Assembly (NCBI RefSeq): GCF_001269985.1
Contig: NZ_BBZB01000001.1
Span: 3,534,001 to 3,598,000 of the forward strand
DNA: 64,000 nucleotides
DNA from: Pseudoalteromonas sp. '520P1 No. 423'
GTDB taxonomy: Bacteria > Pseudomonadota > Gammaproteobacteria > Enterobacterales > Alteromonadaceae
Reading direction: 5' to 3'
Shown one piece after another: positions 1 to 64,000 of the stretch. Both the position numbers and the translations under genes were made by a program. How positions within the stretch are numbered: the first letter of the stretch is position 1; each line of letters begins with the position of its first letter. The notes under the pieces were generated by a model. That model was given only the letters and a program-made list of their open reading frames with translations. It made no database searches and had not been told where the DNA came from.

Positions 1-645
1 AACCATGACGGCAGGATCTAGGTTAATTTTTTCCGCTGCCTTTTTGGCAAATTGCCACATTGTATTAATAAAATCAGTAGGCGTTTCAAACTTAGCTGTT
101 TGCACATTCTCAATTTGTGCTTTTTCTTGCGATTTACTTGCTAGAAACTCAGCTTGCTGTTGTTTAAATCGCTCAGTTATCCATTGAGGCGTGCTTTCTT
201 TTTCTGGTAAATTGTGTGTTTTTACGTTTTGTAAAACGAAGTTATTTACTTGTTCTGTTTTAGATGGATCATTATTTAAACTGGCATCACTTCGTAAAAC
301 AGAAGCCGGCTTATAAGTTTGGTAATCAGGACTTAATTGTTGAACAATTAAATCAGCTAAACCTAATGAGCCATTTTGAGAAAGATCTGATGTTAATTGC
401 TGATCAAACATGCCTTCATAAAATTTTGTAGAACTGCTATTCATAGGACTATCTGATTCAAAAGCTTCATTTGCTTTACGCATACTTTGCATCAACATAT
501 TCATGAATATACCTTCAAAATGCTGAGCCGCTTTTTTTAAAGCCTCTCTATCATTACCATTACTACTGGTAGCATCATGTCTTAAGTCATTCAGACTATT
601 AAGATCAAAGTAGTTGCTTGGCATTTGTTGGTTGACTTCATTCAT
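1..645 (-). CDS. flgJ: FlgJ, rod-cap / peptidoglycan hydrolase (3' end cut by window edge)
   Basis: The reading frame opens at ATG 645 and stays open to base 1, giving the first 215 residues. Residues about 34-103 form the rod-binding FlgJ domain (motif AAQHFEGIFMNMLMQSMRKA). Residues from about 186 (FINTMWQFAKKAAEKI) begin the C-terminal muramidase domain; its catalytic part lies beyond the edge. In the family FlgJ caps the growing rod and cuts peptidoglycan so the rod can cross the wall. It lies 221 bp downstream of flgI and appears to have its own sigma-54 promoter. The fold assignment is firm; catalytic residues cannot be checked here. Confidence 0.93.
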   Translation of the reverse strand, partial: MNEVNQQMPSNYFDLNSLNDLRHDATSSNGNDREALKKAAQHFEGIFMNMLMQSMRKANEAFESDSPMNSSSTKFYEGMFDQQLTSDLSQNGSLGLADLIVQQLSPDYQTYKPASVLRSDASLNNDPSKTEQVNNFVLQNVKTHNLPEKESTPQWITERFKQQQAEFLASKSQEKAQIENVQTAKFETPTDFINTMWQFAKKAAEKINLDPAVMV

Positions 646-685
646 AACAATTTATTGACACTGAACTGATTAATATTAAGGAAAA

Positions 686-701
686 TGCAACTATTAAGCC
701 A
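686..701 (-). promoter_or_regulatory. sigma-54 promoter of flgJ
   Basis: Minus-strand TGGCTT-AATAG-TTGCA matches the RpoN -24/-12 consensus TGGCAC-N5-TTGCA with exact spacing. The predicted transcription start near 675 gives a leader of about 30 nt before the flgJ ATG. The position in a flagellar locus supports it. Confidence 0.75.
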
Positions 702-818
702 GAATATTAATTTTATTATTTAAGCTTTAGCTACCTTAACAAATACGCTAAAAAGTATTAATTTAGAAGGGTAAATGAGAGTAAGAAATGAAAGGGGAAA
801 CAACATCATATAATTACA

Positions 819-839
819 AAGCCCCCTAACGAGGCGCTT
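819..839 (-). terminator. imperfect hairpin after flgI
   Basis: On the minus strand AAGCGCC / GGGGGCTT can form a short stem with one mismatch just downstream of the flgI stop, followed by TTTG. It is a weak terminator candidate that would separate flgI from flgJ. Confidence 0.4.
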
Positions 840-866
840 GGTAATTTTCAAATATATATCGCTAAT

Positions 867-1970
867 TTATATTACGATTAACTGCCCACTTAATGCGCCA
901 GCTTCTTTGAGCGCTTCGAGTATTGCCATTAAATCGCCTGGTGCTGCACCGACTTCATTAATCGCTCTGACTAAATCATCTAAACTGACACCAGGGTCAA
1001 AAACAAAAGCGCGAGTATCATCACGAGAAACATCAACTATGCTTTGTGTTGTAACAACGGTTTGGCCTTCAGAAAAAGGGTCTGGTTGATCAACTTCCTG
1101 TTGCTCAGCTATAGTGACTGTCAAACCGCCATGAGTAATTGCGGCTGGTTGCAATTTTACATCTTTACCGATTACAATTGTGCCTGTTCTTGAGTTAACA
1201 ATAATTTTAGCGCCTGTATCTGCGGGCTTAAATTCAAGGTTCTCTAAAGTTGCTAAATAGGCAACACGCTGCGAAACATCTCGAGGAGCAGTCACTCTAA
1301 TTGAAGTTGCATCCATAGGGCGAGCCGTATTAGGTCCGACTAAGTCATTAATTGAATCAGCTAGGCGCTTTGCTGATGTAAAATCAGGATTATTCAAATT
1401 AAAAGTAATGTAATCGCCTTTTCCAAATGGACTAGGAACTGAACGCTCTACTGTAGCACCGTTTGGAATTCGCCCTACTGTAGGGGTATTGATTAAGACA
1501 CTACTGCCATCTAACCCTTCAGCACCTAATCCACTTACAATTAAACTACCTTGAGCGATTGCATAAACATTACCATCAACACCCTTTAAAAAAGTTTGTA
1601 ATAATGTGCCACCCCGTAAACTTCCAGCACTTCCTATTGAAGAAGCCGTTAAATCAATTAGTTGTCCTGGCTTTGCAAAAGCAGGTAAATCAGCATGCAC
1701 GGCAACAACCGCTACATTTTTAATTTTAGGCCTTGCACTTTCAGGCAAGGTAATGCCAAAACTTTTTAACATCGCTTTAAATGTTTGCTCAGTATAAAGC
1801 GTTTTTTCACCCGTGCCAGGTAAACCTACCACTAAACCGTAACCTAATAATTGGTTAGAACGTATACCTTCTACCATAGCAACATCTTTAATGCGCTCTG
1901 CAAGAGCTTGCATGGAAAAAGTAAATAAGGATAAAAATAAAAGTAGCTTTAAAAAATGTGTAATATTCAT
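867..1970 (-). CDS. flgI: FlgI, flagellar P-ring protein
   Basis: The 367-residue protein has the usual length for FlgI. Residues 1-24 are a Sec signal peptide ending ALA, followed by the typical start of mature FlgI ([20 protein letters not shown]). It assembles in the periplasm into the P ring, the bushing around the rod in the peptidoglycan layer, and needs FlgA as chaperone (flgA is at 11065). It lies 12 bp after flgH in the flgF-G-H-I run. No disruption is seen. Confidence 0.97.
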
Positions 1971-1982
1971 AAATTGCCTCTC

Positions 1983-2684
1983 CTAAAAAGGAGATAATAC
2001 GCTCATAAAAAAACCTGATAACCAGCCTGCACTTTGTGTTTCTTGCAAATCACCTTTACCTGAATATTGAATACGTGCATTTGCGATTCTGTTTGATTCA
2101 ACTGTATTTTCAGCACTGACATCAATAGATCTTACAATACCTTCAACTCTAATAAACTCTTCTCCAGTATTTAATGTTAGCCATTTTTCACCACGGATCA
2201 TTAAATTACCATTTGCTAATACCCGCATTACGTTCACAGTTATATTACCGCTTAAACTATTTGATTGATTAGATTTACCCTCTCCAGTAAAAGAACCACC
2301 TGACTTCATACCTAACTGGATACTTTGGCCGCCGATATTTACATTTTTTCCACCCAAGCCAACAATAGGGTCTAAGTTGTATTCGGATTCTTTATCTGTT
2401 TCCGTTTTTGCGCTCTTCGAGGCTTGAGTTGACTCTTTAAGCATCACAGTAATGATATCACCCACTCTGACCGCTTTTTTATCTGAGTACATATCATTAC
2501 TACTGTATGAATTAAATAATGACCCTGTTGGAACTATATTTTTCGCCTCAGCAGCAGGAGCGATGGGAGTATAATAAGGGTCATTGGAAACAACTTGTCG
2601 ATTTGCAGTCGATACACAGCCGGCAAGTAAAACACAAACAACAAAACTAACTGTAGGTTTAAAAACACGCGTTAATCTAGACAT
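1983..2684 (-). CDS. flgH: FlgH, flagellar L-ring lipoprotein
   Basis: The 233-residue lipoprotein has a signal peptide with lipobox LLAGC (Cys at about residue 22). The body carries FlgH features such as VGDIITVMLKE and a C-terminal LSGFFMSVLSPF-like end. It forms the outer-membrane L ring around the distal rod. It lies between flgG (20 bp gap) and flgI (12 bp gap), presumably in one transcript starting at the flgF promoter. Confidence 0.97.
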   Translation of the reverse strand: MSRLTRVFKPTVSFVVCVLLAGCVSTANRQVVSNDPYYTPIAPAAEAKNIVPTGSLFNSYSSNDMYSDKKAVRVGDIITVMLKESTQASKSAKTETDKESEYNLDPIVGLGGKNVNIGGQSIQLGMKSGGSFTGEGKSNQSNSLSGNITVNVMRVLANGNLMIRGEKWLTLNTGEEFIRVEGIVRSIDVSAENTVESNRIANARIQYSGKGDLQETQSAGWLSGFFMSVLSPF

Positions 2685-2704
2685 AACCCTATCTCCTAAA
2701 ATGC

Positions 2705-3493
2705 TTATAGTTGCTGGTTAATAAAGCTCATCATTTCATCTACCGCAGAAATGACTTTAGAGTTCATTTCATAAACCCTTTGTGTTTCTATTAAATTAAC
2801 AAGTTCTTCAGTCGTATTTACATTAGATGTCTCTAATGCACCTTGGACTATAATACCTAAACCTTGTACACCTGGATTACCTTGTACTGGGGCACCGCTT
2901 ACTGCTGTCTCAGTAAATAAATTTTGACCTGTCGGCTCAAGTCCTGCTGGGTTAATAAAATCAGAAATGGTTAACTGGCCTATCACCACATTTTCAGCCT
3001 GACCTCTAATATGCACAGAGACTTCACCATCTTGAGAAACGGTAAGTGATTGCGCATCGTCAGGTACATTCATTTCAGGTTGCACAGGAAAGCCCGCACC
3101 TGAGGTCACTACTCTTCCATCACCATCTGTCGTAAACTGGCCCGCTCGTGTGTAAGCTTGGCTACCATCTGGCATTAATACTTCAAAGAAACCTTGCCCT
3201 TGAATCATCCAGTCCATTGAGTTATCTGTAGTTAATAAATTACCTTGTGAAAAGTTTTTTTGAGTTGCTACAACTTTAGTACCCGCACCTAACATTAAAC
3301 CTGAAGGCAATTCAGTATCTTGAGAAGAACGACCACCTGGTTGATTGATATTTTGATATAACAAATCTTCAAATACTGCACGGCTCTTTTTATAACCAAC
3401 CGTGCTAGCATTCGCTAAGTTATTTGAAATAACAGATATATCTGTCTGTTGAGCATCAAGCCCTGTTTTACTAATCCACAATGCTGGGTTCAT
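2705..3493 (-). CDS. flgG: FlgG, distal rod protein
   Basis: The 262-residue protein is full length for FlgG. The N-terminal MNPALWISKTGLDAQQTDIS and NNLANASTVGYKK motif and the C-terminal ETQRVYEMNSKVISAVDEM helix are the paired axial-protein D0 segments. It polymerises into the distal rod under the hook. It is 14 bp after flgF and 20 bp before flgH. Confidence 0.98.
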   Translation of the reverse strand: MNPALWISKTGLDAQQTDISVISNNLANASTVGYKKSRAVFEDLLYQNINQPGGRSSQDTELPSGLMLGAGTKVVATQKNFSQGNLLTTDNSMDWMIQGQGFFEVLMPDGSQAYTRAGQFTTDGDGRVVTSGAGFPVQPEMNVPDDAQSLTVSQDGEVSVHIRGQAENVVIGQLTISDFINPAGLEPTGQNLFTETAVSGAPVQGNPGVQGLGIIVQGALETSNVNTTEELVNLIETQRVYEMNSKVISAVDEMMSFINQQL

Positions 3494-3507
3494 TATTTCT
3501 CTCCTAC

Positions 3508-4275
3508 CTAAACTATTCTAAGTAAAGAAGATTGACTTTCATCCATCTTCTCTGCTGTTTTCATCATTTTGACCTGTAACTCAAACTGACGTTGATGTGA
3601 GATCATGCCCACCATTTCTTCTACAGGGTTTACATTAGACATTTCTAGCGCACCACTGAGTACACTCACACTAGGATCTAATTCACAAAAGCCACATAAC
3701 TCCCCCGCGGTTTTTGCATCTTTTGGTCGGAACAATCCATCTAAACCTTTTTCTAATTGATTATTATTTTCTGGTTTAATAATTTTTAATTGGTCTACCT
3801 CTTCCATAAAGTTAGCAGGCGCACCTTGAGGCCTAACCTGTATTGTACCGTCACTACTAATTTCTATTTTTTCGACTGGAACAGGTAATATAATGGGGCC
3901 ACCAGAACCTATTACGGTGCTTCCTCTAGCAGTTAATAACTCTCCTGTAGCTGAAACATGTAAGTTACCTTCTCGGGTATAAACTTCTTTACCCTCTTTA
4001 TCTTGAATGCTTAACCAACCACCACCAGACACTGCAATATCTAGATTACGTCCAGTTGTAGCGATAGGCCCTAAACTCATATTTGAACCGGGCCTTTCTG
4101 TCATGGCAAAAACTCTAGATGGCATACCTTCACCAAAAGCTTGCATAGAACGCGCTTGTTCGAAGTCTGATTTAAAGCCGGTTGTTTTAGCGTTAGCCAA
4201 ATTATTGGCACTTACAGCCGTTCCTATGAGGTTTTGTTTTGCGCCACTCATCGAAACATATAACAATTTATCCAT
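3508..4275 (-). CDS. flgF: FlgF, proximal rod protein
   Basis: The 255-residue axial protein has N-terminal MDKLLYVSMSGAKQNLIGTA with NNLANAKTTGFK and the C-terminal MISHQRQFELQVKMMKTAEK helix, both typical of FlgF. It is part of the proximal rod. A 244-bp AT-rich gap separates it from flgE upstream, and that gap contains a sigma-54 promoter, so flgF-G-H-I can probably be transcribed independently of the disrupted flgE. Confidence 0.97.
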   Translation of the reverse strand: MDKLLYVSMSGAKQNLIGTAVSANNLANAKTTGFKSDFEQARSMQAFGEGMPSRVFAMTERPGSNMSLGPIATTGRNLDIAVSGGGWLSIQDKEGKEVYTREGNLHVSATGELLTARGSTVIGSGGPIILPVPVEKIEISSDGTIQVRPQGAPANFMEEVDQLKIIKPENNNQLEKGLDGLFRPKDAKTAGELCGFCELDPSVSVLSGALEMSNVNPVEEMVGMISHQRQFELQVKMMKTAEKMDESQSSLLRIV

Positions 4276-4312
4276 TGTAAAACGCCAAAAAAATGATACT
4301 TACAGTATATCT

Positions 4313-4328
4313 AGCAATTTTAATGCCA
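4313..4328 (-). promoter_or_regulatory. sigma-54 promoter of flgFGHI
   Basis: Minus-strand TGGCAT-TAAAA-TTGCT fits the RpoN -24/-12 consensus with exact spacing and lies 38 bp before the flgF start. It sits in the flgE-flgF intergenic region (4276-4519), which is otherwise AT-rich with no ORF. It would let flgF and downstream genes escape polarity from the insertion in flgE. Confidence 0.75.
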
Positions 4329-4519
4329 AAGAATAAAAATTATTTTTTGTTAATTACACAAAGTAGTAGTTTTAAAAATATATTAATTGAAAATAGAGGT
4401 TTGAGAGGAATATTAATTATGAATTTAAAAGTTTTAAATTAACTACCAATAATAATTATTGATAATTAATTTAAAACTATGCCACTGAAGTGTCATAATA
4501 AAGGCTCAAAGCAACTTTA

Positions 4520-5948
4520 TTATCTGATTTGCAGGATTGTTTGAGATATTGAGTTATTTACTTCAAGTGCTCTAGAGTTAGCTTGGAAGTTTCTCTGTGC
4601 AGTGATCAAATCAACTAATTCACCGGTTAAGTTTACGTTTGATTGCTCAAGTGTGCCCGATCGTATTGAACCAAAAGTACCTGAGTCTGGCTCGCCTGCA
4701 AGCGGATCACCTGAAGTTTGACTTGACGTCCAGCTTGTATTACCTATTTGAGTCAAACCTTGATCATTTGGAAAACGAACAAGTGCTACTTTACTAATGG
4801 CTTGAGAGTCACCATTTGAATATTTTGCTTCAATTAAACCATCGGTACCAATTGAGATCCCAGTTAATCGACCCACAGTCTGACCATCTTGACTTAATGC
4901 AGATACTTCAAACGGTGTTGAAAACTGAGTCAAATTAGTCATTACAAAGTTAAAAGTTTGATCTGGGTTCGCGCCATTAGTAATCGCACCAGCACCATCA
5001 TGAGGAACTGCTGGAGGAGTTGCAATATTACCAACAGCACCTAAAGGCTCAGTTCTTGGCGTTGGAAAAGTACCAGGAATAACGGCACCTGATGTATCAA
5101 ACTGTAATAGCATACCCCTTTGACCTGTTGTAGCTTGATATTCTAAAGCTCCCGGGTTTGCAACGTTAGGATCTTGACGTAAATCAACAGGTGTTACATT
5201 TCCGGCATCATCTGTTAATGTACTGAACATGACAAATGTATTATTATTAGTACTGGTAGAAGCAGGGATAACACCAGGGGTACCTGGAGCAGCCCCCGCA
5301 CCTGCACCTAAAGCTGCTGGATTAGTCGTTTTTACATAATAAACAGATGAAATTCTGCTATTACCTAAAGAGTCATAGACAACAGTAGAGGTTGAAGAAG
5401 TAAATGTATTAGTATCATTTGGATCAAATAGAGACGGATCTAAGTTTGTTGCATTTGAATCTAGATTAAAACTTAAATCTACTTGTGAAGTTGCAGCCGG
5501 TGCACCTGCACTATCAGGTATTTGAATCGGTGCTGTTGTACTTAAACTGACAGATTTTACAGAACCGTCATCATTAACAGGTAATCCTTGTAAAAAATCA
5601 CCGTTTGAAGTCACAATACGGTTTTCATCATCAAGCTTAAATGCACCTGCACGGGTATAAGTGAAATCTCGACTCAATGGACCGTCTGTTGTCACAAAAA
5701 AACCATTACCACTTACAGCCATATCTAACGAGTTAGATGTGAATAATAAACTACCTTGATGGAATTGCTGAGCAACATCTTGTGTTAAAACACCACCACC
5801 ATTTTGTGTTTTAGAATTAGAGAATAAAGAAGTAGAAAATACATCTGCAAATTCAGCTCTTGATTCTTTAAAACCATAAGTATTTACGTTGGCAATATTA
5901 TTTGCTGTTGTATCTAAGTCTTTTTGAGCTGCTGTTAAGCCGCTTAAC
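4520..5948 (-). pseudogene. flgE: flgE, hook protein gene, main part (5' end cut off by an IS)
   Basis: This part encodes FlgE from residue 6/7 to the end: SGLTAAQKDLDTTANNIAN, then the D1/D2 hook domains and the C-terminal LVDLITAQRNFQANSRALEV helix. FlgE polymerises into the hook joining rod and filament. The first five codons and two bases of the sixth lie at 7331-7347, 1.38 kb away across an inserted IS; joining 7331 to 5948 restores codon 6 as GCG and the standard N-terminus MSFNIALSGL. The frame runs open into the IS left end, so ATGs at 6025 or about 5968 could give a protein with a foreign N-terminus; neither has a strong ribosome site. Function is therefore uncertain. Confidence 0.93.
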
Positions 5949-5955
5949 GAATGAT

Positions 5956-5966
5956 ATGGACTCCCC
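5956..5966 (+). repeat. left subterminal inverted repeat of the IS
   Basis: ATGGACTCCCC, the perfect reverse complement of 7317-7327. It lies 7 bp inside the left boundary. Confidence 0.92.
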
Positions 5967-6025
5967 ATCCAATTGGCATTTGTGCCATATTGAAAGTGTA
6001 AACAGTCAAAAAATGGAGAGCCCAT

Positions 6026-7051
6026 ATGTCTTTAATTAAAGTTGTTGGCATTGATTTAGCCAAATTAGTTTTTAGTATCCACGGTGTTGATAAGCATGAC
6101 AAGTGTAAATTAAGAAAAACTATCAAAAGAAACAAGCTATTAGAGGAAATAACACAACTTCCACCCTGTATTATTGCAATGGAAGCTTGCTCCGGTGCCC
6201 ACTATTGGGCAAGGGAATTTATCAAACTCGGTCATGATGTGCGTATTATGGCGTCTAAATTTGTTATTCCCTATCGCCAAAATGAAAAGAATGACGCCAA
6301 TGATGCTGAAGCTATTTGCGAAGCAGCTACAAGACCAAAAACACGTTTTGTCAGTATTAAAAGCGAAGAACAACAAGCCGTGCTGTGTTTACACCGCATC
6401 AGACAAGGTGCAATTAAAGACAGAACCGCACGTATAAACCGATTACGCGGTTTACTCGCTGAGTTCGGTATCATCATGCCAAAAGGTCGATACCCTGCAC
6501 AAAATGCCATTAACGGTATTCTTGAAGATGCTGAAAATAACCTACCTTTTCTTGCGCGTGAATTGCTCAATGATTTATGGCAAAGTATTAAATCTTTAAA
6601 TGCAGAAATACTCAAATACGATAGAAAACTGTACAAACTCGCCAACCAAATGAAAGACGCCAAAAGGCTTATGAGTATTCCAGGTATTGGCGAGGTCACT
6701 GCAACAGCCGTAGTCGCCACAGTAAATGATGCTAAACATTTTGATACCAGTCGTTCTTTTGCTGCATGGATTGGTTTAGTACCAAGGCAATATTCAACTG
6801 GTGGGGTTGCGCGATTAGGCCGTATCAGTAAACGAGGTGAAAAACATATTCGCACTTGCCTGATACATGGTGCTCGAGCAGTAATCGCAAACTGCAAAAA
6901 TAAAACAGACCGAACGAGTCTGTGGGTCAAAGACCTCATTGAACGACGCGGTTTTAAACGTGCAACGGTTGCATTAGCTGCAAAGAATGCCCGCTTAATT
7001 TGGGCACTGTTACATTCAGAAAAAGAATATCAAATTGATTATGTAAAATAA
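6026..7051 (+). CDS. IS110-family transposase (DEDD recombinase)
   Basis: The 341-residue protein shows the RuvC-like acidic set Asp10 (GIDLAK), Glu53 (AMEACSG), Asp90 and Asp93 (NDANDAEA). The C-terminal transposase_20 part has MSIPGIGEVTATAV and PRQYSTGG; Ser257 is the likely nucleophilic serine of the family. The gene is intact, so the element looks active or recently active. By family knowledge the enzyme recombines the excised circle with target DNA under guidance of an RNA encoded by the element. Confidence 0.95.
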   Translation: MSLIKVVGIDLAKLVFSIHGVDKHDKCKLRKTIKRNKLLEEITQLPPCIIAMEACSGAHYWAREFIKLGHDVRIMASKFVIPYRQNEKNDANDAEAICEAATRPKTRFVSIKSEEQQAVLCLHRIRQGAIKDRTARINRLRGLLAEFGIIMPKGRYPAQNAINGILEDAENNLPFLARELLNDLWQSIKSLNAEILKYDRKLYKLANQMKDAKRLMSIPGIGEVTATAVVATVNDAKHFDTSRSFAAWIGLVPRQYSTGGVARLGRISKRGEKHIRTCLIHGARAVIANCKNKTDRTSLWVKDLIERRGFKRATVALAAKNARLIWALLHSEKEYQIDYVK

Positions 7052-7330
7052 GTTTTAAAGTAACAAAGTTAAATAAAAAAGAGTTTAACTCACCGAGTCT
7101 GTGCATTAGCAATTGACGATAACACGGTCAGACCGAGAGCAAGAAAGCCTGTTTAGTCGGGAAGAATAATTCTTTATAAAAGAAGATTCTGTTTAACGAA
7201 TGAGGCATTGCTCAAGCGCAAATCATCAGGGCGATAGCGTAACAAAGCTAAAAAACGCCGAATGTAGAGCTGCTGTCAGATCTTCTTGTTATCAAAAAGT
7301 GTTATTGCTTGACAACGGGGAGTCCATGTA
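7052..7330 (+). ncRNA. IS1111-type 3' non-coding end, predicted bridge/seek RNA
   Basis: Elements of this group encode a guide RNA between the transposase stop and the right end. Here 7193-7203 (TTAACGAATGA) is identical to the left insertion junction, and its TTAACG equals the left side of the restored flgE target. ATAGCGT at 7234-7240 is the reverse complement of the restored target core ACGCTAT. ATGTAGA at 7262-7268 equals the circle junction ATGTA/GA. The order target guides then donor guide fits known bridge RNAs. Exact RNA ends are not visible; stems flank the segments (for example 7170-7182). The assignment is an inference from these matches. Confidence 0.7.
7317..7327 (+). repeat. right subterminal inverted repeat of the IS
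   Basis: GGGGAGTCCAT, the perfect reverse complement of 5956-5966. It lies 3 bp inside the right boundary. Confidence 0.92.
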
Positions 7331-7347
7331 GCTATATTAAATGACAT
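7331..7347 (-). pseudogene. flgE: flgE 5' stub (first five codons plus two bases)
   Basis: ATG TCA TTT AAT ATA GC encodes MSFNI plus part of codon 6. It is preceded by a good ribosome site (GTAGGAATTATAT) and starts 17 bp after the flgD stop. It reads into the IS right end. The rest of the gene resumes at 5948. Confidence 0.93.
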
Positions 7348-7364
7348 ATATAATTCCTACCTTA

Positions 7365-8084
7365 TTAACTAACTTCAATCACATCTTCAAACTTCACACT
7401 ACCTAAATCTTTGAAGTTGAGTGTTAATCCAGTTCCATTTTGTCCCATGCTTACACTATCAACACGAGTACGCATTTGGACTGGTAATTCAATATGCTGT
7501 GCTTTTAAAGTCCCATTTTCACCTGGCACATTTTGCACTAAACCAACGGCTCTAATTTTATACTTACCATCTGGAACTGAATTTCCTTGTGAGTCTTTTC
7601 CATCCCATTTAAATTCTAAGTTACCGCCGTTAGAAGCAGCCATAGGTACTTCTCCTACAACAACACCATTTTCATCTTCGATACGAATTTTAATATCAGA
7701 AGCAGGATACTCTAGAGGAATACGGCCTGACATTTCTTCACCAGCTGTATTTGTTACATAATGCGTATCAACCAATACATCTCGTCCAACTAAACTCGAC
7801 GCTTGTAAAGCTTGATTAGAAGACATTGATTCAGCAAATTCATCAAACTTTGTTGACATATTTGTAATGCCTTCTGCCATAGACATATTTGTCATCTGCT
7901 GCATCATGGCTTCATTATCTGTCGGATTCGAAGGGTCTTGCATCGCCAATTGCTTTGTCATTAGAGTAAAAAAGTCTTCTTGAGTCAATTCACCTTGTGG
8001 TACAGAATCAGGTTCCTTTTCTGCATTTTTTCGCAAACTATCGACATAACTACTGCTTTGGCTGCCATTAATTGGATTTATCAT
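7365..8084 (-). CDS. flgD: FlgD, hook-cap / hook assembly scaffold
   Basis: The 239-residue protein has the conserved FlgD N-terminal block (LTQEDFFTLMTKQLAMQDPS, then PTDNEAMMQQM), a central FLN-like FlgD domain with KWDGKDSQGNSVPDGKYK and a C-terminal domain. It caps the growing hook and directs FlgE polymerisation. It is in the flgB-C-D-E operon, 12 bp after flgC. It is intact and upstream of the IS, so it is not affected directly. Confidence 0.97.
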   Translation of the reverse strand: MINPINGSQSSSYVDSLRKNAEKEPDSVPQGELTQEDFFTLMTKQLAMQDPSNPTDNEAMMQQMTNMSMAEGITNMSTKFDEFAESMSSNQALQASSLVGRDVLVDTHYVTNTAGEEMSGRIPLEYPASDIKIRIEDENGVVVGEVPMAASNGGNLEFKWDGKDSQGNSVPDGKYKIRAVGLVQNVPGENGTLKAQHIELPVQMRTRVDSVSMGQNGTGLTLNFKDLGSVKFEDVIEVS

Positions 8085-8096
8085 TTTATGCTCCTA

Positions 8097-8519
8097 TTAA
8101 CGTTGGCCAAGTAAAATTGTTTTACTTAACATGGTTTTTGCTGCATCCGCTATTTGTACATTTGTTTGATATGCCCGTGATGCTGAAATCATATTAGCCA
8201 TTTCTTCTACCGTATTAACGTTAGGCCTATATATATAACCTTCCTTATCAGCCATTGGATGACCGGGGTTATATTCAACATTTAAAGGTTTATCACTTTC
8301 AACAATGCCTAAGACTTTTACTCCAACAGATTCACCTCCTTGGGCTGCGGCAGCTTTTGTCAATTCTGCGGCAAATACTGGATGCCTCGCTCTATATGTT
8401 TCATCAACACTTGAACTTACTGAATTGGCATTTGAAAGGTTACTTGCTGTTGTATTTAGACGCACTGATTGCGCGCTCATACCCGTACCAGCTATATCAA
8501 ATACATTAAATAAACTCAT
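8097..8519 (-). CDS. flgC: FlgC, proximal rod protein
   Basis: The 140-residue protein is of usual length. It has N-terminal MSLFNVFDIAGTGMSAQSVR, a PGHPMADKEGYIYRPNVNTV block and the C-terminal MISASRAYQTNVQIADAAK helix, all typical of FlgC. It is the second gene of the flgB operon, 17 bp after flgB. Confidence 0.98.
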   Translation of the reverse strand: MSLFNVFDIAGTGMSAQSVRLNTTASNLSNANSVSSSVDETYRARHPVFAAELTKAAAAQGGESVGVKVLGIVESDKPLNVEYNPGHPMADKEGYIYRPNVNTVEEMANMISASRAYQTNVQIADAAKTMLSKTILLGQR

Positions 8520-8536
8520 AAATTACCTCTCATGCC

Positions 8537-8935
8537 CTATTGCCCGCTCAATGCTTTTTTAAGCCCTTGGATCTTACCTGTCAAAAATCTTAGACTTGCC
8601 TGATATTCTACTGAGTTTTGTACATACAAGTTTCGTTCCACTTGTACATCAACTGAATTTCCATCGCCAGTATCAGGCTGCAAAGGGTTACGAAATTGCG
8701 CATTAGCATTAATAGAATTAGCATTAATATTGAAGTGCTTCTCATGAGTTCTGGTCATTGAACTCGATTGTTTTGACTTAGCCTGATTTAACACGGCTGC
8801 AAAATCTATATCTTTGGCTTTATAACCAGGTGTATCTGCATTAGCTATGTTTGTTGCTATAATTTCTGCACGCTGTGATCTTGCTGTCATAGCGCTTGGA
8901 TGTATGCCAAAAGCTTTTTCAAAACTGATCGCCAT
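8537..8935 (-). CDS. flgB: FlgB, proximal rod protein
   Basis: The 132-residue protein has N-terminal AEIIATNIANADTPGYKAKD and the C-terminal SVEYQASLRFLTGKIQGLKK of FlgB. It is the first gene of the flgBCDE operon, with a strong ribosome site (GGAGGGG) and a sigma-54 promoter upstream. Confidence 0.98.
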   Translation of the reverse strand: MAISFEKAFGIHPSAMTARSQRAEIIATNIANADTPGYKAKDIDFAAVLNQAKSKQSSSMTRTHEKHFNINANSINANAQFRNPLQPDTGDGNSVDVQVERNLYVQNSVEYQASLRFLTGKIQGLKKALSGQ

Positions 8936-8968
8936 AACCCCTCCAAATTTTTGACTTTAGGGAATTAA

Positions 8969-8984
8969 AGCAAAGGTTAGACCA
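8969..8984 (-). promoter_or_regulatory. sigma-54 promoter of flgBCDE
   Basis: Minus-strand TGGTCT-AACCT-TTGCT keeps the invariant GG and GC at -24/-12 with exact spacing. The predicted start is near 8959, about 24 nt before the flgB ATG. In polar-flagellate relatives this operon is RpoN-dependent. Confidence 0.65.
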
Positions 8985-9120
8985 TGTTGCTAAGGATTAA
9001 TAAATAAGGAGGTGCAATAAAGATAACGTGAATTCAAAAAAAACAATAAAAGCAGATAAAACAGCAACTTAAATGGGAGACTTAAAACAAAAAAATTCTT
9101 TACTTCAAGTCTAATTATAG

Positions 9121-9951
9121 TTATTTTTTTTGGTAAATTATACCAGGATTACAACGGATCATCTCAAAATCGTCATTCAATCCCGTCATAGATTCTGACG
9201 CGCCTAAAAATAAATATCCCTTTGGATTTAAAGCCTGTGCAAACTGCCCAATGATTTTAGATTTTATTTCAGGAGAAAAGTAAATAAGTACATTACGACA
9301 AAAAATAATATCAAACTTCCCCATCAAAGCATAAGAATCTAGTAAATTGAGATGTCTAAATGTCGCCATTTTTCTTACCGGTTCAACAACCTTTGCCATA
9401 CCATGACCACTATCCATAAAAAACTTTTTACGTCTTTCAGTAGAAAGGCCTCTCGCTAATGCTAAAGAGTCATATTCTGCATTTTTACACAAGTCCAGCA
9501 TAGTATTTGAAATATCAGTACCTACAATTTGGGCTCCAGCAGTAAAAGAACCTAAATTTTTAGCCTGATATTCAGCAGTTGTCATTGCAATCGAGTAAGG
9601 TTCTTGCCCTGATGAACTTGCCGCTGACCAAATTTTAACTGGACGACGTAAACTCTTAAATTCTGGGAATATTTTACTTTTTAAAAGCTCAAATGGATAT
9701 TGATCTCTAAACCATAAAGTCTCGTTGGTTGTCATTGCATCAACAACCGCGGCACGCAATTGCCGCTCTCTAGGGCTTAAAGTTTTACTTACCAATTCAG
9801 ATAATGATTCAACTTCAAAGCGCCCCATTAAAGGTGCTAAACGGCTTTTTACTAGATACAACTTGTTATCACCCAAAACAATCCCGCACTGCTGTTCTAA
9901 AAAAGTGCGAAATTGATTATATTCATGCTGCTCTAAGTTTTTATTAGCCAA
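9121..9951 (-). CDS. cheR: CheR, chemoreceptor glutamate methyltransferase
   Basis: The 276-residue protein has the N-terminal helical CheR domain, TTNETLWFRD (residues 74-83), the SAM-binding SAASSSGQEPYS (109-120) and FCRNVLIYF. It methylates receptor glutamates with S-adenosylmethionine for chemotactic adaptation. It is 35 bp downstream of cheV and probably cotranscribed with it. The cheV-cheR pair next to flgB/flgA is usual in polar-flagellate gammaproteobacteria. Confidence 0.97.
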   Translation of the reverse strand: MANKNLEQHEYNQFRTFLEQQCGIVLGDNKLYLVKSRLAPLMGRFEVESLSELVSKTLSPRERQLRAAVVDAMTTNETLWFRDQYPFELLKSKIFPEFKSLRRPVKIWSAASSSGQEPYSIAMTTAEYQAKNLGSFTAGAQIVGTDISNTMLDLCKNAEYDSLALARGLSTERRKKFFMDSGHGMAKVVEPVRKMATFRHLNLLDSYALMGKFDIIFCRNVLIYFSPEIKSKIIGQFAQALNPKGYLFLGASESMTGLNDDFEMIRCNPGIIYQKK

Positions 9952-9986
9952 ATTTGATATACCTATATATTAAGTTAAAGTGAATA

Positions 9987-10919
9987 TTAATCACAGTGAA
10001 CCCATTTTTTAACTGCTGCAGCCAATTCATCGGGGTTAAATTTAGCAATAAAGTCATCTGCACCTACTTTTTCAATCATAGCTTGATTGAAAACCCCACT
10101 TAATGAAGTATGTAATATAACATGCAAAGGTGCTAATCGAGGATCAGCTTTTATTTCTGCAGTTAATGTATAACCATCCATTTCAGGCATTTCTACATCT
10201 GAAATTAACAAACCAATTCTTTCGGTTATATCTGTTGTACATTCTTTTTCTGCAATTTCTCTGAGCCTAATAAGTGCTTCTTTACCATTTTTAGCAAGTT
10301 CGGTTTGAATACCCAGAGGTTCAAGCGCTCTTTTTATTTGATTACGGGCGACAGCAGAATCATCAGCTATAAAAATAATACGCTCTCCTAAATCTTTTTG
10401 AATTTCGCCGTCATCTACAATCTCAGAGCTAACCGCTGTATCAACAGGGCAAATATCACTTAATATTTTTTCAACATCAAGGATTTCTACAAGTTCTTTT
10501 TCTATTTCAGTCACAGCTGTAAGATATGAATTTCTACCAGAGCCTGATGGAGGAGGTAAAATAGACTCCCAATTCATATTCACTATACGCTCAACTGATC
10601 CAACTAAAAAGCCTTGCACAGAACGATTATATTCAGCAATGATAATAAAGCCATTTTCAATATCATCAATGGGATTACCACCTATTGCCATAGATAAGTC
10701 AATTACAGAAATAGTTTGACCACGTATATGTGCCACACCTCTAATATACGAATTCGATTTTGGTAACGAAGTTAGTCGTGGGCATTGTAAAACCTCCCTC
10801 ACTTTAAACACGTTTATACCAAAGCGCTGACGGCCTCTAAGTTTAAATAACAAAAGCTCTAGTCTATTTTGACCTACTAACTGTGTTCTTTGGTTGACCG
10901 AGTCTAAAATGCCCGCCAT
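9987..10919 (-). CDS. cheV: CheV, CheW-receiver coupling protein
   Basis: The 310-residue protein combines an N-terminal CheW-like domain (about 20-160, INVFKVREVLQCP and YIRGVAHIRGQ) with a C-terminal receiver (about 180-305; IFIADDSAVARNQ, phosphoacceptor Asp in LLISDVEMPEMDGY). It couples chemoreceptors to CheA and is itself phosphorylated. A clear ribosome site (CAGGAG) precedes the ATG. It is divergent from flgA. Confidence 0.97.
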   Translation of the reverse strand: MAGILDSVNQRTQLVGQNRLELLLFKLRGRQRFGINVFKVREVLQCPRLTSLPKSNSYIRGVAHIRGQTISVIDLSMAIGGNPIDDIENGFIIIAEYNRSVQGFLVGSVERIVNMNWESILPPPSGSGRNSYLTAVTEIEKELVEILDVEKILSDICPVDTAVSSEIVDDGEIQKDLGERIIFIADDSAVARNQIKRALEPLGIQTELAKNGKEALIRLREIAEKECTTDITERIGLLISDVEMPEMDGYTLTAEIKADPRLAPLHVILHTSLSGVFNQAMIEKVGADDFIAKFNPDELAAAVKKWVHCD

Positions 10920-11000
10920 TTCAATCTCCTGAATGAAAAGCTAAATATTAGGAATGAATATTGCTTCCATAAAAAGTATAAGTAAATTTGTATACAGCAA

Positions 11001-11018
11001 GCGTCTGATTATTGACGC
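11001..11018. promoter_or_regulatory. inverted repeat in the cheV-flgA divergent region
   Basis: GCGTC-TGATTATT-GACGC is a 5-bp inverted repeat between the two divergent genes. It may be an operator or chance; no sigma-54 or sigma-28 element is obvious for cheV or flgA. Confidence 0.25.
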
Positions 11019-11064
11019 AAAATATTTATACCCTGTTTTCAACATAAAGCATAGTAGAAACATA

Positions 11065-11775
11065 ATGAGTTTGTTTAATAAAAATCATCATAAGTTAATT
11101 TTTTTTATATTTTTGACGTTATTATCCAATAACGTCACAGCAGTAAGCTATTCAAAAGCGCAATTAGAGCAGCTTGCTATAAATTATTTAGAACAAGATT
11201 TACAAGGTTTGACTAATGGTACGCGAAAACTATCAGCGCTTGCCATTGATCCAAGAATACCCGATAAAAATTGTGATACTGAATTATTAATCAATTCAGC
11301 AAAAGTACAAAGAAGTAATCGGCAGAGTACGATACAAATTAAGTGTTTAGATGAAAAAAAGTGGAATTTATATGTTCAGGTCAAAATTATGGAGCTTGCC
11401 CCTATTGTTGTTGTCAATCAAAACCTAAATAAAGGCGAAATTATTACAAAAGAACATCTCAGTATAAAACAAATGCAAAAACATTTAATCAGAACACAAT
11501 ATTTAAATGAAACACAAAGCACTACTCTATTAGGAAGTCGTAGTAAACGGAATTTAAGAAGTGGATCAGCAATCACTTATAAGCAAGTTTGTATGGTTTG
11601 TAAGGGAGATAAGGTCACTATTTTTGCAGGTGTACGTGGATTAAGAATAAAAACAGCAGGATTTGCGCTACAAGATGGAATTATTGGCCAAAATATTTCT
11701 GTTAAAAACTCTAAGTCTGGTAAGAAGTTACATGCTAAAGTACTAGGTGTTGATCAAGTTAAAGTAAGTATTTAA
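11065..11775 (+). CDS. flgA: FlgA, P-ring assembly chaperone
   Basis: I start at ATG 11065 (236 residues) rather than 10954 because it puts a normal signal peptide at the N-terminus (LIFFIFLTLL core, cleavage after VTA). The extra 37 residues have no family counterpart. The C-terminal SAF/FlgA domain carries VVVVNQNLNKGEIITKEHL and VTIFAGVRGLRIKTAG. FlgA is a periplasmic chaperone for FlgI. It is divergent from cheV and followed by flgM. Confidence 0.93.
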   Translation: MSLFNKNHHKLIFFIFLTLLSNNVTAVSYSKAQLEQLAINYLEQDLQGLTNGTRKLSALAIDPRIPDKNCDTELLINSAKVQRSNRQSTIQIKCLDEKKWNLYVQVKIMELAPIVVVNQNLNKGEIITKEHLSIKQMQKHLIRTQYLNETQSTTLLGSRSKRNLRSGSAITYKQVCMVCKGDKVTIFAGVRGLRIKTAGFALQDGIIGQNISVKNSKSGKKLHAKVLGVDQVKVSI

Positions 11776-11784
11776 GATATATGT

Positions 11785-11810
11785 TAAACTATTTCTAAAA
11801 TTGGCCGATA
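11785..11810 (+). promoter_or_regulatory. sigma-28 (FliA) promoter of flgMN
   Basis: TAAA (11785-11788), 15 bp, GCCGATA (11804-11810): consensus sequence and spacing for FliA. It starts just after the flgA stop and precedes flgM by about 35 bp, the expected place for FliA autoregulated expression of its anti-sigma factor. Confidence 0.88.
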
Positions 11811-11844
11811 CTAAAAGTAGTGAAATTTTAATGCGAGATATCTC

Positions 11845-12165
11845 ATGGTTAACCAAGTAAATAAAGGCAATCAACAAAATGTTGCCTATACAAATTCAAA
11901 GCAGCTGAATGTCAGTAAAGACAATTCAACGACACCAGTACAAAATCAGCCCGCAGCGACAGCTAAAGCAGCTACTGACTCTGTAAGTTTAACACCTCAA
12001 GCACAACAACTTCGAGGCTTACAGGAAAAGGCTGAACAATCGCAAGGTTTTGATAGCAAAAAAGTAAACGAACTTAAAAAAGCGATTAGTGAAGGTAATT
12101 ATCAAGTGAATGCAGAAAAACTAGCTGAAAAAATAGCTGGCTTCGAATTCGATTTATACGGTTAA
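11845..12165 (+). CDS. flgM: FlgM, anti-sigma-28 factor
   Basis: The 106-residue protein has a disordered Asn/Gln-rich N-terminal half and the conserved C-terminal sigma-28-binding part (DSVSLTPQAQQL, then VNELKKAISEGNYQVNAEKL). It binds FliA until secreted through the finished hook-basal body. If the flgE insertion blocks hook completion, FlgM should stay inside and late genes stay off. The spacing to flgN is 4 bp. Confidence 0.95.
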   Translation: MVNQVNKGNQQNVAYTNSKQLNVSKDNSTTPVQNQPAATAKAATDSVSLTPQAQQLRGLQEKAEQSQGFDSKKVNELKKAISEGNYQVNAEKLAEKIAGFEFDLYG

Positions 12166-12169
12166 TAAA

Positions 12170-12607
12170 ATGATTGAACAAAATGAAGTACAAAATATTC
12201 AGCAGTCTTTAATTGAGCAAAAGCAAAACTTAGATGCTTTATGGCTAATTTTACAAAATGAATTAGAATCAATCAATTCCAGAAATGGTAATGCTTTAGA
12301 AAGTACAGCAAAAGAAAAAGTCATTTTATTAAATAAAATATCAACTTTAGATAAAAAGTTAATCAACTCTTCTCTTGAACAAATAAAAGAAGTGGTGCCT
12401 TCAATAAAAGAGGATATTAACGCTATAAATGAGCAATTAAATAATTGTAAGCAACAAAATGATACAAACGCTCATGCAGCCCACCAAACGCACATCGCCG
12501 TAAAAAAAGTAACCGATATATTACTTGGTTCAATCAAGTCTCTTACTTATGATAATAAAGGTAAGTCTCAAGCAGGCACATTATTAAGCAAAGGTATAAA
12601 AGCCTAA
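12170..12607 (+). CDS. flgN: FlgN, export chaperone for hook-associated proteins
   Basis: The 145-residue helical protein directly follows flgM (4 bp gap), the standard position of flgN. The sequence is FlgN-like: long N-terminal helices, ENELESI-type heptads and a polar C-terminus. FlgN binds FlgK and FlgL for type III export. The assignment rests on size, helicity and position as much as on sequence. Confidence 0.88.
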   Translation: MIEQNEVQNIQQSLIEQKQNLDALWLILQNELESINSRNGNALESTAKEKVILLNKISTLDKKLINSSLEQIKEVVPSIKEDINAINEQLNNCKQQNDTNAHAAHQTHIAVKKVTDILLGSIKSLTYDNKGKSQAGTLLSKGIKA

Positions 12608-12618
12608 TCACTCGGCTT
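12600..12618. terminator. short hairpin between convergent flgN and flgP
   Basis: AAGCC / GGCTT with a 9-nt loop overlaps the flgN stop. On the minus strand it is followed by TTTT, so it could end flgP transcription. It is a weak candidate. Confidence 0.35.
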
Positions 12619-12621
12619 AAT

Positions 12622-13077
12622 TTAATAATATGTGATCTTTTTTACCGTTCTTGGTTTAACTTGACCTATATACAAATCATGAACTAACTTCATATCAAGC
12701 TCTAATTCTGTAGCATAACTATCGCCAATCGCATAACTTTTAATCACTTTAGCGCCTCTAACAGCGCCTTGAACTTTAGAGTTTAACGTATCATTGGTTG
12801 TGATCATGCCACGAACAGATGAGTTAGCTGTAATTTGTTGGCCGTATACTTGCTCAACAAGTTCTCTGTAAGCTTCTAGCTTTGATGCTTTAATCGCTAA
12901 AATCTCTTTTTGCTGCTGGTTTTTACCAGGCTGTAAACTAATAGGCGCATAACCAACCGCTTTTAAAATAGGAAAAGAGTCCGGTTGCAGATAATCATAT
13001 TCAACATGTTTATTAAACATACTTGAACATCCACCTAAGATTGATGCGATACAGGTACCTATTATTAGCTTATTCAT
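12622..13077 (-). CDS. flgP: FlgP, LPP20-family outer-membrane lipoprotein
   Basis: The 151-residue lipoprotein has lipobox ILGGC (Cys at about residue 16). The LPP20 domain contains KASKLEAYRELVEQVYGQQI and SVRGMITTNDT. In Vibrio, FlgP with FlgO and FlgT builds the H-ring/outer-membrane disk of the sheathed polar flagellum. It is divergent from flgT, with a sigma-54-like promoter in the shared region. Confidence 0.9.
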   Translation of the reverse strand: MNKLIIGTCIASILGGCSSMFNKHVEYDYLQPDSFPILKAVGYAPISLQPGKNQQQKEILAIKASKLEAYRELVEQVYGQQITANSSVRGMITTNDTLNSKVQGAVRGAKVIKSYAIGDSYATELELDMKLVHDLYIGQVKPRTVKKITYY

Positions 13078-13123
13078 AATGTCGACTTACATCCGATGAA
13101 AGTTATTTTTGATATCTTATCTA

Positions 13124-13139
13124 TGCATGTTATATGCCC
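13124..13139 (-). promoter_or_regulatory. sigma-54-like promoter of flgP
   Basis: Minus-strand GGGCAT-ATAAC-ATGCA keeps GG/GC and GGCA/TGCA with exact -24/-12 spacing, about 36 nt plus leader before the flgP ATG. It is weaker than the flgT and flgO elements. Confidence 0.55.
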
Positions 13140-13171
13140 ATTTTGTATTAATGAAAATAGTTTGGCTTGAT

Positions 13172-13187
13172 TGGTATAGGATTTGCT
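13172..13187 (+). promoter_or_regulatory. sigma-54 promoter of flgT
   Basis: TGGTAT-AGGAT-TTGCT fits the -24/-12 pattern with exact spacing. The predicted start near 13198 gives a leader of about 45 nt. Confidence 0.65.
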
Positions 13188-13243
13188 TTATTTACTATCT
13201 TTATGATTAAAAATGTAATGCTTTACAAATTAAAGAGCGATTT

Positions 13244-14419
13244 ATGAATAAGTACTTTTTCCTATTTTTATTGTGCATAACACTTCCCTCACACGCTCAA
13301 TGGTATGAATCTACTGGGCAATCTCAAATAAGAGACGGTGATACTCAAAGTGCAAAAACAAGAGCCATAGAAGATGCAATTAAACAAGCTCTTATATTCG
13401 CGGGTGCATCTGTCACTAGCGTGCAGACTGTTGCTAATGGTTTAATGACACAAGAACAAACCCATGTCAGCTCCCATGGCGAAATACAAAATATTGAGTT
13501 AGTCGATGAAGTTTATTCAAGCGAATCAGTTTCTGTTACCTTACGTTTAGATATTTTTGCAGATGAAAAACAATGTTTTTCATCTGAGTTTAAAAAAAGC
13601 TTAGCGATTACACAAACACAAATGCCTAATCAAGAACAGGCTCGAAATGGCCAAATTTTTGACATTAATAAAACCTTTAGCGCAAAAATATTCAAAAGTA
13701 TTAAATCAGCAGAATCAATTACACCTAGAGCCTACTATCAACAAGCAATTTCAGTGAACGATTTTTTTAATCAACAGTATAATTTTGACCCTAGGCTTAT
13801 TGAACAGGTAGCACAAAATAGTGACAGTCAATATGTTTTAATTTCTAAGATCAAAGATATATCTATGGGCTCACAGCAAAATTCTGACATCATGTTTTGG
13901 CAATCAAACAGTTTTGAGCGATTTTTTGATTTTGAACTCATTCTTTTTAATGCAATTACACAAGAAGTTATTTTACAACAAGATTATGCTACAAGCGGCA
14001 TTTGGCGTTTTGATAAAACCGAAAAAGTTGATACCAAAAGCAATATTTTTTGGCATTCAGAATATGGACAAGCTTTAAATGAACTATCAAATCAAATTAG
14101 TCTAGATTTACAAGAAAAACTATCTTGCTTACCAATTCAAGGAAAAATAAAATATATTAAAGACAATACTGTTACCTTTAATTTAGGCAAACAGCATGGC
14201 GTTAAAAAAGGCCAATCTTTTGCTATTGCATATCAATCTTTTTTTACTGATGAGCAAGGAGTTCAACAGCCTTATATCATTACAAGTGCTAACCAAATCA
14301 GAGTTAATCAAGTTTATAACCGTAGCGCTATAGCTAATAGCATTGGCGATGAACTATTAGCTAATGTTCAAACTAGCGATATCGTATTATTAATAGAAGT
14401 TGAAGAGACTGAACTATAA
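13244..14419 (+). CDS. flgT: FlgT, flagellar H-ring protein
   Basis: The 391-residue protein has a signal peptide (FLFLLCITLPSHAQ). An N-terminal FlgT domain (QWYESTGQSQIRDGDTQSAK, residues 19-38) is followed by a middle domain to about 290 and a C-terminal domain (KYIKDNTVTFNLGKQHGVKK). In Vibrio, FlgT is the periplasmic core of the H ring that holds the T ring and stator. It is divergent from flgP and ends at a hairpin. Length and domain order are normal. Confidence 0.92.
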   Translation: MNKYFFLFLLCITLPSHAQWYESTGQSQIRDGDTQSAKTRAIEDAIKQALIFAGASVTSVQTVANGLMTQEQTHVSSHGEIQNIELVDEVYSSESVSVTLRLDIFADEKQCFSSEFKKSLAITQTQMPNQEQARNGQIFDINKTFSAKIFKSIKSAESITPRAYYQQAISVNDFFNQQYNFDPRLIEQVAQNSDSQYVLISKIKDISMGSQQNSDIMFWQSNSFERFFDFELILFNAITQEVILQQDYATSGIWRFDKTEKVDTKSNIFWHSEYGQALNELSNQISLDLQEKLSCLPIQGKIKYIKDNTVTFNLGKQHGVKKGQSFAIAYQSFFTDEQGVQQPYIITSANQIRVNQVYNRSAIANSIGDELLANVQTSDIVLLIEVEETEL

Positions 14420-14428
14420 AGCTGAATT

Positions 14429-14450
14429 AAATGCGCTGAGAAGCGCATTT
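14429..14450 (+). terminator. terminator after flgT
   Basis: AAATGCGC-TGAGAA-GCGCATTT forms a perfect 8-bp stem 10 bp after the flgT stop, followed by an AT-rich tail. Confidence 0.75.
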
Positions 14451-14481
14451 ATTGTAATATTTTACAGAGTCATTAATCACT

Positions 14482-14667
14482 CATAACCAAATTATCTTCA
14501 AATTGTATTATCTAAGGTCTATTACACGCATAACCAAATTATCTTCAAATTATATTATCTAAGGTCTATTACACGCATAACCTCCCTGTCATCTTCGAAT
14601 TGTTTTATCGAAGGTCTATTACACGCATAACCTCCCCCCGTCATCTTCGAATTGTTTTATCGAAGAT
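14482..14667. repeat. four tandem 47-50 bp hairpin repeats
   Basis: Units start at 14482, 14529, 14576 and 14626 with CATAACC. Each contains a core like ATCTTCGA-ATTGTTTTA-TCGAAGAT and, in the first three, a shared AAGGTCTATTACACG tail. The stem is perfect in unit 4 (14643-14667), nearly so in unit 3 and degraded in units 1-2. This is the main content of the 440-bp gene-free stretch 14420-14860; the remaining part, 14700-14860, is AT-rich upstream sequence of the next gene with no clear motif. Confidence 0.9.
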
Positions 14668-14860
14668 CTGTTTTTGATTTCAAGTTAAGTCAGCTAAAAC
14701 ATTGTACACCTTAAAACATTCATAAAAGTAAATATTTAAAACAAACCAATCGATTTTACCAATCACATTAATAACTACAATCAATTAGACCTATTTAACA
14801 ATCTGAGTAATACTAGGCTCATACAAACGAAACAAATCATACAAAATAACAGGATTTATA

Positions 14861-15589
14861 ATGCTTAAAAATATCGAAGGTCAAACAGTTCCAAATGTTA
14901 CATTCCCTATTCGTAAAAATGATGATTGGGTTCAATTATCTACAAGTGAGATTTTTAAAGGCAAAACGGTTGTTGTATTTTCGCTACCAGGTGCTTTCAC
15001 ACCAACATGTTCATCAACACATTTACCACGCTTTAACGAACTGGCATCTGTATTTAAAGAAAATGGCGTAGATGACATTGTATGTATCTCAGTGAACGAT
15101 ACTTTTGTTATGAATGCTTGGGCTACAAGTCAAGAAGCTGACAATATCCAGTTAATCCCAGATGGCAATGGTCAGTTTAGCAAAGGTATGGGCATGTTAG
15201 TTGATAAATCAGACATAGGCTTTGGTAAACGCAGCTGGCGTTATTCTATGCTAGTTAAAGATGGCGTAATTGATAAGATGTTTATTGAAGCAGACGTACC
15301 AGGCGACCCATTTGAAGTATCAGATGCCGATACTATGCTAAATTATATCAACCCAAATCAAAAACCACTAGAAGCAGTATCAATGTTCACTAAACCTGGC
15401 TGTCAGTTCTGTCAAAAAGCAAAAGACTTACTAACAGAAAAAGGCGTGAGTTTTGAGGAAATCGTTTTAGGTCAAGATGCATCATTTACCAGCTTAAAAG
15501 CAATTACTGGTAACGATACTGTACCTCAAGCATTTATAGCTGGTAAGCATATTGGTGGTTCAGAAGCGCTAGAGAAATACTTAAATTAA
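14861..15589 (+). CDS. Peroxiredoxin-glutaredoxin fusion (hybrid Prx5)
   Basis: The 242-residue protein has an N-terminal Prx5-type peroxiredoxin (peroxidatic Cys50 in [13 protein letters not shown]). It is joined to a C-terminal glutaredoxin domain from about 172 ([14 protein letters not shown], Cys181/Cys184). Such hybrids reduce hydroperoxides with glutathione through the attached glutaredoxin. It stands alone, and its stop codon abuts the 3' end of the tRNA on the other strand. Domain calls are firm. Confidence 0.95.
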
Positions 15590-15666
15590 TGGCGTCCCAT
15601 AGAGGATTCGAACCTCTGACCTATCCCTTAGGAGGGGACCGCTCTATCCAGCTGAGCTAATGAGAC
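15590..15666 (-). tRNA. tRNA-Arg (anticodon CCU)
   Basis: The 77-nt cloverleaf includes an encoded CCA. The acceptor is GTCTCAT/ATGGGAC (one G-U pair), the D arm GCTC/GAGC, the anticodon stem GTCCC/GGGAT with loop CTCCTAA, and the T arm AGAGG-TTCGAAT-CCTCT. It reads AGG codons. The CCA end touches the stop codon of the convergent peroxiredoxin gene. Confidence 0.97.
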
Positions 15667-15725
15667 CCTATAAATATAAACTCATATTAAACCAATAAGT
15701 AACCGATGTGAACACCTAGCTTTGG

Positions 15726-16307
15726 TTACTTTAAAACTCTAACTCCATCTTTTAGCTGCTCTAATAAATTATTATCTAATGAGATTTGAGCTGCTGATTT
15801 AATTTCACCAGAGACTCTACTCTTAACAAATGTGCTAAGCATATAGCTTTCTTGATACAAGCTTAAATGACTCTGGAGGATAAGGTCTGAGCCTTTATTT
15901 TTTCTAGAGAAATCCATAACTGGTATACCAAATTCAAACATCTCATTTATTAACAGAAACTCTATTTGATTTCTCACTTCTGTAAATTTAGAAGGCATTT
16001 TGTCCGCTATTGTAATTGGTTCAATAACAATTGATTTATTACCATCTAATACATCTAATTTACTTAATAGCTTAAGTGTTATTCTCTTGACCTCATTTTT
16101 TATTTTTTTAGCTTGCTCTGAAGGTAAGTTACTTTTTAAGTTTTTATTATTTTCAGCTCGCAGGCGTGCATATTTTTCTAATTGAGTTTCACCTTTAATT
16201 ACCACCTGTGTTGCAGGTTTTTGCTTTCGTTTTTTTTCTATATCATTATTTTCAAAGATACTACAACCTACTATCACGAATACTAATATAAACAAAATAT
16301 ATTTCAT
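15726..16307 (-). CDS. Divergent FlgO-like lipoprotein (paralogue 4)
   Basis: The 193-residue lipoprotein has lipobox VIVGC. It is the last of four adjacent lipoprotein genes, 9 bp after the previous one. It keeps the FGIPVMDF motif that matches YGIPVVDF and FGIPVIDF in the two genes upstream, plus the ISLDNN C-terminal region, but it is otherwise diverged and richer in Lys and charge. I infer a FlgO-derived envelope protein; the function is unknown. Confidence 0.7.
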   Translation of the reverse strand: MKYILFILVFVIVGCSIFENNDIEKKRKQKPATQVVIKGETQLEKYARLRAENNKNLKSNLPSEQAKKIKNEVKRITLKLLSKLDVLDGNKSIVIEPITIADKMPSKFTEVRNQIEFLLINEMFEFGIPVMDFSRKNKGSDLILQSHLSLYQESYMLSTFVKSRVSGEIKSAAQISLDNNLLEQLKDGVRVLK

Positions 16308-16316
16308 TTTAAGCCC

Positions 16317-16970
16317 TTAGCCATTAGTGTCTTCACTCGTCAATTTAGGTGATAATGTAGATTCTAATATAAATGTAGGTATCAAGCCTTTAGTTGAAGC
16401 AATAATTACTTTAGATGACATGTTAACTATTCTGGCATTTACAACAACACCAGACGCTGTATAAACTAATGTACCTGATAAGATGTAATCTGCTTCTAGA
16501 GACTCCGCTAATTTTTGATTATTACGTGAAAAAACAAAGTCGCCCCTATTGTTCACTTCAATATACTGCATCACTTTAAAATCAACTACAGGTATGCCAT
16601 ATTGTTGTACTTCATGAATAAAGCTTTCTGAAATCTGATTTCCTAACATATTTGTACTTTGTAAATTACCATTAAGATCAACAAAGGAAGTTACAGCAAT
16701 TTTTGTATCTGGGGCATAAGCTTGAAAACTATCCATAAGCCCCATAGCCATTTGCTCCACGTATTCACTCAAAAGCTTGGTATTATTAATGACATAATCT
16801 GCTTTTGTTTTAAATACTAAAGCATCTTTATTAACCTCAACTTCTACTTCATCACAATAACTATCAACTAAATCAAGTTCACATTCATTGTCTCTATTTT
16901 CACTAGTTGAAGTACAAGCAGTTAATAATATAAAAATAAAAGTTAGAAAAATAAGCTTTAAAATATTCAT
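16317..16970 (-). CDS. FlgO-family lipoprotein (paralogue 3)
   Basis: The 217-residue lipoprotein has lipobox LLTAC. Shared FlgO features are NQISESFIHEVQQYGIPVVD and NNRGDFVFSRNNQKL, a beta-rich end with DYILSGTLVYTASGVVVNA, and VNMSSKVIIAS. It is closely similar in layout to the next gene upstream, with a 17-bp gap, so this is a tandem duplicate. The likely role is in the outer-membrane disk of the polar flagellum. Confidence 0.82.
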   Translation of the reverse strand: MNILKLIFLTFIFILLTACTSTSENRDNECELDLVDSYCDEVEVEVNKDALVFKTKADYVINNTKLLSEYVEQMAMGLMDSFQAYAPDTKIAVTSFVDLNGNLQSTNMLGNQISESFIHEVQQYGIPVVDFKVMQYIEVNNRGDFVFSRNNQKLAESLEADYILSGTLVYTASGVVVNARIVNMSSKVIIASTKGLIPTFILESTLSPKLTSEDTNG

Positions 16971-16987
16971 AATTATCTCTTTAAGCG

Positions 16988-17647
16988 TTAAGGCTCTTCA
17001 CCTTGAACTAAAGGAATACCATCTTCAAGTGAACTTGAAATTAACGCATTGACCGCATGAGAAGGAATAAAACCTTGAGATGAAGCCACTATCGCCTTAG
17101 ATTTAACACCCACTATTCTTGCATTTACCATATAACCTGAGTCAAGTTTTACTAATGTGCCACCTAATACATATTTTATAGGTAAATTACCTTTTAACTC
17201 CAAAAAATCTCGGCTAAATATATAGTCGCCACTAGGGGCTACACGAATATAATCTGTAGTTTTAAAATCTATAACAGGAATACCAAACTTATGAACCTCA
17301 TGCATAAAACTTTCTGACAATTGATTTCCAATTAACGGGGCTTTTTCATAATCCCCATCTAAAAAAACAAAGCTGGTAACGCCTATTGGAGTTTGACTAT
17401 TAACATACTGAATATTATCAATAAGCCCATGCATTATTCCTCTAACATAATGGTTAATGTTTTTTACTGTTCTAAAGTTACTGGTGTTTTTAGAAGCAGC
17501 CAATACACTTTTACCTGAATATGACTGAAAGTTGTTACCTGATGATTTACTCTTATCATCAAAAGGCTCACTTATTTCTTGGGTGTTAAACATACTACAA
17601 GCAGATAAACTTAACCCAGCCGCTATAATTAAGTAATTAAAACGCAT
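16988..17647 (-). CDS. FlgO-family lipoprotein (paralogue 2)
   Basis: I start at ATG 17647 (219 residues) because GGAGAG lies just before it and it gives a clean lipoprotein signal (MRFNYLIIAAGLSLSACS). ATG 17659 is also possible and overlaps the previous stop. The body has NQLSESFMHEVHKFGIPVID, then SGDYIFSRDFLEL and KYVLGGTLVKLDSGYMVNAR, matching paralogue 3. It is probably cotranscribed from the sigma-54 promoter at 18305. Confidence 0.83.
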   Translation of the reverse strand: MRFNYLIIAAGLSLSACSMFNTQEISEPFDDKSKSSGNNFQSYSGKSVLAASKNTSNFRTVKNINHYVRGIMHGLIDNIQYVNSQTPIGVTSFVFLDGDYEKAPLIGNQLSESFMHEVHKFGIPVIDFKTTDYIRVAPSGDYIFSRDFLELKGNLPIKYVLGGTLVKLDSGYMVNARIVGVKSKAIVASSQGFIPSHAVNALISSSLEDGIPLVQGEEP

Positions 17648-17658
17648 TGAACTCTCCA

Positions 17659-18267
17659 TTAATAATGATTACGAATTAAAGAACCATCTCTCAACTGCAC
17701 TTTTTCCTGAGACCAGAAAGCATTGAGTGGGACTGATTTTGTAGCTGCGCCATGAATCACATTACTACGGCTATCTATAAGCTTCACATTTACAATATAT
17801 TGGTCTTGAACCTCAGTCAAAGTACCAGTAATAAAATAGTCAATTTTATGCTTATCTTTTAACTGACTAACATCTCTCGATAACATGCTATCTTGTCCTG
17901 GTTTTAAAATAATTTTAGGTAAAGTTTTATACTCTATTACTTCAAACCCTAACTGAGCAACAGCAGTCGTTAAACCTTCTTGCATTTGCAAACCAATTAA
18001 TTTGGAAGGCCCTTTTTCTGAGATTGATGTTAATGTATTAACAGGAACTAAAGTTCCTACAGCAATTGAAGTATTTGGTTTTATTGGACGAAATTGCTGC
18101 AGCAGCTCTAAAGCGATTTGCTCACTATAATGATGGGCACTAAACTCTGACATTTGTGGTTTAGAAAAGTGGTTTATATCTTTATTTTGCAAATCTAAGT
18201 TGTCATCATCAGTAAAAACCGAACAAGCCGACAAATAAATGGCTAATGTTATAATTATGAAACGCAT
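17659..18267 (-). CDS. flgO: FlgO, flagellar outer-membrane lipoprotein
   Basis: The 202-residue lipoprotein has lipobox LSAC. The FlgO domain has TSIAVGTLVPVNTL, GLQMQEGLTTAVAQLGFEVI, SRDVSQLKDKHKIDYFITGT and VNVKLIDSRSNVIHGA. FlgO and FlgP are needed for stability and motility of the Vibrio polar flagellum. It is the first gene of the four-gene lipoprotein operon, with a consensus sigma-54 promoter about 38 bp before its ATG. Of the four it is my best guess for the true flgO. Confidence 0.85.
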   Translation of the reverse strand: MRFIIITLAIYLSACSVFTDDDNLDLQNKDINHFSKPQMSEFSAHHYSEQIALELLQQFRPIKPNTSIAVGTLVPVNTLTSISEKGPSKLIGLQMQEGLTTAVAQLGFEVIEYKTLPKIILKPGQDSMLSRDVSQLKDKHKIDYFITGTLTEVQDQYIVNVKLIDSRSNVIHGAATKSVPLNAFWSQEKVQLRDGSLIRNHY

Positions 18268-18304
18268 TAATTTCTACCCAAATTGAACTAAACAGTAGAG
18301 CAGA

Positions 18305-18320
18305 TGCAAAAAAAGTGCCA
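18305..18320 (-). promoter_or_regulatory. perfect sigma-54 promoter of the flgO operon
   Basis: Minus-strand TGGCAC-TTTTT-TTGCA is the full RpoN consensus with exact spacing. The TGGCAC and the T tract are at the same time the 3' arm and the U tract of the galU terminator hairpin. The predicted transcription start is near 18294. Confidence 0.85.
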
Positions 18321-18332
18321 ATTAGCACTTTT
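18307..18332 (-). terminator. Rho-independent terminator of galU
   Basis: On the minus strand AAAAGTGC-TAATTG-GCACTTTT forms an 8-bp stem followed by a run of T, 12 bp after the galU stop. It overlaps the flgO sigma-54 promoter. Confidence 0.85.
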
Positions 18333-18343
18333 CATTACAATTT

Positions 18344-19234
18344 TTATACTAACGTTTTAATAAACTCTAATAATTCCTCTTTCATGTCATCGCGTCTTAA
18401 TGCAAAATCAATATTGGCTTTCATGTAGCCTATTTTACTACCGCAGTCATGGCTTTTGCCTTTCATGTAATATGCTTCAACAGCCTCGCTTTCCATTAGC
18501 ATAGCGATTGAATCTGTTAATTGAATTTCATCACCCGCGCCTGGTGCGGTACGTTTTAGTAGTGGCCAAATATTTTCACTTAAAACATAACGCCCAACTA
18601 CAGCTAAATCTGATGGTGCTTCATCTATTGGCGGCTTTTCTACCATAGCTTTAATTTCAGATGCTTGACCCGGTGCTAGCTCTACACCATTAATATCAAC
18701 AATACCAAACTGATCCACTTGATGATGTGGTACATTCTCTACCATAATTTGGCTTTTGTGAGTCTCACCAAATATTTTAAGCATATCAGCTAAGTTATCT
18801 TTTTTAAGATCAGCGCTAAAATCATCCATTATTACATCAGGTAAAATAACCACAAATGGGCTATCACCAATGATAGGGTGAGCACACGCAATCGCATGAC
18901 CTAAACCTTTAGCTACGCCTTGGCGCACATGAATAATCGTTACATCTTTAGGACATATAGATTTAACTTCGTCAAGTAGCTGACGTTTTACACGTTTTTC
19001 AAGTGTAGCCTCTAATTCAAAGCTTGTATCAAAATGGTTTTCAATGGCATTTTTACTATTATGAGTTACTAATACAATTTCTTTTATTCCTGCCGATATC
19101 GCTTCATTCACAACATATTGAATTAAAGGCTTATCTACAATTGGTAGCATTTCTTTTGGAATTGCTTTTGTTGCAGGCAACATACGAGTTCCTAATCCTG
19201 CAACTGGGATCACTGCTTTTAATACTTTTGACAT
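18344..19234 (-). CDS. galU: UTP-glucose-1-phosphate uridylyltransferase
   Basis: The 296-residue protein starts at ATG 19234, giving the family N-terminus [21 protein letters not shown] longer frame would run into thyA. It shows the nucleotide-binding [19 protein letters not shown] and ILPDVIMDD. The enzyme makes UDP-glucose for envelope polysaccharides. It is 28 bp after thyA and ends at a good terminator. Confidence 0.97.
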
Positions 19235-19262
19235 TTTTTTACCTAGTATTTCTTTATTTTGA

Positions 19263-20096
19263 TTAAATTGCGATTGGTGCTTTAATAGCGGGATGAGATT
19301 CATAGTTTTTTAATTCGAAGTCTTCAAACTTAAAACCAAATATATCTTTAACATCTGGATTAATAGCCATAGTTGGTAACGAATGTGGTTTACGTGATAA
19401 CTGCTCTTCCACTTGCTCCATATGATTTAAATATAAATGCGCATCACCAAATGTATGAACAAAATCACCGACTTCTAAATCACATACTTGTGCCAGCATC
19501 ATAGTTAATAAAGCATAACTTGCGATATTAAATGGGACGCCAAGTAAAATATCAGCACTTCTTTGATATAATTGACATGATAATTTGCCATCTAAAACAT
19601 AAAACTGAAACAATGTATGACATGGCGGCAAAGCCTGCTTGCCCATAGCTGCATTTTCGGCTGGGGAATAGTCCGTATCAGGTAAAACAGCCGGATTCCA
19701 TGCGCTTATAATTAAACGACGTGAATCAGGATTAGTTTTAATTTGCTCAACTAATTCAGATATTTGATCTATTACCTGACCATCGTGACCTACCCAACTA
19801 CGCCATTGTTTACCATAAACTGGACCTAACTCACCTTCATCTGTCGCCCAGCCATTCCAAATATTAACACCGTTATCTTTAAGGTATTTAATATTGGTAT
19901 CGCCTTGTAAAAACCATAAAAGCTCATGAATAATAGATTTTAAGTGGCATTTTTTTGTTGTTACTAATGGAAAACCTCCACTTAAATTAAAACGCATTTG
20001 ATAGCCAAATACGCTAATAGTACCTGTGCCTGTTCTATCTTCTTTTTTAGTGCCCTGCTCTTTTACATGGCGCATTAAATCTAAATATTGTTTCAT
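19263..20096 (-). CDS. thyA: Thymidylate synthase
   Basis: The 277-residue ThyA makes dTMP from dUMP with methylene-tetrahydrofolate. Visible features are [15 protein letters not shown], the catalytic Cys in [10 protein letters not shown] and the substrate motif [20 protein letters not shown]. In many gammaproteobacteria lgt lies directly upstream; here a TauE-family gene is upstream and lgt is absent from the window. Confidence 0.98.
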
Positions 20097-20147
20097 TTTT
20101 TATACCTATAAAGTACTTTTATTCTTTTGAGTAATTAAAATAAATTT

Positions 20148-20951
20148 TTAAACTAATAACATACGTACAGCGATAATGCTTAAAATAACTGCAAAAATTT
20201 TTTTAATAATCTTGACCGGCAAATGTTGTGTCGCTTTTGCCCCCAATTGGGCAAAAATTGCCGATGTGCTCACTATTGCCAATAATGCAGGCAAATACAC
20301 ATAACCTACGAATCCTTGATTAACCTGAGTAACAGACCAACCAGACGAGACATAACCAAAAGTACCAAATATCGCAATCACAATGCCGCAGGCAGCTGAA
20401 CAACCTATGGCTTTTTTCATATTAACTGAAAAATGTGTCAATAAAGGCACTAGCAATGCACCGCCACCGATGCCTAATAACCCAGACAGTCCTCCAAGAG
20501 AAGCTGTCATCGCTGTGAGAACCGGCTTTTTCGGTAGTTTTCTGTGAGTTTTTTGCTTTGAATTAATCAACATTCTTAATGCGATAAATGTAACACAAAT
20601 AGCAAAAATAATTTTCAATATTTTTGAGGGAATTGAGCCTGCTATAAAGCCACTTATTAATGCGCCTACTGCGACTCCTCCCATAATCCAAGGTGTGATA
20701 TCCCTAGGAATATTGTTGTGTTTATGATGAGCAATAGCAGAAGAGATTGATGTAAAAATGATTGATGCTAATGATGTTGCAATTGCGATTACCATAACCC
20801 GATCAAATGCAACCAAGTTAAAGTGTACTAAAATACCACTTAAAAATGGCACGATAATTAACCCACCACCTATGCCTAACAACCCCGCTAAAAAACCAAC
20901 TAAGCATCCTAAAAGTGCACAGCTTAGTAAAACCCACAACAAATCACTCAT
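20148..20951 (-). CDS. TauE/SafE-family sulfite/organic-anion permease
   Basis: The 267-residue membrane protein has about eight predicted spans and two related halves, each with a glycine-rich motif (GLLGIGGGLIIVP near residue 27 and GLLGIGGGALLVP near 158), the hallmark of the TauE/SafE family. It exports small anions, with sulfite or sulfoacetate in studied members. It is between ptsP and thyA on the same strand. The substrate is not predictable. Confidence 0.9.
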   Translation of the reverse strand: MSDLLWVLLSCALLGCLVGFLAGLLGIGGGLIIVPFLSGILVHFNLVAFDRVMVIAIATSLASIIFTSISSAIAHHKHNNIPRDITPWIMGGVAVGALISGFIAGSIPSKILKIIFAICVTFIALRMLINSKQKTHRKLPKKPVLTAMTASLGGLSGLLGIGGGALLVPLLTHFSVNMKKAIGCSAACGIVIAIFGTFGYVSSGWSVTQVNQGFVGYVYLPALLAIVSTSAIFAQLGAKATQHLPVKIIKKIFAVILSIIAVRMLLV

Positions 20952-21057
20952 ACGTGCCCTAAGCTAAAAAATTATTCAATCTTTATTATTTTTGTATTTT
21001 ACTTTATGCGGCTTTAACTTTATATACTCAATGTCTTAATCCGACAGAAATATCAAC

Positions 21058-23346
21058 TTAAGCTTCTTTAACTTTATAAAGTAACTGGCTCAATCCATTT
21101 AAGATAATAAAGTTGCGAATTATTCTATGTACTTCAATAGCTGACGATTGCCCTAAACAAGATTTGAGTAAATCTTCCATGTCTGTAATTTTTAATCTTC
21201 TTAATACCCATTTTACTTTATTAATCGAACTTGGGTTCATGCTTAAACTCCTATAACCCATAGCAACTAATAATATCGCACCTTCAGGATCAGCAGCCAA
21301 CTCGCCACATAAGCTAAAAGGTAATTCATGCTGCATGCAATTTTGTGCAATTTGATTTAACGCCCTTAAAACTGAGGGGTGATAAGGGTCAAATAATCCT
21401 GCAACTTGCGAATTTGTACGATCTACGGCAAGTAAATATTGCGTCAAGTCATTACTACCTACAGAACAAAAATCTACTTTTTTAGCCCATTCAGGCAGTA
21501 AAAATATACTAGAAGGCACTTCTAACATTACACCAACTTCTGGCTGCTCTATTTTATAGAATTGATCAGCCCATTCATCTTCTAGTTCAAAGTAAGCTTG
21601 TTTTAATAAGCGTTGCGCTTCTTCTACCTCTGTCACATTAGTAACCATAGGCAATAATATTTTTAAATTACCTAAACCCGCATTGGCTTTAAGCATCGCT
21701 TTTAACTGCTCTAAAAATAACTCAGGGTGATCTAAACTAAATCTAATACCCCGCCAACCCAAAAATGGGTTTTCTTCTTCAACATCAAAATAGCTTAAAA
21801 CCTTATCTCCACCTATATCGAGTGTTCTCATGATCACAGGTGATGGATGATAGCTAGTGAGCACTTCTCTATACCAGTTCTCTTGCTCTAACTGTGTTGG
21901 AAACTGTGACTTCTGCATAAACCAAGCTTCAGTTCGATATAAACCAACACCGTCACAAAAGTGTGCATTGGTAAGCTCAGTTGAGACTTCAAGCCCCGCA
22001 TTGAGTAGTAACTGAATATGCTCGCCATCTAAAGTGCAGGCATCTAATTGATATTCAGATTCAAACTGATCATGTAATATGCCTTCTTGCTTTTTAAACT
22101 GGCTATATTCTTGTTTTAAAATATTAGAAGGTGAAATGTAAACTTTTGATGCATAAGCATCAATAATCATTTCTTTGCCATCAACTTGTAATAAAGGCAA
22201 GTCAGTGACACCCCAAACAGCTGGAATACCTAATGCTTTTGTTAAAATAGATGCATGTGAATTTGAACCACCACTAATACTAATAATACCCATTAATTTA
22301 TCTTTGGTCACTTGCGCTAACATGCTTGGGGTAAGTACATCAGTTACCAAAATCATATTATCTGGATAAGTTTTTAAAGCGCATTCCGTATCAACAATAT
22401 GATGTAATACCCGTATACCGATATCTTGAACATCAATAGCACGCTCTTTGATATAGTTATCTTGCATCGCCATAAACTGGCCAACAAGACTTTCAATGAC
22501 ACGTTTTAAAGCACTTTTGGCACACCAGCCATGTTTTATTTCTTTTTCAACTTTTTGGCCTAAGCTTTTGGCATCTAATAACTGCTGATAGACCTGAAAA
22601 ACAGCTAAAGCTTCGTTAGGTAAAGTATCACTTAACTCCTGTGACATAGTTGAAAATTCATTACGAGTAGCGGCAACTGCTTGCCTAAATAATTTTATTT
22701 GCTCAATATGACTGCTGACTGCTAAATCAGTTTTTTTCAATTCAAAATTTGCAAACGAAAGCTTAGGCATTACAACAAAAGCTTCGCCTATGGCAATACC
22801 AGGCGCACCTGAAGCACCTTTTAAACAGGAGGTTTGATGCGTTTTTTCATCTTGTTTGAGTATTTCGCTTATTTCAGCATGAGCCAGTTGTGAAGCAAGC
22901 TGTGCCGATAAAGTAATTAAAAATGACTCTTCATCTTGGCTAAATACACGAGCTAAGTTTTGCTGAATAACAATAACGCCCAATATTTTTTTTTGATGCA
23001 CTATAGGCACAGCTAAAAAAGCATTGTAATTATCTTCATCAACATCAGGGGAATAAATAAATCTAGGGTGGTCTTGAGCAAATGCTAAATTTAAAGGCTC
23101 TTCACGTTGTGCAACAAGGCCAACCAAGCCTTCAGTAAAACCGATTCTAAATTTACCAACGGCTTTAGGGTTCAGTCCTTTAGTTGCCATTAATACAAAG
23201 TTTTCTTGATTATAATCAGCAAAATATACTGAGCAGGATTGGGTTTTCATTGATTCTTTAACTAAAGAAACAAAGGTTTCAAGCGCACTGGTCAAATCAG
23301 GCTGTTGAGAAACAGCCTGTGCAATTTTACGAAGTATGGCTAGCAT
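21058..23346 (-). CDS. ptsP: Enzyme I-Ntr (phosphoenolpyruvate-protein phosphotransferase PtsP)
   Basis: The 762-residue protein has a GAF domain (about 1-165), an EI N-terminal domain from about 172, a swivelling phospho-His domain with His364 (GGSNSHASI) and a C-terminal TIM-barrel PEP-binding domain (GVMLEVPSSIFLLPEW; SLCGELAADPEGA). It phosphorylates NPr in the nitrogen PTS in response to metabolic state. It is 72 bp after rppH, the usual order. Confidence 0.97.
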   Translation of the reverse strand: MLAILRKIAQAVSQQPDLTSALETFVSLVKESMKTQSCSVYFADYNQENFVLMATKGLNPKAVGKFRIGFTEGLVGLVAQREEPLNLAFAQDHPRFIYSPDVDEDNYNAFLAVPIVHQKKILGVIVIQQNLARVFSQDEESFLITLSAQLASQLAHAEISEILKQDEKTHQTSCLKGASGAPGIAIGEAFVVMPKLSFANFELKKTDLAVSSHIEQIKLFRQAVAATRNEFSTMSQELSDTLPNEALAVFQVYQQLLDAKSLGQKVEKEIKHGWCAKSALKRVIESLVGQFMAMQDNYIKERAIDVQDIGIRVLHHIVDTECALKTYPDNMILVTDVLTPSMLAQVTKDKLMGIISISGGSNSHASILTKALGIPAVWGVTDLPLLQVDGKEMIIDAYASKVYISPSNILKQEYSQFKKQEGILHDQFESEYQLDACTLDGEHIQLLLNAGLEVSTELTNAHFCDGVGLYRTEAWFMQKSQFPTQLEQENWYREVLTSYHPSPVIMRTLDIGGDKVLSYFDVEEENPFLGWRGIRFSLDHPELFLEQLKAMLKANAGLGNLKILLPMVTNVTEVEEAQRLLKQAYFELEDEWADQFYKIEQPEVGVMLEVPSSIFLLPEWAKKVDFCSVGSNDLTQYLLAVDRTNSQVAGLFDPYHPSVLRALNQIAQNCMQHELPFSLCGELAADPEGAILLVAMGYRSLSMNPSSINKVKWVLRRLKITDMEDLLKSCLGQSSAIEVHRIIRNFIILNGLSQLLYKVKEA

Positions 23347-23418
23347 TTAATAAACTAGCCTCAATATACTGTGCATCACAACTAAACTCCTTATTCTCCC
23401 TAATCAAGGACTGTGAGT

Positions 23419-23949
23419 TTAATATCGTTTATCTCGTTGGCGCCAAGGCTCTTTTAAATGCGTTTCTTTTTTATAAAAAGGCATTGCAATAGGCGCAAAT
23501 TCTTTCATAACTCGTCGGTAAACATCTCGTTTAAAAGAAACAACTTGGCGTACCGGATACCAATAACTCACCCAACGCCAATCATCAAACTCTGGATGAT
23601 TTGTTTTTAATAGATTAACATCTTCATCTTTACATCTTAACTTAAGTAAAAACCATTTTTGTTTTTGACCAATACATACTGGACTTGAGTCTCGTCTGAT
23701 CAGCCTTTTTGGTAACTTATAGCGTAACCAATGTTTTGAGCTTGCTACTATTTCAACATCTTCAGGTAATAGCCCTACTTCTTCATGAAGTTCACGGTAC
23801 ATAGTCTCTTCAGGGGTTTCCCCATCATCTACGCCACCTTGTGGGAATTGCCATGAATGTTGACCGTAACGTCTAGCCCAAAAGACCTGACCTTGGTTAT
23901 TACAGATCACAATTCCAACATTAGCACGAAATCCTTCGGCGTCAATCAC
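23419..23949 (-). CDS. rppH: RNA pyrophosphohydrolase
   Basis: The 176-residue Nudix protein carries the full Nudix box in residues 38-60 ([20 protein letters not shown] then VGL), after WQFPQ. It removes pyrophosphate from mRNA 5' ends to trigger decay. It precedes ptsP and is divergent from mutH across a 475-bp non-coding stretch. Confidence 0.97.
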
Positions 23950-24076
23950 CTATAGTGCCTCTTAAAAATCATATATTCTATGTTGATTGTTCCATAATGC
24001 ATCTACCACGGCAAGGTTATGATTATAATAATTACTGCTGTGCATAACATTTAACATATACGTATATTTTGCAAAC

Positions 24077-24130
24077 AAATCCACAGGTCGAGATAACTAA
24101 AACAGCTTTTTCCACAGATTCTGTGGATAA
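24077..24130. promoter_or_regulatory. cluster of three DnaA-box-like sites in the rppH-mutH gap
   Basis: The sites are AAATCCACA (24077-24085), TTTTCCACA (24108-24116) and minus-strand TTATCCACA (24122-24130); the last is a perfect DnaA box and the second fits TTWTNCACA. The last two form a 7-bp inverted repeat TCCACAG-ATT-CTGTGGA. The rest of the gene-free stretch 23950-24424 is an extremely AT-rich tract (24140-24420) with poly-A runs and presumably the mutH promoter; I see no ORF in it. Confidence 0.5.
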
Positions 24131-24424
24131 CTATGTTCATATTCCTGTATTTTAAAGCTAAAACTATTAAAACATAAATAAAAGAACACAAAAAAAATAA
24201 AAAAAAACATTAAAAACAATAGGATATAAATTTCAAATCTATTTTAGAGTCATAAGAAAACAACAAAAACAAAATAGAACAAAAAACACACTGCTATAAA
24301 GTTATACACTGTTAAATTTAAAAATTTGAATTTCAAAACAAATATCAAGTGTTTTATTAAGAAAAGTAGGGTTAAAAACAATTTTTTGCTATTATTTAGC
24401 TCCTAAAATTGTTCGGTATTTAAA

Positions 24425-25108
24425 ATGTCCACAAGCATGCGCCCTAGTGCACCACAATCTATCAATGAATTATTACGCCGCGTTGATGATATTGCAGGGC
24501 TAACAATAGGTGATTTAGCATCTAAGTACCAATTTAAAACACCTAAAGACTTATTGAGAGAAAAAGGCTGGATCGGACAATTAATAGAATGGGTATTAGG
24601 TGCTATGGCAGGCTCTAAACCTGAACCTGACTTTATTAATTTGGGCATTGAATTAAAAACACTACCAATTTCTTACTCAGGCAAACCCATTGAAACAACC
24701 TTTGTATCTGTTGTTCCTCTTAAAGAGTTACAAGGGCTAACATGGCAAAAGTCGCCTGTTAAAAAGAAACTTAATCATGTTTTATGGCTACCTATTTTAT
24801 CTGAAAGAGATATTGCTCCTGAACAGAGAATTATTGGTTCAGGATTTTTATGGCAACCTACACCAAGCCAAGAAGCATTATTACAAAAAGACTGGGAGCA
24901 ACAAATTGAAATGATTGCGCTTGGTGAAATAGATCAAATCAACGGAAAACTAGGTCAAGTACTGCAAATTAGACCTAAAGCAGCTAATTCTAAAGCATTA
25001 ACTGATGCCATAGGTCCTAATGGTAAAATAATTCAGACTTTACCTAGAGGTTTCTATTTAAAAACAAATTTCACTGGAGATATTTTAAAAGCTCAATTTG
25101 GAATTTAA
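24425..25108 (+). CDS. mutH: MutH, DNA mismatch repair endonuclease
   Basis: The 227-residue protein has the restriction-like active-site triad Asp69, Glu76 and Lys78 in PEPDFINLGIELKTLP, at nearly the same numbers as E. coli MutH. It nicks the unmethylated strand at hemimethylated GATC, which implies Dam methylation in this organism. Its last 24 bp overlap the 3' end of the convergent FHA-protein gene. Confidence 0.97.
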   Translation: MSTSMRPSAPQSINELLRRVDDIAGLTIGDLASKYQFKTPKDLLREKGWIGQLIEWVLGAMAGSKPEPDFINLGIELKTLPISYSGKPIETTFVSVVPLKELQGLTWQKSPVKKKLNHVLWLPILSERDIAPEQRIIGSGFLWQPTPSQEALLQKDWEQQIEMIALGEIDQINGKLGQVLQIRPKAANSKALTDAIGPNGKIIQTLPRGFYLKTNFTGDILKAQFGI

Positions 25109-26920
25109 ACTAAATTCACAGCCATCTAAGCTGATCAATGCATTTTTATCGATAGGAACTTTAGCGTATATCTCTTGGCTATTCATTTTTAACTTAGGCG
25201 TTTTTCTGTTCACAGGTTCAATAAAATAACCTGAATCATAACTTAAATAAGCAATAGCCTCAGAGCCATTAATGCAGCCAATATCAATAATGTTTTTATC
25301 TTGCGTGCCTAACGCCAGTCGTTCTCCAAGCATTACCCAAGTTTTATTTAAATCTAGCTCATGATCAGGCCATACTATAGCTAAATCATTAGACTCTAAA
25401 AACTGTAAAGGTAATGAATTAAAAGAAATAATCAAAGCTGAAGAATCATACTGACTTAGGTTAAGCATTAATTGGCAAGCCTTTAGCTCTTGGTTAATAT
25501 CATTGGCAAGTAGAAGCCTACTATCAGCTTCTATTTGCACTAACCTGCCTTGTAATAACTGGTTGTCATTATATTGACAACCATATTTACTGCCTTGTCC
25601 TAGCAAATAAAAGTGATTGTTTTTATAAATAAATTGGCACTGTTTTCCTGCTTCATCTAAATGTTGATAACCAAAACTGAGCTGATGATTGTTTATAGTT
25701 AAATGGTCATGATCCGCTTTCACTTTACATAAATCGATTTGTTTATCTATGAAAAAGTGCACGCCTGACAAGGCCTTATCTGCAACAACATTCCCTTGTA
25801 TATGAACTATATATTCATTAAGGTTTTTTCTTAATAAGCCTAACTCACTCACGACTGACTTTTTTATATTTTTGTTTTTTAATTGTTTATCTAACAGAGA
25901 ATAAGCTAAGTAATACTCTTTAGCTGTAATCGCTTGTTTTACTTTTTTTACGGCTGATTTTTGATTTAACTTATAAAAACAGTAATAGATAAAAGTGCCT
26001 AAAAATAAAGCTATCAATAGCACACTTAAAAACTGTATTGGTATAGGTGATGTACTTTTGACTATGGTGAACTTGCTTAGCTTACTTCTATAATCAATTA
26101 AAACCGTTAAAGAGTGTTGCTCAAACTCTTTTTGCAATAATTGATTTAGCTCGCTAGCAGGGTAACTTGACGTCAAAGTAATCAGTTTATTACTTTCATT
26201 ATTTGAGTCCGTCCCTTTTATTGTAAAATCAGACAAAGATATATATGTTTTATTTTCTGAAATAGCATTTAAAAATGAAGTGATGGCTTTTAGGTCTCTT
26301 GAATTAAAGCGACTAAACTCTAAATCATAGCGATAACGCTTAGGTAATCGGTTAATCTTTAAAGCTAATATATAACCAGCATCTTGCGCTAATTGATAAG
26401 CTTTTTTTGCCTGCCAGCGCTTAAAACACTCACCTTCACAGTTTACGGTTAAATCGTTATACCTTTTAGAGTCACTATAAGATTCAACTCTTTCGCCTGA
26501 GTCTAAATCAACTAAATAGCTTGAAAAACTGAAACGCATTCCTTTAACATTAAATATAGTTTCATCAAAGATTTCAATTCGATAAACTATGGCTAAATTA
26601 ACTGCTAATTGCTGTGATTTATAATTATAGGTTTGAGCTAAGCTTAATAATTTATTATCTGAGATCACGTCGCAGGTTTTATTTATGCAATTATTTAAGT
26701 TTAATAATGATTGATCAAATACAGTAAAGTTATCATTTACTAACTGAGTTGAGAGTGCACTTGTGATATCTAAGTATATTTTAGGGGCGATGTTATTTTG
26801 TTTTTTACTTACATTTCCTTGTGGTACAACAACGAGTTGCCAGTTTGATTGCGCTAAAGTTTTATCGGTTAATAAAAAAAACAGTAAAAATATAACAAAA
26901 TAAACTTTACCAAACTTCAT
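25085..26920 (-). CDS. Cluster gene 14: periplasmic domain + membrane span + FHA-like domain
   Basis: The 611-residue protein has a signal peptide (FVIFLLFFLLTDKTLAQ) and a periplasmic part to about 290. That part resembles the whole of cluster gene 13: FTVFDQSLLNLNN against FDVYDQAILTLSN, VNCEGEC against VECKQEC. One span follows (about 295-318, FLSVLLIALFLGTFIYYC), then a cytoplasmic region ending in an FHA-like beta domain (HFYLLGQGSKYGCQYNDNQL). FHA domains usually read phosphothreonine; no kinase is in the window. It overlaps gene 13 by 14 bp. A role as envelope-to-cytoplasm signalling or scaffold is inferred only. Confidence 0.8.
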   Translation of the reverse strand: MKFGKVYFVIFLLFFLLTDKTLAQSNWQLVVVPQGNVSKKQNNIAPKIYLDITSALSTQLVNDNFTVFDQSLLNLNNCINKTCDVISDNKLLSLAQTYNYKSQQLAVNLAIVYRIEIFDETIFNVKGMRFSFSSYLVDLDSGERVESYSDSKRYNDLTVNCEGECFKRWQAKKAYQLAQDAGYILALKINRLPKRYRYDLEFSRFNSRDLKAITSFLNAISENKTYISLSDFTIKGTDSNNESNKLITLTSSYPASELNQLLQKEFEQHSLTVLIDYRSKLSKFTIVKSTSPIPIQFLSVLLIALFLGTFIYYCFYKLNQKSAVKKVKQAITAKEYYLAYSLLDKQLKNKNIKKSVVSELGLLRKNLNEYIVHIQGNVVADKALSGVHFFIDKQIDLCKVKADHDHLTINNHQLSFGYQHLDEAGKQCQFIYKNNHFYLLGQGSKYGCQYNDNQLLQGRLVQIEADSRLLLANDINQELKACQLMLNLSQYDSSALIISFNSLPLQFLESNDLAIVWPDHELDLNKTWVMLGERLALGTQDKNIIDIGCINGSEAIAYLSYDSGYFIEPVNRKTPKLKMNSQEIYAKVPIDKNALISLDGCEFSLNSKLSF

Positions 26921-27806
26921 TATTTTCCTTTGCTTTTTTATTTCTAAAGGTAATTCTTTTCACTGTAAAAGTATTCCCTTCAAAATTAATAACACTTTGC
27001 ATATCTAATTCAGTAAGCATTTTGTTTAAGTTGCGATCTAACTTAGCAGTACCGATTGTTGATTGATACCAAATTTCACTGCGGGTATGTCTGATTTCGA
27101 TTGGTCTATGATGAGCATACCCTGAAAAAATCACTAAATACTCTTCTATTGCCATATATTCTTTAGCGTTAAAACCATCAAAGATCAGAGCATATTCAGT
27201 TGTCATGCTATTTGAATCATTATGATCTGATATTTCATCACCATTATTTATCCATAATAGCTTTTCGGCTAATACTGCACCTAAGTCATTTGCTAATACC
27301 CGCGATTTATCTCCCACCACGGTCAATATACATTCTTGTTTACACTCAACAGGTCCGTTAAAGCTTTTACCGCTATCGACTTCAAAGCTACCTAAGTGCT
27401 TGCCTGTTTTTACATTTAATAAACGGCCCATCAGCAAAGTATTTATTCTGGTGCGAGATGTTAAATTTTGTGTACTGGCATATATTTGAAAAATAACAAC
27501 AATATCAATAGGAGGCCTTTTACTGGCTCGCGCAATTTCAATCAGTTCACTGTCAGTCCTTCGAATTTTAGCGCTATTTCTATTTGATAAGGTCAATATT
27601 GCTTGATCATACACATCAAAGCCTCGATCATGCATTTGGTTAATTAAAGCATCTAAAACACGTTTGAAAATCCTGCTATCGCTAGGTACCGAATCACCTG
27701 CAGCATCTTCACCAATTATAAGAATATTGGGTTTATCTGCAGCCAAGGCCGGCGTTAGGGAACATAAGTTAAATAACAAAAATAATATGCTGTGCCACAG
27801 TCGCAT
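26907..27806 (-). CDS. Cluster gene 13: exported CsgG/FlgO-like two-part protein
   Basis: The 299-residue protein has a signal peptide ending ALA (about residue 22). The first part, with DIVVIFQIYAS and LLMGRLLNVKTGKHLGSFEV, looks like the CsgG/LpoB/FlgO alpha-beta fold. A C-terminal part starts at about 205 (YALIFDGFNAKEYMAIEEYL). Both parts recur in gene 14, which adds a span and an FHA-like domain. The shared Cys pair (CKQEC / CEGEC) may be a disulfide. The fold call is by eye and tentative. Confidence 0.75.
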   Translation of the reverse strand: MRLWHSILFLLFNLCSLTPALAADKPNILIIGEDAAGDSVPSDSRIFKRVLDALINQMHDRGFDVYDQAILTLSNRNSAKIRRTDSELIEIARASKRPPIDIVVIFQIYASTQNLTSRTRINTLLMGRLLNVKTGKHLGSFEVDSGKSFNGPVECKQECILTVVGDKSRVLANDLGAVLAEKLLWINNGDEISDHNDSNSMTTEYALIFDGFNAKEYMAIEEYLVIFSGYAHHRPIEIRHTRSEIWYQSTIGTAKLDRNLNKMLTELDMQSVINFEGNTFTVKRITFRNKKAKENNEVW

Positions 27807-27870
27807 TCTGACTTCCGCCTTAATAAGTATACTTTACATTATGCAGCATTTAAGCCAAATAAATAGGTTG

Positions 27871-28707
27871 TTAACAATCATTTTGCCATAATAATCTTGG
27901 GCCTTTTGCTTGAATGCCATCATAAGAGATATTTTTTAACCAAATATTACCTAAAGCAACTTGGTACTGCCCCGTGATAAATTGACTTTTATAGTATGTT
28001 TTTGTTTCACTGAGTTTTTTAATTAGGTTTATATCAATTGATAGCGGAAATAACCTTACCGGGGTGCCTGATTGAGTATTTGAAAATTGATACTTTTCAC
28101 TTTTTGTCATTTTGCCATTAATAATACGCACAAAATCGCTCAGCTTTACGTTTTTTACGTGGCTATTTGCTATTAAGTTAATATCACCATTATTTAAGGT
28201 ACCTAGCCTCATACCTGTGCATTGCGTTAATAACTGAAATAACATTTCACGTTCACTGACTAAATTTGGCCATGCCACTTCTATTGAAGGCCCTTTTCCA
28301 GCTAATACATCTTGATAGTTTTTTATCGCTTGCTGATCTGTCACTGGTTTATCATTTTTTGTATCTTGATGTTTAATCGCTTTGGTACTTTTATGCTGAG
28401 TGTTTTGATTTTTTGTATTTGCGATTTTATTTGGCTTATTTTGATTTAATTGACTCCGACCCCTTTTTATTTTTGGTGGTGCGGGTAACTCAATATTTGA
28501 TAAGTTGATCTCAGTGGTGTTTGGTGCTTGTTTTTCTTTTTGAATTTGTTGCTCTGGCTGCTCCTGTAAAAATTTATTAGCTAATTTTTTTATTTGATGT
28601 TGCTCTATTACTTTCTGATTTAACAGGTATAAAATGGCTATTAAACATAATGACGTTGTTAATAAAAACAGCCCCTTTTTTTGAATGTTCGACTTTAAAT
28701 TAATCAT
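27871..28707 (-). CDS. Cluster gene 12: single-span protein with Pro/Lys/Gln linker
   Basis: The 278-residue protein has a short cytoplasmic N-terminus, one span (about 12-29, GLFLLTTSLCLIAILYLL), a low-complexity charged linker rich in Gln, Lys, Asn and Thr to about 140, and a folded periplasmic C-terminal domain (150-278). The plan resembles TonB, TolA or PilP-type proteins that bridge the periplasm, but there is no TonB C-terminal motif. No specific family is recognised. Confidence 0.75.
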   Translation of the reverse strand: MINLKSNIQKKGLFLLTTSLCLIAILYLLNQKVIEQHQIKKLANKFLQEQPEQQIQKEKQAPNTTEINLSNIELPAPPKIKRGRSQLNQNKPNKIANTKNQNTQHKSTKAIKHQDTKNDKPVTDQQAIKNYQDVLAGKGPSIEVAWPNLVSEREMLFQLLTQCTGMRLGTLNNGDINLIANSHVKNVKLSDFVRIINGKMTKSEKYQFSNTQSGTPVRLFPLSIDINLIKKLSETKTYYKSQFITGQYQVALGNIWLKNISYDGIQAKGPRLLWQNDC

Positions 28708-28746
28708 AATAGTGTCACCTCAATCAAATCAGTTTTATAACTGTGT

Positions 28747-29232
28747 TTAACCTGGATTAAGGCTATTTAACGCCTTCATATTCATTTTATCTGCAATCTC
28801 TCTTAATGACATTTTGCGCTGTGCAATAGCTTGCATATCTTGCTGCTGTGTAATTTGGCTAGTTTGTATTTTAGTTGCTAAAGTATCATCTGAAACTATC
28901 ATTTTATTTTGCTTTGCTACTTGTTGTTCTTGTTGACTCTCTTTTATTTTGGCTGCATCGGACATCTCTTTCATTTGTGCTTTTATTTCATTCATTTGTT
29001 GCTCTAACATAGCAACCGTTTTGCTTTGAACTTCATTTTTTTGCTGCAATGTTTGAAATTGCATATTGATTGATTGCGTTATATCCACCAGCATTTCTTG
29101 GCTTGATTTACCTTGGTTTTGTGTTGTAAATACACTTGATAACCATGCTTTACTGCTTGAGTTACTATAAGCAAGATAACCAATTGCAGTAATAACGCTT
29201 AAGTAAAAAATGCTATAAATAAGTGTTTTCAT
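28747..29232 (-). CDS. Cluster gene 11: single-span coiled-coil protein
   Basis: The 161-residue protein has one N-terminal span (about 5-23) followed by a coiled coil (about 45-115; TLQQKNEVQSKTVAMLEQQM) and a Gln-rich tail. It lies between the channel-like gene 10 and gene 12 in the same block. It may be a periplasmic coiled-coil partner of the channel proteins. The family is not recognised. Confidence 0.75.
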   Translation of the reverse strand: MKTLIYSIFYLSVITAIGYLAYSNSSSKAWLSSVFTTQNQGKSSQEMLVDITQSINMQFQTLQQKNEVQSKTVAMLEQQMNEIKAQMKEMSDAAKIKESQQEQQVAKQNKMIVSDDTLATKIQTSQITQQQDMQAIAQRKMSLREIADKMNMKALNSLNPG

Positions 29233-29293
29233 AATTTTATCCTATTTAAAATCTAAACTTCATAATTCAATAATATGGCAAAACTAAAAGCGC

Positions 29294-29809
29294 TCAATTT
29301 TGATCTGGTGTATCAGCAATTGCACTTAAAGATACCCAAGCTCTGATCAAGTTTGCCGTTGGTAACCCTATTACGGTGGTCATAAATGCCGTTGAAAAAT
29401 GAGTAGTTAACTCACCTATCACTAAATGAACCGACTCTGGCGTTAATGACTGCTGTCCTAAAGAGCCAATGCCTAAGCTAATACCGAGTAAGGTAAATGT
29501 TAATGCTAAAGTTGCAATGCCATTTGAAACTTGGCTACCCACTTCATACCAATATTCAGTATTATTGGCCGTTTTTACTTTAGCGCCAGAATAGATACCT
29601 ATGACCAATAGCAAGCTATAACAAAATATAAAGCTCCAACTAAATACCTTTTCTAACCAAACAAATAAGTCAGCTAAATTCATTTGCATAACAAAACTGA
29701 CTAGCGCTAATAAAATAATACCGACTCCACCCATTAGCCCTAATGTGCTTTTTATATTTTGGCTAAAGCTCATCATTAACGATGTGTTTTTCACCTCCAT
29801 AGTAGACAT
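29294..29809 (-). CDS. Cluster gene 10: MotA/TolQ/ExbB-like proton-channel protein
   Basis: The 171-residue protein has four likely spans (about 22-42, 53-75, 96-117 and 130-152). The last two, with GIATLALTFTLLGISLGIGS and HFSTAFMTTVIGLPTANLIR, resemble the conserved TM2-TM3 core of TolQ/ExbB/MotA proteins, including the Thr/Gly pattern. It is shorter than the usual 210-300 residues because the cytoplasmic loop is small. Its ATG overlaps the stop of gene 9 (TAATG). The likely partner is the single-span product of gene 1. Confidence 0.75.
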   Translation of the reverse strand: MSTMEVKNTSLMMSFSQNIKSTLGLMGGVGIILLALVSFVMQMNLADLFVWLEKVFSWSFIFCYSLLLVIGIYSGAKVKTANNTEYWYEVGSQVSNGIATLALTFTLLGISLGIGSLGQQSLTPESVHLVIGELTTHFSTAFMTTVIGLPTANLIRAWVSLSAIADTPDQN

Positions 29810-30222
29810 TAGCGGCGTCCTTTTTTAGTCGATAAAATGCTATTACTGCTAATGTTCAGTTCACTTAACCAAAGCTCCATAGGTAATAAGTTTTTCTCTG
29901 CACTAGCATGGATTAAAAATGTCAGTTCATAGTTTTGAAACGCTCTTTGTACGATAGCTGACTGATTATTTAACAATCTATCATCACGTAACACCATACG
30001 CTCTACATCTGTTAATCTGCGGTAACTCGCATTCATACTCATTTTTTGCTGTTTTGGCGTGATTTGGTCGCTGGTAAATGTTTTTAACATCGCAGCACGT
30101 TCTCGCTCTAAATTTTCAAGCGTTAAAGCTGATTGTGCGTTTACTGATAGAGAAAAAGCACTTGCTAAAAAACCGATTGATAAAGACACAATAACCGTTT
30201 TAGTTTTCATTACTGTATTCAT
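29809..30222 (-). CDS. Cluster gene 9: small exported helical protein
   Basis: The 137-residue protein has a signal peptide (VIVSLSIGFLASAFSLSVNA, cleavage about residue 29). The helical charged mature part ends in KKGRR. A good ribosome site (AAGGAA) supports the first ATG. It is translationally coupled to the channel-like gene 10. The family is not recognised. Confidence 0.75.
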   Translation of the reverse strand: MNTVMKTKTVIVSLSIGFLASAFSLSVNAQSALTLENLERERAAMLKTFTSDQITPKQQKMSMNASYRRLTDVERMVLRDDRLLNNQSAIVQRAFQNYELTFLIHASAEKNLLPMELWLSELNISSNSILSTKKGRR

Positions 30223-30239
30223 AATATGTTCCTTAATTC

Positions 30240-31109
30240 CTATAAAAATAAATCTGCAACACTTGAAGGGGATGTGATTTCTTGTCTGTTAACTTCCATC
30301 TCATCTGCACCGTAAGACATTTGGTACTCCATCTCATTTGCATCTAAGGCAACAAGTCTTGCCATATAACTTAATAACAAACTTTCTTGGTCTAACAGAG
30401 ATTGCTCTGATGACACATCAATTAATAATTGGCGCAAATATTCTTGTGAGGTGACCTCTACCCCATTTAAAGTCGGTGATTTATTGGCGCTATGTTGGCT
30501 TATTTTGTTTTTAAGCTGATTAATTTTATCTAAGTTGGTAGCATACTCAGTAGCATAAGGGGATGCTTCGTCATAACCGCCATTTACTAAGTGCTGGTCA
30601 ACACGGGTGATCATTTTTTCCATACGTACTCTGGCTGCTTTTTGTGATTGACGCAGCTGATAACCTAAACTGCTAGAATTTGACTGATTTTGAGCGGTCA
30701 TTTTATCTAGAATATTTAAATACAAATCTTGTTTAGTAACTAACGCGCGCTGTCTTAAATTTTGACTTTCTTGTAATAAGTCTAAATAATGTGACTTTTG
30801 CTGTAACAGAGCGTGACGCTGTTCTATCAAATCTTCATCTTGCGCATTTGATAATTGTTCGCCTAAGACTTTCATCTTATTCACTGTATTAAGCATTTCT
30901 TTTTCAATATTGCTAACACGTGATGCCATAGGTGACATATTAAAGTCTTGCTCAACACGTTTTTCAATAATATTGACAGGTAAACGGATCAGTTTATCAC
31001 TTGCTACCGGTTGCCAACTCACTTTAGACTTTTGACCATCAGCAGAACTCATAGCTGAAAAACTAAAGCTAGTTAATATGAATAAGAAAACTACTTTATG
31101 TAATAACAT
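30240..31109 (-). CDS. Cluster gene 8: exported coiled-coil protein
   Basis: The 289-residue protein has a signal peptide (FLFILTSFSFSAMSSA). The mature protein is mostly helical with heptads at about 55-110 (VSNIEKEMLNTVNKMKVLGE) and 150-215. A strong ribosome site (GAGGAGAG) precedes it. It is 21 bp after the lipoprotein gene 7. It is likely a periplasmic structural protein; the family is not recognised. Confidence 0.75.
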   Translation of the reverse strand: MLLHKVVFLFILTSFSFSAMSSADGQKSKVSWQPVASDKLIRLPVNIIEKRVEQDFNMSPMASRVSNIEKEMLNTVNKMKVLGEQLSNAQDEDLIEQRHALLQQKSHYLDLLQESQNLRQRALVTKQDLYLNILDKMTAQNQSNSSSLGYQLRQSQKAARVRMEKMITRVDQHLVNGGYDEASPYATEYATNLDKINQLKNKISQHSANKSPTLNGVEVTSQEYLRQLLIDVSSEQSLLDQESLLLSYMARLVALDANEMEYQMSYGADEMEVNRQEITSPSSVADLFL

Positions 31110-31130
31110 GACTCTCTCCTCTATTTTTAT

Positions 31131-31712
31131 TTAGTGGTTTAACCAATATTGACGACGCTGAAGTTCTTCTCTTAATTGCGGGCTAATATTTAAAGAAACC
31201 ACCTGCTGCGCATTGATTTTAGAAGGCTCTAATAATGCCGTTGCGGTATCAATTAATGAGGTGTAATCGTTGAAATATAAATCTTGCCCTGGAAATGCAG
31301 ATTTAAATTGCACAAAAGCCATTTTTGCCTGACTTACATCCCCGCCTTTTATGTAATTAAAAATCGATAATGCATGCAGTTGCATCACATCTTGTGACAG
31401 GTGCAACGGCACTTTATGTGAAAAGTCACTTATACAATTTGATAATAAACGTGCTGAAGCTAAATACTGTGCCGTTGAACTTGATGTTCTGGCTGCGTTA
31501 TCTAAAGCCAAAGCGTTGTGTTTACAGTCTTCATCTAAAGTAACTGGTTGAACATACTCAGGCTGTTTCTCTTGTACATTAGAATCAACAACAGCGATGT
31601 TAGAGATTGACTGGCTTTCTTTGTTAGTAGGTGTAGTTGAGCTACAACCCGTTAATAAAGCGATGCTTGTTGCTAAAGTTAAATATATAAACTGATGCGT
31701 TTTCATTTTCAC
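31131..31712 (-). CDS. Cluster gene 7: outer-membrane lipoprotein, first gene of second block
   Basis: The 193-residue lipoprotein has lipobox LLTGC at about residue 23, with Ser at +2, which favours the outer membrane. The mature part is helical and TPR-like in texture (ALDNAARTSSSTAQYLASAR). It follows a 102-bp gap that holds the 16-bp element shared with gene 1, so I take it as the start of a second transcription unit. Confidence 0.78.
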   Translation of the reverse strand: MKMKTHQFIYLTLATSIALLTGCSSTTPTNKESQSISNIAVVDSNVQEKQPEYVQPVTLDEDCKHNALALDNAARTSSSTAQYLASARLLSNCISDFSHKVPLHLSQDVMQLHALSIFNYIKGGDVSQAKMAFVQFKSAFPGQDLYFNDYTSLIDTATALLEPSKINAQQVVSLNISPQLREELQRRQYWLNH

Positions 31713-31747
31713 TCCAAAATTATTAAATCTATTGGTATGAAATTAAC

Positions 31748-31763
31748 TATGAAAAGCTTTGAG
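31748..31763 (-). promoter_or_regulatory. 16-bp element before cluster gene 7 (shared with 38463-38478)
   Basis: Minus-strand CTCAAAGCTTTTCATA is identical to the copy before gene 1. It has an AAAGCTTT palindromic core and ends 36 bp before the gene 7 ATG (38 bp for gene 1). In both cases AAAAA lies just upstream. It is a likely promoter part or operator for the two blocks of the cluster. Confidence 0.7.
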
Positions 31764-31814
31764 GTTTTTTTTGGGGGTTATAATTAATTTATTATTATTT
31801 AATTTTAGATTAAT

Positions 31815-33053
31815 TTAAAAAGTCATAAGTTTATGCTGAAGTAAACGCGTATTTATTGATAATCGTTTTAGAATAGGTGAAATGGAAGCGACTGTTATAG
31901 GGCCTTTAATCTGTTTAATTTCATTATTTAAAGAAATAATTTGAGCATCAGTTAAAGGTGAAGATAAAGGCAATAATAAATAAAAAAGATCATTATTTAA
32001 ATTGCTTGGTATTGTGATTGGCCAAGTGTTTTTTTCAGGTTTTAAATTAATAAGCTCTTTTTTATACCGAGTAAACATAAACACTTGTTTGGTGTTTTCT
32101 GGTGCGATAAATGATAACTGACATAATTTGGCATGTGCTAAAGTTTTAAATCGACCATTTACTAAATCTAATTTATTTGTAGAAAGTGGCTCATCACACT
32201 TTTTATTATCGGTATTTAAATACGTTTTTTCTCGAACATGTGCAATTAAATATGGGTTTTCATTTGTCACATTAACTTTATTTTCTGGGTGGTTATCATC
32301 TTCAAAGAGCGCAACCTTTTGTTGTGATTCATTATCTTGAGCAGTCTGTGTATTTATAATAAATAATAAAAGTAAAACGCTAAGTACTATCAAATATAGT
32401 GCATTTTTATTGTGAGCTATATAGTTCTGGGGTGATATTTTTTTTAAACTGTTCGCTGGTTTATTAATTAAGTGAATATTGCTAGTCACCTCCTTATTAG
32501 CTTTAGGCAAATGTGATTTCGCCTGTTCTAAATCAGAAACTTGAATGCAATATGCTTTATAAGGTGTTAGTTTTTCTGTTAAATAATCTTGTACAGGCAA
32601 TAAAAATTTAACGTCAAAACCTAAGTTTTGCCAAGTCAAAATTTGATTTTGTGCAAGCTTAAGTTTAGTTGTTATATGAGTAACATTTTTAACTGACTTA
32701 TCTTTTATATTGATTTCGCCAGTTAAACAGAATATATGATCATTTTCATTAGGTACGCCATCTCCTAATAAATCAATTGATTCTAAATAGTGCGCAATAT
32801 AAAACCCTAATTGCCAGCTGTTACCATGATCTATATTGCCCGATACATCAATGCGATAAGACTGACCATTAAAATCTTTTTGAATAATACCAGAGCCTTT
32901 TTTTACAAAACTATGATAAGCATTACTTATATTTAATGATTGCGCGGTGCCATTAAGGCATACAAGTGACATAACATCAGGATCATCAATTAACTCTATA
33001 TCCTGAACGGCAACTAAGCCTTGTGTTGTCGCTATAAAAACATGGCTCTTCAT
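31815..33053 (-). CDS. Cluster gene 6: membrane protein with degenerate Lon-like (S16) domain
   Basis: In this 412-residue protein, residues about 60-185 resemble the Lon proteolytic domain: HGNSWQLGFYIAHYLES at the nucleophile-helix position (Ser79), then CLTGEINIKDKSVKNVTHIT and VKFLLPVQDYL, with SDLEQAKSHL at the end. Ser79 is kept, but the usual GGLKEK is replaced by HITTKLK, so the dyad Lys is lost or shifted to Lys130. One span (about 218-235) and a periplasmic C-terminal part follow. It has no ATPase domain. It may be a substrate-binding or processing module. Confidence 0.65.
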   Translation of the reverse strand: MKSHVFIATTQGLVAVQDIELIDDPDVMSLVCLNGTAQSLNISNAYHSFVKKGSGIIQKDFNGQSYRIDVSGNIDHGNSWQLGFYIAHYLESIDLLGDGVPNENDHIFCLTGEINIKDKSVKNVTHITTKLKLAQNQILTWQNLGFDVKFLLPVQDYLTEKLTPYKAYCIQVSDLEQAKSHLPKANKEVTSNIHLINKPANSLKKISPQNYIAHNKNALYLIVLSVLLLLFIINTQTAQDNESQQKVALFEDDNHPENKVNVTNENPYLIAHVREKTYLNTDNKKCDEPLSTNKLDLVNGRFKTLAHAKLCQLSFIAPENTKQVFMFTRYKKELINLKPEKNTWPITIPSNLNNDLFYLLLPLSSPLTDAQIISLNNEIKQIKGPITVASISPILKRLSINTRLLQHKLMTF

Positions 33054-33066
33054 TTAGGACTTTTCA

Positions 33067-33609
33067 TTATAATAAAAATATTTTTGCATTTGCATTACTT
33101 AATAATTGATATTCTGGTGATTCTTGTTCGAGTATTAGCTGGCTCCTGCCATCAATTAAATTAGGAAATTGTACGCGTTTAACTTGCTCGTTTAATTGAC
33201 AGTGTAAAATAATTTCATCCGTTTGATGATGCGCAGCACTGTGTTCTATCATTAATATGACATATATTTGATCAACATGTTTTTTAGTCGCTTTAAATTT
33301 TAAAGTAAAACCTTCTCCAAATCGTTCATTTAAATCATGTTCACTGCTTGCAGCTGCTTGATAGTCACTTATTGAAAACTGATATTGCTCAAGTAGCATT
33401 AAATACTGGTTTCGAGTATTTAAGTTTTGTTTGATGGCTAACTCAATTTTTAATGTATTAGCTTTGTCTTTGGCAAATATATAAGCAAATAAATCGCCAA
33501 ATAAAACAACTGAGTGATTTTGTGTTTCGTGTATTTGTTTTAGATGCTGATGTGCAATATAAACTTTCTCTGCCAAACTATTGTTACAAGATTGCTGTTC
33601 ATTATTCAT
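33067..33609 (-). CDS. Cluster gene 5: soluble protein of unknown function
   Basis: The 180-residue protein has no signal or span. It has an N-terminal helical half and a beta-rich C-terminal half (IYVILMIEHSAAHH, then QLNEQVKRVQFPNLIDGRSQ). It overlaps the gene 4 stop by 8 bp and has GGAG before its ATG, so the two are translationally coupled and probably interact. I do not recognise it. Confidence 0.72.
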   Translation of the reverse strand: MNNEQQSCNNSLAEKVYIAHQHLKQIHETQNHSVVLFGDLFAYIFAKDKANTLKIELAIKQNLNTRNQYLMLLEQYQFSISDYQAAASSEHDLNERFGEGFTLKFKATKKHVDQIYVILMIEHSAAHHQTDEIILHCQLNEQVKRVQFPNLIDGRSQLILEQESPEYQLLSNANAKIFLL

Positions 33610-35254
33610 CGCTCACTCCATAAAGTGAATTTAACTTATTAAAGAATATGAAAGTATCTGAGCGAAAATTTTCACCTTTTGAATTAGCTTGCTGAGATTG
33701 TTCGCTTAACAATGTATCTAACTGACCAATAAAGCAGTTTAACTCTTGTTTTAACTTTAGCAATAAGTCTTGGCCTTCATGATAAACATCAAGTTCTTGC
33801 AATTGCGGTAATGTATTAAACCCTGCTTTATTATTCGCATTAAAAACTCGGTTTGCATGTTTTAATGTTTTATTTAATTCAGGTAACTTTAATTGCCATT
33901 GAACCATTTCATTAAATAGCGCATTGATATTTTTTATCTTAGTACTATTTACTTGCAGTGCTAATAATGCTTGTAATTCTTTTAGTAACTTTTTATCTGT
34001 TACTAACTGATTAAACAAAGTAAACATTTGTGCTTGTTCATGCTGATGGTTTATATGTAATAAAGCCCACAAAGTATCAATAATTTGCTGATAAATCTCA
34101 GATATTAACGCATTGAATAATTGATAGTTTGTTTCAGGGGGTTGATTGATTTTTTGAGTGATTAACTGATTATCTTTTTTTCGAGCCGCTTGTACTATTG
34201 CAGCTTGCAAACTACCAAATACATGCACTCTAGCAACTGTAAGTACTAACTTTTTAGAAAAAGGCAAACATTCAATAATGGGTTTTAAAGCCAAGGTTTG
34301 GTTTTTTGTTAAAAATTTAGGTTTTTCATTTAACCAATCTATCTCTAGTTTATCTTGTTGTAGCTGTACTAAAGTTTGCTCTAATAAGTCTGCCGAGACT
34401 TCTCCTGCTTCAATGTTTTCACCAATTGATAAAGATGAACGTGCATTTATTTTTGAATAAGAAACAGATAAAGCATGATGAAATGAAACCAACTCATAGA
34501 AACAGCTAGAAAATAACTTAAAACCTAAATTATTGCCCTCTTCACTGGCATTAAACCAAAAGTTTAAAATATATTCATCGGTTAGCCATGACGTGCTATC
34601 AAGTTTACTTTCTGAAGTAGTCTGATTATCTAAAAAACTTGCCATAAAACGAAAGCGTCGCTGCTCTTGCGCTGATGACAAATGTTGCGTTAAAAATTGA
34701 TATATCTTTTTTTGTAAGTCAGATGTGATTTCTTTTATTTTTAATGTGTCTGCGGATACTAAACTTAATTCAAATTCATTGATTAAATTAGGGTCTACAT
34801 AAACAATAAACTCCAAAAGTGCAGCGAGTAAACCTACTCTAGAAATTGATATATCAAATTGTGTGCTTTTAAGGTTTACACGCAGTAGGTTATCAGTAAT
34901 TAATATCTCATATTCATTACTACTAAACTTGTTTTGAAAGTGATTTCTAAAATGTGCTTGTGATAAAAACTCATTTTGCCAAAAGTAACTTAATAATGGT
35001 GAAAAACGACGTGTATTTTCATTCTTTTCAGGCGCCTGATAATTGATGATCGCAAAACATAAATAACTTAATTCTAAGCAAAGCTTGCCATAATTTCGAC
35101 AGACTATATTTTGCGATAAGCTATCTATTTCATGTTTTTTAAACTTTGTTTGTTCACTATTGTGTAATGACGGCATTTCTCTTAAGGAATAAAATATGCC
35201 TTGCAGCTCATCACTTACACCAAAGTTAGTGATCACACTTGTCATTTTTTGCAA
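33602..35254 (-). CDS. Cluster gene 4: large soluble helical protein of unknown function
   Basis: The 550-residue cytoplasmic protein has no span or signal and is rich in Leu, Gln, Asn and Lys helices. The start is a TTG at 35254 with AGAGGA nine bases before it; the ATG three codons later has no ribosome site at proper distance. It is coupled to gene 5 and 17 bp after gene 3. No motif is recognised, so the function cannot be stated. Confidence 0.72.
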   Translation of the reverse strand: MQKMTSVITNFGVSDELQGIFYSLREMPSLHNSEQTKFKKHEIDSLSQNIVCRNYGKLCLELSYLCFAIINYQAPEKNENTRRFSPLLSYFWQNEFLSQAHFRNHFQNKFSSNEYEILITDNLLRVNLKSTQFDISISRVGLLAALLEFIVYVDPNLINEFELSLVSADTLKIKEITSDLQKKIYQFLTQHLSSAQEQRRFRFMASFLDNQTTSESKLDSTSWLTDEYILNFWFNASEEGNNLGFKLFSSCFYELVSFHHALSVSYSKINARSSLSIGENIEAGEVSADLLEQTLVQLQQDKLEIDWLNEKPKFLTKNQTLALKPIIECLPFSKKLVLTVARVHVFGSLQAAIVQAARKKDNQLITQKINQPPETNYQLFNALISEIYQQIIDTLWALLHINHQHEQAQMFTLFNQLVTDKKLLKELQALLALQVNSTKIKNINALFNEMVQWQLKLPELNKTLKHANRVFNANNKAGFNTLPQLQELDVYHEGQDLLLKLKQELNCFIGQLDTLLSEQSQQANSKGENFRSDTFIFFNKLNSLYGVSDE

Positions 35255-35271
35255 AATATCACTTCCTCTGT

Positions 35272-37038
35272 TTATAAATCTTGCGCTAGTCGAAAACCAT
35301 CATCATCAAAACGTGCATTTTTATCGTGACGATACCTCACACCTAAACGTAATTGGCTTTGTTTGCTTTTGTAGGAGCCATCTTTTAATACGGCCTTACT
35401 ACAACGCCCTGTTAACCAAGCAGAGCCATCATTGGGCGCATTCTTAAAATTATCATTCCAACAGTCTTGCACGAGTTCTTTCACATTACCGTGCATATCA
35501 TATAAACCAAACCTATTTTTAGGATATGTTTTAACATCGTCAGGATACTTTTGTTTTTCACACTGATTTGAATAATACCCAAATCGCGCTTGTGAGCAAT
35601 TGATACGGTCGCCCCATGTGTATTTATCATAACTTCCCGCTCTTGCTGCATACTCCCATTCAGCTTCGCTAGGTAAACGATATTTTTGCCCTGTTTTTTT
35701 ATTAAACCAAGGTATAAACTGTTTGGTTATTTCATTCCAACTGATATTAACCACAGGTTTATTTTTACTATTTATAAAACCTTTAGGCTGATGTAAACAG
35801 ACTTTGTCTTGATAACATGCTTGCCATAATGCAAATGTGACTTCTGTAGCCATAAGCTTAAAAGTCGCGACTTTTACCTTATGCACAGGTACTTCATAAC
35901 TAGAAATATTTTTTACACCCATCATAAAGTCACCTGAAGGGATCGTTATAAATTGCACATCAAAAGAGTGTAAAAATGTACGTTTATTTTTTAATTGTTC
36001 CACTTTCGCCAATGCACTATCAGTATATTGTCCCTCAGGATACTCATTTAAGTACGCTGTATAGCTTTGTTCTGTATCGGTTTTATTTGCTAACAGCCAA
36101 GCTTGATTATCTAACTCTATGGCTTTGTTTTTACGCATTAAAACTAAATGTGATAAGTTATTTTCAGCCTGTTTGGCATACTTGCCACTCATATAATTTG
36201 ATAAGTACTTTTGATATGAGACTTCATTATTAATTTTTTGGGCATTCTGCCAAGCGGCATCATCTTGTTGATTAAATTTATTTTTTTTATCTGTTATTAA
36301 TTGATTTAAATTATCTCTTGCTTGTTTTAGATAAGGGCTTTGAGGATTCTTTTCGATATAGTTTTTATAAGCTAATTCTGAATTTTCAACTTTAGCCGCA
36401 GTCCACTTATCATGAATAATTTCATCAGCTCTGGATTGCGCCAATTCATCATACTCACCATTAGAGAAAGATTGGCTAAAGCGTTCATAACTATCTATAT
36501 CATTTGTTTCTTTAGCTTTCTTCCAAGCATTTTCTTCTAATTGAAAATGTTCAATCCAGCTTATCGCTGTGAATGTTAAAGCGATTAGGGTTATTAATAT
36601 AATTATTTTATTTTTATAGGCTTGGCAAACTTGAATGATTGATTTTAAATATTTTTGAATGTTTTCAGAGTTGTTCCTGCTTATTTTCTTTTCATTTAAT
36701 TTTGTAGGATTTGATTTCAATTCTTGCAGCTTATCTTTAAAAAAATCAGTGATCTGCAGCTCTGTTAAACCAATTTCCTTGCCTGATTCAATTAATGCTT
36801 TTTTTAATTTATTATCTGTTTCAATAACTGAAATATGCTTTTCTAAGCTAGCTAACCAATTTTTCAACGGTATTAGTTGCTCTCTGATACTGAGCTCAAT
36901 CTCAGAAATAAAACACATTAAAGCCGTTTCGTCTAACCCAGCAACATGAGCTAAAGTGTTTAACTCCTGTTTGTCACCACCGGAGATTTCACCTTTATGT
37001 GTTAATATATCTATAATTTTTGCATACAGAAACCTCAA
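35272..37038 (-). CDS. Cluster gene 3: membrane protein with four repeats and FGE-sulfatase fold
   Basis: This is at least 588 residues. A cytoplasmic N-terminal part to about 140 is followed by one span (KIIILITLIALTFTAISWI). Four repeats of about 40 residues follow (W..A...N....Y..YL...P.G.Y...A...L..L). The C-terminal domain from about 358 has a formylglycine-generating-enzyme-like fold (ITIPSGDFMMG, LPSEAEWEYAARAGSYDKYT, NRFGLYDMHGNVKELVQD, DDGFRLAQ). The metal-binding Cys pair of true FGE is not apparent, so a binding or structural role is likelier. The start is uncertain: TTG 37038 is the first usual start, but the frame is open about 90 bp further upstream without an ATG. Confidence 0.78.
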   Translation of the reverse strand: MRFLYAKIIDILTHKGEISGGDKQELNTLAHVAGLDETALMCFISEIELSIREQLIPLKNWLASLEKHISVIETDNKLKKALIESGKEIGLTELQITDFFKDKLQELKSNPTKLNEKKISRNNSENIQKYLKSIIQVCQAYKNKIIILITLIALTFTAISWIEHFQLEENAWKKAKETNDIDSYERFSQSFSNGEYDELAQSRADEIIHDKWTAAKVENSELAYKNYIEKNPQSPYLKQARDNLNQLITDKKNKFNQQDDAAWQNAQKINNEVSYQKYLSNYMSGKYAKQAENNLSHLVLMRKNKAIELDNQAWLLANKTDTEQSYTAYLNEYPEGQYTDSALAKVEQLKNKRTFLHSFDVQFITIPSGDFMMGVKNISSYEVPVHKVKVATFKLMATEVTFALWQACYQDKVCLHQPKGFINSKNKPVVNISWNEITKQFIPWFNKKTGQKYRLPSEAEWEYAARAGSYDKYTWGDRINCSQARFGYYSNQCEKQKYPDDVKTYPKNRFGLYDMHGNVKELVQDCWNDNFKNAPNDGSAWLTGRCSKAVLKDGSYKSKQSQLRLGVRYRHDKNARFDDDGFRLAQDL

Positions 37039-37154
37039 CTCACTTTTGACTTTAAGTGTTTGGTTTTCATTGATATTTATAGGCCCTACATTATTTTGTT
37101 CTATTTTCCTTAACCTTTTAATGCTTTATTCAGTTATGAGTTACCAAATAGCCA

Positions 37155-37991
37155 TTAATTAGATAACTGACCATTTGGTTTGTAAATTGACTCCCATTGT
37201 CTTACTTTTTGCTTACGTGTCAACATGCTAATGTCTTCAACATGATTACTTTGTTTATTTATATTTGATTCTTTACTTTGCTGCGGCGCTCTATATTTTT
37301 TATTGCGGGTTAAATTGTGACGTCTGATCTTTCTTATATGGCTTAATTTAGCTAATTCATCTTCTGATAAATACTTATAGTCATCAATTTCATCCAATAC
37401 CGCTTCGCTGTCACTATTTTTAGCAAAGTATTCATTAATATGTTTTTTTATTAGTTTATTTACAAATACATGGTTTTTAAAATTTTTGCTCGTTGATATA
37501 ACTTTACGCACATACTTATGTGTTGCAGGGATCACTTTTAAACTGCCATCATACTGCCTAACAGCTGAGCCACCATTGTAATGAGATAAAGCAATATCTA
37601 ACCTTTGGTCGTACATATTCATTAACTGCTTTAAATACCGAATGCCTATATCTATATTAGTTGAGATATCATAAAGCTGTGCTGCTGATACGTTAAACTC
37701 CCCCATAGCTGTTGCGGGCATAATTTGCATCACACCTCTGGCCCCTGCATGACTTAAAGCATCGCCTTCAAAGTTAGATTCGACCTTGGCAACTGACAAT
37801 GCCAAAATTGGGTCTAGATCATATGCTATCGACTTTTCAATGATAGTATTCATCACTTTTAATTTTTCAGATTGATATGACGCTTGTGCATTATGAGTAG
37901 CACACAGTAATAACATAAAGATAAAACAGGCTTTAATACTATTAGCTATATTCCTTATACTCCTATTACACATTTTGATTATTGAAACCAT
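37155..37991 (-). CDS. Cluster gene 2: exported lytic transglycosylase (SLT family 1)
   Basis: I start at ATG 37991, which overlaps the gene 1 stop (TAATG) and has GGAGG before it, giving 278 residues. A signal peptide ends AQA (about residue 37). The SLT domain has the catalytic Glu in ALSVAKVESNF, then SHAGARGVMQIMPATA and ALSHYNGG. A basic C-terminal tail follows. It cleaves peptidoglycan glycan strands; such enzymes open the wall for trans-envelope machines. Coupling to gene 1 suggests it serves this apparatus. Confidence 0.88.
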   Translation of the reverse strand: MVSIIKMCNRSIRNIANSIKACFIFMLLLCATHNAQASYQSEKLKVMNTIIEKSIAYDLDPILALSVAKVESNFEGDALSHAGARGVMQIMPATAMGEFNVSAAQLYDISTNIDIGIRYLKQLMNMYDQRLDIALSHYNGGSAVRQYDGSLKVIPATHKYVRKVISTSKNFKNHVFVNKLIKKHINEYFAKNSDSEAVLDEIDDYKYLSEDELAKLSHIRKIRRHNLTRNKKYRAPQQSKESNINKQSNHVEDISMLTRKQKVRQWESIYKPNGQLSN

Positions 37992-38425
37992 TATATTTCC
38001 TCCAGACGTGATAACCATTGCTCGTTTAAGGTTGTTATCAAAAGGTTTGAGCTGTTTATTTGTGTTTTAAGTGTAATAACCTTAGAAATAGGCAAATTAC
38101 TTTCGATAGCTAAAATAAGCTTATCTTGAGGGTTAAAACTGTTAGCTTTAATTGAATTCAGATCTGTATCATAAAAAAGACCATGATAATAAATTACATA
38201 TTTAAGCGCTTCCCCTTTTGTTTGCTTTTCTTTGTCTGTATTTTCTTTAGTGACTGCTATCGTTTTTGCTTTAGCTAACTCTGATACCTGTTTTGATTCT
38301 GCTGGCACACCCATAGATATTAAAGCCAAAATCAGCAGTGCAAAAAATGCCATAGATAAAGCAAGTGCTACTTCAGTCAGTGCTTGTGTTGTTGAATTTT
38401 CATGTTCTTTTAATTTAATAGCCAC
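37991..38425 (-). CDS. Cluster gene 1: single-span MotB/ExbD-like protein
   Basis: The 144-residue protein starts at GTG 38425. One span covers residues about 18-40 (TEVALALSMAFFALLILALI), with an acidic Glu18 at its cytoplasmic edge followed by AFF eight residues on, which recalls the Asp...AFF of MotB and the Asp of ExbD. A periplasmic domain of about 100 residues follows, without an OmpA-type peptidoglycan motif. I infer that it is the stator partner of gene 10. It is first in the cluster, downstream of the 16-bp element. Confidence 0.65.
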   Translation of the reverse strand: MAIKLKEHENSTTQALTEVALALSMAFFALLILALISMGVPAESKQVSELAKAKTIAVTKENTDKEKQTKGEALKYVIYYHGLFYDTDLNSIKANSFNPQDKLILAIESNLPISKVITLKTQINSSNLLITTLNEQWLSRLEEI

Positions 38426-38462
38426 GACTAATCACTTATATATAACTTTAATATAAATGTGT

Positions 38463-38478
38463 TATGAAAAGCTTTGAG
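38463..38478 (-). promoter_or_regulatory. 16-bp element before cluster gene 1 (shared with 31748-31763)
   Basis: Minus-strand CTCAAAGCTTTTCATA is the same sequence as before gene 7, 38 bp before the GTG start. It lies between the eno terminator and gene 1. Confidence 0.7.
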
Positions 38479-38538
38479 TGATTTTTAAAGATGTTAGAAT
38501 TATTTTAGAGTTAATAGGTAGGTTATTTTCAAATATGG

Positions 38539-38567
38539 AAAAGGTTTGGTGTAAAACCAAACCTTTT
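38539..38567 (-). terminator. terminator of eno
   Basis: AAAAGGTTTGG / CCAAACCTTTT, a perfect 11-bp stem with a 7-nt loop, about 29 bp after the eno stop. Confidence 0.88.
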
Positions 38568-38595
38568 ATTTAAATCATGCTAGTGAGCAGATTTA

Positions 38596-39888
38596 TTATT
38601 GACCTTTAATTTCGCTACGGCCTTTATAAGCAACTTTATCGCCTAAAGTACCTTCAATACGAAGTAGTTGGTTATATTTAGAAACACGGTCAGAACGACA
38701 TAGTGAACCAGTTTTGATTTGACCTGCAGCAGTACCTACCGCTAAATCAGCAATTGTTGCATCTTCAGTTTCACCTGAACGATGTGAAATAACAACTGTA
38801 AAACCAGCATCTTTAGCCATTTTGATTGCTTCTAAAGTTTCAGTAAGCGAACCAATTTGGTTGAATTTGATTAAGATAGAGTTACCGATGTTTTCATCAA
38901 TACCACGCTTAAGGATTTTAGTATTAGTAACAAATAAATCATCACCTACTAATTGTACTTTCTCACCGATTTTATCAGTTAAGATTTTCCAACCAGCCCA
39001 ATCACTTTCGTCTAAGCCATCTTCAATTGAAACAATTGGGTGGCGCTCAGAAAGACCCGCTAAGTAATCAGCGAAACCAGCTGAATCAAATACTTTACCT
39101 TCACCTTTAAGGTCGTATTTACCGTCTACGAAGAATTCAGGTGCAGCACAATCTAATGCTAATGTGATATCTTTATTCATTTCGTAACCAGCAAGTGTTA
39201 CAGCTTCAGTAATGATAGCAAGTGCTTCTTCATTTGATGCTAAATCTGGTGCAAAACCACCTTCATCACCAACTGCAGTGCTTAAACCACGATCACTTAA
39301 TACTTTTTTAAGTGTATGGAAAATTTCAGCACCCATACGTAAAGCTTCAGTGAAAGTTGATGCGCCTACTGGCTGGATCATGAACTCTTGAATATCAACG
39401 TTGTTATCAGCATGCTCACCACCGTTGATGATATTCATCATAGGTACTGGCATAGAATATTGGCCTGAAGTGCCATTTAAATCAGCGATATGTTCGTAAA
39501 GCTCAACACCTTTATCAAGTGCTGCAGCTTTAGCAACTGCTAATGACACAGCTAGAATAGAGTTTGCGCCAAATTTTTCTTTATTTTCTGTACCATCAAG
39601 CTCAATCATAATGGCATCAATTTTAGCTTGCTCAACTGGATTCTGACCAATTAAAGCTTGGCCAAGTTCGCCATTAATGTAATTTACTGCTGTTAGAACA
39701 CCTTTGCCTAAATAACGTGATTTATCACCATCGCGTAATTCTAATGCTTCACGGCTACCTGTTGATGCGCCAGATGGTGCACATGCACGGCCCCAAAGAC
39801 CGTTATCTAAATGTACATCTGCTTCAACAGTTGGATTACCGCGTGAATCCATTATTTCACGACCAATGATTTTTACTATTTTTGACAT
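38596..39888 (-). CDS. eno: Enolase
   Basis: The 430-residue protein starts at ATG 39888 (AGAGGAA ribosome site), giving [20 protein letters not shown]; an upstream in-frame start would add 18 residues with no family counterpart. The signature [20 protein letters not shown] and the [18 protein letters not shown] segment are present. It converts 2-phosphoglycerate to phosphoenolpyruvate and is also an RNase E partner in gammaproteobacteria. The order pyrG-eno is conserved. Confidence 0.99.
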
Positions 39889-39975
39889 TTTAGTTCCTCT
39901 TCCCAATGATAGTTTTAGTAATTCGTGGATATTAATACTCATTCAATAGAACAGTATTAATTTTTAGCAATAAAA

Positions 39976-39997
39976 AAGCCGTGTCAATGCACGGCTT
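39976..39997 (-). terminator. terminator between pyrG and eno
   Basis: Minus-strand AAGCCGTG-CATTGA-CACGGCTT followed by TTTT. It lies 12 bp after the pyrG stop; eno therefore has its own promoter or depends on read-through. Confidence 0.88.
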
Positions 39998-40008
39998 CTA
40001 TTATGTCA

Positions 40009-41694
<1,686 letters not shown>

Positions 41695-41743
41695 TTATAC
41701 TAAAAAGCTCGTCTTTTCTCAATGAGAATTATAAAAAATATGA

Positions 41744-42541
41744 TTATTTCTTTTTCTCATTTATCTTCACTTGATCCCATGCTTGCTCCATCTGCGCCAA
41801 TGTAGCATCTTCAAATTTAATCTTGTGATTATTAAGGTGATATTCCACTTGCATAAACCTATTAGTAAACTTTTGATTTGCTTGACGCAATAATTGCTCA
41901 GGGTCTCGTTTTGCATGTCTGGCAACATTTACTAAGGCAAACATTAAGTCACCTATTTCTTCTGCGGTTTTATCTGAGTTTGAATCTAATTCTAACTCTT
42001 CCTCTACTTCTATGACTTCTTCTTTTACTTTTTCCCATGCACCAGATATTTCAGGCCAATCAAACCCAATATGGGCAACACGTTTTTGTATTTTATTTGC
42101 TTGGCTCAATGCTGGTAAGTTTTTAGGAATATCAGCTAAAACAGAAATCGCCTCCCCTGCTTTAATCTGTCTTTCTTTGGCTTTCTCATTTTCCCAGTTT
42201 TGCTTTATTTTATGCTCATCTTCAAGTTTTTCTTCACCAAAAACATGTGGGTGACGACGTGTCAGTTTTTCACACACAGCATCAACAACACCATTAAAGT
42301 CAAAAAGCTTATCTTCAGTGGCCAATTGTGCATAAAAAACCACTTGGAATAACAAGTCACCTAGCTCCTTTTTAAGTTCATCCATATCCCCTTGCTCTAT
42401 CGCATCGGCAACTTCATAAGCTTCTTCTATTGTATGTGGTACGATTGATTGATAGGTTTGTTTTAAATCCCATGGGCAGCCTGTATTAGGAGTACGAAGC
42501 TTCTGCATGATGTTAATTAAATTTTCTATTGACTGGCTCAA
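41744..42541 (-). CDS. mazG: MazG, nucleoside triphosphate pyrophosphohydrolase
   Basis: The 265-residue protein has two MazG repeats. The N-terminal one has CPWDLKQTYQSIVPHTIEEA and ELKKELGDLLFQVVFYA; the C-terminal one has EEIGDLMFALVNVARH. It hydrolyses NTPs and dNTPs. The relA-mazG-pyrG order is conserved, though here without the mazEF toxin-antitoxin genes of E. coli. Confidence 0.97.
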   Translation of the reverse strand: MSQSIENLINIMQKLRTPNTGCPWDLKQTYQSIVPHTIEEAYEVADAIEQGDMDELKKELGDLLFQVVFYAQLATEDKLFDFNGVVDAVCEKLTRRHPHVFGEEKLEDEHKIKQNWENEKAKERQIKAGEAISVLADIPKNLPALSQANKIQKRVAHIGFDWPEISGAWEKVKEEVIEVEEELELDSNSDKTAEEIGDLMFALVNVARHAKRDPEQLLRQANQKFTNRFMQVEYHLNNHKIKFEDATLAQMEQAWDQVKINEKKK

Positions 42542-42564
42542 AGTTTATTACCTTCTAGATATGG

Positions 42565-42591
42565 AAAAGGCGAAGATATACTTCGCCTTTT
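42565..42591 (-). terminator. terminator of relA
   Basis: AAAAGGCGAAG-ATATA-CTTCGCCTTTT, a perfect 11-bp stem between relA and mazG. Confidence 0.9.
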
Positions 42592-42609
42592 CATATTATT
42601 TAGTTGTTA

Positions 42610-44787
42610 TTAATGATGACGACTGGCTTCATATACGCCTTCAATTTGCTGTACTTTTGTCAAGACGCGATTCATTGTAGATAAATCTGTAATTTCAAGC
42701 TTCATATCAAATATCGCTAACTGCTTTTGCGGCTGGGTATTTAAGCTCATATTTAATACATTGATTTTTTCATTTGCCAATACCGAGCTAATATCTCGCA
42801 TCAGTGCAGGTCTATCATTAGCCTCTATGCGTATTGTTAAAGCATAGCTTGTTTGCACATCTGCAGCCCAGCTAACATCGGTGACACGTTCTGGTGTTGA
42901 GTTACTTAGTTGAATAAATTGCTCACAGTCACTTCTATGAACCGCAATGCCTCTACCTAAGGTAATATAGCCTGATATCACATCACCTGGTACTGGTTGG
43001 CAACAACCAGCAACATGGCTCATTAAGCTGCCGACACCATCAACTATAATGCCGTTTTTATCACCTTTCGTTGATACTGCTTTATGGTGATGTTTAAATT
43101 TAGGGATATCATCTTTTATTTGTTTGCTTTGTAGGTAATTTATAAATTGCGCTAAACGCACATCACCCGCACCAATTGCAACTAATAACTCATCAACTTG
43201 ATTGAAATTAAAACGCTTTACCGCCCCGTCTAATTCTTTAATAGTTAAATCATGTTTTACCAGTTCAGCATCTGCAATCTCTTTGCCTGCAGCTAAGTTT
43301 TTATCTCTATCTTGTTGCTTAAACCAATGATGTATTTTAGCGCGCGCCCTAGATGACTTGATATAACCAAGTGATGGGTTTAACCAATCTCTACTTGGGC
43401 TAGGCTCTTTTTTAGTGAGGATCTCTATTTGATCTCTCGTCACTAACTGATGCGTAAATGGCACTATTTTGCCAAATATTTTAGCGCCTATACATCTATG
43501 ACCGACATTAGAATGAATATAATAAGCAAAATCTAGTGGCGTAGACCCCATAGGTAAATCAACAATATCACCGGAAGGGGTAAATACATAAGCACGGTCT
43601 TCAATAACTTGATTTTTTAGCTCTTCAGCAAGTTCTTGATCATCGGCAAGACTTGAATCATCAACGACTTCTTCTTGCCATTGTAATAAAGAGCGTAACC
43701 AATTTATTTTTTGATCATACCCTGATTTTTTACTTGGTAATGATCCCTCTTTATATTTCCAATGGGCAGCAACACCCAATTCAGCATCTTCATGCATGCC
43801 TTGCGTTCGAATTTGCACTTCAACTGTTTTACCTTCAGGGCCAAGCACAACTGTATGAATTGATTGATAGCCATTAGGTTTAGGCGTGGCAACATAATCA
43901 TCAAATTCTTTATGTAAATGCTGCCAGTTGGTATGCACTATCCCTAAAGCGGCATAACAATCTTGAATATGATCAACCACAACCCTTATTGCGCGAATAT
44001 CAAATAACTGTTCAAAGTCATAATTCTTTTTATACATTTTTTTGTAAATGCTAAAAATATGCTTGGGGCGCCCTTCGACTTGTGCATCTACATTGGCTTC
44101 ATCTAATTTAGATTGAATAGACGCGACCATATTCGTCATATAAGATTCACGGTCTAAACGTTTATCATCTAATAACTTGGCTATTTTTTTATAATACTCG
44201 GGATGCAAGTAACGAAAAGAAAGATCTTCTAATTCCCACTTTATTTGGCCAATGCCTAAACGGTTTGCTAAGGGTGCAAAAATACTACTGGTTTCTTTAG
44301 CAGCAATTACACGCTCTTCTTCACTGGCATTTTTGACACTGCGTAAATGACATACTTGTTCAGCAAGTTTAATGACAACAGCACGTACATCTTCCACCAT
44401 AGCTAAAAGCATACGTCTGATATTATCTATCTGTATTGTACCTTTATTTTGGTGTGCTAAGGTACTGATTGTCGCCATTTGAAAAACACCTTTAAGCAAA
44501 GTTGCTAAAGACTTTCCTAGTTTTTCTTCAACATCTTCAATAGTGATGACTTTTCTTAAATATAAAGGTGTTAAATAGGCGGTCGCAAGTGTTTCAGGAT
44601 CCATATTAAGCTCAGCTAATATTTCAACCATTTCCTTTGATTGCTCAAATGGTAAGTTTTCATCTAAATCCTGACAAAACTCAATCGCTAAACGCATGGC
44701 ATCTAGCTGTTCATCATTCAAATCAATTAATTCTAGCCAATGAGTCTCTGTATCATCATTTATATGTGATTGACGAATTGAAACCAT
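42610..44787 (-). CDS. relA: RelA, (p)ppGpp synthetase I
   Basis: The 725-residue protein has a pseudo-hydrolase N-terminal part without the HD active-site motif, then the synthetase domain (FDIRAIRVVVDHIQDCYAAL; TPKPNGYQSIHTVVLGP). TGS (YVFTPSGDIVDLPMGSTPLD), a zinc-finger-like region with VAGCCQPVPGD and a C-terminal ACT domain follow. It is the ribosome-associated stringent-response synthetase. It lies next to rlmD and barA as in enteric bacteria. Confidence 0.98.
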   Translation of the reverse strand: MVSIRQSHINDDTETHWLELIDLNDEQLDAMRLAIEFCQDLDENLPFEQSKEMVEILAELNMDPETLATAYLTPLYLRKVITIEDVEEKLGKSLATLLKGVFQMATISTLAHQNKGTIQIDNIRRMLLAMVEDVRAVVIKLAEQVCHLRSVKNASEEERVIAAKETSSIFAPLANRLGIGQIKWELEDLSFRYLHPEYYKKIAKLLDDKRLDRESYMTNMVASIQSKLDEANVDAQVEGRPKHIFSIYKKMYKKNYDFEQLFDIRAIRVVVDHIQDCYAALGIVHTNWQHLHKEFDDYVATPKPNGYQSIHTVVLGPEGKTVEVQIRTQGMHEDAELGVAAHWKYKEGSLPSKKSGYDQKINWLRSLLQWQEEVVDDSSLADDQELAEELKNQVIEDRAYVFTPSGDIVDLPMGSTPLDFAYYIHSNVGHRCIGAKIFGKIVPFTHQLVTRDQIEILTKKEPSPSRDWLNPSLGYIKSSRARAKIHHWFKQQDRDKNLAAGKEIADAELVKHDLTIKELDGAVKRFNFNQVDELLVAIGAGDVRLAQFINYLQSKQIKDDIPKFKHHHKAVSTKGDKNGIIVDGVGSLMSHVAGCCQPVPGDVISGYITLGRGIAVHRSDCEQFIQLSNSTPERVTDVSWAADVQTSYALTIRIEANDRPALMRDISSVLANEKINVLNMSLNTQPQKQLAIFDMKLEITDLSTMNRVLTKVQQIEGVYEASRHH

Positions 44788-44817
44788 AAAACACTTCCTT
44801 TTAGCGACTAATACCTA

Positions 44818-46188
44818 CTATGACTTTGTAAACAACGCCATAGTTTCAACATGTCCAGTGTGCGGAAACATGTTCATTAAACCAGTTTTACTTATTTTAA
44901 AACCAGCATCTATAATTAATTTACTATCTCTTGCTAAAGTTACTGGGTCGCAAGATACATACAAAATACGTGCAAAACGTTTAAGTTTAAGCTGAGATAA
45001 AATATCGAATGCCCCCGCTCTTGATGGGTCTAATACAAGCACATCGTATTCTTCATTAAACCATTTTGCCTTTGCCATCGATTCATTGAGGTCTTGACAA
45101 AAAAACCGCACATTTTCTATTTGATTATTCTTGGCATTAAATTTTGCCATCTCAACAGAGGAAGCAACACCTTCAATGCCAACCACCGAGCTTGCTCTTT
45201 GAGCCATAGGCAAACTAAAATTACCAATACCACAAAATAAGTCCAGTATTTTTTCATCACTTTTTAAATTTAACCAGTCAATTGCCTGTTTTAACATCAA
45301 TCCATTAACTTTATGATTCACTTGAATAAAGTTGTCGAATGAAAAATTAAACTTAAGATTAAATTCATTTATATCGTAATGCAGAAGATGAATATTTTTA
45401 TTATTAATAACAGCTTGGGTACTTGCATGTTTATCACTAAATTCATATTGACCAGTTTCGCCTTCTAATACTATTTTCCAGCCATTTTTATCCGCCTCAG
45501 ATGACAGTAAATTAATATCGTTTTCAGTTAAAGCTCTAATATGACGAATTATAATTAAAGCTTGGTCTTGGGTTCTATATAACTGTAAGTGGGTAATTGA
45601 TTGACCTGTTTTAAGCCTTTTTAGAAGTGGATGGAATACTTCAAATATATTACTAAAACATGACTCTAAAACTTGGCAGTTATTAATGTTGATTATCTTT
45701 TTTGAACCTTTTTGACGATAACCAAATAAATACTCTTTTTTATTTTTATCGTAAAAAACAGCGATACGTGCTGTACGGCGATACGTTAAAGGTTGGCTAT
45801 CTATAGCTGATTGCCAATTTAAATCTGTATTTGCATCACCTAAAAACTTTTCAAATAATGAGTTAACCGCTTTTTGTTTTTCTACTAACTGTTGTTCTGG
45901 CGCTAAGTGCTGTAACTGACAGCCACCACATGTATTGTAATGAGTACAAAATGGTTTAACTCTGAACTCACTTGGCTTTATAACTTTGCTTACTGAAAAG
46001 CGCTCAAACTTCGCTTTAGTTTGTGTTGGACTTGCCAAAACAACTTCTCTAGGCAAAGCACCTTCAACAAAACCCACTTTGTTATTTACTCTCGTTATAC
46101 CTACCCCTTCATGGTTTAAAGTATCGATAGTCAATTGCTGCTTTCCTTTTGCAACTGTTTTTTTCTGTGGCTTGAAAAATTGTGCCAT
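44818..46188 (-). CDS. rlmD: RlmD, 23S rRNA (uracil-1939-C5) methyltransferase
   Basis: The 456-residue protein has an N-terminal TRAM domain and a Fe-S cluster region with FCTHYNTCGGCQLQHL. The SAM domain has LDLFCGIGNFSLPMAQRA and the catalytic Cys in YVSCDPVTLARD. It makes m5U1939 in 23S rRNA. It is 30 bp before relA and divergent from barA. Confidence 0.97.
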   Translation of the reverse strand: MAQFFKPQKKTVAKGKQQLTIDTLNHEGVGITRVNNKVGFVEGALPREVVLASPTQTKAKFERFSVSKVIKPSEFRVKPFCTHYNTCGGCQLQHLAPEQQLVEKQKAVNSLFEKFLGDANTDLNWQSAIDSQPLTYRRTARIAVFYDKNKKEYLFGYRQKGSKKIININNCQVLESCFSNIFEVFHPLLKRLKTGQSITHLQLYRTQDQALIIIRHIRALTENDINLLSSEADKNGWKIVLEGETGQYEFSDKHASTQAVINNKNIHLLHYDINEFNLKFNFSFDNFIQVNHKVNGLMLKQAIDWLNLKSDEKILDLFCGIGNFSLPMAQRASSVVGIEGVASSVEMAKFNAKNNQIENVRFFCQDLNESMAKAKWFNEEYDVLVLDPSRAGAFDILSQLKLKRFARILYVSCDPVTLARDSKLIIDAGFKISKTGLMNMFPHTGHVETMALFTKS

Positions 46189-46326
46189 TAATAATGCCTT
46201 GATTGTGTCGTCAGTAAACTAAATTGCACTTTAAATTCAATAAATAAAAGCACAATGATTGATTAAGCAAAACTTAAGCTTTACTCTTAGTAATTCAATT
46301 AAAAAAATATTAATAAATTACTTTAT

Positions 46327-49107
46327 ATGACTAAATTAGGTTTAAAAGAATGGGTTTTATTACTCACTTTAGTACCCGCAATGATCATAGGTTTAGTACT
46401 CGGATCTTATTTTACTATAAATCGTTATTTGGAATTAAATGACTTTTTAGTTGAACAAGGCACTAATATCATTGAACCTTTAGCTATTTCAGCTGAAGAT
46501 GCCTTAGTCAATAAAAATAAAAATACGTTAAATCGTTTAATTAGCCATAGTCATAATAAACAATCACCTTTAATAAAAAGCATCGCCATATTCGATCATG
46601 ATAATAACTTCGTTGTTACCAGTAACTACCATCGCCACTTTTCACAGCTAGAACAAAAAACAAATTCAAGCAAAAGTACTCTTGTTACATTTTACGATAA
46701 TTATATCGTTTTCCATACGCCTATTTTTGATCATAATGCTTCTAGTGATAATTCTAGCTTAACTCAAGCCTTGCCTATTATTGGGTTTGTTGCAATCCAA
46801 ATCAATAAAGATCAAGCCATTATGGCAAAACAACAATCAGCGATTTTTAGTCTTTTGGTTATTTTATCAACTTTAATTTTTGCGCTAATCTTTGCCTTAA
46901 AGTTAAGTCAAAGATTATCTCAACCCCTTAAAAAAATAGTATTGGCAATAGATACATTAAAAAGTGGCAATCAAGATATTTCCATAGATAGACCTATGGG
47001 CGGCGAGTTTGAACTAATTAGGCAAGGTTTAAATAACATATCCCATAATATGGTGATGCAAAAAGATGAAATGCAAAAACATATTGATCAAGCGCTCAGT
47101 GATAATCGAGAAACATTTGAACAATATGAAACACAAAATATTCAATTAAATATCGCCAAACAAGAAGCGCAAGATGCCAATAAAGTAAAATCCGATTTTT
47201 TAGCAAAAATGAGTCATGAACTTAGAACACCATTAAATGGCGTAATTGGTTTTACCAGACAACTTTATAAAACTCCGTTAAATAAAAATCAAATTGATTA
47301 TCTCGATACTATTGAGTTATCTGCTAATAGTTTATTAAGTATTATTAGTGACATTTTAGACTTTTCTAAACTTGAAGCCGGCGCGATGGAATTAGAAAAA
47401 ATACATTTTCAATTACGAGATACGGTAAATGAAGTGCTCACTTTATTAGCACCAAGCGCCCATGAAAAGTCATTAGAGTTATCAATTTATATCCAAGAGA
47501 AAGTGCCTGAAAACTTAATTGGCGACCCTACACGATTTAAACAAGTATTAATAAACCTGATAAGTAATGCAATTAAATTTACCGAATCAGGCAGCATTAC
47601 TGTTGATATAGAATGCCGACTTTTCGATATAAAACACACCTCTTTATTGGTTGCGATTAAAGATACAGGTCATGGCATTAGTGCCGATAAGCAAGATTCT
47701 TTGTTTATGGCATTTGGCCAAGCAGATTCAAGCATTACCAGGAAATTTGGCGGTACAGGTTTAGGTTTAATCATTACTAAACATATTGTTGAAGCAATGA
47801 AGGGCGGAATTTCATTAAATTCAGCTTTAGGTAAAGGCAGCTGCTTTACATTTAATGCCATGTTTGAACTACCTGAACATAACCATATAGAAATATTACC
47901 AATTAATAGTTTAAAACAGAAACGGGTTTTATATTTTGAACCCCATGAACATTCCCATGATGCAACTTTAACAATATTAGAAAATTGGGGTATTCATGTT
48001 GAGGCATGTAAAACCATAGATGAGCTTGAAGCTGCATTGAATCAAGAGTTTAATTTCGATATGTCAATAATCGGCTATAGTGCATCACCAGATACAATGA
48101 AAGATATACGTACTTTGATCAGTATGACTCGTGAGCACACTGACTACCTTTATTTAATGGTCAATACTATTTCTCATAATATGCGTGAAGCGCTTGTTGG
48201 TATTGGTGCTGATGCTTGTTTAAGTAAACCTGTTAACCATAAGAAATTATGTGAAACGTTAGCAGCGCCATACAGGTTAGATCATCCATCTATTCATACG
48301 CCGACCACCTGCGATAAAATTTTACCTTTAAAAGCATTAGTTGTTGATGATAACGCCGCCAACCTTAAGTTGATCTGTACATTATTAGAAGAGCAAATTG
48401 AAAATTTAGATACCGCACATAACGGTGCTCAAGCGCTAAGTTTAGCTAAAACTCATAAATATGATTTAATCTTTTTAGATATTCAAATGCCTATTATGGA
48501 TGGCATTACCGCCTGTAAAATGATTTTAGATTCCTCTTTAAATGAAGATACCCCGATTATTGCCGTTACAGCCCATGCACTGGCCAGTGAAAAAGAACAC
48601 CTATTAAAGATTGGTTTTAGAGGATATTTAACTAAACCATTAGATGAAGATATGTTACGCCAAGCAATTCATGAATACGGTGAACATAACATGCCTAAAG
48701 CCCAGTTAAAAATACCTAAAGCTAAAACAAATTCACACATACTAAACTCACCCAATGCACCCTTTATAAGCAGTATTGTTGATTGGAAGTTAGCTTTAGA
48801 ACGTGCAGGCGGAAAAAGTGGACTTGCCCATGAAATGCTTAATATGTTAATGCTGAGCATCCCTGAAACACAAAAAACCTTAGAGCAAGCCTATATAGAT
48901 AGAGAGCGTGAAAAAATCCTGCAAATCATACATAAGTTTCATGGTGCATGTTGTTATACAGGCGTGCCAAAACTTAAAAATCTAGCCGAAACAATGGAGC
49001 TATCACTTAAGAAAGGTGCTTCGATACAAGATATTGAGCCGGAATTGTTTGAGTTTCAAGATGAGTTAATAAACTTAATTTCAGATGCTAATGTAGAAGA
49101 GGTTTAA
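46327..49107 (+). CDS. barA: BarA, hybrid sensor histidine kinase
   Basis: The 926-residue protein has a span at about 10-30, a periplasmic sensor, a second span (about 172-192) and HAMP. Then come HisKA with His297 (KMSHELRTPLNGVIGF) and an ATPase domain (GTGLGLIITKHIVEAM). A first receiver (about 535-650) lacks acidic-pocket and phosphoacceptor Asp. An intact second receiver has Asp718 (LIFLDIQMPIMDG) and an HPt domain has His872 (KFHGACCYTGVP). It drives UvrY/GacA and thereby the Csr system; csrA is at 56786. The position opposite rlmD is the usual one. Confidence 0.95.
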   Translation: MTKLGLKEWVLLLTLVPAMIIGLVLGSYFTINRYLELNDFLVEQGTNIIEPLAISAEDALVNKNKNTLNRLISHSHNKQSPLIKSIAIFDHDNNFVVTSNYHRHFSQLEQKTNSSKSTLVTFYDNYIVFHTPIFDHNASSDNSSLTQALPIIGFVAIQINKDQAIMAKQQSAIFSLLVILSTLIFALIFALKLSQRLSQPLKKIVLAIDTLKSGNQDISIDRPMGGEFELIRQGLNNISHNMVMQKDEMQKHIDQALSDNRETFEQYETQNIQLNIAKQEAQDANKVKSDFLAKMSHELRTPLNGVIGFTRQLYKTPLNKNQIDYLDTIELSANSLLSIISDILDFSKLEAGAMELEKIHFQLRDTVNEVLTLLAPSAHEKSLELSIYIQEKVPENLIGDPTRFKQVLINLISNAIKFTESGSITVDIECRLFDIKHTSLLVAIKDTGHGISADKQDSLFMAFGQADSSITRKFGGTGLGLIITKHIVEAMKGGISLNSALGKGSCFTFNAMFELPEHNHIEILPINSLKQKRVLYFEPHEHSHDATLTILENWGIHVEACKTIDELEAALNQEFNFDMSIIGYSASPDTMKDIRTLISMTREHTDYLYLMVNTISHNMREALVGIGADACLSKPVNHKKLCETLAAPYRLDHPSIHTPTTCDKILPLKALVVDDNAANLKLICTLLEEQIENLDTAHNGAQALSLAKTHKYDLIFLDIQMPIMDGITACKMILDSSLNEDTPIIAVTAHALASEKEHLLKIGFRGYLTKPLDEDMLRQAIHEYGEHNMPKAQLKIPKAKTNSHILNSPNAPFISSIVDWKLALERAGGKSGLAHEMLNMLMLSIPETQKTLEQAYIDREREKILQIIHKFHGACCYTGVPKLKNLAETMELSLKKGASIQDIEPELFEFQDELINLISDANVEEV

Positions 49108-49136
49108 GAGTTAGCGCTTTATAAATAAATTTAAAT

Positions 49137-49168
49137 AAATCACCCTCAGTAAATCCCGAGGGTGATTT
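49137..49168. terminator. bidirectional terminator between barA and lptG
   Basis: AAATCACCCTC / GAGGGTGATTT, a perfect 11-bp stem with a 10-nt loop between the convergent genes. Confidence 0.88.
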
Positions 49169-49174
49169 CTGTAA

Positions 49175-50242
49175 TTAGCTTCTCTTATTAAGTAAATAAG
49201 TCGCAAAAGCGATAAATAACAGACTTGGAACGATAGCCCCTATTACTGGAGGTATTTCATAAACCAATACTATCGGTCCAAAAATCTTATCTGTTAAGTT
49301 AAATACAATGCCTGTAACAACACCCATTATGATTCTTGCACCCATAGTGACTGTTCGTAACGGCCCAAAAATAAAGGATAAAGCAACAAGTAACATCACA
49401 GCAATCGATACCGGTTGCATAATCTTACGCCAGAAAGCCAACTCATAATTACTGGTATCTTGATCATTTTGCTTTAAGTAATTTAAATAAGACACTAAAC
49501 CAGTAAATGCCAAAGCCTCAGGTTTAACTGAAACAACGCCTAATTTTTCTGGTGTTAAATCCGAGTGGTAAAGTGATTGTGCTAGCTTTTCAGACGTAAC
49601 TTTATCTTCACCTAAATTGATGCGGTTGACATCACTTAGCATCCAACCTTGTGCGTGAGGTATTGCAGTTTTTGCCTGAGTAACCTGCTTTAGCTCTAAA
49701 GTTTCTTTATCAAAGTTATACATATTAAGGCCATTTAATCGCCCTGATGAATCCACATTCTCTATATTTATAAATACATCACTATCCTTTGCCCAAATGC
49801 CTTTTTTAGCATTAAAAACACTGCCACCAGATATTGCCGATGCACGTAGCTCTTTTGCTTTTTTTTGCGCTTCTGGTACGCCCCACTCACCTAATGCCAT
49901 CATGCACAGCGCTAAAAATAAAGCGGTTTTCATTACCGATATAATAATTTGTAAACGTGACATGCCCGCAGACTGCATCACCACAAGCTCACTATTAGAC
50001 GCAAGCGCCCCTAAACCCGTTAAACCACCTATAAGCGCAGCCATAGGAAAAAATAATACTAAGTCACCTGGCATACTATATAAAGTATAAAGCCCCGCAG
50101 CCGCCAAGTCATAAGTGCCACGACCAACTGAACGTAGCTGATCAATAAATTTAATTAAGGTATTGAGACCAACTAACACCATTAATGCAAACCCTGTGGT
50201 TTGAATAATGCTACGACCTAGATACCAATCAAGTGTTTTCAA
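49175..50242 (-). CDS. lptG: LptG, LPS export permease
   Basis: The 355-residue protein has six spans in two groups of three around a periplasmic beta-jellyroll-like domain (about 130-260). The N-terminal MKTLDWYLGRSIIQTTGFAL is typical. With LptF and LptB2 it extracts lipopolysaccharide from the inner membrane. It follows lptF by 68 bp. Confidence 0.97.
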   Translation of the reverse strand: MKTLDWYLGRSIIQTTGFALMVLVGLNTLIKFIDQLRSVGRGTYDLAAAGLYTLYSMPGDLVLFFPMAALIGGLTGLGALASNSELVVMQSAGMSRLQIIISVMKTALFLALCMMALGEWGVPEAQKKAKELRASAISGGSVFNAKKGIWAKDSDVFINIENVDSSGRLNGLNMYNFDKETLELKQVTQAKTAIPHAQGWMLSDVNRINLGEDKVTSEKLAQSLYHSDLTPEKLGVVSVKPEALAFTGLVSYLNYLKQNDQDTSNYELAFWRKIMQPVSIAVMLLVALSFIFGPLRTVTMGARIIMGVVTGIVFNLTDKIFGPIVLVYEIPPVIGAIVPSLLFIAFATYLLNKRS

Positions 50243-50310
50243 CTCATCATGCCTTTTTAATAATGCTTAAAATAAACGATTCTAATTTTTAATATTAACT
50301 AATTTTTCAA

Positions 50311-51441
50311 TCAACTAGCTGTTTTTCTAAACTTAGAAAAAATAAATGAACCTATGGGCCTGCCTTTTAAAATCAATAAGGAACCAATAAATAACGCTGA
50401 TAAATGAATCCACCACAAACCAAGTGATTGCGGTATTTCTCCATCAGCTAAGGCAAACTTAGCTGCATTTAAAAATATGAAATATCCAAGATATAAACCA
50501 AGTGCAGGCACTAACTTAGCAAACTTCCCTTGACGAGGATTAACCACACTTAAAGGTACTGCTAGTAATGTTAAAATAGGAATAGATAATGGGATCGCAA
50601 TACGCCACTGGAACTCAGCTCTAGCTTCATTATTATCCATAACAGCAAGATCATGGCTTGGCACCGCTTTAAGCTTTCGTCTTTTGTGTTCTATTGCTTG
50701 TTCTTGAATTTGAACTTGATAACCTTCAAATTGGGTATAGGTTAATGCTTGACTCTTATTTTTAATTTCATATCTTTTACCATCACTTAATATGAGTTTT
50801 TGCTCCCCAGATACATCTTCAACAACAGTGCCTTTATCAGCATAAACAAGTTGTGCTTTTTTGTTATCAATCGGTGTTAATTCATTTTCGTTTTCGGATT
50901 CTGGCAACTGCGCGACAAAAACACGATTTAACTCACTGCCACCTTGATTTATATCATGAATAAAAACAACCGCTTTACCATTTTCGGTTTGTTGAAAACG
51001 CCCTGCTCTTAAAGATGATAAACCCGCGTCTGCCTCAGCTTGCTCTATTAACTGATATTCTTGTTCTGCAGCCCAGGGCGCCAGATATAAAGTAACAATA
51101 CCTGCGAATATCGCCATGATAAAACTTGAAACTAAAGTCACTCGTGTGACATACCACTCACTTACGCCACACGCCTTCAATACTGTCATTTCACTATCAG
51201 CATAAATCCGGCTATAAGCTAAAATAATACCGAGAAATATACTCAAAGGTAAAATTAAAGAAGCTAATTGAGGTAACTTAAGTGCCAAAAATGACATCAC
51301 TAATTTGCCTGGGATCCCGCCTTCTGAAGCAGAAGTTAATATCCGAACAAACTTTTCACTTACAAAAATAGTCATCAAAGTAAAGAAGACTGCAAATTGA
51401 GATTTTAGTACCTCTGCAGTCAAATAACGAAAAATTAGCAA
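50311..51441 (-). CDS. lptF: LptF, LPS export permease
   Basis: The 376-residue protein has the same six-span plan as LptG. N-terminal MLIFRYLTAEVLKSQFAVFF and the C-terminal VPLSVVNPRQGKFAKLVPA are family features. It is divergent from pepA, the conserved pepA/lptF arrangement. Confidence 0.97.
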   Translation of the reverse strand: MLIFRYLTAEVLKSQFAVFFTLMTIFVSEKFVRILTSASEGGIPGKLVMSFLALKLPQLASLILPLSIFLGIILAYSRIYADSEMTVLKACGVSEWYVTRVTLVSSFIMAIFAGIVTLYLAPWAAEQEYQLIEQAEADAGLSSLRAGRFQQTENGKAVVFIHDINQGGSELNRVFVAQLPESENENELTPIDNKKAQLVYADKGTVVEDVSGEQKLILSDGKRYEIKNKSQALTYTQFEGYQVQIQEQAIEHKRRKLKAVPSHDLAVMDNNEARAEFQWRIAIPLSIPILTLLAVPLSVVNPRQGKFAKLVPALGLYLGYFIFLNAAKFALADGEIPQSLGLWWIHLSALFIGSLLILKGRPIGSFIFSKFRKTAS

Positions 51442-51596
51442 TCTATGCCCCTATAAACATCTCTTTTCACTGGAATAGTGTGGAATTTCGAGTAAACTTG
51501 TTATTTTTAGAAGTTAATTATATGTCATTGACGCTGAAGGTACACAAAAAGTTGTAATCAGCGTCAATAGAAAGCAGATTAAAGGCAGGTGTCGCT

Positions 51597-53108
51597 ATGG
51601 AATTTAGCGTAAAAAGCGGAAGTCCGGAAAAGCAAAGAAGTGCTTGTATTGTTGTAGGTGTATACGAACCGCGACGTTTATCTCCAATTGGTGAGCAATT
51701 AGATCGCATCAGCGATGGCTATATCTCAAATTTATTACGCCGTGGAGATTTAGAAGGCAAACCAGGACAAATGTTATTGCTTCACCATGTACCAAATGTA
51801 CTGAGTGAGCGCATATTACTTGTTGGTTGTGGTAAAGAACGTGAATTAGATGACAAGCAATACAAGCAAATCATCTCTAAAACAATAAGTACTTTGAATG
51901 AAACAGGTTCAATGGAAGCTGTATGCTTTTTAACTGAACAACATGTTAAAGGCAGAGATACATACTGGAAAGTACGTCAAGCAGTTGAGACAACACAAGA
52001 CAGCTTATATACATTTGATCAGCTTAAAAGTAAAAAAAGCGATACCAGACGTCCATTACGTAAAATCGTATTTAATGTACCAACACGCCGTGAACTGACA
52101 ATCGGTGAGAATGCAATCGACCATGGTCTTGCAATCGCTGAAGGTATGAAGCTATGTAAAGACGTCGCTAATATGCCGCCAAATATCTGTAACCCAGCAT
52201 ATTTAGGCGAAGAATCGCAAAAAATTGCAGCTGAATTTGATAAAGTCACAGTTAATTTAGTAGGCGAAAAAGAAATGGCTGAGCTTGGTATGAACTCATA
52301 CTTAGCGGTAGGTCGTGGTAGTGAAAATGAATCTGTTATGTCTGTTATTCATTATAACGGTGCCTCAGAAGATCAAGCGCCAATCGTTTTAGTTGGTAAA
52401 GGTCTGACATTTGACTCAGGTGGTATTTCATTAAAACCAGGCGAAGGCATGGATGAAATGAAATATGATATGGGCGGTGCTGCGGGTGTTATTGGTACTA
52501 TGCGCACATTAGCGCAAATGAACTTACCTATAAATGTAATTGGTGTACTTGCTGGCTGTGAAAACATGCCTGGCTCAAATGCTTATCGTCCTGGTGATGT
52601 TTTAACAACTATGTCAGGCCAAACTGTAGAAGTATTAAATACAGATGCCGAAGGTCGATTAGTATTATGTGATGCACTTACGTATGTTGAAAGTTTTGAT
52701 CCTGAACTTGTAATTGATGTTGCAACACTAACGGGTGCTGTCATTGTTGCATTAGGACATCATGCAACTGGCGTTTTAGCAAACCATAATCCATTAGCAC
52801 ACGATATTCTAAAAGCATCCGAGCAAAGTGGTGATAGAGCGTGGCAATTACCTTTATGGGATGATTACCAAGAACAACTTGCAAGCCCGTTTGCTGACTT
52901 TACTAATTTAGGTGGCAAAGCCGCAGGCACAATTACCGCAGCATGTTTCTTATCTAAATTTACTAAAAAGTATAACTGGGCACATTTAGACATCGCAGGC
53001 ACTGCATGGAAAAGTGGCGCAAACAAGGGCGCTACAGGAAGACCAGTTCCCATGCTAGCCCAATACTTATTAAACAAAGCTGAAGAAGTTCAAACGCCAG
53101 AAGCTTAG
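51597..53108 (+). CDS. pepA: Leucyl aminopeptidase PepA
   Basis: The 503-residue M17 aminopeptidase has an N-terminal DNA-binding/regulatory domain, then metal and catalytic motifs [20 protein letters not shown] and the signature [10 protein letters not shown]. It is a two-metal hexameric enzyme and in enterics also a transcription factor and Xer accessory protein. It precedes holC and valS, the conserved order. Confidence 0.98.
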
Positions 53109-53188
53109 CTGCGATATCAATGCTTTAAGTTTAGAATTTAATTACTTTTGAACTTTTAAGCTTAAAAATATATCAAGATTTAAAAATA

Positions 53189-53218
53189 AATCCCCTTTCG
53201 CTTTTGCGATAGGGGATT
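53189..53218 (+). terminator. terminator of pepA
   Basis: AATCCCCT ... AGGGGATT encloses an inner TCGC-TTTT-GCGA stem and is followed by TTTTT. It lies 80 bp after the pepA stop. Confidence 0.85.
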
Positions 53219-53260
53219 AGTTTTTATAGAATACGCCATTGCTTAAATAAAAAGACTGTT

Positions 53261-53710
53261 ATGAACGCTATTTTTTACGTTTTAAAACACAACGAAGCGC
53301 TAGATAAATCTGAGCTGGAAACAAATATTCCTGCTCATTTTGATCTCGCTGCGCGCTTGGCCGCGGATCAATTTAGGCAAGGGAAGCGTGTTTTTATTTA
53401 TACAAACGATAAAAACGACTCTCACATTATAGATGAGTATTTGTGGTCTTTTGAAGCAAACAGCTTTGTACCACATAACCTTCAAGGTGAAGGTCCTGCA
53501 AATGGGGCTCCGGTAGAAATCGGTGATTCAACTCCTGTTGGCAATAGAAGAATTTTAATTAATTTGGCAACTAAAGTGCCTGATTTTATAAACAGATTTA
53601 GTCAAGTTTTTGATTTTGTTCCTAGCGATACAAGCCTTAAACAAGCAGCGAGAGAAAGGTATAAATATTTACGACAAATGGGCGTTAATATTTCTACACA
53701 AGATATTTAA
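53261..53710 (+). CDS. holC: DNA polymerase III chi subunit
   Basis: The 149-residue protein fits HolC: LAARLAADQFRQGKRVFIYT, LWSFEANSFVPHNL and a C-terminal RYKYLRQMG. Chi links the clamp loader to SSB. It lies between pepA and valS (52-bp gap), as in relatives. Confidence 0.95.
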   Translation: MNAIFYVLKHNEALDKSELETNIPAHFDLAARLAADQFRQGKRVFIYTNDKNDSHIIDEYLWSFEANSFVPHNLQGEGPANGAPVEIGDSTPVGNRRILINLATKVPDFINRFSQVFDFVPSDTSLKQAARERYKYLRQMGVNISTQDI

Positions 53711-53762
53711 ACTTGATAGATAGTTAATAGTTAAACTAAAAAATTAGATTAAGGCTCCAATA

Positions 53763-56618
53763 ATGGAAAAAACATATAACCCGCAAGATATTGAACAGTC
53801 TTTATATCAAGGGTGGGAAGAAAAAGGTTACTTTAAACCATCTGGTAAAGGTGAAGCATATTCAATTATGATCCCACCACCAAATGTCACTGGTAGCCTA
53901 CATATGGGCCATGCATTCCAAGATACCATTATGGATACCCTTACACGTTATAAGCGTATGCAAGGTAACAATACTTTATGGCAAGTTGGTACCGATCACG
54001 CTGGTATTGCAACACAAATGCTCGTTGAGCGTAAATTGGCTGCTGAAGAAGGTAAAACACGTCATGATTTAGGTCGCGATGCATTTATCGATAAGATCTG
54101 GGATTGGAAAGAGCAATCTGGCGGCACTATCACAAAACAACTTCGACGTTTAGGCGCATCAGTTGATTGGGATCGTGAACGTTTTACAATGGACGATGGT
54201 TTATCTGAAGCAGTAAAAGAAGTATTTGTTCGTTTACATAAAGAAGACTTAATTTACCGTGGTAAACGCCTAGTAAACTGGGATCCAAAGCTTCATACAG
54301 CTATCTCTGATTTAGAAGTAGAAAATAAAGATAAAAAAGGCCATATGTGGCACTTACGTTATCCTTTAGCTGATGGCCTAAAAACCAAAGAAGGTAAAGA
54401 TTACATCGTAGTGGCAACAACACGTCCTGAAACTATGTTAGGTGATACAGGTGTTGCGGTTAATGCAGATGATGAACGTTACCAAGACCTGATCGGTAAA
54501 GATATCTTACTGCCTATCGTAAATCGTCGTGTCACTATCGTTGCAGATGAACATGCAGATATGGAAAAAGGCACAGGTTGTGTGAAAATCACGCCTGGTC
54601 ACGACTTTAACGATAATGAAGTGGGTAAACGTCATCAACTTCCAATGGTTAATATCTTTGATAAAGACGCAGCCATATTAACACAAGGTGAAGCGTATAC
54701 TTTTGATGGTAAAGAGCTTGAGTTTGACGCACCAATTCCTGAGCGTTTACATGGTTTAGACCGTTTTGCAGCAAGAAAGGCTATTGTAGCTGAGTTTGAA
54801 CAAGCGGGTTTATTAGAAGAAATTGAAGACCACGGTTTAACTGTTCCTTATGGTGATCGTTCAGGTGTCGTAATCGAGCCACTACTAACAGATCAGTGGT
54901 ATGTACGTGTGGCACCACTAGCTGAAACTGCAACTAAAGCAGTTGAAGACGGTGAAATTGAATTTGTGCCTAAACAATACGAAAACATGTATTTTTCTTG
55001 GATGAATGATATTCAAGACTGGTGTATTTCACGTCAACTTTGGTGGGGACATCGTATCCCAGCTTGGTATGATAACGAAGGTAATGTATTTGTTGGTCGT
55101 GATGAAGCTGAAGTACGTCGCGATAACAATATTGCTGATGATGTTGCCCTTAAGCAAGATGATGACGTATTAGATACTTGGTTCTCATCTGCACTTTGGA
55201 CTTTCTCAACACAAGGCTGGCCTGCACAAACTGAAGATTTAAAAACTTTCCACCCTTCAGATGTATTAGTAACAGGTTTTGATATCATTTTCTTCTGGGT
55301 TGCGCGTATGATCATGATGACCATGCACTTCAACAAAGATGAAAATGGTAAACCACAAGTACCATTTAAAACCGTTTATGTAACAGGCCTTATTCGTGAT
55401 GATAACGGCGATAAAATGTCGAAGTCTAAAGGTAACGTCCTCGACCCATTAGATATGATCGATGGCATTGATCTTGAAAGCCTAGTTGAAAAACGTACTG
55501 GTAACATGATGCAACCTAAGCTTGCTGCTAAAATTGAAAAAGATACACGTAAAGTATTTGCAGGCGGAATTGAAGCACATGGTACTGATGCATTACGTTT
55601 CACGCTAGCAGCAATGGCATCAACGGGTCGTGATATCAACTGGGATATGAGCCGTTTAGAAGGTTACCGTAATTTCTGTAATAAGTTATGGAATGCGAGC
55701 CGTTATGTATTAATGAATACTGAAGAACAAGATTGTGGTTTTACTAACGATCTTGAAAAACAATATTCATTAGCTGATCGTTGGGTTTTAGGTCAATTTG
55801 AGCAAACAGTAAAAGTATTTACTGAGCACTTAGATAACTACCGTTTTGATTTAGCAGCAAATACTATTTACGATTTCACATGGAACGAGTTCTGTGGTTG
55901 GTACTTAGAGTTGACTAAACCAGTAATAATGCAAGGCACTGAAGCTGAGCAACGTGGTACGCGCCATACATTAATTACTGTACTTGAAAGTTTGTTACGC
56001 TTAATGCACCCATTAATGCCTTACATCACAGAAACTATCTGGCAACGTGTTGCACCGCTTGCAGGTTTAAATACAACTGATACCAGTATTATGGTTCAAG
56101 CTTTCCCTTCATTTAATGAAGCGAATGTAGATACTGATTCGATGGCTGATTTAGAATGGGTTAAACAATTCATTTTAGCAATACGTAATATTCGTGGTGA
56201 AATGGACATCAGTCCTAATACGCCGCTTAATGTATTACTTAAAAATGTATCAAACGATGATCAACGCCGTTTAGATGAAAATAAAGCCTTCTTAGCTTCT
56301 CTGGCTAAACTGGAGAGCTTTACAGCTCTAAGTGATGGCGAACAAGCGCCGGCATCAGCAACTGCTATGGTAGGAAGCTTAGAAGTATTAATTCCTATGG
56401 CGGGTTTAATTGATGTTGCAGCAGAAGTTGCACGTCTAAATAAACAGTTAGAGAAATTAGAAAAAGAGCTAGGCCGTGTTACAGGTAAACTTAACAATGA
56501 AAAATTTGTGAGCAAAGCACCTGAAGCGGTACTTAATAAAGAAAAAGCAATCTTTGCAGAATTAAGTGAAGCTAAAGCAAAATTAGTTGAACAGAAAACA
56601 ACGATTGAAAACCTTTAA
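53763..56618 (+). CDS. valS: Valyl-tRNA synthetase
   Basis: The 951-residue class I synthetase has HMGH at 47-50 (the HIGH motif), a CP1 editing domain and KMSKS at 551-555. An anticodon-binding domain and the C-terminal coiled-coil arm (about 880-951) complete the usual length. It follows holC and is followed by two hairpins. Confidence 0.99.
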
Positions 56619-56627
56619 TTAGTAGAT

Positions 56628-56659
56628 ATACCAGTTCCGTTAATTAACGTAACTGGTAT
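56628..56659 (+). terminator. hairpin after valS
   Basis: ATACCAGTT / AACTGGTAT, a 9-bp stem 10 bp after the valS stop. A second weaker hairpin AACCTC/GAGGTT follows. There is no strong T run. Confidence 0.55.
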
Positions 56660-56710
56660 TAACAAAACCTCTAATATGGAGGTTTGATTAAATATTTATT
56701 ATAGAAAACA

Positions 56711-56744
56711 AAAAATGCCAATCAGTGATCTGATTGGCATTTTT
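56711..56744. terminator. strong bidirectional terminator between valS and csrA
   Basis: AAAAATGCCAATCAG-TGAT-CTGATTGGCATTTTT, a perfect 15-bp stem ending in T runs on both strands. Confidence 0.93.
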
Positions 56745-56785
56745 ATTTTGACTTATTAACCTAAGTTATTAAATCAAATAATTAC

Positions 56786-56977
56786 TTATTCGTTACCCGC
56801 TGAAGGGTTTGCTTTTTCAGCTTGAATGCGCATATAAATCTCTTCACGATGCACAGAGATGTCTTTTGGTGCATTTACACCGATACGTACTTGATTACCT
56901 TTAACACCCAGTACAGTAACTGTAACTTCATCACCTATCATAAGGGTCTCACCGACGCGACGAGTTAGTATTAGCAT
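56786..56977 (-). CDS. csrA: CsrA, carbon storage regulator
   Basis: The 63-residue RNA-binding regulator has [20 protein letters not shown] and the [11 protein letters not shown] segment containing the RNA-contacting Arg44 region. It binds GGA motifs in mRNA leaders to change translation and stability. It is an output of the BarA pathway encoded at 46327. It is downstream of alaS, as usual, but separated from it by an unusually long 759-bp stretch. Confidence 0.99.
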
Positions 56978-57403
56978 GCGCTTGCTCCTAGTATTTCATA
57001 AAATTAAAAGATTCCGTCCCTTCTTATTTTAAAGAATAAAACAGAGAAAAGTAAGTAAAAGTTCTAATTGGTTTTTTTCATACTCTTATTAAAGCTGTAT
57101 TTGCTAAAAAAGCAATGAAAGACAAGCTTTTACTTGATAAAAATAGAATACGCTATTGAAACTGAATGCACCCTTTATGGAAATAAATTCACACTAAAAA
57201 CATTTGATTTTTTTATATTTTAAGCTTTAAGCGCAAATTTTGAGAAATAATACTTGGAAATGACAGTTAGTTTTTGATGAAGATGTTTAAATAAATGAGT
57301 TTATTGATTTTTTACTTTTCGAGGGTAGGCACAAAAATAAAAAGCCACTTGAGAAAATATCAAACGGCTATATAGGTTTTAATGAAAAAACTTAGAGTCT
57401 AAG
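56978..57403. other. gene-free AT-rich stretch upstream of csrA
   Basis: There is no ORF, RNA gene or clear repeat. It presumably holds the csrA promoter(s). The neighbouring 57404-57741 is the alaS-end repeat array. Confidence 0.6.
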
Positions 57404-57741
57404 CTTTTTCAGAAATCCAAGCTTCAACACTGTCTAACGCTGAAGTTAGGTTTGCAGGCTGTGAACCTCCGATTATGTTGACCATATCTGGAGGTTACTT
57501 TTTACTAATAAATTAAACTTTTTCGCCTATCCAAGCTTCAACACTATCTAACGCTGAAGTTAGGTTTTCAGGTTGTGAACCTCCAATTGTGTTGACCATA
57601 TCTGGAGGTTACTTTTTACTAATAAATTAAACTTTTTCGCCTATCCAAGCTTCAACACTATCTAACGCTGAAGTTAGGTTTTCAGGTTGTGAACCTCCGA
57701 TTATGTTGACCATATCTGGAGGTTACAAATTCAAACTTAAA
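57404..57741 (-). repeat. three tandem degenerate copies of the alaS 3' end
   Basis: The copies begin at 57404, 57518 and 57632 (periods 114, 114 and 110 bp) and run up to the true gene end at 57742. Each, read on the minus strand, encodes a version of the last AlaS residues ([19 protein letters not shown], then GEKV or SEKA and a stop) preceded by a diverged PPDMVN(I/T)I segment instead of RPDMAQA. The two inner copies share GCCTATCC, while the outermost has AGAAATCC like the native end. Each carries the inverted repeat AACCTCC ... GGAGGTT. Confidence 0.92.
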
Positions 57742-60337
57742 CTTTTTCAGAAATCCAAGCTTCAACACTGTCTAACGCTGAAGTTAGGTTTTCAGGTTGT
57801 GAACCACCGGCTTGTGCCATATCTGGGCGACCACCACCTTTACCGCCAACTTGTTGTGCTAAAAAGTTAACTAATTCACCGGCTTTAAATTGACCAGTTA
57901 AATCTTTAGTTACACCAGCAATTAAGCTTACTTTAGCGCCTGCAGCAACACCTAATACAATAATGCCTGAATTAAGTTTTACTTTAAGGTCATCCACCAT
58001 ACCACGTAATGCTTTAGATTCAGTCCCTTCAACATTAGCGATTAAAACTTTAACGCCATTGATATCAATTACTGAATCTAATAATGAAGCACCTGCAGCA
58101 CTTGCAAGTTTCTCGTTAAGTTGACCGATTTCTTTTTCTAAGCCTTTTGCTTTATCAACAAGGGCAGATACTTTATCAAGTACGCTATTGCTATCGGCTT
58201 TTACTAAGCTTGCAATTTTATTTAATACTTCAGCTTGCGCATTAATATGATCTAATGCAGCAACACCTGTTACAGCTTCAATACGGCGCACACCTGCAGC
58301 AATGCCGCTTTCTGATACCAATTTAAATAAACCAATATCACCAATACGATTTACGTGAGTACCACCACATAATTCGATTGAGAAGTCGCCTATGCTAACA
58401 ACACGTACTTCATCATCATACTTTTCGCCAAACAGCGCCATTGCACCTTTTTCTTTCGCTTCGTCAATTTGCATTAACTCAGTATTTAAATCAAGATTAC
58501 GACGGATCTCTGTATTTACTTGCGTTTCAATCTTAAGTAGCTCTTCTTTTGTTACACCTTCAAAATGAGAGAAATCGAAACGTAAACGGTCAGGTCCATT
58601 TAATGAACCTTTTTGAGTTACATGTTCACCAAGCACTTGGCGTAATGCTTCATGTAATAAATGCGTTGCAGTATGGTTTTTACGAATACTATCACGACGA
58701 TCCACATCAATTTGTGCTTCAACACGGTCGTTTAAGCCAATTGAACCTACAACTTTACCTTGATGCGCTATCGCGTTACCAAGCTTAGTTGTATTAGTAA
58801 CAACAAACTCACCACCTGTTACTTTAATAATACCGGCATCACCAATTTGACCACCTGATTCAGGATAGAAAGTAGTGCGATCTAAAATCACAATACCTTC
58901 TTGGCCATCTCCTAGTACAGATGCATTTTCGCCATTGGCAAACAACTCAATCACAGTACTGCTGATATGATCGTTTTGGTAACCTTTAAACGATGTTGTG
59001 TGATCTGACTTTAATTGTTCGTTATAATCAGTACCAAACTTACCTGCTTTTTGCGCTGTTTCGCGCTGAACTTGCATGGCAGCTTTAAAGCCATCTTCAT
59101 CAATTGTTAATTCGCGTTCACGAGCTACATCTGCAGTTAAATCTGAAGGGAAACCATAAGTATCATAAAGTTTAAATACTAAATCACCTGGTATCACAGT
59201 ACCTTCAAGTGCTTTTAAGCTATCTTCTAAAATCACTAGACCACGATCTAATGTTTTACTGAATTGCTCTTCTTCAATTCTTAATACTTTTTCAACAATC
59301 GCTTGTTGCTTAGCAAGTTCTGGATAAGCATCGCCCATTTCATTAATTAATGAAGCAACTAACTTATGGAAGAATGAACCTGTCGCACCTAGCTTATTAC
59401 CATGGCGAACAGCACGACGAATAATACGGCGTAATACATAACCACGGCCTTCATTTGATGGCATAACACCATCAACAATTAAAAATGCACAAGAACGAAT
59501 GTGATCGGCTACAACGCGTAGAGATTTATCTTCTAAATCTGTTGCATTTGTTACAGCAGCAGCAGAACTAATTAAGTTTTTGAAGATATCAATTTCATAG
59601 TTTGAATGTACGCCTTGTAAAATTGCAGCGATACGTTCAAGACCCATACCAGTATCAACAGAAGGCTTAGGTAAAGGTTCCATAGTGCCATCAGCATGAC
59701 GGTTAAATTGCATGAAAACTAAGTTCCAAATTTCAATGTAACGGTCACCATCTTCATCTGGCGTGCCTGGAGGACCACCAAAAATATCTTCTCCGTGATC
59801 AAAGAAAATTTCAGTACATGGACCACATGGACCCGTATCACCCATAGACCAGAAGTTATCTTTAGCACCAATGCGTGATACACGATCAGGATTTACACCA
59901 ATTTGGTTAATCCAAATATCTGCTGCTTCATCATCTTCAGTGTAAACAGTTACCCATAGCTTTTCTTTTGGTAATTGAATTACTTCAGTTAAAAAATGCC
60001 ATGCGAATTGAATTGCTTCAACTTTAAAGTAATCGCCGAAGCTAAAGTTACCTAACATTTCAAAAAATGTATGGTGACGAGCTGTGTAACCCACATTTTC
60101 TAAATCATTATGTTTACCACCGGCACGTACACAACGCTGTGAACTTGTAGCTCGTGTATAAGGACGGCTTTCACCACCTAAAAATACATCCTTAAACTGA
60201 ACCATTCCCGCATTGGTGAATAATAAAGTTGGATCATTACCTGGTACTAAGCTGCTAGAAGGTACGATTTGATGCTGTTTACTAGCATAAAAATCTAAAA
60301 AAGTTTGACGTAATTTTGCTGTGCTCATGTGTTGCAT
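57737..60337 (-). CDS. alaS: Alanyl-tRNA synthetase
   Basis: The 866-residue class II synthetase has an N-terminal catalytic domain, an editing domain with His555/His559 ([11 protein letters not shown]) and Cys657-His661 (CGGTH), then a C-terminal oligomerisation domain with [18 protein letters not shown] 60337 is used; ATG 60328 ([10 protein letters not shown]) is an alternative with no ribosome site. It is intact despite the three tandem partial copies downstream. Confidence 0.99.
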
Positions 60338-60395
60338 GGGTTATCTCACTCGTCTGACACTATACCCATAGCCATTCATATTTAAGGTTTCAGAG

Positions 60396-60501
60396 TTTAA
60401 GCGAGAAGCCAGATCAAGGCATCACTTGCAGCCAATGGTACACCTTTTTAAGGCATAGGCCTTAGCAAAGGTGATAACACAGAGCTGGCTTTTCGCTTAA
60501 A
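60396..60501. repeat. 106-bp nested palindrome between recX and alaS
   Basis: Outer arms TTTAAGCGAGAAGCCAG (60396-60412) and CTGGCTTTTCGCTTAAA (60485-60501) are 17-bp inverted repeats with one mismatch. Inside are CACCTTT (60441-60447) / AAAGGTG (60467-60473) and AAGGC-ATAG-GCCTT (60450-60463). It looks like a MITE-type or structured-RNA element in the alaS leader. It dominates the 284-bp gap 60338-60621. Confidence 0.85.
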
Positions 60502-60621
60502 TTCCCAAAGGGCGAAACAAATCAAAGTCATCTTCATTGTTATAAAAGTAAAAAGGGGAAAGCCATTTCATTACTTTTATGCCTAGAATCTAACTTAGGT
60601 TTGATTCGCTGAAATCCATAA

Positions 60622-61080
60622 CTATGATTGGTTATGGGTATATGCGAATTCAATTTGTTCATAGTTAAAACCCCGGTACATTAAATAGCGTACTATTTTC
60701 GCTTTTTGCTTGTAGTCGGGCGTGTCTGTAATATTCGAAAACTTCTTAATATATGCTGTTCTGGCTAATTGAAACCAATCTATTTCCATTTCTTCAATTT
60801 GAAATGCTAACAGTGTTTTATCAATGCCTTTAGCGCCTGCTTCTGATTTTATTCGGGCATAACCATGATTTTTGGCTAAATGGCGTCGAATAAAACCTTC
60901 GCAATAACGTGTTTCATCAATATAATTAAGGCTTTCACACCAGTCTAATAGTGACTCAATATATTCTGGTGATGCTTCTTTTTTCTGTAGCTTAAAAGTT
61001 AAATCACGACGAGAGTATTCTTGTCGTGATAATAACCATAAAACATAATTTTTTAATTTCTGCTTGGCTTGTTCGTCCAT
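60622..61080 (-). CDS. recX: RecX, RecA regulator
   Basis: The 152-residue protein is of normal length, with RecX repeats: LSRQEYSRRDLTFKLQKKEA, DETRYCEGFIRRHLAKNHGY and the C-terminal KIVRYLMYRGFNYEQIEFA. It inhibits RecA filament growth. The recA gene usually lies directly upstream but is not in this window; instead a membrane-protein gene is 13 bp upstream. Confidence 0.95.
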   Translation of the reverse strand: MDEQAKQKLKNYVLWLLSRQEYSRRDLTFKLQKKEASPEYIESLLDWCESLNYIDETRYCEGFIRRHLAKNHGYARIKSEAGAKGIDKTLLAFQIEEMEIDWFQLARTAYIKKFSNITDTPDYKQKAKIVRYLMYRGFNYEQIEFAYTHNQS

Positions 61081-61093
61081 TTAACATCTTTCT

Positions 61094-61876
61094 TTAGGCA
61101 TTAAACTGGCCATGTGAACTTGGCGGTTCATCATTATTTTGGTCTATGTTTACTTCGTTTAATTGAAAGATGGCTTGATAAGCAATAAAGAATGCGATGT
61201 AACTTATCGGCATAACAATCAATAATGGAATTAAAGACAGTAAAGATGAAATTAAAATCAATACAGATAAAATGCCACCAAAAACACCTAAAGCAGCAAA
61301 GTTGTGCCAAAAAGATAATAAACTTGCTTTTATAACTTCAAAAATAGCTTCTTTCTTTTTGAAATAAACAAGCGGAACTGCAAACGCAAAAGCCATCATA
61401 TAAACAGCAATTAAACTGATAAATAAAATGACATTAGCAGGCTGTATTGCAGCGATAAATTGCTCAACCACAAACTCTGGATTTTGTGCATTTTCTTGTA
61501 AAATTAATAATGCATCTTCAAATAAAACACTACTAGCAAGCGCTAATAAAATACCGGCAGCCATTTGATATAAGCCCAAACGGAATAAACCGAGTCTAGT
61601 GCCCTTCTCTGAAAATGGTTTTAAAATATCAGCAAGTGCAATTTTTTGACCTTGAAGCTTAGCCAAAACAGCGCGATAAAACCCTGCAATTAAAAATGGT
61701 GCAGCTAAAGCGGCTGGAATTTGCAATAAAGGCATCAAAAATGGAATAAAGCCCACTATAATGATGAACAGATGCATAAAAATAAAAGTGCCTGGCTGAG
61801 ACTTAAAAATTTGCCATGCAGCCTTAAACCACTCTAATCCAGATTGCGCTTTAAAAACTCTTAATTCTATTGCCAT
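61094..61876 (-). CDS. BPSS1780-like multi-span membrane protein
   Basis: The 260-residue protein has about six spans. The conserved start LEWFKAAWQIFKSQPGTFIF and PFLIAGFYRAVLAKLQGQ match the BPSS1780/DUF2189-type family of unknown function. Its start overlaps the last base of the ribA stop (shared 61876), so it is coupled to ribA, and recX follows at 13 bp. The function is unknown. Confidence 0.85.
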   Translation of the reverse strand: MAIELRVFKAQSGLEWFKAAWQIFKSQPGTFIFMHLFIIIVGFIPFLMPLLQIPAALAAPFLIAGFYRAVLAKLQGQKIALADILKPFSEKGTRLGLFRLGLYQMAAGILLALASSVLFEDALLILQENAQNPEFVVEQFIAAIQPANVILFISLIAVYMMAFAFAVPLVYFKKKEAIFEVIKASLLSFWHNFAALGVFGGILSVLILISSLLSLIPLLIVMPISYIAFFIAYQAIFQLNEVNIDQNNDEPPSSHGQFNA

Positions 61877-62511
61877 TATTTATCTTCATTCTCTTTACGA
61901 ATACTAATTACTTTACCTAAGTCTAAACGATGTGAACCATGTTTAACTTTAGTTTCTAAATAGGCTTTATTACCCTCTTTAACATGGGCATGTGTACCAA
62001 CTACATTATTAACTGTTATACCCGCATCTTTTAATGCATTTATTTTTCTAGGGTTATTTGTTAATAATTGAACTTGAGAGATACCTAAGGCTTTTAACAT
62101 TAAAACAGCATCAGAAAAATCACGTAAATCGTCTTCAAATCCTAAGTGATTATTCGCTTCATAAGTATTCATACCTTGCGACTGTAATACATACGCATCA
62201 ATTTTATTATATAAACCAATACCACGTCCTTCTTGACGTAAGTAAAGTAAAATACCACCTTCTTGATGCATTTTTTCGATTGATTCATTTAGCTGTTCAC
62301 CACAATCACATCGTGATGAATGAAAAACGTCGCCAGTTAAACATTCTGAGTGCATACGCACTAAAGGTGTTTCTTGATTTTTATCTGCGTCATTAAAAAT
62401 CAAAGCGACATGTTCTAATTGATCTTTTAGGCCGGTAAATGATACTAATTGCGCTAAGACATCACTATTTTTGCCAACCTTAAGTTGGACTCTTGCCCTT
62501 ACTTCTGCCAC
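61876..62511 (-). CDS. ribA: GTP cyclohydrolase II
   Basis: I start at GTG 62511 (211 residues, [13 protein letters not shown]), in keeping with RibA size; ATG 62577 would add 22 hydrophobic residues not seen in the family. The zinc Cys cluster [15 protein letters not shown] and [14 protein letters not shown] are present. It opens GTP in the first step of riboflavin synthesis. It is the first gene of a ribA-membrane protein-recX run. Confidence 0.93.
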
Positions 62512-62773
62512 AACATATCTCAAATATAAATTTAATAGCGACATTATACTTAAACACGTCAAAAATACGAGTTTCATTAATGTACAACAATTGAGCTAAA
62601 AGCAGCTTAACTTCCTTAATCATGCAAAAAAAATTAACTTCCCCTGCTAATTTAAATTATCTTCGAATAAAAAATTTTTAATATTTAAAAAATAATTTAA
62701 CCCCTTCTGGTTTTTTACGGCGTTTTATATATGAGTCTTACATTTTTAGAAGATAAAACCCCTGGAGAAACTT

Positions 62774-63415
62774 ATGACATTAGCAATCAACCAAAGTCCT
62801 TTATATAAAAGTTTTAAATTTTCATCTTTTATAATTGGCGCAAGCATTACAACCATAATCACTTTTGCATTTATGCATTATTTAATTAAAAGTGAATATA
62901 AAACTGCTGTGGATGCACCAGAGATAATAGAAATAGATGTAATGCAAGCGCCACCCATAAAAGCAGTCAAATTAATTACCCGAGTGCCTCCTCCACCACA
63001 AGTAAAACCGCAGCCCCCTAAAAATATGCCACCTCAGGTAGAAACTGTCGATCCAGGAAACCCGTTAACCCACTTTGCACCTGTTATAAAAATGGTCAGT
63101 TCAACGATAAAAATACCCACTATGATAGGCTCTCAAGGTGAAGCAACGCCTTTAGTGAGGATCACACCTAAATATCCAATTACAGCAGCAAGGGATGGCA
63201 AAGAAGGTTGGGTACAGCTTGGGTTTACCATATCAGAAATAGGTACTGTTATTTCTCCATACATTATAAACTCTGAACCTAAACGTATATTTGATAAAGA
63301 AGCGCTACGCGCACTAAAAAAATGGAAATACAAACCAAAAATGCTTAATGGTAAAGCGGTTGCGCAAACAGGACAAAGTATTCAACTAGACTTTAAGTTA
63401 GACCACAATCTATAA
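62774..63415 (+). CDS. TonB-family energy transducer
   Basis: The 213-residue protein has an N-terminal span (about 17-40), a Pro-rich periplasmic linker (RVPPPPQVKPQPPKNMPPQV) and a C-terminal TonB domain (ITPKYPITAARDGKEGWVQL, EALRALKKWKYKPKMLNGKA). It transmits ExbBD energy to outer-membrane receptors. GGAG precedes the ATG. No exbB/exbD is adjacent; an ECF sigma gene follows at 75 bp. Confidence 0.95.
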   Translation: MTLAINQSPLYKSFKFSSFIIGASITTIITFAFMHYLIKSEYKTAVDAPEIIEIDVMQAPPIKAVKLITRVPPPPQVKPQPPKNMPPQVETVDPGNPLTHFAPVIKMVSSTIKIPTMIGSQGEATPLVRITPKYPITAARDGKEGWVQLGFTISEIGTVISPYIINSEPKRIFDKEALRALKKWKYKPKMLNGKAVAQTGQSIQLDFKLDHNL

Positions 63416-63490
63416 GTTTTTTGTTCGAATTAGGAGTGTGCAAGCACTCCTAATACTTTTAAGTAGTAAGTGATAAGGATACATTTATTG

Positions 63491-64000
63491 ATGATATTAA
63501 GTTTTAAAGAATGGTTAATACCAAAAAAAGATGCCGAAACTTTGATGTCTCTTTATTCTAAATCAGGAAAAAGTGAGTTACTACAAAGGCTAGTAGAATT
63601 ACATGCTGATGACCTTTATCATTTTTTATTAAGTCAAAGTGATAGTGAATTAGCGAAAGACATTAGCCAAAAAACTTGGCTCAAGGTAATCGATAAACGT
63701 GAGTATTATCAAAATAAAGGGACATTTAAAGCTTGGTTATTTACTGTTGGCCGTAATACTTTATTTGATGAATTTAGAAAGAAAAACCGTTATCAAGACC
63801 TTTTTGATGACCAAACTGAGGCTGAACCATTAAATCAAGATACACTGGATAACGATATTCAAATAAGATTTAAGCAAGTATTAGAAAACTTACCTTTTAA
63901 GCAAAGAGAAGCTTTTGTTTTACAACAAGAAGGGTTTTCTATTTTACAAATAGCGCAAATCACACAAGAAAAAGAACAAACAATAAAAACTAGATTGCGT
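63491..64000 (+). CDS. ECF RNA polymerase sigma factor (3' end cut by window edge)
   Basis: The frame is open from ATG 63491 to the end, giving 170 residues. Region 2 is visible as GTFKAWLFTVGRNTLFDEFR and region 4 as LPFKQREAFVLQQEGFSILQ, so nearly all of the protein is present. The position after a TonB gene suggests a cell-surface or envelope response unit. The anti-sigma gene, if any, lies outside. Confidence 0.92.
   Translation, partial: MILSFKEWLIPKKDAETLMSLYSKSGKSELLQRLVELHADDLYHFLLSQSDSELAKDISQKTWLKVIDKREYYQNKGTFKAWLFTVGRNTLFDEFRKKNRYQDLFDDQTEAEPLNQDTLDNDIQIRFKQVLENLPFKQREAFVLQQEGFSILQIAQITQEKEQTIKTRLR

Follow-up and report, generated by a model that had tools for sequence, protein, structure and literature searches.

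A 14-gene block of Pseudoalteromonas belongs to a conserved, patchily distributed system that may form a TolQR-like trans-envelope machine

Gene layout and conservation of the block

The window analyzed here is a stretch of 64,000 nucleotides from Pseudoalteromonas sp. '520P1 No. 423'. The initial annotation had described 14 minus-strand genes with short gaps or overlaps, and all 14 ORFs were confirmed, spanning 25085..38425 of the window (Table 1). Adjacent genes are spaced by anything from a 28 bp overlap to a 116 bp gap, and the block occupies the site between the convergent mutH and eno, with mutH and the stop end of g14 overlapping tail-to-tail by 24 bp. This same mutH/eno site is near-empty, at ~73–81 bp, in two genomes of the same genus. 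The promoter and terminator scan was uninformative, since it returned 50 promoter-like sites in comparison with 69.3 in shuffled sequences. Signal- and TM-like segments of the 14 proteins were called by simple hydropathy, and most of the protein families of the block match no known protein family.

Table 1. Features of the 14-gene block and of its eno-proximal flank, with positions in the window
Feature	Position	Strand	Length (aa)	Description	Basis
g01	37991..38425	-	144	Single TM, ExbD/TolR/MotB-like pattern; first gene of module B	TM pattern and alignment
g02	37155..38018	-	287	Predicted exported SLT lytic transglycosylase; module B	PF01464, 5e-20
g03	35272..37038	-	588	TM 145-163 and C-terminal FGE domain; accessory	Pfam
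g04	33602..35254	-	550	No known family; module B	ORF, profile searches
g05	33067..33609	-	180	No known family; module B	ORF, profile searches, hydropathy
g06	31815..33053	-	412	N-terminal Lon-protease-like domain, TM near 212-230; module B	hhalign, hydropathy
g07	31131..31712	-	193	Lipoprotein; first gene of module A	LTGC lipobox at residues 20-23
g08	30240..31109	-	289	Signal-like N-terminus; module A	Hydropathy
g09	29809..30222	-	137	Signal-like N-terminus; module A	Hydropathy
g10	29294..29809	-	171	Polytopic membrane protein; module A	TolQ/MotA/ZorA-like predicted fold; negative sequence tests
g11	28747..29232	-	161	N-terminal TM and variable linker; module A	Hydropathy, alignment
g12	27871..28707	-	278	N-terminal TM, Pro/Lys-rich linker, C-terminal domain; module A	TonB-like architecture
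g13	26907..27806	-	299	Exported	Homologous to N-terminal half of g14
g14	25085..26920	-	611	Signal, g13-like domain, TM 293-311, C-terminal FHA-like domain; accessory	
Leader between eno and g01	38426..38595	-			Sequence read directly
Inverted repeat	Stem 38565-38557 / 38549-38541			Candidate eno terminator, just past eno	Read directly; absent from terminator/promoter scan sites

The conserved part of the block was directly observed to comprise two modules with 11 genes (g01, g02 and g04–g12), plus the g13 family. The genes of module A (g07–g12) follow one another in conserved order without interruption in 61 of the 80 loci retrieved, and in 46 of the 47 that extend 9 kb to either side, which means that the neighbors of the core do not vary freely. 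Module B (g01, g02 and g04–g06) adjoins module A. In 16 tested cases the locus lacked g04, and in 15 of these the gene turned up in another part of the assembly; only five of these 15 assemblies show contig positions at least 27 kb apart, so the modules are in these cases not in the same locus, rather than unlinked. The accessory genes are rarer, with g03 (FGE) in 27 and g14 (FHA) in 24 of the 80 loci. The integrated, undescribed envelope system that had been proposed for all 14 genes is therefore supported for the 11-gene core and the g13 family, while g03 and g14 are accessories.

Of 394 genomes that belong to the order, the same seven are marked by each of g10, g04 and g08, and the core is present in ocean SAR116 assemblies as well as in several marine Alteromonadales. 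Such patchiness and the near-empty site of the relatives could stem from a chance assortment of genes that have no relation to each other, or from a transient genomic island, whereas the order and co-occurrence of the core are retained across Gamma- and Alphaproteobacteria and g10 was unmatched in plasmid or phage records. Carriage of the block by plasmids or phages was rejected on this last result, chance is refuted for the 11-gene core by its conserved order and co-occurrence, and we give this explanation as a whole next to no probability. The 14-gene block is part of a conserved, patchily distributed system.

Protein families of the conserved core

Stator A subunits of the MotA/TolQ/ExbB family are characterized by three TMs, of which TM2 and TM3 form a long pair. 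The alignment of g10 revealed Thr and Gly invariant in the last two helices, and the best fold-search rows for its predicted structure were TolQ/MotA/PomA/ZorA complexes, with the reservation that a stator match in VIA is not decisive where helical bundles are concerned. The MotA/TolQ/ExbB-like channel protein of the initial annotation thus stands on predicted fold, whereas the sequence tests failed: g10 has no Pfam hit, the MotA_ExbB model produced 12 matches in the genome and none at g10, PF01618 matched two of 28 g10 relatives at a best E of 0.048, and hhalign placed g10 not above decoys in comparison with the stator family. From the fold and the residue pattern, we infer that g10 may be TolQ/MotA-like.

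In the known members of the ExbD/TolR/MotB family, the proton-binding acid in the TM is Asp. The predicted partner g01 carries at this place an invariant Glu (Glu18, at the TM start), which is present in 37 of 39 aligned sequences and gapped in the other two. Its TM pattern agrees with the MotB/ExbD-like label given earlier, although g01 has no Pfam hit, did not match PF02472 and reached only 2% by hhalign with ExbD/TolR/MotB. Since neither g10 nor g01 gave a significant sequence match, stator identity by sequence was rejected for both, and it is retained solely as a reading of fold and residues. Searches of PDB sequences with the profiles of g01, g06, g13, g12 and g08 returned chance rows only (best E 0.042).

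The TonB-like bridging that had been claimed is recognizable in g12 as an architecture of TM, linker and C-terminal domain. TonB/TolA force transducers have a conserved His (SHLS) in the TM, according to an excerpt of PMC12204202, whereas at most two His of 59 occur in any TM column of g12. The C-terminal domain, in which two Cys (163 and 278) are invariant, produced no PDB match above noise, and TonB/TolA was not among the rows listed (Foldseek, E 0.66 at best; VIA, Z 3.5 at best for residues 123–278); the TonB-likeness of g12 is one of architecture only.

The exported set agrees with the earlier description of a lytic transglycosylase, a lipoprotein and signal-bearing proteins, and the lipobox of g07 is firm. 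The g13 family aligned with the N-terminal half of g14 by hhalign at 99.4%. None of 23 family members had a Pfam row at E ≤ 0.01, on which result a CsgG/LpoB/FlgT-like identity was rejected. One g13 relative (P0193) has the UniRef label 'Flagellar assembly protein T N-terminal d...'. A separate LpoB hit belongs to a different SAR116 neighbor (c14), and the g13–c14 pair was not among the best 15 family pairs listed by hhalign.

Among the module B proteins, g02 is firmly predicted to be an SLT lytic transglycosylase; it carries ESNF at residues 80–83, and Glu80, which we take to be the SLT catalytic Glu, is kept in all 40 aligned sequences. Neither TM nor signal was seen in g05 by simple hydropathy. 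The Lon-like membrane protein of the initial annotation is borne out by g06, which, though without a Pfam hit (HMMER), aligned over 81 columns with a small Lon_C profile made of three Lon_C-matching proteins of the same genome (hhalign 80%, E 1.3e-5). Ser79 is found in 45 of 45 aligned g06 sequences and Lys130 in 44, with one gap, positions that presumably correspond to the Lon Ser–Lys dyad; the stretch aligned with Lon_C is limited to the Lys side, and the alignment may be shifted by two residues at this Lys. These data support a Lon-like N-terminus, and the C-terminal domain of g06 holds a conserved Cys pair.

The accessory arm and a motor-free reading

The FGE (SUMF1) domain of g03, which had also been named beforehand, is firmly assigned (PF03781, 6e-44, 151 bits against a cut-off of 23.3). 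In many relatives the g03 homolog begins with a Ser/Thr kinase, forming a kinase–FGE fusion, whereas no kinase match was found in g03 of the window. The FHA-like domain claimed for g14 is clear in three of four relatives scanned (L010, L018 and L020, at 1e-9 to 1e-8; none in L013) and falls below the cut-off in the window (E 0.027). The signature of FHA phosphothreonine readers is G-R ... S ... N-G; in the window, C-K, D-E and Y-G stand at these positions, so that the signature is visibly degenerate, while the Arg and the N-G are each retained in 21 of 24 g14 homologs. In several gammaproteobacterial relatives the accessories are an FHA protein and a Ser/Thr kinase with an FGE tail, and a PP2C phosphatase is present at a few gammaproteobacterial loci. 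Because of the degenerate signature and the lack of a kinase match in g03, the cytoplasmic FHA signaling suggested earlier would fit the kinase-bearing relatives, not the window.

The FGE domain also evokes a proteobacterial analog of the type IX secretion/gliding motor, in which an FGE-fold periplasmic protein would be moved by a proton-driven motor through a bridging protein. PorK shares the FGE fold and belongs to a track pushed by motors, as an excerpt of PMC12635249 describes, and g03 matches NCBIfam GldK at 6e-18. This match reaches 65 bits where the GldK cut-off demands 350, and PvdO scores higher, which therefore indicates general FGE similarity, and type IX membership was rejected on the GldK/PorK equivalog. 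Furthermore, given its presence in so few loci, g03 is probably not the component that is moved, the core persists at loci that lack an FGE gene, and the kinase–FGE fusions suggest sensing; we regard the analogy as highly improbable.

A motor-free system of envelope sensing and proteolysis would instead make g10 a membrane scaffold, and g06, the kinase/FHA/FGE arm, g07–g09 and g13 a stress- or surface-sensing relay controlling envelope proteins. The failure of g10 in all stator-family sequence tests, the kinase, PP2C and FHA partners of the relatives, and the Lon-like domain of g06 with its invariant Ser and Lys are consistent with this account. We nevertheless judge it unlikely, as the conserved core consists mostly of proteins that are exported or sit in the membrane, together with a lytic transglycosylase, and it is the signaling genes that vary; moreover, ion flow would be in keeping with the rows of Thr and the invariant Glu in the membrane, and stators head the fold rows of g10.

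A putative envelope machine compared with known systems

In our preferred reading, to which we give about an even chance, mainly from fold and residues, the block encodes an undescribed, patchy, TolQR-like trans-envelope machine of two co-occurring modules. The multi-helix g10 and g01, with its one TM and a putatively essential Glu, would together act as an ion-driven, inner-membrane unit of the TolQR/ExbBD/MotAB type; the ion drive is an inference, as no homology to TolQ/ExbB could be traced in the g10 sequence. Motion would be carried across the periplasm by g12, and perhaps g11, in the manner of TonB/TolA, with g02 opening peptidoglycan for assembly and g07, g08, g09 and g13 making up the periplasmic or outer-membrane end. 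Assembly or turnover may be controlled by the membrane-anchored, Lon-like g06 with g04/g05, to which, in many gammaproteobacterial relatives, the FGE-tailed Ser/Thr kinase and the FHA membrane protein (plus PP2C in few loci) would add phospho-control; the lineage of the window lacks the kinase domain and has the degenerate FHA signature. The most likely output would be energized assembly, export or remodeling at the outer membrane. More tentatively, and probably going too far, the block might represent a separate ion-driven class, with the TolQR/ExbBD/MotAB architecture and no traceable sequence ancestry, a glutamate axle, a new-fold and disulfide-bearing transducer (g12), a membrane Lon-like protease as machine part and a plug-in kinase/FHA/FGE control.

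To our knowledge, few ion-driven outer-membrane machines have been described, and the block would, if the preferred reading is true, add another. Loci in which the core has an intact kinase/FHA arm, a degenerate one or none offer a natural experiment, and, since most families are without a Pfam match, the gene set is a testable list of missing envelope functions.

No characterized system matched the core in the profile libraries and CC-licensed PMC literature searched, in agreement with the initial annotation. The Myxococcus Agl–Glt/Nfs family (a gliding or spore-related machine) has in common with the block a mix of TolQ-like, ExbD-like, FHA membrane and exported proteins in patchy Proteobacteria, and excerpts of PMC3169522 report its core in Gammaproteobacteria, with horizontal spread. 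Table 1 of that source gives 4e-18 for the match of AglR to PF01618 and 3e-15 to 7e-18 for those of AglQ/S to PF02472; GltG unites FHA and TonB in one protein, and GltC/D/E are TPR proteins (PMC3169522, same excerpts). Neither motor model matches g10 or g01, and the 14 proteins contain no FHA–TonB fusion and yielded no TPR or TonB row at E ≤ 1; Agl–Glt membership was rejected on these features, and a diverged relationship is very unlikely. The vWA force transducers beside tolQ-like genes, a recently proposed group of proteobacterial envelope proteins that are linked to motors and have no known function, were identified via PF01618-type motors and vWA domains, as excerpted from PMC12204202, and they differ from the 14 proteins of the block, which gave no vWA row. 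Zorya defense, which is made up of ZorA, ZorB and ZorC/D, was also rejected, the only Zorya rows being ZorA at E 0.11–0.37 for g10 (PADLOC, 10 of 14 proteins).

In the type IX GldK/PorK–GldLM system, an exported domain with the FGE fold likewise accompanies a motor, as may be the case here, whereas the FGE protein of the block is optional, kinase-linked and far below the GldK cut-off in score. The T6SS threonine-phosphorylation pathway consists of the PpkA kinase, the PppA phosphatase and Fha, and kinase, PP2C and FHA partners also accompany the relatives of this block; in contrast, the kinase is here FGE-tailed and the arm is optional and, in the window, degenerate. The T6SS itself was rejected, as none of the 14 proteins gave a row of a T6SS family. 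The closest likeness of the putative machine is to TolQR–TolA, ExbBD–TonB and MotAB (also ZorAB), which have a multi-helix protein whose last two helices hold invariant Thr/Gly, like g10, a one-TM partner with an invariant acid like g01 and a TM–linker–domain protein like g12. The block differs from them in having no detectable sequence homology, Glu instead of Asp, no transducer His and a g12 domain unmatched in the PDB above noise, and it comprises eight more conserved core families.

Organization of the cluster and its genomic site

The fourteen genes (g01–g14, numbered in transcription order) lie between eno and mutH, adjacent genes being spaced from a 28 bp overlap to a 116 bp gap, and the resulting 13.3 kb block occupies exactly the mutH–eno gap. 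The window corresponds to G000:C1:3534001-3598000 in a 5.39 Mb genome of two contigs, to which Pseudoalteromonas sp. C2R02 is a near relative by protein (g06, 95%; g13, 97%). In two genomes of the same genus without the system, mutH and eno are adjacent and convergent, with matched ends ~73 and ~81 bp apart, and in a third the gap is ~1.5 kb and contains one other gene. The block was probably gained or lost as a unit at this site. In one same-genus genome without the cluster (L182), a different gene sits in the gap, which may thus have received genes more than once.

Coordinates of the cluster and of related features (window positions unless a locus or contig is named)
Feature	Position	Strand	Remark
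Cluster g01–g14	38425 down to 25085	-	Fourteen ORFs
eno	38596-39942	-	Flank of cluster
mutH	24425-25108	+	Flank of cluster; MutH match 5e-31
Gene in the mutH–eno gap	L182:4428-5399	+	323 aa
MotA-like gene, own genome (L092)	G000:C2:1024198-1024527		270 aa; weakest above-cut-off PF01618 match in this genome
Kinase–TonB_C gene	L016:3159-5780	+	Adjoins module A; TonB_C 2.5e-18
Caspase gene, Terasakiella	L034:346-2190	-	Exported; Peptidase_C14 9e-18, bacterial SH3

Profile searches confirmed the lytic transglycosylase (SLT, g02) and FGE (g03) assignments of the initial annotation, the only ones above the Pfam cut-off, but left FHA below it in the window g14 (E 0.027), whose assignment comes solely via its relatives. 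In NCBIfam, searched with all 14 proteins, g03 matched FGE models in general and g02 matched transglycosylase models, all short of the cut-off, and the remaining rows were at chance level; PADLOC, searched with ten, returned no row with E < 0.005 (ZorA at E 0.11-0.37 for g10, whose predicted fold is TolQ/MotA-like). Eleven proteins (g01 and g04–g13) therefore have no family above cut-off in these collections.

Two co-occurring modules

The g10 family comprises 1372 database relatives at E <= 1e-3 out of 1666 candidates. Scanning genome contigs with the g10 profile, one genome per species, yielded at least 80 loci, which by record belong to Alteromonadales genera, Hahellaceae and Pseudomonadales MAGs, SAR116, Rhodospirillaceae, Terasakiella, Thalassobaculum, two Methylocystaceae MAGs, one deltaproteobacterial MAG, and others. 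A record named Mesoflavibacter sp., a Bacteroidota name, also carries the system (L075/L133); its neighbor c7 is otherwise seen in alphaproteobacterial loci, so this record may be mislabelled. With the own genome counted, g10, g08, and g04 were each found in the same 7 of 394 genomes evenly sampled from the order (g10 and g08 each having one extra weak match, in a long frame), and g10 in 7 of 398 from the phylum, three of them outside the class. It was absent from the 72,556 plasmid and 50,697 phage records searched.

Gene content was established in 80 loci by searching all ORFs with an iterated profile of each window gene. Module A (g07-g08-g09-g10-g11-g12) was unbroken and in order in 61 of them, rising to 58/61 with at least 2.5 kb and 46/47 with at least 9 kb flanking g10 on both sides, with a median internal gap of 3 bp. 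Module B (g01-g02-g04-g05-g06) adjoins module A on the same or the opposite strand, or lies outside the fetched locus. Seven loci (L041, L043, L045, L046, L051, L062, L080) carry two tandem g13 genes, the modules being on opposite strands. The module B gene g04 was present in 49 loci; among 16 genomes drawn from the other 31, it was recovered elsewhere in 15, the sole exception being the deltaproteobacterial MAG. By contig positions, g04 lay at least 27 kb from g10 in five (L007, ~27 kb; L005 and L009, other contigs, at least 30 kb; L075, ~317 kb; L052, ~1.4 Mb) and 13-15 kb away in five with the extended SAR116 cluster (L058, L061, L071, L073, L079). The remaining five had it on a different contig; at least one (L038/L141), where the second contig starts with g12, is probably a broken neighbor. 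Off-locus, g04-g05-g06 mostly stay together, often with g01-g02.

Pairwise protein distances of the two modules were correlated over 50 loci (Mantel r 0.79-0.87; 0/2000 permutations as high), and at 0.95-0.98 in the 13 loci with g04 outside the g10 locus; shared species history accounts for part of the correlation. Together, these observations establish a two-module system; nothing describing it was found in the CC-licensed PMC literature searched, in agreement with the earlier view that no gene of the cluster is known to belong to a named secretion, pilus, flagellar, or Tol/Ton operon.

An accessory kinase/FHA/FGE arm

Of the 80 loci, 27 contained g03 and 24 contained g14, which makes phospho-control an accessory. 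In L009, L010, and L022, the g03 product joins a Ser/Thr kinase and a peptidoglycan-binding domain to FGE. The HRDxKxxN motif was present in 17 of 35 g03 ORFs; a kinase match without it was seen in three complete Glaciecola genes (L020, L030, L035) and four edge-cut ORFs. There was no kinase match in the window, its Pseudoalteromonas relatives L002 and L003, L028, and three L066 ORFs, nor in four more ORFs cut by the locus edge. The FHA-signature Arg and N-G were both conserved in the same 21 of 24 g14 homologs, the exceptions being exactly the window, L002, and L003. Since the Glaciecola group retains the FHA signature with a motif-less kinase, loss of the kinase motif and loss of the FHA signature are not strictly coupled. 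The cytoplasmic FHA signaling initially proposed thus fits the kinase-bearing relatives but not the window, which retains the frame of the arm without the kinase and probably without phospho-reading.

A PP2C-cluster gene (c32) occurs at three loci (Pfam checked on the L033 member). In L016, the Ser/Thr kinase ends in TonB_C in place of FGE, a fusion linking the arm to a TonB-type domain. The Terasakiella caspase gene adjoins the system, and genes clustering with it also occur in L036 and L066.

Proposed mechanism

SAR116 loci (L058, L061, L065, L071, L073, L079, with L134-L138) carry an added conserved set between the modules (clusters c12, c13, c14, c16, and c8, in varying number), including one c14 member with an LpoB domain (1e-8); these are possibly extra system parts in that lineage. 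For the system as a whole, we give roughly an even chance to an ion-driven trans-envelope machine of the TolQR/ExbBD type, in which g12/g11 would act as transducer and g02 as wall opener, while the outer end would consist of g07–g09 plus g13, and assembly would be controlled by g06/g04/g05. Its output, at a guess, is outer-membrane assembly, export, or remodelling. The g10–g01 pair would constitute the motor of this machine.
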